Source: Fibrobacter sp.
GTDB taxonomy: Bacteria > Fibrobacterota > Fibrobacteria > Fibrobacterales > Fibrobacteraceae
Direction: 5' to 3'
DNA length: 40,791 nt
Assembly: GCA_012523035.1 (NCBI GenBank)
Contig: JAAYJH010000059.1
Span: 1 to 40,791, forward strand
The position numbers and the translations under genes were made by a program. Below are positions 1 to 40,791 of this stretch, piece after piece. Position 1 is the stretch's first letter. Each line of letters starts with the position of its first letter. The notes under the pieces are model-generated. The model made no database searches and was not told the origin of the DNA. It worked only from the letters and a program-made list of their open reading frames with translations.

Positions 1-123
1 ACTAGTCCAAATGGAATTAGCTCCGTAGCTCTGTCAAAAGAACTAAATATACCCTATGCAACAATACGAAGATGGGTCAGAACTTACGGAGCTACAACAA
101 TGAGTGAAAATCAAGCTAAAGCA
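1..123 (+). pseudogene. Transposase N-terminal HTH fragment, cut at both ends
   Basis: Reading from base 1 gives about 41 codons of a helix-turn-helix typical of IS3-type OrfA or other transposase N-termini, including the run SSVALSKELNIPYATIRRWV. The frame enters the window already open. Near base 123 similarity stops, because the opposite strand there codes for an ORF6N domain. The plus frame stays open to about 213, but only as the antisense of that domain. This is a remnant and not a working transposase; no inverted-repeat end or target duplication is visible. The HTH assignment is by motif only, and the exact IS family is unknown. Confidence 0.5.
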
Positions 124-435
124 AACAGAAGAAAGTATAGCTACACCCTGTTCGGTAAAGGCGTAAGCCGCTATCTTCAATCCCAATTTATCAGAATTGG
201 AAATCATAGTTTGTGATTTCCAATTATCAGACTCACTCTTATTTAATTGAAAACAAAATAATTCAGAAAATCGTTCTGAGTTTCTTTTCACTTGCTCGTT
301 TAATCTCTTAGATTCGACCTGATACATTTCTGCCAAATCTCTATCCAGCATTACTTGCTCACCACGAATGGTGAAAATCCGTTTTTCATTGCAGCTTCTT
401 TTGTGATTTAGATAAAAATCTTGGAGTTGAAGCAC
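124..435 (-). pseudogene. ORF6N-domain protein, truncated at its C-terminus
   Basis: The reading frame holds a recognisable ORF6N domain (KilA/Bro-N-like DNA-binding domain common in phage and mobile regions): FTIRGEQVMLDRDLAEMYQV, then KRLNEQVKRN, ERF, and near the end AYAFTEQGVAILSSV. Similarity ends at SSV, just where the transposase fragment begins on the other strand. The last ~27 residues of the open frame are therefore antisense of that fragment. Full-length ORF6N proteins continue well beyond this point, so the gene is broken. The first possible start is a GTG at 435 without a convincing ribosome site, so the N-terminus is also uncertain. Confidence 0.6.
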
Positions 436-476
436 TTCAAGTTTATCTGTTCAATTTTCTATACTATTATAAAACC

Positions 477-974
477 TTATTCATATTGAACGCCATTATA
501 ATAAAGAAAACCATCCTCATGTCTTCCGTTTGGATCTCTGTGAGTCCAATGCACTACCCCACCTTCACGATTATACTCATAGACCCCGTACGCATAAACA
601 ACTTGATTGGTTTTTATATTAGGGATTCTTGGTGCCAAGTCAATATTATGTGCAATTAAAAGGGTTTGTCCATTATCTAATCTTATAATAAAACGCTGAT
701 GAGCGTCTCCATCGGTATCATCTGCTAATAACCGAATGATTATACCCTTCACAAGAACCTGTTGTTTACCCATTTTATTATTAAAATAGTAGGCAATTTC
801 TGACACAGGTGTCAGTTGTGAATCAAGGGAATCGACTTTAGCCTTTTCACCCGAACTATAACTTTTTATTGTTGAAGGTGAGGAATCCTTTGTTTCTGGT
901 GGATCTGTATGAGTACAGGCTTGATAGATCAGCAAACTAAGAAATAAAAAAAAGCCAAGTAATCTTCCTTTCAT
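477..974 (-). CDS. DUF3465-family lipoprotein
   Basis: A 165-residue protein with a lipoprotein signal: a basic start (MKGR), a hydrophobic stretch and a Cys20 after LIYQA. The mature part matches my memory of DUF3465: HQRFIIRLDNGQTLLIAHNI in the middle and HWTHRDPNGRHEDG with a final NGVQY at the end. The function of the family is unknown; the compact beta-rich domain resembles small OB-like periplasmic modules, which is only inference. The start is supported by AGAGG five bases before the ATG. It is separated from its neighbours and probably transcribed alone. Residues ~25-55 are a Ser/Thr/Pro-rich linker, as expected for an anchored lipoprotein. Confidence 0.75.
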   Translation of the reverse strand: MKGRLLGFFLFLSLLIYQACTHTDPPETKDSSPSTIKSYSSGEKAKVDSLDSQLTPVSEIAYYFNNKMGKQQVLVKGIIIRLLADDTDGDAHQRFIIRLDNGQTLLIAHNIDLAPRIPNIKTNQVVYAYGVYEYNREGGVVHWTHRDPNGRHEDGFLYYNGVQYE

Positions 975-1213
975 AAAAACCTCTAGCAGTGCTACAAATA
1001 AAATTAAATGTACTTTATTTTTGAATCGACGCTATAAAAATTTAAATAATAAATACCCAACAAAAACAGTAGCATCGGTCCTTCTAAATCCAAGGCACTT
1101 TCTATTTTAAAAAAGAGGAGCCCCTTATAATTCAGTAATTAGAAGCAACGGAGGCATTTACCCTGAATCATCCAAATCCTTGAAGTCCAATAGAAAATCT
1201 AGGATTTAATAGT

Positions 1214-2554
1214 TCACGGCTTTGATTTTTCTTTAACAAACTGCATCACTTTGGGATCTAAGATAAAATCTCTTCTTTTAATTTTTGAGTTTAAGGAAAT
1301 CCCTTGGAGGCTAGTGCATCGACTCAAAGCCACATAACTTTGCCCATGTGCAAAAGCCCCTTTATCTAAATCAATAGCCACCCTTTCAAATGTTTGTCCT
1401 TGACTTTTGTGAATAGTGATAGCCCAAGCCCGTTTGAGAGGAAATTGCTTAAATGTTCCTGTGACCTTGCTTTCGATTTTTTTAGTTTCCTTATTGTATT
1501 CGTAGCTAATGTTTTCCCATGTATATTTAGGGACCATATAGCGAGTACCATCTATTTGTACTGTGACATTTTTCTCATCGAGTTTAGACACTATCCCTAG
1601 TGTTCCATTCACCCATCTTTTATTCAGATCATTTTGAAGCATCATAATTTGTGCTCCCACTTTTAACTGTAGCGTGGGGTCTGTAGGGTAATAAACTTCA
1701 TCAAAACTACCAACAATAGAGGCTCTATAACTAAACACCTTTGATTTTAATCGCTCCATATTTTCAAGATTGATTGCTTCTGCTTTTTTATTGGTGCTGC
1801 AGAGGGTCAATCGGACGCTATTGGTATCATAAACAGGCGCAGAAACATACTGTATATTTAATGTAGCTATCTGTTCCTCTGAAATGTTATCTTCTCGAAT
1901 AGCATCCAAAATCTCTTTGAATTTTGAATCTTTTTGCCTAAAAACACTCGTCAACTCTATATATTTGAAGTTCAACTTTTTAAACACTTTGGCGTTAAAG
2001 AAAAATGGGCCTCCAAAATGCTCTTCAAAATAATCTGCGAGGTCTTTTCCGATCACCACCGGTGGAAGTTGGTGTAAATCTCCAATAAACACCATTTGCA
2101 CGCCTCCAAAAGGCCTTTCATCTTGTCTACTCATCTTTAAGGATAAATCAATAGCATCTAAAAGATCTGCTCGAACCATAGAAATCTCATCTATAATCAA
2201 GACCTCTATTTTATTAAAAAGGCCTTTTTGACTAGCATCTTGTTCAATCAAATGGGCCTCCATTAAATTTGGAGGGAATCTAAAAAAAGAATGTATAGTC
2301 TTTCCACCTATATTGATGGCAGCCACTCCAGTAGGAGCCACCACCACCACATTTTTTTTGAGGTTTTTTCTAAGGTAAGCTAAAAAAGTCGACTTTCCTG
2401 TTCCAGCTTTTCCTGTCAAGTAAACACTTGCCCCTGTATTAGCAATGCAATCAAAAGCCTCTTGAAATTCTTTAGTGATCACTAAATTATCTGGAAGCAC
2501 ATTTGCACGACTAAAAGAAAAACTCAAGTTCTGGTCTATTTTAGAATCCGACAT
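1214..2554 (-). CDS. Pif1/RecD-like ATP-dependent DNA helicase
   Basis: A 446-residue superfamily-1B helicase. Walker A is GKAGTGKS (residues 48-55), followed by APTGVAA (motif Ia) and the Walker B sequence LIIDEIS (about 119-125). Then come GDLHQLPPV (motif III), LTSVFRQ (motif IV) and, near the C-terminus, AITIHKSQGQT and YVALSRC (motifs V and VI). This is the Pif1/RecD2-like family that unwinds DNA 5' to 3', including G-quadruplex or recombination substrates. It is short, with only a ~25-residue N-terminal tail and no extra C-terminal domain. The ATG is preceded by AAGGGGAG. It stands alone between spacers, so its specific role is not shown by context. Confidence 0.88.
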   Translation of the reverse strand: MSDSKIDQNLSFSFSRANVLPDNLVITKEFQEAFDCIANTGASVYLTGKAGTGKSTFLAYLRKNLKKNVVVVAPTGVAAINIGGKTIHSFFRFPPNLMEAHLIEQDASQKGLFNKIEVLIIDEISMVRADLLDAIDLSLKMSRQDERPFGGVQMVFIGDLHQLPPVVIGKDLADYFEEHFGGPFFFNAKVFKKLNFKYIELTSVFRQKDSKFKEILDAIREDNISEEQIATLNIQYVSAPVYDTNSVRLTLCSTNKKAEAINLENMERLKSKVFSYRASIVGSFDEVYYPTDPTLQLKVGAQIMMLQNDLNKRWVNGTLGIVSKLDEKNVTVQIDGTRYMVPKYTWENISYEYNKETKKIESKVTGTFKQFPLKRAWAITIHKSQGQTFERVAIDLDKGAFAHGQSYVALSRCTSLQGISLNSKIKRRDFILDPKVMQFVKEKSKP

Positions 2555-2757
2555 ATCTCCCCTTTTATATTCAATTTAAAACAATTTGTTTCGTTTCTCT
2601 CACTAAAACACTAAAACGAAATCAAATGAATATACATCATTTCTTATAATTTGCAAGGGTTTAAATTAAAAAGTCAATGAGCTTCGCTTAAAATTTTGAG
2701 TTCTATAAATTATAGACAGATACTTTTCTCTTTCCCTTTACAAGGATTTTTACACTT

Positions 2758-3036
2758 TTATTCTGCTAGAATTTGAACACTCTTACAAAAGCATTCTTTA
2801 TCACCAATGTGTAGCCTTCGACACAGCCCCAACTGCAAGTTTAATGCAAAATCTCCTTTATTTTTCAAAAAACTAGAATCTCTCGAACTTCAAATGCCAG
2901 CAGCAAATCTTCTCCTTCAATTCTAGCTACACCGTCAAATAAAAAGCTTCAGCTAAACTTTTTGCATGCTCCCTTAAAATCACACAACCTTTCAGAACAT
3001 TTTAGCATTTTCACACTCTATTTTAAGACTCGGCAT
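2758..3036 (-). pseudogene. Possible decayed coding sequence
   Basis: On the minus strand three short frames follow one another and read like natural protein, each broken by a stop or shift. The first runs from an ATG at 3036 (MPSLKIECENAKMF). The second contains FDGVARIEGEDLLLAFEV. The third (about 2758-2889) contains FLKNKGDFALNLQLGLCRR and ends QILAE before a TAA. Together they would need at least two frameshifts. I do not recognise the family. Chance open frames are possible in AT-rich DNA, so this is tentative. Confidence 0.25.
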
Positions 3037-3115
3037 TTCATTTGTTTGGTGTTTATCCCTTTATTTTTCACAAAACGATGATTATTTATTAATTTATTCG
3101 AATTATTTTTTTTTG

Positions 3116-3139
3116 GAAGTTTCAGAAACGCCTGGCTTT
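3116..3139 (-). repeat. Dispersed 24-base repeat, copy A
   Basis: Read on the minus strand, this is AAAGCCAGGCG, a 2-base spacer (TT), then TCTGAAACTTC. It is identical to copy C except for one spacer base. It contains the small palindromes GCC-A-GGC and GTTTC-T-GAAAC. It sits between the gap terminator and the spacer's decayed frames. Confidence 0.75.
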
Positions 3140-3185
3140 ATCTAAAAAGTTTATCCACAAGAAACACAAATATTATCTTTATAAA

Positions 3186-3216
3186 AAAAATGCCTCGGAT
3201 TTCCCGAGGCATTTTT
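3186..3216 (-). terminator. Rho-independent terminator of gap
   Basis: A perfect inverted repeat with 13-base arms: AAAAATGCCTCGG at 3186-3198 and its complement at 3204-3216, with a 5-base loop. On the minus strand the 3' arm runs into a T-tract, sixteen bases after the gap stop codon. The A/T-rich outer arm bases on both sides mean it could also work in the other direction. Confidence 0.9.
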
Positions 3217-3231
3217 AAAGACTCATCTCAA

Positions 3232-4263
<1,032 letters not shown>

Positions 4264-4364
4264 CTAGCTCTTAAAATTAAGAGCTAACGAACATTTGAAA
4301 ATTTATTTAAAATTATAGATATTGAAAAGAGTTTTTTTTTATTTTTTTAGTTTAGGAACCCATT

Positions 4365-7300
4365 ATGAAGCATTTTCTCTACTTTTTCTTCCATTTACTG
4401 TTTATTTTCAACTTGTTTTTTCTTTTTTCGTGTGTTTCCACAGAATCTTCTCTGCAAAAATCAAGTCGCACAAGTGCTCTAACACCAAACGAAAGTATTT
4501 ATAACGATGAACCAAACTATGAAGACGGGGCTAAATTCAGTTTAAATGAATCTCAATCTCTTGTGATTAAAAGAGAGTTTTACGAACTTGAACTGCCAGA
4601 TCATGACTGGAAAGTGCTTAGTGATTTAAAAACAAGCCAGGCGCTTCTGGAACTTCATCATTCAAAAAAAGGACTTAGAGCTGTGGTCCAAGCAATAGAA
4701 ATCCAGGACCAAACTCCTCAGTTAATGGACAGAGCTCAAATAGAAATTCAAAACTTTGAAACTATGGGGAAAAAAGCCACTCACACGGCTATCGAAGCAA
4801 AAGAACGCTTGGGGTTAATGGGAGTGGCATGGGAGGTTTCCGGAGAAAAGCTAGAGTCACCTTATCAAGCTACTGGTTTTATAAGCATCTCTGATGGCAC
4901 TCTTTATATGCTTTCTATCTCAAAAACAGACTCATTTATCCAAATAAACGACCTTATCAAAGAATGGGAAGCCTTATACAAAAGCTTTAAAATAAGTGCT
5001 ATTTCTAAAGGAGAAACCATCCCTTCAATTTCTCCAGAACCAGTTCAAGAACACCGTTCCTCTTCACTTGGATACCAGTGGAAGACAACTGATACCTTAT
5101 GGCACCACTGGAATAGCATTGCGGCTCAAAGTGCATATTCAGATTTGGTGCTCACCAATAAAGACGAAGATCTGAGTTTGTTTGTTTATGGAGCTATGGT
5201 TTCACCAGATGAAGTCAATGCCAACGATTTATTCAAAGTTTTATTGATCCGCTTGGGAGTGGAGCCAGATTTTGAAAGTATGAGTATAAAAAAAGAGAGA
5301 GGCAAAGATGGCAATCACTTTGTACAGCATTTTGAGTTTACCAGAAATGTGCGACAATATGATTTCAAATATAAAGGGAAATTTATTTGGGATAATGGTA
5401 GAGGTATTTTGATTGCAGCCTGGACTCAAGGAGTCTTATTTGAGCCCTATAAAAAAGTCTTAGAGACTGCAATTAATGCCCTGGAATTAGAGGATAAACC
5501 TAGTGTTTTAGACGAAAAACAAAAAAAGTTCAATGCTGCGATTTTAAATCAGGTGGGTTTATTGCGTTTGTCAGAAAATCAACCTTTGGTGGCCTTGAGT
5601 TACTTTGAAAGGGCCAATCAATTAGACCCTAGCGAAGCCCTTTACTTGATTAACTGTGGTTTTATATACCAACTTAAAGAGCTCTATGGGCCAGGTATTA
5701 ATTATTTTAAAAAGCAATTGGATTTGGTGCATCAAAATGAAAAACTTCTAGCTATTTTAGGTGAAATGTACGAAGAAAGTTTCGACTTTGCGAATGCTCG
5801 AAAATATGCTGAATTGGCTCTACAATACGCTCCAAATAATCCAGAACATGTGATCAACTTGAGTGATGCCCTGTGGGGCTTAGGCCAAAGGACACAGTCT
5901 CTATTGGTGGTGCAAAGATTGTACGACAAGCAGCCATCGGCGAGACTTGGAGTTTATTTGGCGAAAACTTATATGGGTTTAGATCAATACGCCGAAGCTG
6001 TGGAAGTCCTTTACCACTCCAAAAAGCTCTTTGGAATCCATACCGACTTGGGCTTGAATTTAATTGATGCCTTGTTCTTTTTAAAGCGATACGATGAAGC
6101 CCTTGCAGTGAGTGAAGAATTGCTTCAAAAAGACAAAAAAGATTCTCGAATTTGGTTGAGTCGAGGTAAAATACAATTCCATCTTAAAAACTATAAACAT
6201 GCAGAAAAGAGTTTGAGTCAATCGATACAAATACAATCAGAAAATGAAGAGGCAAAAAGTTATTTATCTGCTACTAAAGCTTTTTTAGGAAAAGCCGACA
6301 ATCGCACCCTACAAAAAGCTATTCAGCCCATAGAACCACGACAATCAAACTTAAAGTCACTGGTCCAGCACTCTCTACAAAAAAAGGCTAAAAAAGATAA
6401 GTTTCCGGCGATGATTCACTATGATCGCTCTTTATTAAAAGCAGATAAAGGAAAACCATGGATACGAACCGAAGAACTTTTTATGGAAATTTTAGACCAG
6501 AGGGGAACGGCTATTTATCAAGAATTTGCTTTTGATTTTTTACCTGGATTTGATCGATTATTCTTAAATGCCTTAGAAGTTTATGATTCTAATATGAAAC
6601 TCAAATACAAAGCCAGCCTTCAAAATGCTTATATCACTTATGCTACAGAGATCGGGGCTAATAATGAGTCACAAACAGCCCACTTTCCACTCCCCCCTTT
6701 AGAAGTTGGAGATTTCATTTATTATCAAATCTCAAGACTCAGCTTAGAAAACAAAGGGATCATCCCCTACACTAACTATGTATCCAGCAAAGATATCCCC
6801 GTCGGTGAAACTTCTTTTAAAATTTATGCCGACACCTCTCGATTTGTGACCGAAGAATACGGCCCTTTACAACGCATTGATTATGCCAATGCTCGAGAAT
6901 GGAAAATACAAGAGCCCGTTGTGATTCGACAAGAAATGTATATGCCTGTTTATAGAGATTTTGGTGCAGGATTATTATTGACCGGAAAGCAAGAGTGGAA
7001 AGCGGTTGGAGAAGACTACGAGAACATGATTCGTCATCAATTTAAAACAGCTATTTCGGTAAGAGAAAAAGCAATAGAATTGAAAGGGAGTCGATTACAA
7101 AAAGAAGCTATTCAAGAAATCATTCGTTTTGTTAGAGAACAAATTCGATATAGAGATGTAGCTTTTGGTGGACACTCTTTGATACCACAGACTTCTGAAC
7201 TCACTCTTAGAGAACATCGTGGAGACTGCAAAGACCAAAGTTTACTATTAAAAGAAATGCTAGGGGTCATTGGAGTGCCTAGCCATTTGGTGGCTATTCA

Positions 7301-8135
7301 CTTAAGTGAAGCTGGTTTTGATAACTTGCCTACAATACAACAATTCAACCACATGATTTTATACATTCCAGCCGGAGAAAAGTATCCAGAAATGTGGGTG
7401 GACCCTACAGATCAATTTGGAAATGACCGCCCTATTCCACTAGACATGGAAGCCAAGGTAGCTTTAATCATCGATGGAGAAAAAAGTCGAGTGGTCACTA
7501 CCCCTATTTTAGAAGACGATCAAGAACACAAAGTACACATACACCATCAACTTTTTATTAAACCCAATGGTGAACTAGAATTTAGAGACTCTTTGAATCT
7601 AGAAGGCAAATTCGCCTCTTACCTTAGGAATAAATTTTACGGTAAAGACACCAAACACCAAGAAGAATTATTAGAAAATCTATTGATGCGTGGTATTCCA
7701 GATGTTTCTATCTCTCAAGTCAAAACAGAAAATATGCATGAATTTGACAAACCATTCATACTGATTGCTATTTACAATAGTAAAGGGTATTTTGGAAAAT
7801 CAGACGGCGGAATCAAGGGGCGTTTCCCCAACATATGGGAAGAGCAGTTCATGAGACTCCCCAAACTCACTAAACGACACCACCCTATTCGCATCCCTCA
7901 CGAAACACACTTTGAAATCTCTTTTGACATTCAAATGACCTCGGGAAACTTGGATATCCAATATTTAGGCAAAGCCCCAACAAAACTTGATTATATAGAG
8001 TTTCAAAAAGAGCAAAATAAAATAAAATGGACCAATTTTGCTATATACGCAGATCCAAGTGAATACAACAAATTACGCGAAGAATGGTTGTATTTACTCT
8101 CCGAAACCTCACCCTTGCTTATCGGTAAACCCTAA
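4365..8135 (+). CDS. Large lipoprotein with TPR repeats, DUF3857 and transglutaminase-like domain
   Basis: A 1256-residue protein. The signal peptide ends in LFSC, with lipid-acceptor Cys23. Two similar ~150-residue units follow (about 60-215 and 230-385), resembling Mog1/PsbP-type domains by pattern only. About eight TPR-like helical repeats lie at 389-645. A DUF3857-like beta domain starts near 683, then a transglutaminase-like domain with Cys955 in GDCKD, His996 in FNHMILYIP and Asp1013 in WVDPTD, a complete catalytic triad. The C-terminal ~200 residues are beta-rich. DUF3857/transglutaminase proteins are common in Bacteroidetes and relatives, but substrates are mostly unknown. AGGAAC precedes the ATG. 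Its stop codon directly abuts the convergent thiS stop. One copy of the 24-base repeat lies in its codons 90-97. Confidence 0.85.
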   Translation: MKHFLYFFFHLLFIFNLFFLFSCVSTESSLQKSSRTSALTPNESIYNDEPNYEDGAKFSLNESQSLVIKREFYELELPDHDWKVLSDLKTSQALLELHHSKKGLRAVVQAIEIQDQTPQLMDRAQIEIQNFETMGKKATHTAIEAKERLGLMGVAWEVSGEKLESPYQATGFISISDGTLYMLSISKTDSFIQINDLIKEWEALYKSFKISAISKGETIPSISPEPVQEHRSSSLGYQWKTTDTLWHHWNSIAAQSAYSDLVLTNKDEDLSLFVYGAMVSPDEVNANDLFKVLLIRLGVEPDFESMSIKKERGKDGNHFVQHFEFTRNVRQYDFKYKGKFIWDNGRGILIAAWTQGVLFEPYKKVLETAINALELEDKPSVLDEKQKKFNAAILNQVGLLRLSENQPLVALSYFERANQLDPSEALYLINCGFIYQLKELYGPGINYFKKQLDLVHQNEKLLAILGEMYEESFDFANARKYAELALQYAPNNPEHVINLSDALWGLGQRTQSLLVVQRLYDKQPSARLGVYLAKTYMGLDQYAEAVEVLYHSKKLFGIHTDLGLNLIDALFFLKRYDEALAVSEELLQKDKKDSRIWLSRGKIQFHLKNYKHAEKSLSQSIQIQSENEEAKSYLSATKAFLGKADNRTLQKAIQPIEPRQSNLKSLVQHSLQKKAKKDKFPAMIHYDRSLLKADKGKPWIRTEELFMEILDQRGTAIYQEFAFDFLPGFDRLFLNALEVYDSNMKLKYKASLQNAYITYATEIGANNESQTAHFPLPPLEVGDFIYYQISRLSLENKGIIPYTNYVSSKDIPVGETSFKIYADTSRFVTEEYGPLQRIDYANAREWKIQEPVVIRQEMYMPVYRDFGAGLLLTGKQEWKAVGEDYENMIRHQFKTAISVREKAIELKGSRLQKEAIQEIIRFVREQIRYRDVAFGGHSLIPQTSELTLREHRGDCKDQSLLLKEMLGVIGVPSHLVAIHLSEAGFDNLPTIQQFNHMILYIPAGEKYPEMWVDPTDQFGNDRPIPLDMEAKVALIIDGEKSRVVTTPILEDDQEHKVHIHHQLFIKPNGELEFRDSLNLEGKFASYLRNKFYGKDTKHQEELLENLLMRGIPDVSISQVKTENMHEFDKPFILIAIYNSKGYFGKSDGGIKGRFPNIWEEQFMRLPKLTKRHHPIRIPHETHFEISFDIQMTSGNLDIQYLGKAPTKLDYIEFQKEQNKIKWTNFAIYADPSEYNKLREEWLYLLSETSPLLIGKP
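4633..4656 (+). repeat. Dispersed 24-base repeat, copy within a coding region
   Basis: The sequence is CAAGCCAGGCG, CT, TCTGGAACTTC. It matches the intergenic copy at 38168 at 22 of 24 bases. Here it is translated as TSQALLEL within the first domain of the large lipoprotein. Confidence 0.65.
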
Positions 8136-8339
8136 TTAGCCACCTTGAGCAATTTCTATCACCGTTAAAGAGTCCCCTTTAGAAAAAAAAGTGGAGCCCC
8201 ACGCAGAACGGGCCACCACTTTTTCGTTAATGGCTGCCGCTACTCCTACACGATCCAAATCCAAACTATTTAAAAAGACTTTGAGTGAAGAGTCTTTAGC
8301 GATGTTTTTTTTGTTTTTGTTATATAATATTTCAATCAT
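8136..8339 (-). CDS. thiS: ThiS-like sulfur carrier protein
   Basis: A 67-residue beta-grasp protein ending in the diagnostic Gly-Gly (IEIAQGG), which would be adenylated and thiocarboxylated to donate sulfur for the thiazole ring of thiamine. Other family signs are VGVAAAINEKVVARSAW and the GDSLTVIE strand before the tail. Length fits ThiS (about 65-70). No thiF, thiG, thiH or other thiamine gene is near, and I saw no TPP riboswitch-like sequence upstream, so the assignment to thiamine rather than another sulfur-transfer path rests on family resemblance. The ribosome site is weak (TTTTTAAAG). It converges with the upstream lipoprotein gene with zero spacing. Confidence 0.85.
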   Translation of the reverse strand: MIEILYNKNKKNIAKDSSLKVFLNSLDLDRVGVAAAINEKVVARSAWGSTFFSKGDSLTVIEIAQGG

Positions 8340-8535
8340 ACTTTAAAAATTACAAAAGCATAGTCAAAAAAAACAAGCAAAATTTAAATAACACACTTTT
8401 CACCCATTTTTAAAAACGGCTAAACTTTTTATTCAATCCAAATAAACAAAGCTTTATTTCATTAATATCAAAGAAAACACTCGATAAATTTAATCTTAAT
8501 CATTTAAAACTCTCAAAATAAATTATGTTTTAAGC

Positions 8536-9774
8536 ATGGTTTTAAATGTCATTTGGCTTCTATTCTTTTTTATTTCTTTTATCGCTTGCACTGTCCAATG
8601 GATTGTATTTGGAAACACTGCTATTTTCAATGAAACCCTTCAAAGTGGGTTTAACATGTCCAAAACAGCCTTTGAAATCGCTTTAGGGCTCACAGGCATC
8701 CTTTCTTTTTGGCTCGGCATCCTCAAAATCGGTGAAAAATCTGGAGCCATCCAAATCTTAGCAAAACTAGTCAATCCACTATTTATAAGATTATTTCCAA
8801 GCATTCCCAAAAACCATCCCGTCACCGGCACCATGCTCATGAACATCAGTGCCAATATGCTAGGACTCGATAACGCAGCCACCCCCATGGGCCTCAAAGC
8901 TATGAAAGAGTTGCAAGAATTAAACCCAAGCAAAGACACCGCGAGTGACGCTCAAATTCTTTTTTTAGTATTAAACGCAAGTGGCCTCACACTCATACCT
9001 GTAAGCATTATGACATATAGGGCACAGCTAGGAGCTGCAAACCCTTCTGATATATTTTTACCCATTCTACTGGCTACTTTTTTCAGCACCATTACTGGAA
9101 TTTTTATCACCAGTTTTTTTCAAAAAATAGAAATCAAACACCCTGTTTTTATTGCATGGGTTTTAGGCTTAAGTGCTGCAGTTTTTGGCACTTTATTTTA
9201 TTTTTCAAAGCTGAGTGCAGAGCAAATTGGCGTGCATAGCCTCTTTATTAGCGGCTTTATCTTATTTTCTATTATCACCGCCTTTTTAAGCCTTGCTGTT
9301 TATAAAAAAATCCACGCCTTTGAAGCCTTTATTGAAGGAGCCAAAGAAGGCTTTCAAACCGCTATTTTAGTAGTCCCTTATTTAATAGCCATTTTAGTTG
9401 GAGTCGCATTTTTTAGGGCGAGTGGAGCCATGGACCTCTTCTTAAACGCTGTGTCTTATATTTTAATGTTTTTGGGGCTTGAAAGTGATGTGGTCCCCGC
9501 ACTGCCAACCGCTATAATGAAACCCTTGTCTGGAAGTGGAGCTCGAGGCATGATGATAGACACCATGAAAGCTTATGGTCCAGACAGTTTCGCCGGTCGA
9601 TTGAGCTGCGTATTCCAAGGTGCTGCAGACACTACCTTTTACATTATAGCCGTCTATTTTGGCTCTGTAGCCATCAAAAAAACCAGACACGCGATACTTT
9701 GTGCACTCGTTGCCGACTTAGCAGGCGTCATTGCAGCCATCGCCATAGCCTATTTATTTTTTCCACCACTTTAA
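8536..9774 (+). CDS. Fused SpmA-SpmB-like membrane protein (Gate domains)
   Basis: A 412-residue integral membrane protein with about ten hydrophobic segments. The N-terminal half (to ~200) resembles spore maturation protein A, including NISANMLGLDNAATPMGLKA. The C-terminal half (~250-412) resembles SpmB, including GAKEGFQTA and LPTAIMKPLSGSGARG and FQGAADTTFY. Both halves belong to the nucleoside-recognition 'Gate' family. Separate spmA and spmB are known from endospore formers; fused versions occur in non-sporulating Gram-negative bacteria, where the role is unknown and may be small-molecule transport. The ATG lacks a clear ribosome site, but no better start is seen. No sporulation genes are in view. 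Confidence 0.88.
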   Translation: MVLNVIWLLFFFISFIACTVQWIVFGNTAIFNETLQSGFNMSKTAFEIALGLTGILSFWLGILKIGEKSGAIQILAKLVNPLFIRLFPSIPKNHPVTGTMLMNISANMLGLDNAATPMGLKAMKELQELNPSKDTASDAQILFLVLNASGLTLIPVSIMTYRAQLGAANPSDIFLPILLATFFSTITGIFITSFFQKIEIKHPVFIAWVLGLSAAVFGTLFYFSKLSAEQIGVHSLFISGFILFSIITAFLSLAVYKKIHAFEAFIEGAKEGFQTAILVVPYLIAILVGVAFFRASGAMDLFLNAVSYILMFLGLESDVVPALPTAIMKPLSGSGARGMMIDTMKAYGPDSFAGRLSCVFQGAADTTFYIIAVYFGSVAIKKTRHAILCALVADLAGVIAAIAIAYLFFPPL

Positions 9775-9798
9775 AAAATCTCTTTATTTTTATGGGTA

Positions 9799-9810
9799 GT
9801 CAGAAGCGCC
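9799..9810 (-). repeat. Partial match to the dispersed 24-base repeat
   Basis: On the minus strand the 12 bases AGGCGCTTCTGA match the centre of copy C exactly, but both flanks differ. It may be a decayed copy or chance. Confidence 0.3.
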
Positions 9811-10039
9811 TATACAAAAAATTAAAGATAAAAGTTCAAAACCAAAAAATCCACGCTAAAATAAGAGCATCAAAACCTCAAATAATCTGCTGACTCCAAA
9901 TCAATCGTACAAAGTAAGTTTAGAAAAGAGATTTTAGCTAAATTCAATTCAGAGACGCTGGCGTGTACTTGTCTATGATGACAAAGGACAATAAAACAAC
10001 CATTACATCTACAGTTCTTTAGATATTTCTGAATGTAAA

Positions 10040-10204
10040 TTAGATTAAATTGTTGGAGCAGAAAGAATATCCAGAAAGCAACCGTGCTATCACCATCTCA
10101 CCACACTCATCATAAAAAAACCAGACATCGCCACGCACAGCTAATGTTTTTATTTCCTGGATTCGAGCCTTAAAATATTTTTCAATCTCGATCAATTCAA
10201 CCAT
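10040..10204 (-). CDS. Possible 54-residue hypothetical protein
   Basis: An ATG at 10204, preceded by TTGGAG at about eleven bases, opens a 54-codon frame beginning MVELIEIEKYFKARIQEIK and containing RGDVWFFYDECGEMVIARLL. The composition is balanced and protein-like, with charged N-terminal helix residues. The frame stops at 10040, yet the same frame past the stop and the next frame both stay open for a while, so it may be the intact start of a longer decayed gene. I do not recognise a family. Chance is a real alternative. Confidence 0.3.
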   Translation of the reverse strand: MVELIEIEKYFKARIQEIKTLAVRGDVWFFYDECGEMVIARLLSGYSFCSNNLI

Positions 10205-10250
10205 TGATTATAAAGACTCCAAAGATTCTAAATTATGACTTAAAATGTAA

Positions 10251-10274
10251 CAAGGCTGGTTTATTCCAGCCTTG
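10251..10274 (-). terminator. Terminator of the outer-membrane barrel gene
   Basis: Arms CAAGGCTGG (10251-10259) and CCAGCCTTG (10266-10274) are perfectly complementary around a 6-base loop, fourteen bases after the stop of the minus-strand gene. On the minus strand the hairpin is followed by TTACATTTTA, a modest T-tract. Confidence 0.75.
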
Positions 10275-10287
10275 ATAAACTCATCAC

Positions 10288-11205
10288 TTAAAACAAAACT
10301 ACAGAAAATCCGAGTGATATTTCAAAAGGTGTGAAATCAGCTTCTACCCCTTTAATATCAACTACAGAATACATTTCTGAGACACCAAAGAGGAGGTTGA
10401 ATTGGAAACTGGCCCTAGGATTGATATAAACAGAAAAACCGGTTAAAAAACCCCAATCGACTGGATTAGTGTAAGAAGCTTTTAAGAGGTCATCTTCTGT
10501 GACTTTGTTTCCAGTAGAAATTTCTAGTCTATCATAGGCATTCACACTCATTAATAAACCTGCATCGAAAGCTAATCTGGAGCGTTCCATTTTAAATTTA
10601 AAAAGCAGAGGGACATCCACAGCCATGCGATTAAATCTATAGCGATCATTTTTGATCACCGCCGAAGCGTATCGGTATTTAAAAAGTGCACCTGTGACTA
10701 CTCCAGTGGTTCCCTCGTTTAAAGGAAAAGTTAGTTTTAAACCTAAAGTCCATGCCAGACCAGAAAAATCACTCCCTTCATTTTCTGAGTTCGCTAAAAA
10801 TGCACTACCAAAAGAAGCTGCCAAGGCTAAATTCAGATCTATGGGGTAAATGTTTCGAAGTGCTTTAATATCTAAATTAGAAGGGCTTGCTTTTTCTATG
10901 ATAATTTGATTTTGAGTGGGTACGGTTTCTTTGACATAAACAATGGTGGGTTGGACTCTCTCATTTTTTTCTGAAACAGCCTTCGGTGCTTCTTGGGGCA
11001 CCATTTCTGTTTCAGCAGGAGCAGGGCTTTCAACTGTTTTTGATTCTTCATTCTCAACAGGTACAGTCGTTTCTACTTTTTGAGCTGGATTGGCTTCTAA
11101 AGAAGAGGAGTCTTCAATCACTTGAATTGAAGCAGGTATAGTTTCTACAGCAAAAAGGTAAGAAACCGAAAAAATCAGGATAAAATATTTTAGATAATTA
11201 TTCAC
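10288..11205 (-). CDS. Outer-membrane beta-barrel protein with acidic linker
   Basis: The GTG at 11205 is chosen because GGAGG stands five bases before it; an upstream TTG at 11217 overlaps that ribosome site. The 305-residue product has a signal peptide (MNNYLKYFILIFSVSYLFA). A Glu/Pro/Val-rich linker follows (to about 100), then a barrel-like region of alternating strands such as LGLKLTFPLNEG and LLFKFKMERSRLAFDAG. It ends in Phe, the usual last residue of outer-membrane barrels. It resembles the OMP_b-brl/PorT-type family. The linker could span periplasm or bind peptidoglycan, which is not shown. It is a single-gene unit with its own terminator. Confidence 0.72.
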   Translation of the reverse strand: MNNYLKYFILIFSVSYLFAVETIPASIQVIEDSSSLEANPAQKVETTVPVENEESKTVESPAPAETEMVPQEAPKAVSEKNERVQPTIVYVKETVPTQNQIIIEKASPSNLDIKALRNIYPIDLNLALAASFGSAFLANSENEGSDFSGLAWTLGLKLTFPLNEGTTGVVTGALFKYRYASAVIKNDRYRFNRMAVDVPLLFKFKMERSRLAFDAGLLMSVNAYDRLEISTGNKVTEDDLLKASYTNPVDWGFLTGFSVYINPRASFQFNLLFGVSEMYSVVDIKGVEADFTPFEISLGFSVVLF

Positions 11206-11620
11206 ATGAACCTCCAAAATGAATATTTATAAAATAGCAAATAAAAAACATAAAAAGCGAATCTTTAAAAAATAAATAGAAATAGCTTTCATCGATTTTA
11301 GAGAGTGTTTGTACAATAATAAGGCTTTAAACTGTTAAAAAGCTCTAAAATTTTTATATTAGCTCTATTGTTTTGACTTTTGGGCTATTTTTCAAAGTAA
11401 TTTCTAAAAGGATGCCGTTTGTTTTTGATTCAATAAAACATTCGAAATCCTAAATAATACTTTTCCATCACTTTTGTAGAGTCAGAGGAGTTTTATAAAG
11501 ATTCTGGCTTTGTTTTAAGTGAATGTTACAGTGTACTTTCTATTTTCGTGGTGAAATAAAGTACTGTGCCTTCTAAAAAGATGTTTATGCCCCATTTTTT
11601 AGGGTGTCACTTTTAATTTT

Positions 11621-11644
11621 AAAGCCAGGCGTGTGTGAGACTTC
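11621..11644 (+). repeat. Dispersed 24-base repeat, copy B
   Basis: The left half AAAGCCAGGCG is perfect; the spacer is TG and the right half TGTGAGACTTC has two changes from the other copies. It is preceded by T, giving TAAAGCC as in copies A and C. Confidence 0.65.
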
Positions 11645-11872
11645 CATATTATTAAGCTTTTTATCTGTTTTGAGCTTTTTTTTCTTAAATCATCGATTCT
11701 TTAATTTGTTTTTAATATTGTTTTTGAACTGAGGGTTTTAGAGGGTTTTTACTCAGTATTTTGGCGGATCGTTATTTTTATATTGCTAAGCTTAAAGAAT
11801 TGAAGGAGGCCAAGCCCAAGGACTTCAATGGACACAAGTCAAAGAATTGTTTCGAATTATAAAAGTTGCCTT

Positions 11873-11891
11873 GCTAAAAACAGATTTTAGC
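11873..11891 (-). terminator. Possible weak terminator after thyA
   Basis: Complementary arms GCTAAAA (11873-11879) and TTTTAGC (11885-11891) surround a 5-base loop, 31 bases past the thyA stop. The stem is AT-rich and lacks a good T-tract on the minus strand. Confidence 0.3.
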
Positions 11892-11922
11892 TTTTATGAA
11901 TAATCTCGTTTAGATGAAGCTC

Positions 11923-12717
11923 TTAAACTGCAATGGGAGCTTTTATGGTGGGGTAAGGGTCATAATCGGTCAGTTCGAAATCTTCTAATTTAAATTGAAA
12001 AATGTCTTTGATGTCTGGATTTATTTTCATTGTGGGCAAAGCTCTAGGGACTCTAGTCAACTGTTCTTTGGCTTGTTCCAGATGATTAAGGTACAGATGA
12101 AGGTCTCCAAAAGTATGCACAAAGTCTCCAAGTTCTAAGTCCAAAACCTGTGCTAGCATCATGGTTAAAAGTGCGTAAGAGGCTATGTTGAAAGGCACTC
12201 CCAAAAACAAATCAGCACTCCTTTGATAAAGCTGACAAGAAAGCTTGCCTTCGGCTACATAAAATTGAAATAAACAGTGACAAGGGGGTAAAGCCATTTG
12301 CTCGATTTCACCTACATTCCATGCAGAAACGATGTGCCTTCTAGAGTCGGGATTGTGTTTTAAACTGTGCAGTAAATTTTGTATTTGGTCGATGTGTGCC
12401 CCACTCGGTGTAGGCCAGTGCCGCCATTGGTGTCCATAAATAGGGCCCAAATCTCCAGTTTCTGATGCCCATTCATCCCAAATGCTCACTTTGTGATCGT
12501 GTAAAAACGAAATATTGGTGTCCCCTCTTAAAAACCACAATAGCTCTACAATGATAGATCGAAGGTGGAGTTTCTTGGTGGTCAAACAAGGAAAACCTTT
12601 GGATAAGTCATAACGAGTTTGCCGTCCAAATACTGAAAGAGTGCCAGTGCCGGTTCGATCCATTCTTTTTGTGCCACGATGGTACACATCTGATAATAAG
12701 TCTAAATATACTTGCAT
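11923..12717 (-). CDS. thyA: Thymidylate synthase
   Basis: A 264-residue enzyme, the same length as the E. coli protein. It methylates dUMP to dTMP with 5,10-methylenetetrahydrofolate. The catalytic Cys146 lies in [13 protein letters not shown]. The phosphate-binding arginine context [11 protein letters not shown] (21-31), the [18 protein letters not shown] block and the [10 protein letters not shown] segment are all intact. The C-terminus ends PIAV, matching the usual PVAV tail that closes over the active site. The gene is divergent from a dUTPase gene that supplies dUMP, so the two likely share a 111-base promoter region. The ribosome site before the ATG is weak. Dihydrofolate reductase is not in view. 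Confidence 0.97.
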
Positions 12718-12828
12718 GCTATAAAGTTATTAAATGTAGACTTAAAAAAGCATAAAGCTTTTATTTCAAAGTCTTTTTAATCTATTTTTAAGAAAATTCA
12801 AAAAAAACAAGTTGTTTTAGGAGACAAT

Positions 12829-13278
12829 ATGCAAGACAAATTAGAGCTTTTATTTAAAATGCAATCGGATTTAAACGACTTTGTGTTCCAAAAAAAAGAA
12901 ATTAAAGACTCTTCTGGAGCCATTTTGAATACAGAATCACTATTTAAGATGGGACAAATAGACACTCCCAAAGGCCCTAATTCAGAAACAAATCAATGGC
13001 TTTCTAAGTATTTAGAGGCCCTGAACGATGAGTCCAGAGAACTAAAAGAAGAGTTGCTTTGGAAATGGTGGAGCAAAGACTCATTGAATATGCAAAATAT
13101 TCGTGTAGAAATAGTGGATCAACTTCATTTCTGGATTTCACTGGCCTTGACTGCTGGAATGGATGCTGATAAAGTGTTTGACATTTATTGTCAAAAAAAC
13201 AAACTCAACATTGAAAGACAAAATAAAGAGTATTCTAAAGCCAATAAAGACGAAAAAGACAATCAAGAAATCGCTTAG
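12829..13278 (+). CDS. Dimeric (type 2) dUTP diphosphatase
   Basis: A 149-residue all-alpha NTP pyrophosphatase of the MazG/dimeric dUTPase group that cleaves dUTP to dUMP and pyrophosphate. The metal-binding motifs are visible: LNDESRELKEELLWKWW (Glu68, Glu71 and nearby acids) and EIVDQLHFW (Glu94, Asp97). A later KNKLNIERQ helix fits the nucleotide-binding part. The N-terminal MQSDLNDFVF is also typical. AGGAG stands seven bases before the ATG. Its neighbour thyA uses the dUMP it makes, which strengthens the call. The C-terminal ~15 residues are Lys/Asp/Glu-rich and probably disordered. Its TAG stop overlaps the convergent gene by four bases. Confidence 0.88.
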   Translation: MQDKLELLFKMQSDLNDFVFQKKEIKDSSGAILNTESLFKMGQIDTPKGPNSETNQWLSKYLEALNDESRELKEELLWKWWSKDSLNMQNIRVEIVDQLHFWISLALTAGMDADKVFDIYCQKNKLNIERQNKEYSKANKDEKDNQEIA

Positions 13279-14225
13279 TTTTTATATTGACGATTTTTTC
13301 CAAATTGTATGGGATAAGTTAAAAAGAATTTAGTTTCTGGATACACTTGAATGCTAGGGGCAGGGAACTTTATATAGTTCAGGGATTTGACCAAGAGTCT
13401 AGACCAGTTTTTTTGGGGTTTAAATGCTTCTAAATCATAATCCAATGCCAAATAAATCTCTCGTTTGCCTTTTCCTACTCCATTGACAAAAACTCCCTCG
13501 TCAATACTAAGACCAACAGCAAAGGCAAGCCAGTCTGGATAATATTTTCTTGCTGGAGTTGGTAAAAGCCGATATACCTTTAAAGAAAGCCAATAAGTTT
13601 GATTCACATAATCATCAGTGAAAATTTTTGTCTCACTTTGACGATAATAAGCTTTGGTGTTGATCCAATAACTCATTTTCAAGTCAAAATATTTAAAAGC
13701 GGGAATGTACCTTTTGGCCATAGGGTAAAAGCCGCCTAGACTGCCTGCAAATACATCAAAAAAACTAAAGCCCCAAGATGGAGAAAAACCATCTTTTATA
13801 TCGATGCCTACATGTGTTAAAGAAGCAGAAAGCCCTGCAAATAAATAAGAATGAAATTCAGATAGACCAGTCCAATAATAAGACTCATAGAAAAACTCTC
13901 CTAACGCAACTCCCGATGCAAAATGACCCATTTTATCCAAATTTAAAGAGTAATGAAAATCGTTTTTTATGGGGTCTAAATGAAAGCCCCTTTCTTGGTC
14001 TTCCCACCAACCCTTTTGAAACACAAGAGCATAGGCGGCAATGAAAGAAACGCTGGTTAAAGAAGCTACCCCCACAAATCGAGGGATAGAAAACTCCCTC
14101 AAAGAGTCTTGAGGGTCTTCGGCTCGGTAGTCAAATAAGGAGTCTCTCCATTCTGAATTAGAAACAGCAAATAAACTGTGAGATGAAATGAGTAAAGTGA
14201 GTATAAAAAAAAATGGTGGCTTCAT
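13275..14225 (-). CDS. DUF2279-family envelope protein
   Basis: A 316-residue protein with a cleavable signal peptide (MKPPFFFILTLLISSHSLFA). The DUF2279 pattern is present: GWWEDQERGFHLDPIKND, LNLDKMGHFASGVALGEFF, a short hydrophobic region and DIKDGFSPSWGFSFFDVFAG. The conserved acidic and histidine residues (DKMGH, DGFSPSWGFS-FD) suggest a membrane-associated enzyme or a structural protein, but the family has no known function. The C-terminal third looks strand-rich. Its start overlaps the stop of the second FabF gene by four bases, so it is probably translated from the FabF operon transcript. A lipobox is not seen. Confidence 0.7.
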   Translation of the reverse strand: MKPPFFFILTLLISSHSLFAVSNSEWRDSLFDYRAEDPQDSLREFSIPRFVGVASLTSVSFIAAYALVFQKGWWEDQERGFHLDPIKNDFHYSLNLDKMGHFASGVALGEFFYESYYWTGLSEFHSYLFAGLSASLTHVGIDIKDGFSPSWGFSFFDVFAGSLGGFYPMAKRYIPAFKYFDLKMSYWINTKAYYRQSETKIFTDDYVNQTYWLSLKVYRLLPTPARKYYPDWLAFAVGLSIDEGVFVNGVGKGKREIYLALDYDLEAFKPQKNWSRLLVKSLNYIKFPAPSIQVYPETKFFLTYPIQFGKNRQYKN

Positions 14226-15457
14226 GATTCTTTACCAAAAATCACTACACTATTGTGCCCTCCAAAGCCCAAACTATTGCATATGGCATATTCAAACTCA
14301 TAATCAATGGATTCTTTATCGACCACATCGATAATAATATCTGGGTCTTTTTCTTCTATGTTTTTAGATATGTGAATCTTTTGATCGCGAAGAGAAAGGA
14401 TTGTCACTATACTTTCCACAGCAGAAGCTGCCCCAAGTAAGTGCCCAATCAGAGATTTAGTGGAGTTTATTTTTAATCCTTCGATTTTACCATCATAAGC
14501 GTTATAAATCGCAATAGATTCAGCGATATCACCTCTTAAAGAAGAGGTGCCATGAGTATTAATGTATCGAAGCTGTTGAGGTTTTATTTTTGCTTCTTTT
14601 AGTGCATACCGAATAGCATTGGTCACCGATTTGCCGTCTTCTCTAGGTGCCGAGATATGATAAGCATCGGCTGTTAAAGAAACCCCTGGGACACTTGCCA
14701 AAATTTTTGCCCCACGATTTTCGGCGTGAGTACGGCTTTCTAAAATAAGCACCCCCGCCCCCTCTCCCAACACAAAGCCATTTCTATTTTTATCAAAAGG
14801 CCTGGATGCAGTTTCTGGACTATCATTCCTTCGACTTAAAGCATTCATTGCCGAAAACCCACTCAAAGCCAAAGGTCCAACGGACTCTTCACTTCCCCCT
14901 GCAATCATAATATCAGCACGACCTAATCGAATTTGATCTACAGCTGAAATTAGAGAATAATTAGAAGAAGCACAAGCCGATAAAGTGGCAAAAGAAGGCC
15001 CCATCCAACCTAAGCGAATAGAAATGAAATTAGAAGCTAAATTTGAAATAACACTTGGCATAAAATAAGGAGATAAATACTTTGGTCCTTTGTTGGCAAG
15101 CGTTAAGGAGCCATTATAATAAACATCCACTCCCCCCATACCACTAGCCAAAATCACACCTGCTCTGGAATGATTCACCGTTTTTAAATCTAAACCGGAT
15201 TGCTCAAGGGCCGTCATCGCCGAATGCATTGCATACAACACATTTCTTGGATAGCGTTTCAGTTCCTTTTCTGTAAAATAAGGTGTGGGGTCAAAGACTT
15301 TGACTTCTCCTGCAAAATGAACAGGATATTCATCTGTATTGAACCTTTCTATATTTGAAACACCCGATTTACCAGCCAATAGATTTTTCCATAAAACCTC
15401 GGGGTCATTGCCTAAAGGGCTAACACACCCCATACCAGTTACAACAACTTCTTCCAT
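14222..15457 (-). CDS. fabF: Beta-ketoacyl-ACP synthase II-like, second tandem copy
   Basis: A 411-residue thiolase-fold condensing enzyme. The triad is intact: Cys162 in LSACASSN, His302 in NTHGTSS and His339 in KSLIGHLLGA. The start is placed at 15457 because GCAGGTAG precedes this ATG and the encoded MEEVVVTGMGCV is identical to the start of the first copy except at one residue; a longer frame from 15502 lacks such support. It differs from copy 1 at sites usually conserved in FabF, notably SSLRGD for STPLGD and IGHL for TGHM. This may mean altered acyl specificity or a pathway outside bulk fatty-acid synthesis. It lies 78 bases after copy 1 and overlaps the DUF2279 gene, forming a probable three-gene operon. 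Confidence 0.88.
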   Translation of the reverse strand: MEEVVVTGMGCVSPLGNDPEVLWKNLLAGKSGVSNIERFNTDEYPVHFAGEVKVFDPTPYFTEKELKRYPRNVLYAMHSAMTALEQSGLDLKTVNHSRAGVILASGMGGVDVYYNGSLTLANKGPKYLSPYFMPSVISNLASNFISIRLGWMGPSFATLSACASSNYSLISAVDQIRLGRADIMIAGGSEESVGPLALSGFSAMNALSRRNDSPETASRPFDKNRNGFVLGEGAGVLILESRTHAENRGAKILASVPGVSLTADAYHISAPREDGKSVTNAIRYALKEAKIKPQQLRYINTHGTSSLRGDIAESIAIYNAYDGKIEGLKINSTKSLIGHLLGAASAVESIVTILSLRDQKIHISKNIEEKDPDIIIDVVDKESIDYEFEYAICNSLGFGGHNSVVIFGKES

Positions 15458-15535
15458 CGCACTACCTGCAAAAAAAACAAAAAACACTCTAATATAAAGC
15501 AAAAATCTTAAAGGATTTAAGCTTTATATTAAAAT

Positions 15536-16768
15536 TTAATTTTTTGCAAAAACAACTACACTATTATGACCACCAAAACCAAAACTATTAGACATTGCGT
15601 AATCAAAGCTATGATTAGATGCTCCATTTTCGCAGACATCCAAAAGGATTCGTTCATCTTTTTCAAAAACATTTTTGGTGGCATGGATTTTTTGATTCAA
15701 AATAGATTGAACTGTAACAATGCCTTCTACCGCCGAAGCAGCTCCCAACATATGTCCAGTCATCGATTTAGTCGCATTGACTTTCAAATGGTCTACCTTG
15801 CCTTCAAAAGCCTTGTATATAGCAGAACATTCAGCCACATCTCCTAAAGGTGTAGAAGTACCGTGTGTATTGATATAGCCTACTTTATCTATAGAAATCC
15901 GAGCATCTTTTAAAGCATTTTCTATGGATAATTTAACGCCTTCTCCATCATCTCTAGGAGCAGAGATATGATATGCATCTGCACTCATACCAACACCCGC
16001 GATGCGAGCTAAAATTTTTGCTCCTCGTTTTTCGGCGTGACTTTTGCTTTCTAAAATTAAAACACCCGCCCCTTCACCTAAGACAAATCCATCTCTATTT
16101 TTATCAAAAGGTCTCGAAGCTTTTTCGGGATCATCATTTCGAGTGCTAATGGCACGCATTGAAGAAAAGCCTGCAATGCCCACTGGACAAACCGCTTCTT
16201 CTGTTCCTCCAGCAATCATGACATCTGCTCTTCCTAAGCGAATTTGATCTACCGCAGAAATAATAGAGTGATTCGATGAAGCACAAGCTGATACCGGTGT
16301 GAAACTTGGCCCCATCCACCCTAAACGGATCGATACTTCTCCTGCCCCCATATTCGAAATGACCATAGGGATAAAGAACGGTGAAACTCGACTCGGTCCA
16401 CGATTAGCAAGAGTCACAGAAGTATTGTAATAAACCTCCATACCACCCATGCCACTAGCCAAAATAACCCCAGCTCGAGTTGGATCCACAGATTTTGGAT
16501 CTAAAGCTGCTTGCTCTAGCGCATTCATGGCCGAATGAACCACATATTGAATATTACGAGAATATCTTTTGGCATCACGAGGAGTGAAATAAGGTGAAGG
16601 ATCAAACTCTTTGATTTCTCCTGCAAAATGCACATCGTATGCAGAAGTGTCAAAACGAGCAATATTGGATACACCAGATTTTTCGGCTAAAAGGGATTCC
16701 CACAACTCAGTAACCGTATTACCAAGAGGTGTAACACATCCCATTCCGGTGACAACAACTTCTTCCAT
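15536..16768 (-). CDS. fabF: Beta-ketoacyl-ACP synthase II, first tandem copy
   Basis: A 410-residue condensing enzyme that extends acyl-ACP with malonyl-ACP. Cys162 is in VSACASSN, His302 in NTHGTSTPLGD and His339 in KSMTGHMLGA, matching the E. coli Cys163/His303/His340 triad by one-residue offset. The C-terminal gating loop reads SFGFGGHNSVVVF. The canonical motifs make this the more likely housekeeping copy. AGGAA stands ahead of the ATG. The gene starts a minus-strand operon with a second FabF and a DUF2279 protein. No acpP, fabD, fabG or fabH is nearby. It is divergent from orn across 249 bases in which I see no distinct control element. Confidence 0.93.
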   Translation of the reverse strand: MEEVVVTGMGCVTPLGNTVTELWESLLAEKSGVSNIARFDTSAYDVHFAGEIKEFDPSPYFTPRDAKRYSRNIQYVVHSAMNALEQAALDPKSVDPTRAGVILASGMGGMEVYYNTSVTLANRGPSRVSPFFIPMVISNMGAGEVSIRLGWMGPSFTPVSACASSNHSIISAVDQIRLGRADVMIAGGTEEAVCPVGIAGFSSMRAISTRNDDPEKASRPFDKNRDGFVLGEGAGVLILESKSHAEKRGAKILARIAGVGMSADAYHISAPRDDGEGVKLSIENALKDARISIDKVGYINTHGTSTPLGDVAECSAIYKAFEGKVDHLKVNATKSMTGHMLGAASAVEGIVTVQSILNQKIHATKNVFEKDERILLDVCENGASNHSFDYAMSNSFGFGGHNSVVVFAKN

Positions 16769-17017
16769 AATATTTTCCTATTCTAAAAATTATTTAAGAA
16801 CAATTTACAAAATTTTTCAGAGTTTATGAGCTTATTTCACAAAAGAAATCTAAAACCCATTTTAATTTAAAAGCAAAAAAAGAGTTTTTCACAGATTTCC
16901 TTGATTACAGTGAAATAAATGACAATGATTGTTCAATAATAATTTTAGTTTTTTATTTAAAAGAATAAAAAAGGATTTTTTTAATCAAAGTGATTTTATT
17001 TTTGCTAAGTTTCAAAA

Positions 17018-17563
17018 ATGGCAAAAACAGCACCCAACCTTGTATGGATAGATCTAGAAATGTCTGGTTTAGAGCCAGAAAAAGATGTGATTTTAGAAAT
17101 TGCTACAATTGTAACCGATTCTAAACTCAATATTTTAGCAGAAGGGCCATCCCTTGTGATTCACCAATCTGATAATATTTTAAACGGAATGGATGACTGG
17201 AACAAAAGGCACCACTCTCAAAGCGGACTTGTAGATCGAGTTAAAAAATCTCCTTATTCTACTTCAGATTGTGAAATCATTACACTAGATTTCATTAAAC
17301 CCTATACTATTGAAAGAGGGAATTTACTTTGTGGAAATTCAATTACCCAAGACCGTCGGTTTTTGTATAAATACATGCCCAAACTATCCGATTGGTTGTC
17401 TTATAGAAGCATTGATGTGACTTCTGTAAAAGAACTTGCTTTTCGATGGTTTCCCAATCTTTTAGAGTTTGAAAAAGAAGAAAAACACCAAGCCTTGCAT
17501 GATATCAGAGAAAGTATTGCTGAGCTTGCTTATTATAAGAATACTATATTTAAAAAGCATTAA
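17018..17563 (+). CDS. orn: Oligoribonuclease
   Basis: A 181-residue DEDDh 3'-5' exonuclease that degrades very short RNAs (and pGpG where cyclic-di-GMP is used). Asp12 and Glu14 are in WIDLEMSGL, Asp112 in GNSITQDRRFL, and His157 and Asp162 in KHQALHDIRES. The family-specific block YRSIDVTSVKEL is present. Length matches the E. coli enzyme (181). The ribosome site is weak. It is followed after eleven bases by the transpeptidase gene and then lgt, a possible three-gene transcript. Confidence 0.95.
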   Translation: MAKTAPNLVWIDLEMSGLEPEKDVILEIATIVTDSKLNILAEGPSLVIHQSDNILNGMDDWNKRHHSQSGLVDRVKKSPYSTSDCEIITLDFIKPYTIERGNLLCGNSITQDRRFLYKYMPKLSDWLSYRSIDVTSVKELAFRWFPNLLEFEKEEKHQALHDIRESIAELAYYKNTIFKKH

Positions 17564-17574
17564 GTGAGTTTCTA

Positions 17575-18792
17575 TTGCCGTACCCTGTTCGTCTTTTCAA
17601 TCGCTTGTTGTTGATAGCTTTTGTATTGTTCTTTTTTTTTCGTTGTGTTTTGCCTAACCCCAAACAAAATTCGGAGCCTACACCTCAAAAGCTTCCAGAA
17701 GCTCCAGATGCTCCTATCATTGCATCATTCACAAAAGAAGCCCTTTCATCCAATGACACAACAACAGACAATTCTTTGCAACCACTGTCTGATAGTACTC
17801 ATATTTTATCACAAAAAAATGTTTTTTTAGCAAAAAAAATAGACTATTATTTAAGAGTTTATAAACCGGATCATGCCATTATCCTAGTTGTAGATGCTAA
17901 TTCCAACGAAATTATAAGTTGGGGACAAAGGAGTGAACAAGAAATTCAAAACACTCCCTATTATTTATCTCAATCCACTTTTCCTGCAGCTTCCTTGGCC
18001 AAAACAATCACTCTTGCCGCCGCTTTAGAGTCTCAAAAGTTTTTTTTAGATTCACCCATCCCTTTAATAGGTAGAGCCCATACCCTCTACAAATACCAAC
18101 TTCAATTGCCACAGAATGCAGAAACAAATAATATTTCATTGCAAGAAGCATATGCTAGATCTTATAACCCTCCTTTTGGAATTGTAGGTATTCAATTAGG
18201 AGCAAAACACTTAAGTGCAGCTGCTTCTAAACTAGGTTTTAACACGAGCTATCCATCTAATATTCCAGAAAATTCAAATTATTATGCTCCAGAAAGTGAT
18301 TTTGAAACAGCCGAAGTGGCCAGCGGTTTCACCAAAAAAACAACCCTATCTCCTTTACTTGCAGCAGCTCAAATTCGAGCTATCTTAAAAAAAGATGCCC
18401 TAAAAATCCCCACAGCAGAAAACTTATTACCTTATGCTCCTATTCAAAGTGAAGAGATAAAAGATTCAAAATTTGAAGAAAAAACCTATGAAGGACTGCA
18501 AAACGCGATGATGCACACCATTTCAAATGGCACAGCTCAAAAAAACTTTTCAACTCGATTCCTTGCCAAGCGTTTTAAAGAAAGACTCGACTTAGGCGGA
18601 AAAACGGGATCCCTAGATGGATTAGAACCTAAAGGGCGTTATGAATGGTTTGCTGGTTTTGCACACGATCCTTTAACTGACGAAGGTATTGTTTTGGTGA
18701 TCATGCAAGTTCACCAAGATATTCGTACACAAGCTGCCACACAAATTGCTTCTTTACTTATTAATATTTGGGCAAAAGAGTTTCTGGAATAA
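17575..18792 (+). CDS. Small penicillin-binding transpeptidase-domain protein
   Basis: A 405-residue protein with the three penicillin-binding motifs: Ser140-Leu-Ala-Lys143 (SLAK), Ser196-Tyr-Asn198 (SYN) and Lys343-Thr-Gly (GGKTGS). The domain resembles the transpeptidase part of class A/B PBPs, such as PbpC or PBP2-like ends, but there is no glycosyltransferase or PBP-dimer domain, so it is unusually short. The N-terminus has a basic start and a hydrophobic anchor (about 11-22) followed by Cys24; with Arg before the Cys this is a poor lipobox, so a membrane anchor is more likely. Residues 25-85 are a Pro/Ser/Thr linker. The start is a TTG preceded by AAGTGAG. It could be a transpeptidase, carboxypeptidase or beta-lactam sensor. 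Confidence 0.78.
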   Translation: MPYPVRLFNRLLLIAFVLFFFFRCVLPNPKQNSEPTPQKLPEAPDAPIIASFTKEALSSNDTTTDNSLQPLSDSTHILSQKNVFLAKKIDYYLRVYKPDHAIILVVDANSNEIISWGQRSEQEIQNTPYYLSQSTFPAASLAKTITLAAALESQKFFLDSPIPLIGRAHTLYKYQLQLPQNAETNNISLQEAYARSYNPPFGIVGIQLGAKHLSAAASKLGFNTSYPSNIPENSNYYAPESDFETAEVASGFTKKTTLSPLLAAAQIRAILKKDALKIPTAENLLPYAPIQSEEIKDSKFEEKTYEGLQNAMMHTISNGTAQKNFSTRFLAKRFKERLDLGGKTGSLDGLEPKGRYEWFAGFAHDPLTDEGIVLVIMQVHQDIRTQAATQIASLLINIWAKEFLE

Positions 18793-18877
18793 AACAGGCC
18801 TTTTAAAAAAATCTGTAGAATATACGATCTCTTTTGCTATTATTATAAAAAGCATTTCTAACAACAAAGAGGTTATT

Positions 18878-19729
18878 ATGCAATACTCATGGTGGAATTT
18901 GATTCCAACTACTTTTGATGGAATCGCTATCCAAATAGGGAACTTCCCAGTTCATTGGTATGGAGTGATGTACTTATTTGCTTTTGCTACTTGTTATTTT
19001 GTGATGTGGAAAATAAATCAAAAAGAAAATCTAGGTTACACAAAAGAACAATTTGATAGCTTTGCAACATGGATTATTGCCGGGATATTAATTGGTGCAA
19101 GAATGGGCTATGTCTTTTTTTATCAACCCGCTTACTATTTTAACCATCCCTCAGAAATATTTTTACCCTTCCGTTTTGGTGAAAATGGCATTTTCTTCAC
19201 TGGCATTTCTGGAATGTCCTATCACGGTGGCCTGATCGTTGCTACCATTTTTGGCATCATTGCCATCAAACGAAACAAAATGCCTCTTTGGACGACTATA
19301 AATCTAGGATTCCTGGCTGTGCCTCTTGGATATTCTTGGGGAAGGTATGGCAACTTTATTAATGGAGAACTTTATGGAGAAGTGACCACATCTCCCATTG
19401 GAATGGTGTTTCCCATGGCTAGAGATGGTCTGTTGCACCACCCGTCTCAACTTTACGAAATGCTATTTGAAGGACTTATTTTATTTGCCATTTTGTACTT
19501 CCTTAGAAAAAAATCTCTATTTAAAAATCAAATGATGTCTATTTACCTGATAGGTTATGGTTTTTTTAGATTTTTCATTGAATTTTTTAGAATGCCCGAT
19601 GCCCACTTGATGAGAAATGACTTGTTTGGAATGAGTCGTGGACAAAGTTTGTGTGCTCTAATGATTATCACTGGAATAATTCTATTTATATGGATTTATA
19701 AACAAGAAAAAAAGAGTTTAATAAAATAA
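18878..19729 (+). CDS. lgt: Prolipoprotein diacylglyceryl transferase
   Basis: A 283-residue inner-membrane enzyme that attaches diacylglycerol from phosphatidylglycerol to the lipobox cysteine of prelipoproteins. The Lgt signature GRYGNFINGELYG (about 155-167, with the essential Arg156) is intact, as is YHGG (His116) and the C-terminal RFFIEFFRMPD. About seven hydrophobic segments are seen. The start at 18878 is preferred over an upstream in-frame ATG at 18746 that overlaps the previous gene, because AGAGG lies seven bases before it and the N-terminus then matches the family. At least six lipoprotein substrates are encoded in this window. Confidence 0.96.
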   Translation: MQYSWWNLIPTTFDGIAIQIGNFPVHWYGVMYLFAFATCYFVMWKINQKENLGYTKEQFDSFATWIIAGILIGARMGYVFFYQPAYYFNHPSEIFLPFRFGENGIFFTGISGMSYHGGLIVATIFGIIAIKRNKMPLWTTINLGFLAVPLGYSWGRYGNFINGELYGEVTTSPIGMVFPMARDGLLHHPSQLYEMLFEGLILFAILYFLRKKSLFKNQMMSIYLIGYGFFRFFIEFFRMPDAHLMRNDLFGMSRGQSLCALMIITGIILFIWIYKQEKKSLIK

Positions 19730-20005
19730 ACTCACTACTGATATAAACTTCGATTTCAAAATTTCTTCAAGCTTTGAACAAAGTCATTCACACAGTAGTT
19801 TGAACATTGCAAGCACAAAAACATCAATAATTTGAGCACAAATTTATTTTGCTTCACATTTCAATACTTTGAATGAAATTATCCCTACAAAGCTTCAGAT
19901 TTTCATTTATGAGTGTGTAAACTCACGCACTCACAAACTTGCTGTTGGAATTGAAAGGAATTTTAAAATGTAAAGAGTTTCTTGAAAAATAATACTTATC
20001 AAGTT

Positions 20006-21406
20006 TTAGTTGAAGCCAGGGTATCCACCCAAAGCCTCACTTAAAGTCCAAGTCATCACATTTTCTGGAACATCGTTCAAAAGAGTCACCATATCATTTG
20101 ACTTTAATTCTACGCTTGTTTTTCCACCTAATTCAGAATGAGTCACACTGGCTACATCCGAATCATAATATAAACTGGAGCTTTTTGTGGTAGAAAGAGC
20201 TTCGGCTAAAAGAGAGGCTGAATTTTTGGTTTTTGCTATCTCTCCTTTATTGTAACCCACATAGATTTCTGTGTTTTCACCACATTTTCCAACTAATCCC
20301 CCTGCAAAATCTGACGCAGAAATAGAACCATGGTTAAAAACAGAAACAATGCTTCCATTAGTCACTCGACCTGCTATTCCCGCCGAGTAAAAGCCCGAAG
20401 ACTTGATAGCTCCTAAATTATAAACTCCTTCGAGACTGGAGTTATTTGCCAAATCCCCAACGATCCCGCCAACAAATGAATTTTCACCTGTCGCCTCAAT
20501 CACACCTGAATTAAAAGAGTGTTTGACAAGTCCTAACATGGTTAAGTTTCCTGCGATTCCACCTACATTAGAAACTCCTATCACCTTTCCTTGGTTTTCA
20601 GAATCAATCACTTCTGCGCCGCTCACTGTACCAACAATCCCCCCTGCGTTTTGAAGAGAGCTTTTAATCGTAGCTTTATTGAGCCCAGTTAAAATAGATC
20701 TAGAGCTCAATAGTCCAACCAAGCCTCCAACCGCTCCTTTAGCCTCTATTTGTCCTTCTGACACATTAGTTCCTATAACTTTTGTGTCAGTAGCTTCTCC
20801 AACCAGGGCTCCAATTCGTTCTTCTCCTAGAATATTTGCTTCTACAACACAATTTTCTATGGTACTAGAGTCAGCTTTTGCAACAATGCCGGCTAAAACT
20901 TTTCCACCTTCTATCGACGCTCCTTTTAAATTTAAATTCGAAATACTAGCCCCCTTTATTAGACCAAATAAAGCTAAATAACTTTCACCAGACTTTTTAA
21001 TGGTTAAACCAGAAATTGTATGCCCGTTCCCATCAAAATTCCCTCTAAACGGTTTGTTTCCCCAACCTAAATCATGATCTCCCCACACTCCTATGGGGGT
21101 CCATTCTTCACCTTTTAATGAAATGTCTGCAGTTAACTTAAAAAATTTATCTTCGTAAGTGCCACCTTGTTGCACAAGTTGTGATAATTCTTTGAGGTCC
21201 TTTAATTCTTGAATAATAAAAGGGTCCTCTTTGGTACCACTTCCTTTATTCCAAGTATCTTCTGCTTTAGAAGAAAAATTAAATTCAATTTCTGACGAAG
21301 AACCTTCTATAGAAGAAGAGCTTCCAGTAGTTTGAGTCGGTTGAGAACCTTCTGTACAAGCTACTAAAAAAGATAAAATCAAGAAAAGAAAAGACCAAAA
21401 CTTCAT
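20006..21406 (-). CDS. GLUG-repeat lipoprotein
   Basis: A 466-residue lipoprotein (FLVAC, Cys17) with a Ser-rich linker to about 55. Then GSGTKEDPFIIQELKDLKEL, FRGNFDGNGHTISGL and about seven Gly-rich repeats with the GLUG-type core: GALVGEA, GGLVGLL, GGIVGTV, GGIAGNL, GGIVGDL, AGIAGRV, GGLVGKC. These form a right-handed beta-solenoid in related surface proteins and are often adhesins or peptidase-associated. The C-terminus (SVELKSNDMVTLLN and GYPGF) resembles the usual end of such modules. No sorting or secretion domain follows, so the protein is probably held by lipid at the outer membrane. AAAGGAG precedes the ATG. Confidence 0.82.
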   Translation of the reverse strand: MKFWSFLFLILSFLVACTEGSQPTQTTGSSSSIEGSSSEIEFNFSSKAEDTWNKGSGTKEDPFIIQELKDLKELSQLVQQGGTYEDKFFKLTADISLKGEEWTPIGVWGDHDLGWGNKPFRGNFDGNGHTISGLTIKKSGESYLALFGLIKGASISNLNLKGASIEGGKVLAGIVAKADSSTIENCVVEANILGEERIGALVGEATDTKVIGTNVSEGQIEAKGAVGGLVGLLSSRSILTGLNKATIKSSLQNAGGIVGTVSGAEVIDSENQGKVIGVSNVGGIAGNLTMLGLVKHSFNSGVIEATGENSFVGGIVGDLANNSSLEGVYNLGAIKSSGFYSAGIAGRVTNGSIVSVFNHGSISASDFAGGLVGKCGENTEIYVGYNKGEIAKTKNSASLLAEALSTTKSSSLYYDSDVASVTHSELGGKTSVELKSNDMVTLLNDVPENVMTWTLSEALGGYPGFN

Positions 21407-21543
21407 ATTTACTCCTTTTATAAGCTTTAGTGTAAATCATACCAACACATATTTATAGATTTTCTTTTAAAGCTCAATTTAATATATATCAAAATTCCTC
21501 AAAAAGAACGCTTGTTTTCATTTTCTTTTTAAAATGAGATGTT

Positions 21544-22536
21544 TTATTGTTTATCTCGAATCCTTTTGTAAAAAACTTCAGCTTCTTTTGTTTCACCCAT
21601 GTTATACCAAGCATGCCCCACATTTTCTGCTCCAATGCGTCCTTGTGGATTCCCTAAATTCCACGCTGCAAGAAAGGATTCAAAAGCTTCTGGATATCGT
21701 TTTTGTGTAAAATATATTTGTCCCAAATCTACTAAAATAGAGGACTTTTCTTTGTTATATCGAAGTCCTTCTTCTAAAGAAAATATAGCCATCCACGGAG
21801 AATTTGCTTTTATATACATTTGAGCTAAATAACGCCTAGCTGGTGTATTTTGGGGGTCGATTAATAAGCCATCTTCCATAGCCACTATTGCTTTTGAAAG
21901 ACTGTCTATATTTTGATAATAAGAAGCAATTGTAAAATAAAGCTCTGGATCGCTTATCAAACTTTGATCGATAGCTTTATAAAGTGTTTGAATAGCCATT
22001 TCGTAATCTTCTAAACGCTCATAAATATCGGCAAGTCCATACCATGCAGAGATACGATCTGGGTTGAAATGTAAAACTCTTTCAAAATGTTTTTGCGAAA
22101 GGGTGTAATCTCCTATTTTAAAAAATGATTCAGCCAAAGCATAATGGATGTGCTCGCTGTCTTCACCTAATTCCATAGCCCTATTGTAAGCAACAATGGC
22201 ATCTGCTTTTGCATCATTTAAATAATAAATATCTCCCATCAAAACCCATGCTTTGGTAAATTGTGGCATCAACTCCACAGTCCTTTTGTAGGCCACCAAA
22301 GCTAGCTCTAACTTTTGAAGCTGCACCAACGAATTTCCTAGGTTGAACCAAGCAAAAGGTTCATAGCGTCCTTCTTGAATTGCTGCCCTATAATACCGAA
22401 CTGCTTCTTTATAATTCCCCTTATCATAAAGCTGATTTGCTTTTTCAAAATAAGTCTCTGCAAATGCAAAGTGAAGCAGGAAAAATAAGAGCATCGTTAA
22501 TTTTGAAATAAACTTAAAAAAACAACTATGGAACAA
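21544..22536 (-). CDS. Periplasmic TPR protein of the TonB operon
   Basis: A 330-residue protein with a signal peptide (to about residue 26, ending HFAFA) and eight to nine TPR-like helical pairs, for example YKEAVRYYRAAIQ, LELALVAYKRTVEL and YEMAIQTLYKAI. The TTG start at 22536 is preferred because AAGGAG lies seven bases before it; the ATG at 22494 has no ribosome site and would trim the signal. It overlaps the TonB-like gene by eleven bases and is the last gene of the six-gene unit. TPR proteins in the same place are known in Vibrio-type TonB2 clusters, where they may stabilise the TonB complex. No terminator is evident after it. Confidence 0.8.
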   Translation of the reverse strand: MFHSCFFKFISKLTMLLFFLLHFAFAETYFEKANQLYDKGNYKEAVRYYRAAIQEGRYEPFAWFNLGNSLVQLQKLELALVAYKRTVELMPQFTKAWVLMGDIYYLNDAKADAIVAYNRAMELGEDSEHIHYALAESFFKIGDYTLSQKHFERVLHFNPDRISAWYGLADIYERLEDYEMAIQTLYKAIDQSLISDPELYFTIASYYQNIDSLSKAIVAMEDGLLIDPQNTPARRYLAQMYIKANSPWMAIFSLEEGLRYNKEKSSILVDLGQIYFTQKRYPEAFESFLAAWNLGNPQGRIGAENVGHAWYNMGETKEAEVFYKRIRDKQ

Positions 22537-23179
22537 AACGGAACTCCTTGGTTGCCTTTTGAGAAACAGGAAATGAACCTAGTTTTGCGGGTTCAAAACG
22601 CCACTCTTGGAGTGCTTTTAAAACGGCCTCTTCAAAGCCGTAACCTGCTGGTTCGGCGAGTAAAATACTGGTTTCAGAAAGTCTGCCATAAACATCTATC
22701 ACTAAATAGACTTTCACATAAGCACTCACACGCATTTTTTTTGCCCTTTCGGGATATTGTGGTTGTACTTCTTTTAATATTCTTGCCGCTTCATCCACTT
22801 CTTGAGCTTCATAAACTATATTTTCAATCCCGCTTCCTCCTACAGAGACCCCTTCACCCGCCTCTCCCCTAGCAATAGATAGATCCATTTGAAAATCATG
22901 GGAACGAGCCCCTTTTTGTTGACTATGATTCACCTGGAATGGGTTAGGTTCTACAATACTCTGGATGGTTTTAAGCACCTGCTCTTTTGGTTTTTCTAAG
23001 ACTAATAGTTCTATTTCACTTTCTGACACTTCTTTTTTTGATGGATGAACAGATTCATTAAAAAAAAGGATATTAATAAGTGGTATCCATAAGAAAAAAA
23101 AAGTATTAATGAGTATCGCTAAAAACACGACCAATAAAACTCTAAAGAGCTTCCATTTATAAAAACGAAACTCAATCAT
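22526..23179 (-). CDS. TonB-like energy transducer
   Basis: A 217-residue protein with one N-terminal transmembrane helix (about 12-34), a linker of about 70 residues and a C-terminal TonB domain: PQYPERAKKMRVSAYVKVYL, VIDVYGRLSET, then FEEAVLKALQEWRFEPA and KATKEFRF. It should contact TonB boxes of outer-membrane receptors and pass on proton-motive energy from ExbB/ExbD. The start at 23179 overlaps the ExbD stop by eight bases (ATGATTGA), typical of translational coupling; a longer frame from 23230 would overlap far more. The linker lacks the long Pro-Glu/Pro-Lys stretches of E. coli TonB and is short, as in TonB2 proteins. Confidence 0.87.
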   Translation of the reverse strand: MIEFRFYKWKLFRVLLVVFLAILINTFFFLWIPLINILFFNESVHPSKKEVSESEIELLVLEKPKEQVLKTIQSIVEPNPFQVNHSQQKGARSHDFQMDLSIARGEAGEGVSVGGSGIENIVYEAQEVDEAARILKEVQPQYPERAKKMRVSAYVKVYLVIDVYGRLSETSILLAEPAGYGFEEAVLKALQEWRFEPAKLGSFPVSQKATKEFRFVP

Positions 23180-23576
23180 CTTTTTGTGCCGACAAAGAAA
23201 CTTTTTTAACTTTTGCCAAATTACACTCATCTAGTACATCTACGATTCTTCCCGTAGGAGCTTCTCTATCAGAAACAATAATCACAGGTCTATCTGGAAT
23301 TTCGATAAGCATTTGTTTGAGAATGCTTTGCAAAGAATTTAAGCTCACCTGAGACTCATTGATATGAATAGTGCCTTGACGAGTAATTGCAATTAAAATG
23401 CTTTCTTTGGCTAATTCTTTTGCTGAACTTGCCTTTGGTTTACTCACATCTACCCCTGTTTCTCTGGTAAAAGTAGAAGTCACAATAAAAAATATCAGCA
23501 AAATAAACACCATATCCATCATAGGCGAAATGTCTATCACACTTGATTTTCTATCTCTTTTGCGAATAAAACTCAT
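23172..23576 (-). CDS. exbD: ExbD/TolR-family proton-channel subunit
   Basis: A 134-residue protein with a single transmembrane helix. The proton-path Asp21 lies in DISPMMDMVFILLIFFIVTS, corresponding to Asp25 of E. coli ExbD. The periplasmic part has the usual strands (ILIAITRQGTIHIN, PVIIVSDREAPTGRIVDVLD). The gene overlaps its ExbB partner upstream by four bases and the TonB gene downstream by eight. The role is part of the inner-membrane motor that energises TonB. TolR is an alternative family name, but the presence of TonB in the same operon favours ExbD. Confidence 0.9.
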   Translation of the reverse strand: MSFIRKRDRKSSVIDISPMMDMVFILLIFFIVTSTFTRETGVDVSKPKASSAKELAKESILIAITRQGTIHINESQVSLNSLQSILKQMLIEIPDRPVIIVSDREAPTGRIVDVLDECNLAKVKKVSLSAQKDD

Positions 23577-24202
23577 TGGTCTTCCTTTTGCATCATCATT
23601 TGTTCTACTTTAATGGCCAAGCTCCATGTTTGGGCTTCGATACGCTCTAAGCTTTCTGTTAAATAGTTATAAGTTAGCAGCAAAGGAAAAGCAACCAATA
23701 AACCCGCTTGAGTGGTTAATAATGCTTCGGAAATGCCATCGGCTATGAGCACTGGATTTCCAAAACCAAACAACTGAATAGCTTCAAAGGTGTGCACCAT
23801 TCCTGAAACTGTTCCAAGAAAACCCAACATAGGTGCTAAAGACGCACAAGTGGAAATGGTTTTAGAGGATTTAGACAATTCAATGTGTGTGTCGTGTCGA
23901 AGTGCCTCTAGTGCATTTTTTATGGCTTGTTCACCTTTAGGGCTGTATTTTAATATGGCTCTAGTTAAAGATAAAAAATAGCTCTGTTTAGGAGTAGTTG
24001 CTAAAGCTGCTATTTCTTCTTTGCTGAACTTTTCGATATTCTTTTTTAATTTCAAAGCTTTTTTAAAATCTCGATAAAAAAAATACCTGTCTATGATTAA
24101 ATACCATGCAAAGCAACCCAATAAAAAAATAGGGATTAAAACCCAGCCTCCACGACTGAGAATTTGAAAAGCACTTTCTAGAACAGTGATTTTATTGAGC
24201 AT
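23573..24202 (-). CDS. exbB: ExbB/TolQ-family proton-channel subunit
   Basis: A 209-residue integral membrane protein with three helices. The first is GWVLIPIFLLGCFAWYLII, and the MotA/TolQ/ExbB domain has the signature ASLAPMLGFLGTVSGMVHTF and GISEALLTTQAGLLVAFPLL. It forms the channel with ExbD. The length and lack of a periplasmic N-terminal extension match ExbB2-type proteins, while its upstream neighbour is the long TtpC-like relative. Translation is coupled to the neighbours by overlaps (11 bases upstream, 4 downstream). Confidence 0.9.
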   Translation of the reverse strand: MLNKITVLESAFQILSRGGWVLIPIFLLGCFAWYLIIDRYFFYRDFKKALKLKKNIEKFSKEEIAALATTPKQSYFLSLTRAILKYSPKGEQAIKNALEALRHDTHIELSKSSKTISTCASLAPMLGFLGTVSGMVHTFEAIQLFGFGNPVLIADGISEALLTTQAGLLVAFPLLLTYNYLTESLERIEAQTWSLAIKVEQMMMQKEDQ

Positions 24203-25658
24203 CTCCGTCTACCCATAATGCATTTAAAACCGAAAGTCCTGTCTTTTCCATTTTAGAGATGAGTCTATCTGCTAAATTTGATAAAAAAGTGTGGAGGAGT
24301 TGCAATGGAATAGCAACCATTAACCCCGCTTGAGTCGTGATGAGTGCAATAGAAATACCCCCCGCCAAAAGCTTAGGATCCGAAGTCCCGTGCATGGTTA
24401 TCACTTCAAAAAGTTGGATCATTCCCATCACAGTCCCCAATAGACCAAGCAAGGGGGCCGTAGAAGCTATGACTGAAATGGTAGTCAAGCCTCGTTCTAT
24501 GTTAGGGATTTCTTTACTAAAAAGCTCTTCAATGGATTTTTCGGCAGCACTACGATTTGAAAAAGGATGCATTAAGCTTTTTTGAATCACAGCACCCACA
24601 GAACCTTTTATTTTTTTTGAGGCTTCTTTAGATTCCATTAAATTTTCTGGACTTAAATTTTGTAATAAAGTCTGAGCCCCTCTAGAATAAGATTTTATAG
24701 AAATAACTATGAACCTTTCTAAAACAATAACTAGAGCCATTATAAAAAGTATGACTATGGGATACATTAAAATCCCACCATCTTTAAAGAACTGTTGTAT
24801 GGTGCCTTTATAAGATTTTGTGGCCTGTGATTCTAATTCTGACGATAAGGCTGTACTCAATAAAGGATCTACTGGGATCAGGAGTAAGGATGCGGTCTCT
24901 ATAGAGTCAAAAGCTGTTTCTATGGATGCACTTGTACTAGGATTTAATTTGCTTTGCCATGCAAAAGAACGCTTTTTTGTTCCAAGAGCCGGTAATAAAA
25001 GAGCCACAGAAGAATCTCCAGTGCTTTTTTGCATAGCGTACAAAGCCCCCAATCGAAGGTAAAAGCTATGTTTCACTTGATTTTCGATTACAAATTCAGC
25101 TTGACCATGGTCAATTTCTCTAGAAAAAGCAAGCTCATATTTTAATAAGCTAAATAAACTATCTACTAGACGAACAGGATTGTCTTTGTATAAGTCCATC
25201 TCTTTTTTAACTTTATTAATTTTTTCGATGCGTTCTGCAATTTTAAAAGGAACACCCTCTTCTTGAAGTTGTATAATCCCATCTAATAAATCAGGATTTA
25301 AACTGAGAGACACATAATCCAATCGAGCTTTTTCTGCCTCTTGTTTGACTTGAGCTAAATCTTCTCGAGCCACTCTAAGTTCTTCTATAAGTCGCGAACG
25401 ACTCAAGGCCATTTCATCGATTTGGTCTTTGCTTTCACGATACCGTTCATTGAATAAATCTCGCTCTTTATTAGCTGTCTCTCTATCTTTCCACCTGGCC
25501 GCCACTGCCATATCTCTTTTTTGACGAGCAGATTCTAAGTCTGCTTTGGCACTATTCAATTGAGCCCTTTCTTTCACCAATTTTTCACCAGCTGGATTGG
25601 CTAGCAAAGGAGTCACACTACAAATCAAAAAGAAAGCAAGTAATGTCTTTTTAATCAT
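24192..25658 (-). CDS. TtpC-like MotA/TolQ/ExbB protein with periplasmic coiled coil
   Basis: A 488-residue protein in three parts. The signal peptide ends about residue 20 (VTPLLA). Residues 25-150 are a strong coiled coil of Glu/Lys/Arg-rich heptads, and a small globular region follows to 290. A transmembrane helix (about 296-314) leads into a MotA/TolQ/ExbB domain with STAPLLGLLGTVMGMIQLFE and GISIALITTQAGLMVAIPLQ. This matches TtpC, which in Vibrio is required with TonB2, ExbB2 and ExbD2, and seems to span to the periplasm. It is the second gene of the operon and overlaps both neighbours. Confidence 0.85.
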   Translation of the reverse strand: MIKKTLLAFFLICSVTPLLANPAGEKLVKERAQLNSAKADLESARQKRDMAVAARWKDRETANKERDLFNERYRESKDQIDEMALSRSRLIEELRVAREDLAQVKQEAEKARLDYVSLSLNPDLLDGIIQLQEEGVPFKIAERIEKINKVKKEMDLYKDNPVRLVDSLFSLLKYELAFSREIDHGQAEFVIENQVKHSFYLRLGALYAMQKSTGDSSVALLLPALGTKKRSFAWQSKLNPSTSASIETAFDSIETASLLLIPVDPLLSTALSSELESQATKSYKGTIQQFFKDGGILMYPIVILFIMALVIVLERFIVISIKSYSRGAQTLLQNLSPENLMESKEASKKIKGSVGAVIQKSLMHPFSNRSAAEKSIEELFSKEIPNIERGLTTISVIASTAPLLGLLGTVMGMIQLFEVITMHGTSDPKLLAGGISIALITTQAGLMVAIPLQLLHTFLSNLADRLISKMEKTGLSVLNALWVDGDAQ

Positions 25659-26436
25659 GGTGGGCCTCTTTGAGTAAATAAATAGGAATTTCTACGATTT
25701 TAGGAGCTGTTTTAGCTTCGGCTACTTTTAATGCTTCTTTTAACTTTGTTCGTAATTCTAAGTCTTCTTTTACAGGTGTCCAAGAAAATCCCGTTTCAGA
25801 ATTTTTGCTTAAGTAATACACTTCTTGAGCATCTAAACTCACAAAAATAGTGGTGATGGCCCCATATCGTAAAAAAGATCCCCGTAATTTTCGATTCTCT
25901 ACGGATAATTCTCCTTTCCAAACTTCGGTAGTATATCCTAATTGAATGCGGTTTAGAAACACCTCTACGCTACGAGTTATTGCATCTAATTCATTAATGT
26001 AAGCTTGCTTCAATTGAAACGCTATGTCAGATATTTCTTTGATAGACTCAGTGTTTTTGTATGGAAAATCAGTCTGAAATATATATTGTAAAGAGTCTAT
26101 CTTTTGAATTAAGGATTCTCGGTATTTTTTTTTCTTTTGTTCGTAAAAATGAAGTCTTGATAGCGATTTCTGGCGATGCTCCTGGATACGCTTTAACTCT
26201 ACACGAATAGAATCCATGTCATTTGTTAAACTTGTTTTTTGATTATTTAAAGCGAGGACCTTTTTTCGCCCATTTTCAATAAAATCTGCATGGCGTTTTT
26301 TTTCGTCTTGATGCATCTTATTTTCTCGGGTCGTTTCTGCTTGTACAGCTTTAATCTGCCTTTGTATGGACTCAAGCGTTTCTTGAGCAATAAGTTCAAT
26401 GCTAAAAATGAACACAAAAAATATTAGTTTAATCAT
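25651..26436 (-). CDS. DUF3450-family periplasmic protein
   Basis: A 261-residue protein, first gene of the TonB operon. It has a signal peptide (IKLIFFVFIFSIELIA), a long coiled coil (about 25-120) and a compact C-terminal region with WKGELSVENRKLRGSFLRYG and GFSWTPVKEDLELRTKLKEA. Position, size and architecture match DUF3450 proteins, which stand first in TonB2-type clusters of marine gammaproteobacteria and relatives. Its coiled coil may pair with that of the TtpC-like protein, an inference. It overlaps the next gene by eight bases. The start has no good ribosome site. A hairpin at 26487-26512 insulates it from the ankyrin gene. Confidence 0.83.
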   Translation of the reverse strand: MIKLIFFVFIFSIELIAQETLESIQRQIKAVQAETTRENKMHQDEKKRHADFIENGRKKVLALNNQKTSLTNDMDSIRVELKRIQEHRQKSLSRLHFYEQKKKKYRESLIQKIDSLQYIFQTDFPYKNTESIKEISDIAFQLKQAYINELDAITRSVEVFLNRIQLGYTTEVWKGELSVENRKLRGSFLRYGAITTIFVSLDAQEVYYLSKNSETGFSWTPVKEDLELRTKLKEALKVAEAKTAPKIVEIPIYLLKEAHHD

Positions 26437-26486
26437 AATTTAAAAATACAAATAAAATCAAAGGAAAGAAAGTTTTTATAAAATAA

Positions 26487-26512
26487 AAAACAGCTACCAA
26501 AATAGCTGTTTT
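26487..26512 (-). terminator. Terminator of the ankyrin lipoprotein gene
   Basis: Arms AAAACAGCTA (26487-26496) and TAGCTGTTTT (26503-26512) pair fully around a 6-base loop. On the minus strand the hairpin runs into TTTTTTATTT, a good T-tract, 22 bases after the ankyrin stop. This separates that gene from the TonB operon. Confidence 0.85.
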
Positions 26513-26533
26513 AAATATGAAAACCAGAGAGTC

Positions 26534-27271
26534 TTAACGACCAAACTCTTTTAAGTATTCTGGAGTGTGTTTTGCACCTGCTTTTCTCAACTCTTTGATT
26601 AAACGAGTATAACCTTCATTTTTTGCCCAATCTAATACAGAGTACCCTTGCTTGCATTTAATATTGATATCCACTCCTTTTGACATTAAATACATCATCG
26701 CATCATAATGCCCACCCTTGACTGTGAGATGGATGGGATAATAGCCGTCTGCACCACGATTTTCTAATGGAACTCCAGCCTCTCCAAGTATTTTTAAAGA
26801 TTCTGTAGCTCCAGTTTTAGCTGCGATAATCACGGCACTAGTAAAATTACTAAGTTCGACTCCTTCTGATTGGAGTTGAGATAGCAAGAGTTCCAAAACA
26901 TCGTTATAGCCCATAGCTACAGCATTATCCACCACAGACTCTCCTTTACTGTTTTTAACATTAGCTGTGGCACCTTTGGCAAACAAATAATTTAAAATGT
27001 CTATTTTTCGCTGATTGACTGCAATAGCAACCGCATTGTTTCCATTGGCATCTGGAGCGTCTATTTCAAAGGAAGCTTGCAAAAACATCGTCATTTTTGC
27101 CGTATCACTAGACACAACATAAGAAACAAATTGGTTTGGAGTAAAAGCTATTTTTTGCTTTGTAATCGCCTTTCGAACAGACTGTGGATTATCTGGATCC
27201 ATCTTGTCGTTACAAGCAATTAGAGATAATACTAAAAAAATAACCGGGAAGCTCAAGTAAAGTTTTTTCAT
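26534..27271 (-). CDS. Ankyrin-repeat lipoprotein
   Basis: A 245-residue lipoprotein (LSLIAC, Cys20). After a short linker it carries about five ankyrin repeats: NGNNAVAIAVNQRKIDILNY, KGESVVDNAVAMGYNDVLEL, a degenerate unit with SAVIIAAKTGATESLKIL, GYYPIHLTVKGGHYDAMMYL and GYSVLDWAKNEGYTRLIKEL. Such repeats bind proteins; periplasmic ankyrin proteins are known to act as inhibitors or chaperone-like partners, but no partner is shown here. GGAG lies eight bases before the ATG. It is transcribed toward the TonB operon yet has its own terminator, so it is likely independent of it. Confidence 0.85.
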   Translation of the reverse strand: MKKLYLSFPVIFLVLSLIACNDKMDPDNPQSVRKAITKQKIAFTPNQFVSYVVSSDTAKMTMFLQASFEIDAPDANGNNAVAIAVNQRKIDILNYLFAKGATANVKNSKGESVVDNAVAMGYNDVLELLLSQLQSEGVELSNFTSAVIIAAKTGATESLKILGEAGVPLENRGADGYYPIHLTVKGGHYDAMMYLMSKGVDINIKCKQGYSVLDWAKNEGYTRLIKELRKAGAKHTPEYLKEFGR

Positions 27272-27456
27272 TCATTTTCTCCAAATGGTTAAGTTAAAAA
27301 CACCTTCTATTACAAACTGAAGTAAAATTCTGTCTGTATATAAATTTTATAGTGATTCTATCAATATAGGTCATCCGTCTTTTAGATAAAGAGTAAAAAT
27401 ATGAACTAATTAAAATTCAGAAGACTCACCACCATATAAATTTAATTTTTAATTTT

Positions 27457-27537
27457 AGATTATTTCTTAAAAATGTGTTTTTTTATTTTTTTTACATGAA
27501 TTAACATTAAAACCTCCCTTTTTTTTAAAAATAATCT
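27457..27537. repeat. AT-rich inverted repeat upstream of a barrel gene
   Basis: The sequence TTAGATTATTT near 27455-27465 and its complement AAATAATCTAA at 27529-27539 form imperfect 17-base arms about 47 bases apart, just before the ATG at 27543. It could be a leader hairpin that masks the start, or a chance AT palindrome. Confidence 0.3.
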
Positions 27538-27542
27538 AATTT

Positions 27543-28319
27543 ATGAGAATGAAAAAGCATTTTACACTCATTTTCGTCTTTTTTGGTCTCTCGCTTTTTA
27601 CTCATGGCTTTGCAGCAGACTCTTCTATGGCTGCACCCCAACAAAGCAATTACATGCAATACGAAGAACGAGTCACTATTGGTTTATTTTTTGAAAACAC
27701 CTCTAAAAAGGCTTCAAAAATACAATCCGATTTCAAAATTATGGGTCGCCCTTATGATCTTGATATTAAAAACTCGGGAGTTTACGGCCTTACAGGAGTT
27801 TTACCCCTAAATAATTGGATTGGTTTATATGCACTGGGGGCTTATCAATATTGGGGAATTCATTATAAAGATAAAAACTTAAACAAGGCTTACCAAAATC
27901 TTGCAGAATTACAAAAAGAAGACTTATTTTGCCCTATTGACTCCTCTGATATTAAAGGTGTTTTAGATGCACACCATATTATATTTCAAGCTGGAATGGA
28001 AACTGGAATCCCTTTGTTTTCTAGCTACAATTATCAAACCATGCTTAAAATTTATTCTTTTTTAGGAATTACCGCGGGTCGTGTGTATTATCCCAATTCA
28101 GAGTTTATGAATTCTAACCTATGGGGAGGTTCATGGGGAGTGGGGCTAAGAGGAGCATTTTATAAAGTTTCTCTTTCTTCAGGTTTTCGATTTTCTTCTA
28201 TGTACTCTAGGACCCATTTTGAAGAGTTGACTACCAATGATCCAGATAACGATACTTTTATGCTAAATCCACATAACTTTGGTGAACTCTTTTTTAGCAT
28301 TCACTACGCACTATTCTAA
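27543..28319 (+). CDS. Predicted outer-membrane beta-barrel protein
   Basis: A 258-residue protein with a signal peptide (about to residue 25, THGFA) and many alternating amphipathic segments such as VTIGLFFENTSK, WIGLYALGAYQYWGI and WGVGLRGAFYKVSLSSGFRF. It ends in Phe (SIHYALF), as outer-membrane barrels do. I do not recognise a family. The second ATG (27549) could be the true start. The epimerase gene begins four bases after its stop, so the two probably form one transcript and may share a surface-polysaccharide role, which is only contextual. Confidence 0.6.
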   Translation: MRMKKHFTLIFVFFGLSLFTHGFAADSSMAAPQQSNYMQYEERVTIGLFFENTSKKASKIQSDFKIMGRPYDLDIKNSGVYGLTGVLPLNNWIGLYALGAYQYWGIHYKDKNLNKAYQNLAELQKEDLFCPIDSSDIKGVLDAHHIIFQAGMETGIPLFSSYNYQTMLKIYSFLGITAGRVYYPNSEFMNSNLWGGSWGVGLRGAFYKVSLSSGFRFSSMYSRTHFEELTTNDPDNDTFMLNPHNFGELFFSIHYALF

Positions 28320-28323
28320 ATAT

Positions 28324-29307
28324 ATGCCTTCTAAAATTTTAGTAACAGGAGCGGCAGGTTTTATTGGAAATGAAGTCTGTTTAACTCTTTTAGAACAAGG
28401 ACACTTTGTAGTCGGTATAGATAATATCAACGATTATTATGATATTTCTCTAAAAAATGACCGTCTCAAAAGATTGACACACTCTTCCTTTTTGTTTCAA
28501 AAATGTGACATCCAAGATAAAATTTCTCTGGAAAAGTTATTTGCTAAGCATCGTTTTGACAGAGTCATTCACATGGCAGCTCAAGCGGGCGTGCGTTACA
28601 GTCTTGAAAACCCTCAAGCCTATATCGACACAAATATTACAGGCTTTTTAAATATTTTAGAATGTGTTAAAAATTTTAAAGTACACCATACCGTTTATGC
28701 TTCTTCGTCTAGTGTTTATGGCAGGAATTCTTCTGTTCCTTTTAAAGTGACCGACACTACAGAAAAGCCATCTAGTTTATATGCTGCTACTAAAAAAACT
28801 AACGAATTAATGGCAGAAACTTACCATCATTTATATGGACTTAATTTAACCGGGCTTCGATTTTTTACAGTTTATGGCCCTTGGGGCAGACCCGACATGG
28901 CACCTTGTCTATTTGCCAAAGCCATTACAACGGGGCAAGCGATTCAAATTTTCAATAATGGAAATATGAAACGCGATTTCACTTATATCTCTGATATTGT
29001 CCAAGGGGTGGTACAAACAAGTTATGTAGGTAGTTTAAAGACCAGCCCAGAGCATTCAATATATAACATTGGGCACGGGACTCCTATAGATTTAATGCAC
29101 TTTATTGAATGTTTAGAAGATTATTTAGGAGAAAAGGCTATTAAAAATTATATGCCTATGCAAGCTGGGGATGTTGAAATTACTTGGGCAGATACTTCTG
29201 ATTTAGAAGCTGCTATAGCTTACAAACCAAAGGTAAGTGTAGAAGAAGGTGTTTCACATTTTGTAACCTGGTTCAAAAAATACTATTCAAAAAGCCCACA
29301 TTTTTAA
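28324..29307 (+). CDS. UDP-glucuronate 4-epimerase-like SDR
   Basis: A 327-residue extended short-chain dehydrogenase. The NAD motif is GAAGFIG (9-15), the catalytic pair is Tyr153 and Lys157 in YAATKK, and SSSSVYG gives the serine. The blocks DNINDYYDISLK after strand 2 and FTVYGPWGRPDMA are typical of the UDP-glucuronate 4-epimerase/CapI branch, which makes UDP-galacturonate for capsules, O-antigen or other surface glycans. The start at 28324 is chosen because residues before it lie within the preceding gene and do not match the family. The nearest related gene is the Wza-like exporter 3 kb away; there is no glycosyltransferase in the window. Confidence 0.85.
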   Translation: MPSKILVTGAAGFIGNEVCLTLLEQGHFVVGIDNINDYYDISLKNDRLKRLTHSSFLFQKCDIQDKISLEKLFAKHRFDRVIHMAAQAGVRYSLENPQAYIDTNITGFLNILECVKNFKVHHTVYASSSSVYGRNSSVPFKVTDTTEKPSSLYAATKKTNELMAETYHHLYGLNLTGLRFFTVYGPWGRPDMAPCLFAKAITTGQAIQIFNNGNMKRDFTYISDIVQGVVQTSYVGSLKTSPEHSIYNIGHGTPIDLMHFIECLEDYLGEKAIKNYMPMQAGDVEITWADTSDLEAAIAYKPKVSVEEGVSHFVTWFKKYYSKSPHF

Positions 29308-29348
29308 ATTTTTTAATCTCTTGTTGAACTTCATAAGAGTATTTTGAT

Positions 29349-31652
29349 TTAAAGTTCTGGTTTTTGAACCCTTAAGCGATCACCGGTTTTAATTTTGGTG
29401 TTTTCTAATCCATTCCACTGTTGTATTTCTGCAATTGAAATTTGATATCTACGAGCAATGTCCCAAAGAGATTCTCCTTGAAGGACTGTGTGATAAGAGA
29501 TTTGCTCTTTTGAAGATTTATCTTTTAATGGAGAAGTCGAGATAGCTTTTGAATGGGTATTGGATGAGGCTTTTAATTTTAGTTTTTCACCAGGAACAAT
29601 GCTTGTGCTCTCCCCTTTTTTATTCCAAGCTTGTAGATCAGAAACTGAAACCCCCATTTTTCTAGAGATAGCATATAAATTATCTCCTTTTTTTACTGTA
29701 TATACATCTGTTTTTGGAGGAGTCCACACTTTTGATTTAGCATCGGAGGGACTTTGCTTTAGTTTTTCTTTTTCTTTTGGAATGGTTATGGTATCAGCAA
29801 CTTGAAGCCGTTTGTGGAGTGCATCATTAGCTGTCATTAAAGTTTCTAAAGATACACCGTATTTTAGTGCAATACTATAATAAGTTTCACCCTCTAATAC
29901 AACATGATTTAAAGGAAGCTTTACTTTTTCTGTAGAAGACTCTTTGAGTTTTTCTACTATTTTTTCTTGAGGTGGAGCAAGGTATAAAGTATCTGCAAGT
30001 TTTAAACTTTCATAACTATTAAGGCTATTCCATGTTTTTAACTGTTCTATGGATACTCCATAGTGACGAGCAATAGAAGCTAAATTATCACCCAACTGCA
30101 CTATGTGTGTTTTTATTTTAGTTTTAGTTTTCGGTTTTGAGGCGGTTTTTGTTTTTACAGACACAGAAGGCAAGGGAATTAACAACTTTTGCCCCACACC
30201 CAACCTAGTGTTTTTCATGTTATTCGCTTTTTGGATGTTTTTCACAGATAAGCCATATTTTCTAGATATTAATCCTAAATTTTCACCTGACTTTACAGTA
30301 TGATAAAACCAACGAGAAAACTGAGATTTGTCCATTTCTTGATAAGCAACAGAAAAAACTTCTCGTGATCCTTTGGGTAAACGAAGAAGATATTGCGGCA
30401 AATCGGGAGGAGTAAAGGATTTTATTAATTCTGGATTAAGACTTCGTATAGAATCTTCAGAAACAGAAACCGTTTTAGCAATTAAGTCCAATGGAAGACA
30501 ATCAAAAACACTAATAGTGTCGAAACTATCCAGTTTTTGTTCAACTATAGTAAAATTGTAATTTTCTGGATAATGCCCAATCACCATAGCAGCCAAAATA
30601 CGAGGCACATAGTGCATGGTTTCTTTAGGTAATTTTAAGTCCCAAAAAGTGATGCTTTTTGTAGAGTCGTAATCAGGAAGGCTTCGCTTTTCTTTTAGCA
30701 GACGACGCACTCGCCCTTCTCCACAATTATATGCCGCCATTGCCAAAAGCCAATCATCAAATTCGTCGTGTAAACGAGTCAAGTAAGCTAAAGCGGCTTG
30801 CGTTGCAAGCTCTGGATTTCGACGCATGTCCACCCATGAATCCACATGGAGCCCATATCGTTTCCCTGTTTCTGGTATAAACTGCCATAAACCAGAAGCT
30901 TTGGCTCGACTGTATGCTTTTAATTTATAGCCCGATTCTACTAAAGGAAGATAGACTAAATCTACTGGCATTTTTTGTTCTTTTAATTTTGCTACAATTA
31001 AAGAATCATAAAGAGTTTTTCTGGATAAAGAAGACTCTGTAAAAAGAGGGACCGCTTTAGATAAATAAAGGATTTCCTTCATGACCCTTTCATTGAGTTC
31101 TAAGGGTAAAGAAAATTGAGATAAATCCAAAGTATCCAAAAAATTTTCTACCAAAACTAAATCAGTAGAATCAATCCCTGAATCGTCAAAATTTTCGTGT
31201 CCTTCTAAAGAAATCTCATTTTCTTGATAGAGTTTAACATCTTTTTTAAGTTTTTGAATATTGGGGTAGATTTCATCTAAAGCGTATAAGACTCTTACCG
31301 ACATTTCTCGACGATAGTTAAAATCCACTTCTTTATACTTGGTATAAGTAGTGTCTAATTTTTCTTCGACTAATGCTTTTAATGAGTTGTCTAAGTAATG
31401 CCTCGCTAACAACCACTCTTCGTTATCAATGGCTTGAAGTGCATATTGATAGTTGTCCCAAGAAAGACGATCTATCATAAATTCTGGTACAGTATCCTGT
31501 AAAGCTCTTTCTACAAAGGAAACTGTATCTACAAAAGAGCTAAATTTTTCTTGGTGATTGAAAGTTGCTTTCGGTTTAGAAGAACAACCTAAAAAAGACA
31601 GTGAAAAAAGACTTATAAAAATCCAAAAAAAACAATTGTTTTTTAAGTTCAC
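29349..31652 (-). CDS. mltD: Membrane-bound lytic murein transglycosylase D with five LysM domains
   Basis: A 767-residue lipoprotein (LSFLGC, Cys23). After ~200 residues of helical N-terminal region comes the SLT domain: catalytic Glu239 in YLPLVESGYK, SRAKASGLWQFIPETGKRYG, AALAYLTRLH and LAMAAYNCGEGRV. It cleaves peptidoglycan to anhydromuropeptides. Five LysM modules follow, starting at HTVKSGENL, HIVQLGDNL, HVVLEGETY, YTVKKGDNL and HTVLQGESL. E. coli MltD has two, so this is a long version. The start is a GTG in GTGA overlapping the stop of the acidic protein gene. It is the last gene of the four-gene minus unit beginning with the Wza-like gene. Confidence 0.93.
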   Translation of the reverse strand: MNLKNNCFFWIFISLFSLSFLGCSSKPKATFNHQEKFSSFVDTVSFVERALQDTVPEFMIDRLSWDNYQYALQAIDNEEWLLARHYLDNSLKALVEEKLDTTYTKYKEVDFNYRREMSVRVLYALDEIYPNIQKLKKDVKLYQENEISLEGHENFDDSGIDSTDLVLVENFLDTLDLSQFSLPLELNERVMKEILYLSKAVPLFTESSLSRKTLYDSLIVAKLKEQKMPVDLVYLPLVESGYKLKAYSRAKASGLWQFIPETGKRYGLHVDSWVDMRRNPELATQAALAYLTRLHDEFDDWLLAMAAYNCGEGRVRRLLKEKRSLPDYDSTKSITFWDLKLPKETMHYVPRILAAMVIGHYPENYNFTIVEQKLDSFDTISVFDCLPLDLIAKTVSVSEDSIRSLNPELIKSFTPPDLPQYLLRLPKGSREVFSVAYQEMDKSQFSRWFYHTVKSGENLGLISRKYGLSVKNIQKANNMKNTRLGVGQKLLIPLPSVSVKTKTASKPKTKTKIKTHIVQLGDNLASIARHYGVSIEQLKTWNSLNSYESLKLADTLYLAPPQEKIVEKLKESSTEKVKLPLNHVVLEGETYYSIALKYGVSLETLMTANDALHKRLQVADTITIPKEKEKLKQSPSDAKSKVWTPPKTDVYTVKKGDNLYAISRKMGVSVSDLQAWNKKGESTSIVPGEKLKLKASSNTHSKAISTSPLKDKSSKEQISYHTVLQGESLWDIARRYQISIAEIQQWNGLENTKIKTGDRLRVQKPEL

Positions 31653-31852
31653 TGATCGTAACCTAAATCTTCACCGTATTCCGACCAAAAATCTTCTCTG
31701 CTTTCTGAAGATGGACTATCGACGGGGTCTTGTTCTTCGTCTTCGTCATCAAATTCTTCATCCACTTCATCATCCTCTTCTTCTCCTTCGTAAGGAAGAG
31801 GAAAATCTAATGCATCATCATTTCTATTTGAAAAGTTATATTTTTTTTTCAT
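31649..31852 (-). CDS. Small highly acidic protein
   Basis: A 67-residue protein starting MKKKYNFSNRND and dominated by a central acidic run (EGEEEDDEVDEEF and following), then SESREDFWSEYGED. No signal or membrane segment is seen. It is probably disordered and cytoplasmic. AGAGG before the ATG at 31852 supports this start over a longer frame from 31891. It overlaps mltD by four bases and follows the small membrane protein gene by eight, so it is translated with them. No family is recognised; binding to metal ions or a basic partner is a guess. Confidence 0.7.
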   Translation of the reverse strand: MKKKYNFSNRNDDALDFPLPYEGEEEDDEVDEEFDDEDEEQDPVDSPSSESREDFWSEYGEDLGYDQ

Positions 31853-31860
31853 AAACACCT

Positions 31861-32079
31861 CTAATGAATAGTTTTTGCAATCCCAAACCAAATAATGAGA
31901 GATAACAAGATTGCAGCAATCATTTGAAGAATTAAAATAACCCTATTGAACCGATAAGCTTTTTGCTTTTTTCGATGCCAAAAAGGTAATTCTCGTTTAG
32001 TTGTTTTAAAAAGCCTCATTGGTGAAAATATATACAGTTTATAAAAATTACCAAGGGCTTTATTTAATTTTTCCATCAT
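31861..32079 (-). CDS. Small single-pass membrane protein
   Basis: A 72-residue basic protein (MMEKLNKALGNFYKLYIF, then KTTKRELPFWHRKKQKAYRF) with one C-terminal transmembrane helix, about residues 46-66 (VILILQMIAAILLSLIIW). The positive N-terminal half suggests it lies in the cytoplasm. It follows the Wza-like gene by about 70 bases and precedes the acidic protein gene by eight. No good ribosome site stands before either of the first two ATG codons. No family is recognised. Confidence 0.6.
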   Translation of the reverse strand: MMEKLNKALGNFYKLYIFSPMRLFKTTKRELPFWHRKKQKAYRFNRVILILQMIAAILLSLIIWFGIAKTIH

Positions 32080-32118
32080 TTAAGCGTACTAATAAAAAAG
32101 CACTTTTTTTACTCATTT

Positions 32119-32186
32119 ATCAACACCCATTATATCATCTTTTGCCACTTTAATCAACACCCATTATATCATCTTTTGCCACTTTA
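32119..32186. repeat. Perfect 34-base tandem duplication at the end of the Wza-like gene
   Basis: Positions 32119-32152 and 32153-32186 are identical. The right copy lies within the last codons of the minus-strand gene; the left copy lies beyond its stop. Since 34 is not a multiple of three, the junction itself creates the TAA stop at 32150-32152. Confidence 0.95.
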
Positions 32187-33295
32187 GCATGGTGAATGGA
32201 CATAGCACCGTAGTAGAATGTTTGGACGGTTGGTAAAATTTGAGAAATCAAACGATTCCAACGAGCAAGGCCTGTGGCATCTACAAAAATAATATCTCTG
32301 GGTTGAAGTTTAAAAGCATCTCCAAATATAAGAGCTAAAGGATTTTTTGAATTCAAGTGATATACATTTATAGAATTTGCTTCATTCGATCGGATCACAT
32401 ATATCCCTTTACTTTCTGCACTCATCACCTGCAGACCTCCAACCTCGGACAGAGCTTCGGATAAACTCATATTGCCATTTCGAATAGGTAAAGCTTGCTG
32501 CTTGTTCACTTCACCCAAAACAAAAACTTTGAACTCACTGTTTTCTGGCACACGAATCACATCTCCATTTTTAAGAATAACATCTGCTGGCCCTTTCGCA
32601 GCGGGATAGGAAACAGTTAAATCAATGGAATAAAGCTTTCCGTCTCGAACCAATTCTATGTATTTAGGGTTTCCCATTGCAGTCAAACCACCTGCTCTAT
32701 TCAACGCTTCTAAAAGAGAAACTGGAACATCAGACAAAGAAATAGTCCCAGGTTTTTGTACAGCCCCTTGAACATAAGCTTTTTGACTTTGACTAGTAAT
32801 TAAACGGACATCTATCTGAGGTGTATTTAAAACTTTTGAAAGTGAGTCTACAATTGTGTTTTTTAATTCAGAAATTGTTTTTCCTTCGACTGGAATTTGT
32901 CCTGTATACGGATAAAACATTTCTCCATTTTCATCGATCATTTGCCCTGTAGCGTTATCACTTCTGTATGAGCCCAAAGGAAGTGTAAGCTCTGGATGCT
33001 CCCAAACTGTGACCTGAACAATATCAAATTTACCTAACTTATAAGTTTCAGGTTTATAATCTAAAAGTTCTGGACTGATCAAACTGGAAGTGATTTCGTT
33101 TTGAGTCACTTTGACCAAAGACTTAGGACCGATACTTTGCAAGTGCACCTGTGCCCCTTTAAATGTCGCTAAGGTATCTACCTCACCTTCTTCACCCGAT
33201 GGTTGAGCTCCGAAAAACATACCAGGTGCTGCAAAACAGCCCGCCAAAAAAAGACTCACTATAAAAGAGAAACTAATTGTTGTTAACCGCTTCAA
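32150..33295 (-). CDS. Wza-like polysaccharide export lipoprotein (SLBB)
   Basis: A 381-residue lipoprotein (SLFLAGC, Cys20). The poly-export domain includes YKLGKFDIVQVTVWEHPEL and NGEMFYPYTGQIPVEGKTIS with NTPQIDVRLITSQSQKAYVQ. Two SLBB-type segments follow (GAVQKPGTISLSDVPVSLLE and LGEVNKQQALPIRNGNMSL), and the C-terminal DIIFVDATGLARWNRLISQI is the membrane-spanning helix of the Wza group. It should form the outer-membrane channel for capsule or exopolysaccharide. Co-polymerase (Wzc) and polymerase genes are absent. The TTG start is supported by AGGAG six bases upstream. Its last residues are affected by a 34-base tandem duplication: the original end was probably one Lys longer. Confidence 0.92.
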   Translation of the reverse strand: MKRLTTISFSFIVSLFLAGCFAAPGMFFGAQPSGEEGEVDTLATFKGAQVHLQSIGPKSLVKVTQNEITSSLISPELLDYKPETYKLGKFDIVQVTVWEHPELTLPLGSYRSDNATGQMIDENGEMFYPYTGQIPVEGKTISELKNTIVDSLSKVLNTPQIDVRLITSQSQKAYVQGAVQKPGTISLSDVPVSLLEALNRAGGLTAMGNPKYIELVRDGKLYSIDLTVSYPAAKGPADVILKNGDVIRVPENSEFKVFVLGEVNKQQALPIRNGNMSLSEALSEVGGLQVMSAESKGIYVIRSNEANSINVYHLNSKNPLALIFGDAFKLQPRDIIFVDATGLARWNRLISQILPTVQTFYYGAMSIHHAKVAKDDIMGVD

Positions 33296-33522
33296 AAAAA
33301 GCTCCTAATCTAAAACTCTGAAGGCATAAATATAATTATAAAAACTTTATTTTTGCTAGTATATTTAAAAAAATTGAAAATTACTCTTAAATTGTTTTTT
33401 CATGGAGTAAAAACAGATAAAAAACCTTAGTTTTAAGATAAATTTGGAATAAAAGGCAGATTTGAAATAATATTATCCCCTCACAATAAAAAAGTGTTAT
33501 ATTTTTAATATCATTTTGTTTT

Positions 33523-33536
33523 TTGATTTAAATCAC
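33523..33536 (+). promoter_or_regulatory. FNR/CRP-like palindrome before the OmpA gene
   Basis: TTGAT-TTAA-ATCAC matches nine of ten informative positions of the E. coli FNR box. It lies 35 bases before the ATG, so it would overlap or abut the promoter. AT-rich DNA makes chance matches common, and no regulator gene is in view. Confidence 0.25.
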
Positions 33537-33571
33537 AATAAAATGTAAAACCTATATTCAAGCGGGCTATT

Positions 33572-35662
33572 ATGAAAAAAAGTATCCTATTTTTAGTTTT
33601 TTGTTTGACTAGTATTGCACTAGCTCAGACTGGTTTAAAGGGAGGAAGTGATGGTTTACATCAACAAAATGCTTTTACCCTTGGTCAATGGTCTTTATCA
33701 GCGGGTTTTGGCGGTAGTCTCGCTACCGACAACTTTTACATGGTAAAAGACGGTCAATACTCTTATCCCAATGGGAAAAAAGTAAATTTAGATTTAATCT
33801 CTCCTTCTTTTAGCACCAATATTCATCTAGCTTTGGGCCTTTTAGACTTTTTAGATGTGGGTGTTCTTTTACCTCTACACCTCGATATGGTAAATCCCAC
33901 TTATAAAAAGAGTGCTCACCTTGATGGAGGAGCTATGGGTGATTTGGAGTTTTGGGCTAAATACAGAATTCCTTTTGCTAAAGATGATTTTTTTCAGCTA
34001 GCTTTTATGCTTGGAGCTACTGCACCTACAGGTAAAAAAGGTGTGGGTATGCATCCACGAGAAGTATGGTACATCAATAGCTGGGGTAACACAGACCCAT
34101 ATACAGCTAATCAATGGGCTTTGCTCGGGAATATGATTTTCACTCTTGATTTCACCAAAAAAGAAGTTCCACTGCGCTGGAACACCAACCTTGGTTTTGC
34201 AGCTCCTTTTAATGAAGGTGCAAATACACTGGTTTGGGCCACTGGTCTAAATTATATTGCTTCTGCCTATACAGATTTATTCTTTGAAGTTTCTGGAGAA
34301 ACTCGCGTAGAAAAAACAGCCATTCCAAGAGAAGTTCTCGATGATCCCTTTAGATTCACTCCTGGTGTTCGTTTCCACCTCCCTTCTAATTTTGACCTAG
34401 CTTTAGGAATAGATGTTGGTTTGAATGCATTTTCAAACATAAGCTATAAATACAATAAAGAAAACGCTTACCCAGTGAAACGCACAAAATATGGGGAAAC
34501 TATCCGCTACGAAGTGGTAAGTACCCCTCACATTGCAGCTTCTGCTGTGCTCACTTGGAATTTGAAATTCACCTCTAAGGACTCAGATGGAGATGGCGTG
34601 CCCGACGAAATAGATCAATGTGCTAGAACTCCTGAGGGTGTGCCTGTGGATTCTGTCGGCTGTCCATTAGATTCTGATAAAGACGGTATTATAGATTATT
34701 TAGACAAATGCCCCAATACTCCAGAGGGAGTTCAAGTAGATTCTACCGGCTGTCCATCTGATATAGATAAAGATGGTGTTCCTGATTATTTAGATAAATG
34801 CCCCAATACGAAAGAAGGTGTAGAAGTAGATGCCGAAGGGTGCCCAATGGACGCCGATAAAGATGGAGTCCCTGATGAAAAAGACAAGTGTCCAAACACT
34901 CCAATTGCTGCCATTGTGGACGATGAAGGGTGTCCTTTGGATTCTGATAAAGATGGTGTTCCCGATTATCTGGATAAATGCCCAAATACTCCTGCTGGAT
35001 TCCCAGTAGACTCTGTGGGTTGCACATTAGATACTGATAAAGATGGTGTTCCCGATTATCTGGATAAATGCCCAAATACTGCGACTGGAATTCCTGTGGA
35101 CTCTACCGGATGCCCTAGAGACACTGATAAAGATGGTGTTCCCGATCACTTAGATAAATGCCCAAATACTGCGGCTGGAATTTCTGTAGACTCTAACGGA
35201 TGCCCAATAGATTCTGATAAAGATGGCGTTCCCGATCACTTAGACAAATGCCCGAATACCTTGGAAGGTGTCAAGGTGGACTCTGTTGGATGCCCTATTG
35301 ATAAAAAGCAAGACTTGAGTCAATTGAATAAAGGGATTAATTTTAAAACTGGTTCTAATAAATTAACCAATGCAAGTTACGCTACTTTAGATGATATTGT
35401 AGCTTTGCTTCGTCAAATTCCTAGTGCCAACTTAGAAGTCCAAGGACATACTGATAAAACAGGGAGTGATAAAATAAACTTAAAACTCTCTCAAGCTAGA
35501 GCTCAAACAGTTGTGGATTACTTTGTTAAAAAAGGAATCGATTCTAAACGAGTAAGAGCGATTGGGTATGGTTCTGAACGGCCTATTGCAGATAACGCAA
35601 CTAAAGAAGGTCGCGATCAAAATCGTCGCGTAGAGTTAATTCCATTTGAAAATGTAGATTAA
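33572..35662 (+). CDS. OmpA-family outer-membrane protein with thrombospondin type-3 repeats
   Basis: A 696-residue protein. The signal peptide is MKKSILFLVFCLTSIALA. An N-terminal barrel of about 310 residues follows, with strands such as NIHLALGLLDFLDVGVLLPL. Residues 337-576 are eight 30-residue thrombospondin type-3 repeats of the form D-x-D-x-DGVPD-x-x-DKCPNT ... GCP, which bind calcium. The C-terminal OmpA domain (INFKTGSNKL, GHTDKTGSDKINLKLSQARA, RVRAIGYGSERP, GRDQNRRVEL) anchors peptidoglycan. The repeats form a stiff spacer between barrel and anchor. It is a single-gene unit with a strong terminator and a long divergent upstream region. OmpA-like proteins of this kind are major outer-membrane proteins in FCB bacteria. 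Confidence 0.94.
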   Translation: MKKSILFLVFCLTSIALAQTGLKGGSDGLHQQNAFTLGQWSLSAGFGGSLATDNFYMVKDGQYSYPNGKKVNLDLISPSFSTNIHLALGLLDFLDVGVLLPLHLDMVNPTYKKSAHLDGGAMGDLEFWAKYRIPFAKDDFFQLAFMLGATAPTGKKGVGMHPREVWYINSWGNTDPYTANQWALLGNMIFTLDFTKKEVPLRWNTNLGFAAPFNEGANTLVWATGLNYIASAYTDLFFEVSGETRVEKTAIPREVLDDPFRFTPGVRFHLPSNFDLALGIDVGLNAFSNISYKYNKENAYPVKRTKYGETIRYEVVSTPHIAASAVLTWNLKFTSKDSDGDGVPDEIDQCARTPEGVPVDSVGCPLDSDKDGIIDYLDKCPNTPEGVQVDSTGCPSDIDKDGVPDYLDKCPNTKEGVEVDAEGCPMDADKDGVPDEKDKCPNTPIAAIVDDEGCPLDSDKDGVPDYLDKCPNTPAGFPVDSVGCTLDTDKDGVPDYLDKCPNTATGIPVDSTGCPRDTDKDGVPDHLDKCPNTAAGISVDSNGCPIDSDKDGVPDHLDKCPNTLEGVKVDSVGCPIDKKQDLSQLNKGINFKTGSNKLTNASYATLDDIVALLRQIPSANLEVQGHTDKTGSDKINLKLSQARAQTVVDYFVKKGIDSKRVRAIGYGSERPIADNATKEGRDQNRRVELIPFENVD
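34580..35299 (+). repeat. Eight 90-base tandem repeats encoding TSP3 modules
   Basis: Exactly 8 x 90 bases. Repeats five and six share a run of over 40 identical bases (starting GATAAAGATGGTGTTCCCGA), and repeats seven and eight are close relatives, while the first four are more diverged. This points to recent copying within the right part of the array. Confidence 0.93.
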
Positions 35663-35678
35663 GATTCAATAAATTAAG

Positions 35679-35713
35679 AAAGAGCCTCAATACGTTGGGG
35701 CTCTTTTATTTTT
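35679..35713 (+). terminator. Terminator of the OmpA gene with UNCG-type loop
   Basis: Arms AAAGAGCCTCAA (35679-35690) and TTGGGGCTCTTT (35695-35706) form a 12-base-pair stem with one G-T pair. The loop is TACG, a UNCG-type tetraloop, and a T-rich tract (TTATTTTT) follows. Confidence 0.93.
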
Positions 35714-35841
35714 AAAGTAAAATTTGAATAGTCTATTTTTCAAGGTTTTCTAATTCATTGACCTATTCTTTTATTTTAACTATTTATAAGGCTAAACATT
35801 TAAGTTTTATCTAAGATTGAAACTATATAGAAGGAGATTTT

Positions 35842-36357
35842 GTGAATCCACTGATTGATCTTATATTGAGCAGACGAAGTATTCGAAAATTTAAAAACAA
35901 ACCCATTGATGAGAAATATATCCATTGGATTCTTAAAGCCGGATTTGCTGCCCCAAGTGGTAAGAATCGTCGTACATGGAAGTTTACTGTGGTTACAAAC
36001 AATGAGATTATACAAAATCTGGCTAAAAATATTGGAGAGGTTTTATCTCGAGATGGCTATAATCTTTATAATGCTCCCCTCCTTATCATTCCTTCGAATC
36101 TAAAAGAGAGCTCTTGGGGCTTAGAGGATAACACTTGTGCTATGCAAAATATGTTTTTAGCTGCCCATTCCATGGGTATTGGCTCTGTTTGGATTAACCA
36201 ATTGAGCCAAATTTGTGAAAACCCTCAAATTCGATCCATTTTAGACTCCTTTGAAATTCCAAGCACCCACACAGTACATGGTTTTGTAGCTTTGGGCTAT
36301 CCTCTAGAAGAACCTAAATGTATAGATCGAAGTGGACCAGTGCATTTTGTGCGTTAG
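35842..36357 (+). CDS. Nitroreductase-family flavoprotein
   Basis: A 171-residue FMN-dependent oxidoreductase. The flavin-binding start is LILSRRSIRKFKNKPI (residues 8-23), followed by AAPSGKNRRTWKF, a central NTCAMQNMFLAAHSMGIGSVW and the end FVALGYPLEEP. This is a short member of the nitroreductase family that uses NAD(P)H to reduce nitro groups, quinones or flavins; the true substrate is unknown. The start is a GTG with AAGGAG seven bases before it. Its TAG stop overlaps the convergent propeller gene by four bases. Confidence 0.9.
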   Translation: MNPLIDLILSRRSIRKFKNKPIDEKYIHWILKAGFAAPSGKNRRTWKFTVVTNNEIIQNLAKNIGEVLSRDGYNLYNAPLLIIPSNLKESSWGLEDNTCAMQNMFLAAHSMGIGSVWINQLSQICENPQIRSILDSFEIPSTHTVHGFVALGYPLEEPKCIDRSGPVHFVR

Positions 36358-37919
36358 TCTTTATTCAATTCAAAAGACCAGCCACCATCTACAAATCTTA
36401 AAGAATAAGAAAGCTCTTCAAAGTCGGGAAGCTTCCTTATCAGTTGTTTGTTTTTAATTTTAAAAACATCTCCACCACTGTAGTGATAATTTTTGGGAAG
36501 GCTTTCTTTTTTCCATGAATTGAGGCTTAGTACAGATAAGGGACCTTTTTTTTGAGGTATAAAAGCATAAACATCTTTATAGGATCCTTTAGCAGCGGAT
36601 TCTGTCACCACAATGATCTCTTCTAAGCCATCCCCGGTTAAATCTTCTAATAAAACTTCCGAAATTTTATCTGTTTCTAAGTGTATCTGTATGTCTAGTT
36701 TGCTTCGACGAGTATAAACAGAGAGTGAACAGAGACTTTTATTGGTTTCGCATTTTGATTCTAAGATAACGCTTTGACCATCTTGAATTCGATACTCATG
36801 CGTTTCAATCCATTGATTTTGAGTGGGAATTGTTTTGCTTTCTTTCTCTGCGCTGGGCTCCTGTTTTTGGGTTTTGGAAACAGATTTTTCTTTTATTTTT
36901 CCTAGCCAAATGTCTGGCCAGCGATCGTTTCCTGTATGGAAAGTGATTCGAGTCGCGGTTTGAACAGGCTCACCGATCTTCCATAAATAGAGTTCATAAT
37001 CGTATATATCGTGGTCATGACCTTTGTCTGTGGCACCCCATACTAACCATTTGCCATCAGGTGATACTTTGGGGAAGTATTCATGAGAACGCCTTCCTGG
37101 TAAATCCATGAGTCGGACTGCTTCTGGAATCCCAAAAAAGCCTATTTTTTCTACTGGTTTTCCATCTTTTACATTGAACCACAGGATTTCACTAGGAGCG
37201 GCGGTCCCACCATTTCCAGTAGAATTTACACGATAAAGCCTAGAGCCGTCTGCAAACCAATCGATTTGACAACCCCCTCCTGATTTGGTCCATATTTTTT
37301 TTTCTATGTCCCACACCCCAGTTTCTCGTAAGCTTCCTCTTAGTGTCATGGCGATATGCTTGCCATCGGGTGACATATTAGGTTCTTGTAAGATCACTCC
37401 CTTGGTGTTAAAAGCCTTTTCTCCATCTAAGATCATAGTTTCTTTTTTGGATTCTAAGTCCATTAGGAAAACTTTAGAGGCTCTAGAAAACACAATGTTT
37501 TTTGCATCTGGTCTAAAAGTACCCCAAGTGGCATTTGAAACCACTAGCTGTTCATTACGGCCATCGATGTCAATCATCCATAAATCCCATTTTTCTGGAT
37601 CGCTAGCTTGGTCTTCTGAGACCCATCCACTTTTGGAGCGATTGAATAAGACTTTAGTGCCATCTGGAGATATACGAGGAAACCAATCCACTTGATTGCT
37701 TTGAGTTAAAGCTTTTGGATGAGTGGCGTCTGCATTCATAATCCAAATGTCGTGTTTTGAATTGGCACGACTGGTGGACCAAACGATCTTTCCTTGAATT
37801 TTACCAGAGAGTGCTTTTAAGGCTTTAGCCTCTTCTAAGCTTGGCTCTACAGGTATCCCTATGGGTGCTTCTTGAGCCCATAAAGCTACACTTAAAAAAA
37901 GTAATATTTTTTTGAACAT
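36354..37919 (-). CDS. Secreted PD40/TolB-like beta-propeller protein
   Basis: A 521-residue protein. The ATG at 37919 has GGAG four bases upstream and gives a proper signal peptide (MFKKILLFLSVALWA); the frame begins at 37943 but that start adds a polar tail. Residues ~30-330 contain PD40-type blades: IWIMNADATHPKALTQS, PRISPDGTKVLFNRS, LWMIDIDGRNEQLV, PNMSPDGKHIAM, PKVSPDGKWLVWG. TolB-like propellers bind proteins or sugars in the periplasm. The C-terminal ~180 residues (after a Lys/Glu/Ser linker) form another beta-rich domain with LLEDLTGDGLEEIIVVTESA, like an FG-GAP/VCBS fragment. The substrate is unknown; it is convergent with the nitroreductase gene. Confidence 0.78.
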   Translation of the reverse strand: MFKKILLFLSVALWAQEAPIGIPVEPSLEEAKALKALSGKIQGKIVWSTSRANSKHDIWIMNADATHPKALTQSNQVDWFPRISPDGTKVLFNRSKSGWVSEDQASDPEKWDLWMIDIDGRNEQLVVSNATWGTFRPDAKNIVFSRASKVFLMDLESKKETMILDGEKAFNTKGVILQEPNMSPDGKHIAMTLRGSLRETGVWDIEKKIWTKSGGGCQIDWFADGSRLYRVNSTGNGGTAAPSEILWFNVKDGKPVEKIGFFGIPEAVRLMDLPGRRSHEYFPKVSPDGKWLVWGATDKGHDHDIYDYELYLWKIGEPVQTATRITFHTGNDRWPDIWLGKIKEKSVSKTQKQEPSAEKESKTIPTQNQWIETHEYRIQDGQSVILESKCETNKSLCSLSVYTRRSKLDIQIHLETDKISEVLLEDLTGDGLEEIIVVTESAAKGSYKDVYAFIPQKKGPLSVLSLNSWKKESLPKNYHYSGGDVFKIKNKQLIRKLPDFEELSYSLRFVDGGWSFELNKD

Positions 37920-38312
37920 AAGTCTCCGACATTGTCTATTCATTTGAAAAGATTGTGGTTAAAAATTTAAATACAAAGCTCTTTCTAAAATAGAAAAAAA
38001 TCATGAAAAACCCAAAATATATAGCTTTTATCTATAAAAGCGTGACACCCTTTAAGGAGTTACTAAGTTATGTTATGGAAAACCTATTTTTCAAGGAAAA
38101 AATCTGATTTTTTTTGAAAATTTAAAAAGCAATGTTCATAAGACTTATTGGAGTGCTATCTATCTTTAAAGCCAGGCGCTTCTGAAACTTCAATCTTCTT
38201 TTTTTTCATTTAAACTTCTGTATGTTAAAATTTCAAGCTTGTTTTTTAAGTTTGACTTTAAATTATTTGTTTTTTACTAAATTTACATTAGTAATTTTAA
38301 AAGGACTTTTGA
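37920..38312. other. 393-base divergent spacer before the GH2-like gene
   Basis: It should contain promoters for the propeller gene and the GH2-like gene. Visible items are GTGACACCCT (38042-38051), whose complement stands before repeat copy B, and repeat copy C at 38168-38191. I see no gene. Confidence 0.6.
38168..38191 (+). repeat. Dispersed 24-base repeat, copy C
   Basis: AAAGCCAGGCG, CT, TCTGAAACTTC; 23 of 24 bases agree with copy A. It ends 121 bases before the ATG of the GH2-like gene and is oriented toward it. Confidence 0.75.
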
Positions 38313-40791
38313 ATGAATACGATTGTAGATCTAAATGGCGAATGGGAATTCCTCTGGGATGACGATGATGTTGGAATTGTGAATCGATGGTATGCGAATC
38401 CTCAAGAAAACACAGAAAAAATACAAGTGCCTCATGTTTGGGAACGCTCTTTTAAGAAAATGTTCTTAACTCAAGATACAGGTTATTATTTTAAACACTT
38501 TTTTGTGGATAAAAATGAGATTTCAAAACGAATTTTTTTGAACTTTGAGAGGATTGCTTCCCATGCTTTGGTATGGCTGAATGGTAAATTGATTGGCGAG
38601 CACTTTGGTTCTTATTCTTCTTTTACTTTGGAAACATCTAAAGCTATTAAATTAGGGGAATCTAATTTTTTGGTGATCCGTGTTGCCAATATTGGTGCTG
38701 CTAATAGTCGTATTGATTTTGGAACTACCGTAGATTTTAAAGGTAAAACCCGAGAACGATATGCACAACCCAAAGAAAAGCCAGTGGGACTTCCATGGAC
38801 TCAATATCCTTTTGGAGGTATTTACGGTAGCGTTTCTTTGACTTTGGGAAATGCCGTTTTTATTTCGGATTTACAAGTTGAACCAGACATCGATCAAGAA
38901 CGAGTCGCTGTTGCCGTTTCTTTTAATAATCCAAGAAATCACTTTTGTAGGCTTAGAATCTTAATGAAAAACCCAAAAGGAGAAGTTTCTGAGATTTATA
39001 AAGATTTAAAAATTGAAAAGGAAAATGGATCTCACCGCTTTAATCTAGAGATCAAAGATTGGAAAGAAGAAGATTTTAAATGGACCTTGGAAAAGCCAAG
39101 ACTGTTCGCAATTGAGGTGCAAATAGAGTCTAAAACAACCAAGACAAAACCAAATCCAGATTATTCTTTTTCTGTGGTTAAAAACTTCGCTTTTAGAAAG
39201 TTTGACTGTATCAAAGGTGATTTTTATTTTAATGACTCTATCATTAAGATCCATGGTCTCCATTATTCACAACACTGGAGTGAAGGAGGTCTTTGGACCA
39301 GTGCTAATGAAAAACTTCGTAAAGATTTACAAAAAGTAAAAAAACTAAACTTCAATGCCATTCGTTCGCCAGGAGCTCCTCTTTCTAACGAGGCTTTGGA
39401 TATTTGTGACGAATTGGGGTTATTGGTTTTTCAAGAATTTCCAGTTCATATGATGCGCTCCACAGATCAAGGTTTAGATTACGCAAAAGATTTAATTAAA
39501 GACATTATTTTAGAACAAAAACACCACCCCTCTATTGTTGCTTGGGTGATAGGTGCAGAAAATGGAACTTTAGTTTTAGAAAATGGGACTAAATTGTTAA
39601 AACATATTGACTTGTTTGACTTGACCAGACCTGCTATTAGTAATTTGAACAGTGTGTATTTAGATAACGAAGAATCATTTGTAAAAGATACAGGGAAACT
39701 AATGGGTATCACTAACGAACGCATATTGCTGCATGCTGCCCATAGACTCCATATTCGAATGAGTCCAAGTGCAAATTTGAGTTATTTTTTATCTTTATAT
39801 GGTTCTAAAGAGGGTGTAGAAGATGTGATTATTCCTGATTCTACTTTGGGAGACAGCCAGTTTCAAGACAACTATGAAAACTTTGTAAAAGATATTAATG
39901 GAAAACTTTTAGTCACATTAAAAAATCACACTTTATTGCCTAAAGACGCCACTAGCTTGAAAGGTCCTCGAGGGAGTAAAAATGATAAAGCTGTGAAAGC
40001 TTTTTATAAACAATTGAACTCTTTTGTAGATGATAAAAAACTCTCTATTTGGTCATCTGTTAAAGACTTTATTGAAAATTCTAAACAAATTGCTATTCGA
40101 AGCAAACTAGCTCAAAGCTCGGCTTTACTGAGCAATCCTCTGGTTGCAGGCTATTTTTTAGACCAATGGGCCGACTTTGGAACCGATTTTTCTGGCTTGA
40201 TGGATGAAAATAGAAAGTCAAAAGATTTAGATGATTTTATTAAAGAATTGACCACTCCTACGAAAATATTAATCTCTGGATTTGAAAATGTGGTGAGTGT
40301 CAATAGCCAAACTACCTTTCAATTGGCCTTCTTAAATCACGATCGGTTCGAAGAAATTGATATAGAACTTTTAATTTTAGACTCTTCTGGTAAAGAAGTT
40401 TTTTCTCAAAAGAAAACGGAGTCTGTGGGTAAAACAAGTCTCATTCCTTTGGGGCTTCATACTATTAAATGTCCAAAAAAAGAAGGGCTCTATACCTTTC
40501 AACTGACTTTGCTTCATAAAGGTAAAAAAACTTATCAAGTTAAAGAAGAGTTGATTGTTATTCAAGAAATTGACTTGAAGTCCGCAATGAAACAAGTTTG
40601 TTTTTTAGACAACAGTGTTGAAACAAAAGACGCTCTAGCTTCTTTGCAAGGTTCGGAAAACATTATTTTTACAGCTAATTTAAGCTCTTGGAACGACGAG
40701 ATTTTAGAAAAAATTGTCGATGCGACTAAGAATAAAGGTAAAACACTTTTACTTTCAGATATGACTAGTGAAGATGTAGAAACATTCAATG
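38313..40791 (+). CDS. Glycoside hydrolase family 2-like protein, runs off the window
   Basis: The frame from the ATG at 38313 (AAGGAC seven bases before) is open to the right edge, 826 codons, so the gene is partial. The N-terminal jelly-roll begins NGEWEFLWDD and includes VPHVWERSF and ASHALVWLNGKLIGEHFGSY, and LPWTQYPFGGIYGSV. A beta-sandwich follows, then a TIM-barrel with IKIHGLHYSQHW, FNAIRSPGAP, DICDELGLLVFQEFP and HHPSIVAWVIGAEN. The segment LVAGYFLDQWADFG matches the GH2 barrel end. In the usual WxxGNE motif the Asn is Ala415 before Glu416, and no clear nucleophile Glu is seen near residue 536. No signal peptide is visible, so the protein is probably cytoplasmic. It could be an inactive or divergent member. 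Confidence 0.82.
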   Translation, partial: MNTIVDLNGEWEFLWDDDDVGIVNRWYANPQENTEKIQVPHVWERSFKKMFLTQDTGYYFKHFFVDKNEISKRIFLNFERIASHALVWLNGKLIGEHFGSYSSFTLETSKAIKLGESNFLVIRVANIGAANSRIDFGTTVDFKGKTRERYAQPKEKPVGLPWTQYPFGGIYGSVSLTLGNAVFISDLQVEPDIDQERVAVAVSFNNPRNHFCRLRILMKNPKGEVSEIYKDLKIEKENGSHRFNLEIKDWKEEDFKWTLEKPRLFAIEVQIESKTTKTKPNPDYSFSVVKNFAFRKFDCIKGDFYFNDSIIKIHGLHYSQHWSEGGLWTSANEKLRKDLQKVKKLNFNAIRSPGAPLSNEALDICDELGLLVFQEFPVHMMRSTDQGLDYAKDLIKDIILEQKHHPSIVAWVIGAENGTLVLENGTKLLKHIDLFDLTRPAISNLNSVYLDNEESFVKDTGKLMGITNERILLHAAHRLHIRMSPSANLSYFLSLYGSKEGVEDVIIPDSTLGDSQFQDNYENFVKDINGKLLVTLKNHTLLPKDATSLKGPRGSKNDKAVKAFYKQLNSFVDDKKLSIWSSVKDFIENSKQIAIRSKLAQSSALLSNPLVAGYFLDQWADFGTDFSGLMDENRKSKDLDDFIKELTTPTKILISGFENVVSVNSQTTFQLAFLNHDRFEEIDIELLILDSSGKEVFSQKKTESVGKTSLIPLGLHTIKCPKKEGLYTFQLTLLHKGKKTYQVKEELIVIQEIDLKSAMKQVCFLDNSVETKDALASLQGSENIIFTANLSSWNDEILEKIVDATKNKGKTLLLSDMTSEDVETFN

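Follow-up and report, generated by a model that had tools for sequence, protein, structure and literature searches.

A single-copy protein of the class Fibrobacteria with GH2 architecture and without the GH2 catalytic pair

A gene at the end of a Fibrobacter contig encodes a protein that has the architecture of GH2 glycoside hydrolases, is missing the catalytic pair of that family, and carries a new conserved motif in the place of the acid/base motif. The gene is nearly universal in the class Fibrobacteria, where it evolves under purifying selection and its products form a single clade. We read the protein, with a probability of roughly 0.6, as a cytosolic, constitutively made pseudo-glycosidase that is kept for binding a sugar or a partner, or for regulation. 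The window is the whole stretch of DNA analysed, 40,791 nucleotides from Fibrobacter sp. (contig JAAYJH010000059.1 of assembly GCA_012523035.1), and coordinates refer to it unless another contig is named.

The open reading frame occupies 38313..40790 on the forward strand, as do all the features within it. It starts with ATG and is open at its 3' end, at the contig edge, after 826 residues. The C-terminus, which the first-pass annotation had reported as missing, was recovered outside the window, where an in-frame piece of 116 codons ending in a stop lies at the start of contig C6 of the same genome (G000:C6:3-350, forward strand, G000 being the genome of the window). Positions 804-917 of the family profile match G000:C6:6-350. 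With one or two codons missing between the contigs, as estimated from the orthologue L032, the full protein would be about 943-944 residues long. No signal peptide is present at the N-terminus as read from the sequence itself, in agreement with the earlier description.

Three Pfam domains occur in the order typical of GH2 proteins. A GH2_N jelly-roll domain of sugar-binding type (PF02837, E=4.4e-17) covers residues 6-124 (38328..38684). The GH2 Ig-like domain (PF00703, E=1.9e-4) covers residues 182-274 (38856..39134), its 22.6 bits falling just under the cut-off of 23. The first half of the TIM barrel, strands 1-4, matches GH2_C (PF02836, E=3.9e-13) at residues 302-441 (39216..39635); this match reaches only positions 6-158 of the 302 in the profile, and no other region of the protein is conserved as well. 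Among 23 orthologues searched at E<=1, GH2_N and GH2_C are found in all 23 and GH2 in 22. The initial call of a GH2-like protein is therefore borne out. Further along, the segment GYFLDQWADF at residues 613-622 (40149..40178) is the counterpart of the last barrel strand, with G613 in 63 of 63 orthologues and D621 in 62. A predicted Ig-like linker follows at about residues 641-745 (40233..40547; boundaries approximate), suggested by strands with pLDDT of about 70-88 around residues 650-745 in an otherwise poor model of L032; Pfam scores for this part lie far below cut-off. That AlphaFold2 model, built from an alignment of five sequences (the window protein and L031-L034), has a mean pLDDT of 40.4 for full-length L032, and the same five sequences gave 35.7 for residues 290-650 of the window protein. 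A C-terminal alpha/beta domain begins at residue 746 (40548..40790), continues on C6, and is common to GH2-like proteins of other phyla. This domain may resemble that of class-I amidotransferases (GATase-like); Pfam gave no match of that kind, and a profile search of the PDB with this domain returned one match, to a repeat protein at E=0.84, taken as chance.

Retaining GH2 hydrolases carry an Asn-Glu acid/base motif on strand 4 and a Glu nucleophile on strand 7. In the window protein the strand-4 segment reads W411-V-I-G-A415-E416-N417 (39543-39563), with A415 encoded by gca at 39555 and E416 by gaa at 39558. Residue counts come from an alignment of 63 distinct orthologue sequences. At column 415, preceding the acid/base, Asn occurs in none of the 63; Ser is found in 38, Ala in 20, and five other residues once each. 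The acid/base column itself holds Glu in 51, Asp in 10, Lys in 1 and Leu in 1. No orthologue has the Asn-Glu pair. At the nucleophile column, 536, neither Glu nor Asp occurs in any of the 63 sequences (L33, I11, G11, V5, F1, M1, R1), so that, with the register as given by the alignments, the strand-7 nucleophile appears to be missing throughout. In the window this residue is L536, encoded by tta at 39918-39920, within KLLVTLKNH (residues 531-539, 39903..39929). The first-pass annotation had named Ala415 in place of the Asn ahead of Glu416, and Leu536 where the nucleophile was expected, and both assignments hold. Its broader statement, that the protein seems to lack catalytic residues, needs amending: the preceding Asn and the nucleophile are missing, while the acid/base Glu416 is itself present in the window.

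The register deserves comment, since the two halves of the barrel differ in how well they align. For strand 4, profile-profile alignment with canonical Fibrobacter GH2 proteins sets A415-E416 on the Asn-Glu of GNE, and at the level of sequence we regard this register as secure. The local alignments with those canonical proteins end at residues 441-442. For strand 7, global alignment with the same proteins sets L536 on the Glu of C-E-Y, and in nine proteins of like architecture from other phyla [ST]E[FY]G falls on T535-L536. When E. coli UidA is aligned globally, its ITEYG comes to lie elsewhere, around residues 564-571; this register of the second half of the barrel was set aside as the product of a low-quality alignment. 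With either strand-7 register, the 63 sequences show no conserved acid at the nucleophile site. Across columns 500-650, Asp or Glu is found in at least 45 of 63 sequences only at 500, 503, 504, 509, 519, 527, 589, 617, 621, 631 and 632.

A new conserved motif, G-x-[ED]-N-G..L.NGxKLL, occupies the position of the former acid/base motif. In the window this rebuilt strand-4 site, as delimited in the alignment of 63, is WVIGAENGTLVLENGT (residues 411-426, 39543..39590), and it replaces the GH2 motif W-x-x-G-N-E. The fast-evolving L061/L142 of genome G114 (family f4), the most divergent member from the class, has lost it and reads GGDLPGG, which shows that not every member of the class has the new site. 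L061 did not enter the profile used for the register alignment. Nor did it enter the count of invariant positions, defined as those conserved in at least 97% of 62 orthologues. There are 58 of these: strands 1-4 (residues 291-441, 151 in all) hold 27, GH2_N (180 residues) holds 15, strands 5-8 (199 residues) hold 7, and the other parts hold 4, 3 and 2. The old acid/base site thus falls where conservation is highest, now with a different motif. At Y318, G354, Q374, G387, G414, N417, N424, G425, S443 and K462 the family residue occurs in none of nine intact relatives (see below), although single positions between 417 and 462 are less sure on account of alignment gaps. Judged from the alignments, the nucleophile strand has drifted.

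Selection has kept the gene, as expected of a pseudoenzyme rather than a relic. Values of dN/dS range from 0.024 to 0.084 in 14 of 15 close pairs, the remaining pair being saturated and not computable, and by this measure the barrel is no less constrained than the remainder of the protein.

The window's genome (2.2 Mb, 99.6% complete) holds a single copy of the gene, which is also its sole match to PF02836. A search with the window protein found a match in 106 of 110 other genomes of the family, the match in G093 being limited to a stretch of 69 residues; the four genomes without a match are 60-77% complete. A profile built from 23 orthologue sequences and applied at E<=1e-30 hits 106 of 111 genomes of the family (the window's included) and 15 of 15 genomes from families f2-f5 of the class, one of which, G116, has the C-terminal part only, at a contig end. 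It also hits 7 of 41 genomes from the other classes of the phylum, by the N-terminal half only, as would any GH2 protein, which brings the total to 128 of 167 genomes. Where a genome has two matches, these are in several cases fragments of a single gene; G101 carries a full copy plus a shorter second one, and in G125 and G090 the second match is a weak GH2. Most orthologues are full-length open frames. One locus, L047 (G112, family f2), has a single TAG within a full-length profile match, reflecting a frameshift, a sequencing error or a true stop. The gene appears to have been passed down as a single copy across the class.

Relatives outside the class were found through the C-terminal domain. 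A profile of this domain matched 10 of 386 sampled genomes, 3 of those being members of the window's family. It was then run against the classes of G312 and G301 (both centres counted), where it matched 3 of 4 and 6 of 141 genomes respectively. Open reading frames around the matches include 14 proteins outside Fibrobacteria that match the family profile at E<=1e-8, a cut-off below which L141 falls; a scan of viral_contigs for more relatives usable in the structure predictions found none. In nine of the 14, Asn-Glu aligns with A415-E416 and [ST]E[FY]G with T535-L536. Asn-Glu is combined with GEEG in L154 and L158, and L140 has Ser-Glu and no clear nucleophile. The remaining two, L136 and L137 (G307 and G443), have lost both motifs and form a clade of their own, possibly a second case. 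Pfam searches of eight outside relatives found the three GH2 domains in the six intact ones and only remnants in L136 and L137.

In the tree, the Fibrobacteria proteins form one clade with support of 100/100, and the order within it matches the family labels. L140, L158 and L142 sit on long branches, L138 nearly so, and L154 was left out. The tree is unrooted, so that the loss of motifs in the L136/L137 clade may be separate from that in Fibrobacteria or shared with it, and losses may number one or more. With both motifs kept in nine of the 14 outside relatives, and Asn-Glu with GEEG in two more, the loss in Fibrobacteria looks derived. Measured against relatives whose activity is presumed from their motifs, the family has lost the residues in question. 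The earlier conclusion that this is not a standard retaining GH2 hydrolase agrees with these counts, 0 of 63 orthologues having either feature and nine of 14 outside architecture-mates keeping both motifs.

Published data may bear on the family through Fibrobacter succinogenes S85. The S85 genome paper gives two GH2 genes in its Table 3, Fisuc_1788, with a signal peptide and a basic terminal domain, and Fisuc_3049, without a signal peptide and with beta-galactosidase activity listed as characterised in that work (PMC3079729). In genus g2, 13 of 13 genomes searched have exactly two PF02836 matches, one canonical and long, the other from the window's family. With two GH2 genes in S85 and one of each type per g2 genome, Fisuc_3049 (FSU_0315) is by elimination, not by sequence, the presumed orthologue of the window gene. 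Synteny backs this link in two or three of eight genomes and in the others does not help or points the other way: in S85, glgB (Fisuc_3103) and a CBM11 gene (Fisuc_3111) lie 54 and 62 locus tags from Fisuc_3049; the corresponding distances of 67-74 kb in G054 and G033 fit the S85 spacing, and they are 30-42 kb in G049 and 229-377 kb in G028, G025 and G046, with the genes on other contigs in G048 and G001. Expression of Fisuc_3049 is given as above the 90th percentile with variation under 5% (PMC6204037). A proteomic comparison of medium, outer membrane and periplasm lists the protein in the periplasm fraction only, in 3 of 3 replicates, and assigns cellodextrin phosphorylase, likewise without a signal peptide, to the periplasm (PMC4668043). 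Fisuc_3049 is probably soluble and cytosolic. An extract of a further paper names only the other GH2, FSU_2288 (PMC6851124).

Gene context is taken as uninformative on function. No operon or sugar genes were recognised beside the gene. Neighbourhoods were compared for loci over 8,500 bases, with L047 left out. Convergent downstream genes encode DUF218, GNAT, TsaD-family and Ddl proteins (Pfam names from L032 only), and by clustering this set recurs, whole or in part, in G003, G005, G010 and several family f3 genomes; genes for ribosomal L21, L27 or both are found upstream in several genera. By tblastn, none of these six neighbour proteins has a match in the window or within the initial 14 kb of contig C6. 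A dispersed short element, TAAAGCCAGGCGYTTCTGAAACTTC, occurs at 38167-38191 (forward strand) and 3116-3140 (reverse strand), both copies lying between listed open reading frames, with a near match at 4634 within a large one. It is probably what the first-pass annotation called repeat copy C. That copy is indeed upstream of the gene but is not tied to it, being one of 31 dispersed copies: AAAGCCAGGCGNTTCTGNAAC has 31 exact matches in its own genome (0 for the reversed control) and 0 in nine other genomes of the family. Elsewhere in the window, 14222-15502 and 15536-16768 (reverse strand) encode adjacent tandem paralogues of beta-ketoacyl synthase, in which stretches of DNA spaced 1311 bases apart resemble each other at 70-82%. 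The frame at 33572-35662 (forward strand) encodes an OmpA-family protein with thrombospondin type 3 repeats; a 90-nt period occurs there seven times, at 34579-35349.

The pseudo-glycosidase reading would run as follows. The ancestor of the Fibrobacteria would have had a GH2 enzyme made up of a jelly roll, an Ig-like domain, a TIM barrel, a second Ig-like part and a C-terminal alpha/beta domain. The residues on which retaining double displacement depends would have been lost from this enzyme, and the barrel would have been rebuilt at the mouth of strand 4 into the new conserved motif. The altered gene would then have been inherited as a single copy. Ordinary glycoside hydrolysis would be absent. 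The half-barrel of strands 1-4 may still form a pocket for a sugar or sugar-like ligand, and the protein may act by binding, as a sensor, as a regulator of a partner or as a scaffold.

This reading draws on the absence of a nucleophile acid and of the Asn, on the 12 of 63 orthologues without Glu at the acid/base column, and on what is reported for the presumed orthologue Fisuc_3049, its lack of a signal peptide and its high, stable expression. The main contrary evidence is the beta-galactosidase activity listed for Fisuc_3049 (PMC3079729), which may stem from background of the host, be a faint secondary activity or mark a genuine departure from the GH2 mechanism. Its reported presence in the periplasm fraction only speaks against a cytosolic location, unless proteins from the cytosol are carried in that fraction; residue 416 has, moreover, stayed acidic in most of the 63 sequences (51 Glu, 10 Asp), and the new motif is gone in G114. 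Were the activity real, the protein could be a working glycosidase with non-canonical residues, using E/D416 with D509, with E375 or by a water-mediated route, and the acids at these columns are well kept (61 of 63 at 416, 61 at D509, 62 at E375). We consider this possible and rather unlikely, given that E375 is shared by eight of the nine intact relatives without being either of their two motif acids, that L058 has Lys at column 416 with neighbouring motif residues intact, that no sequence has an acid at the nucleophile position, and that host background could enter the published activity. Doubtful too is a housekeeping enzyme of GH2 fold, common to the class, that cleaves glycosides or carries out another sugar reaction without a nucleophile, through E/D416, N417 and K427 with D509, even though it would explain the activity published for Fisuc_3049.

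A structural scaffold or partner-binding protein, its pocket free of sugar and its strand-4 motif serving as a protein-protein surface or a fold-stabilising loop, would suit the fully kept five-part architecture and the nature of the residues conserved in the motif, which are Gly, Asn, Lys and Leu rather than aromatic ones that stack on sugars. The clustering of invariant positions in strands 1-4 and not in other domains, with R351 and Y318 kept at strand ends, makes this account improbable. Scarcely any credence attaches to a decaying pseudogene or an assembly artefact: the frame does run off the contig end, but its missing end is in frame on another contig and orthologous frames are mostly full-length, and decay was rejected on the dN/dS values given above.

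A single-copy protein found across this class, which includes cellulose degraders of importance in the rumen, is an obvious candidate for binding and knockout studies; the high and stable expression adds to the interest if Fisuc_3049 is the orthologue. If the published activity is true, it marks an exception to the GH2 mechanism that merits explanation. A phylum-level table counts GH2 genes as beta-galactosidases and enzymes for other beta-linked dimers, the residues passing unremarked in the portion at hand (PMC4704652). In the window's genome, where the gene is the sole GH2_C match, a gene count would report a beta-galactosidase that has no GH2 catalytic pair. In the accessible part of the open-access literature we recognised no description of the missing residues in this family.

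Compared with the beta-galactosidases and beta-glucuronidases of GH2, the family is related, its profile matching PDB entries such as 7xyr (E=1e-45) and 6ed1 (8e-44); it differs in that no NCBIfam model comes near its cut-off (the best, GalA, scores 127 bits against 900) and in that the second half of the window protein's barrel is too divergent for Pfam. The nine intact GH2-like proteins from other phyla (L152, L153, L135, L138, L139, L155, L156, L157 and L159) share the same full-length build, at 228-359 bits with the family profile, but retain both catalytic motifs, which the window's family lacks. Glycoside hydrolase pseudoenzymes are already known, and those of beetle pectin digestion likewise have lost catalytic residues while the gene is kept. 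The beetle proteins belong to an expanded family, whereas the protein described here would be single-copy and class-wide in bacteria; a class-wide, single-copy pseudoenzyme of GH2 fold with a rebuilt site would be a new form of this known kind.
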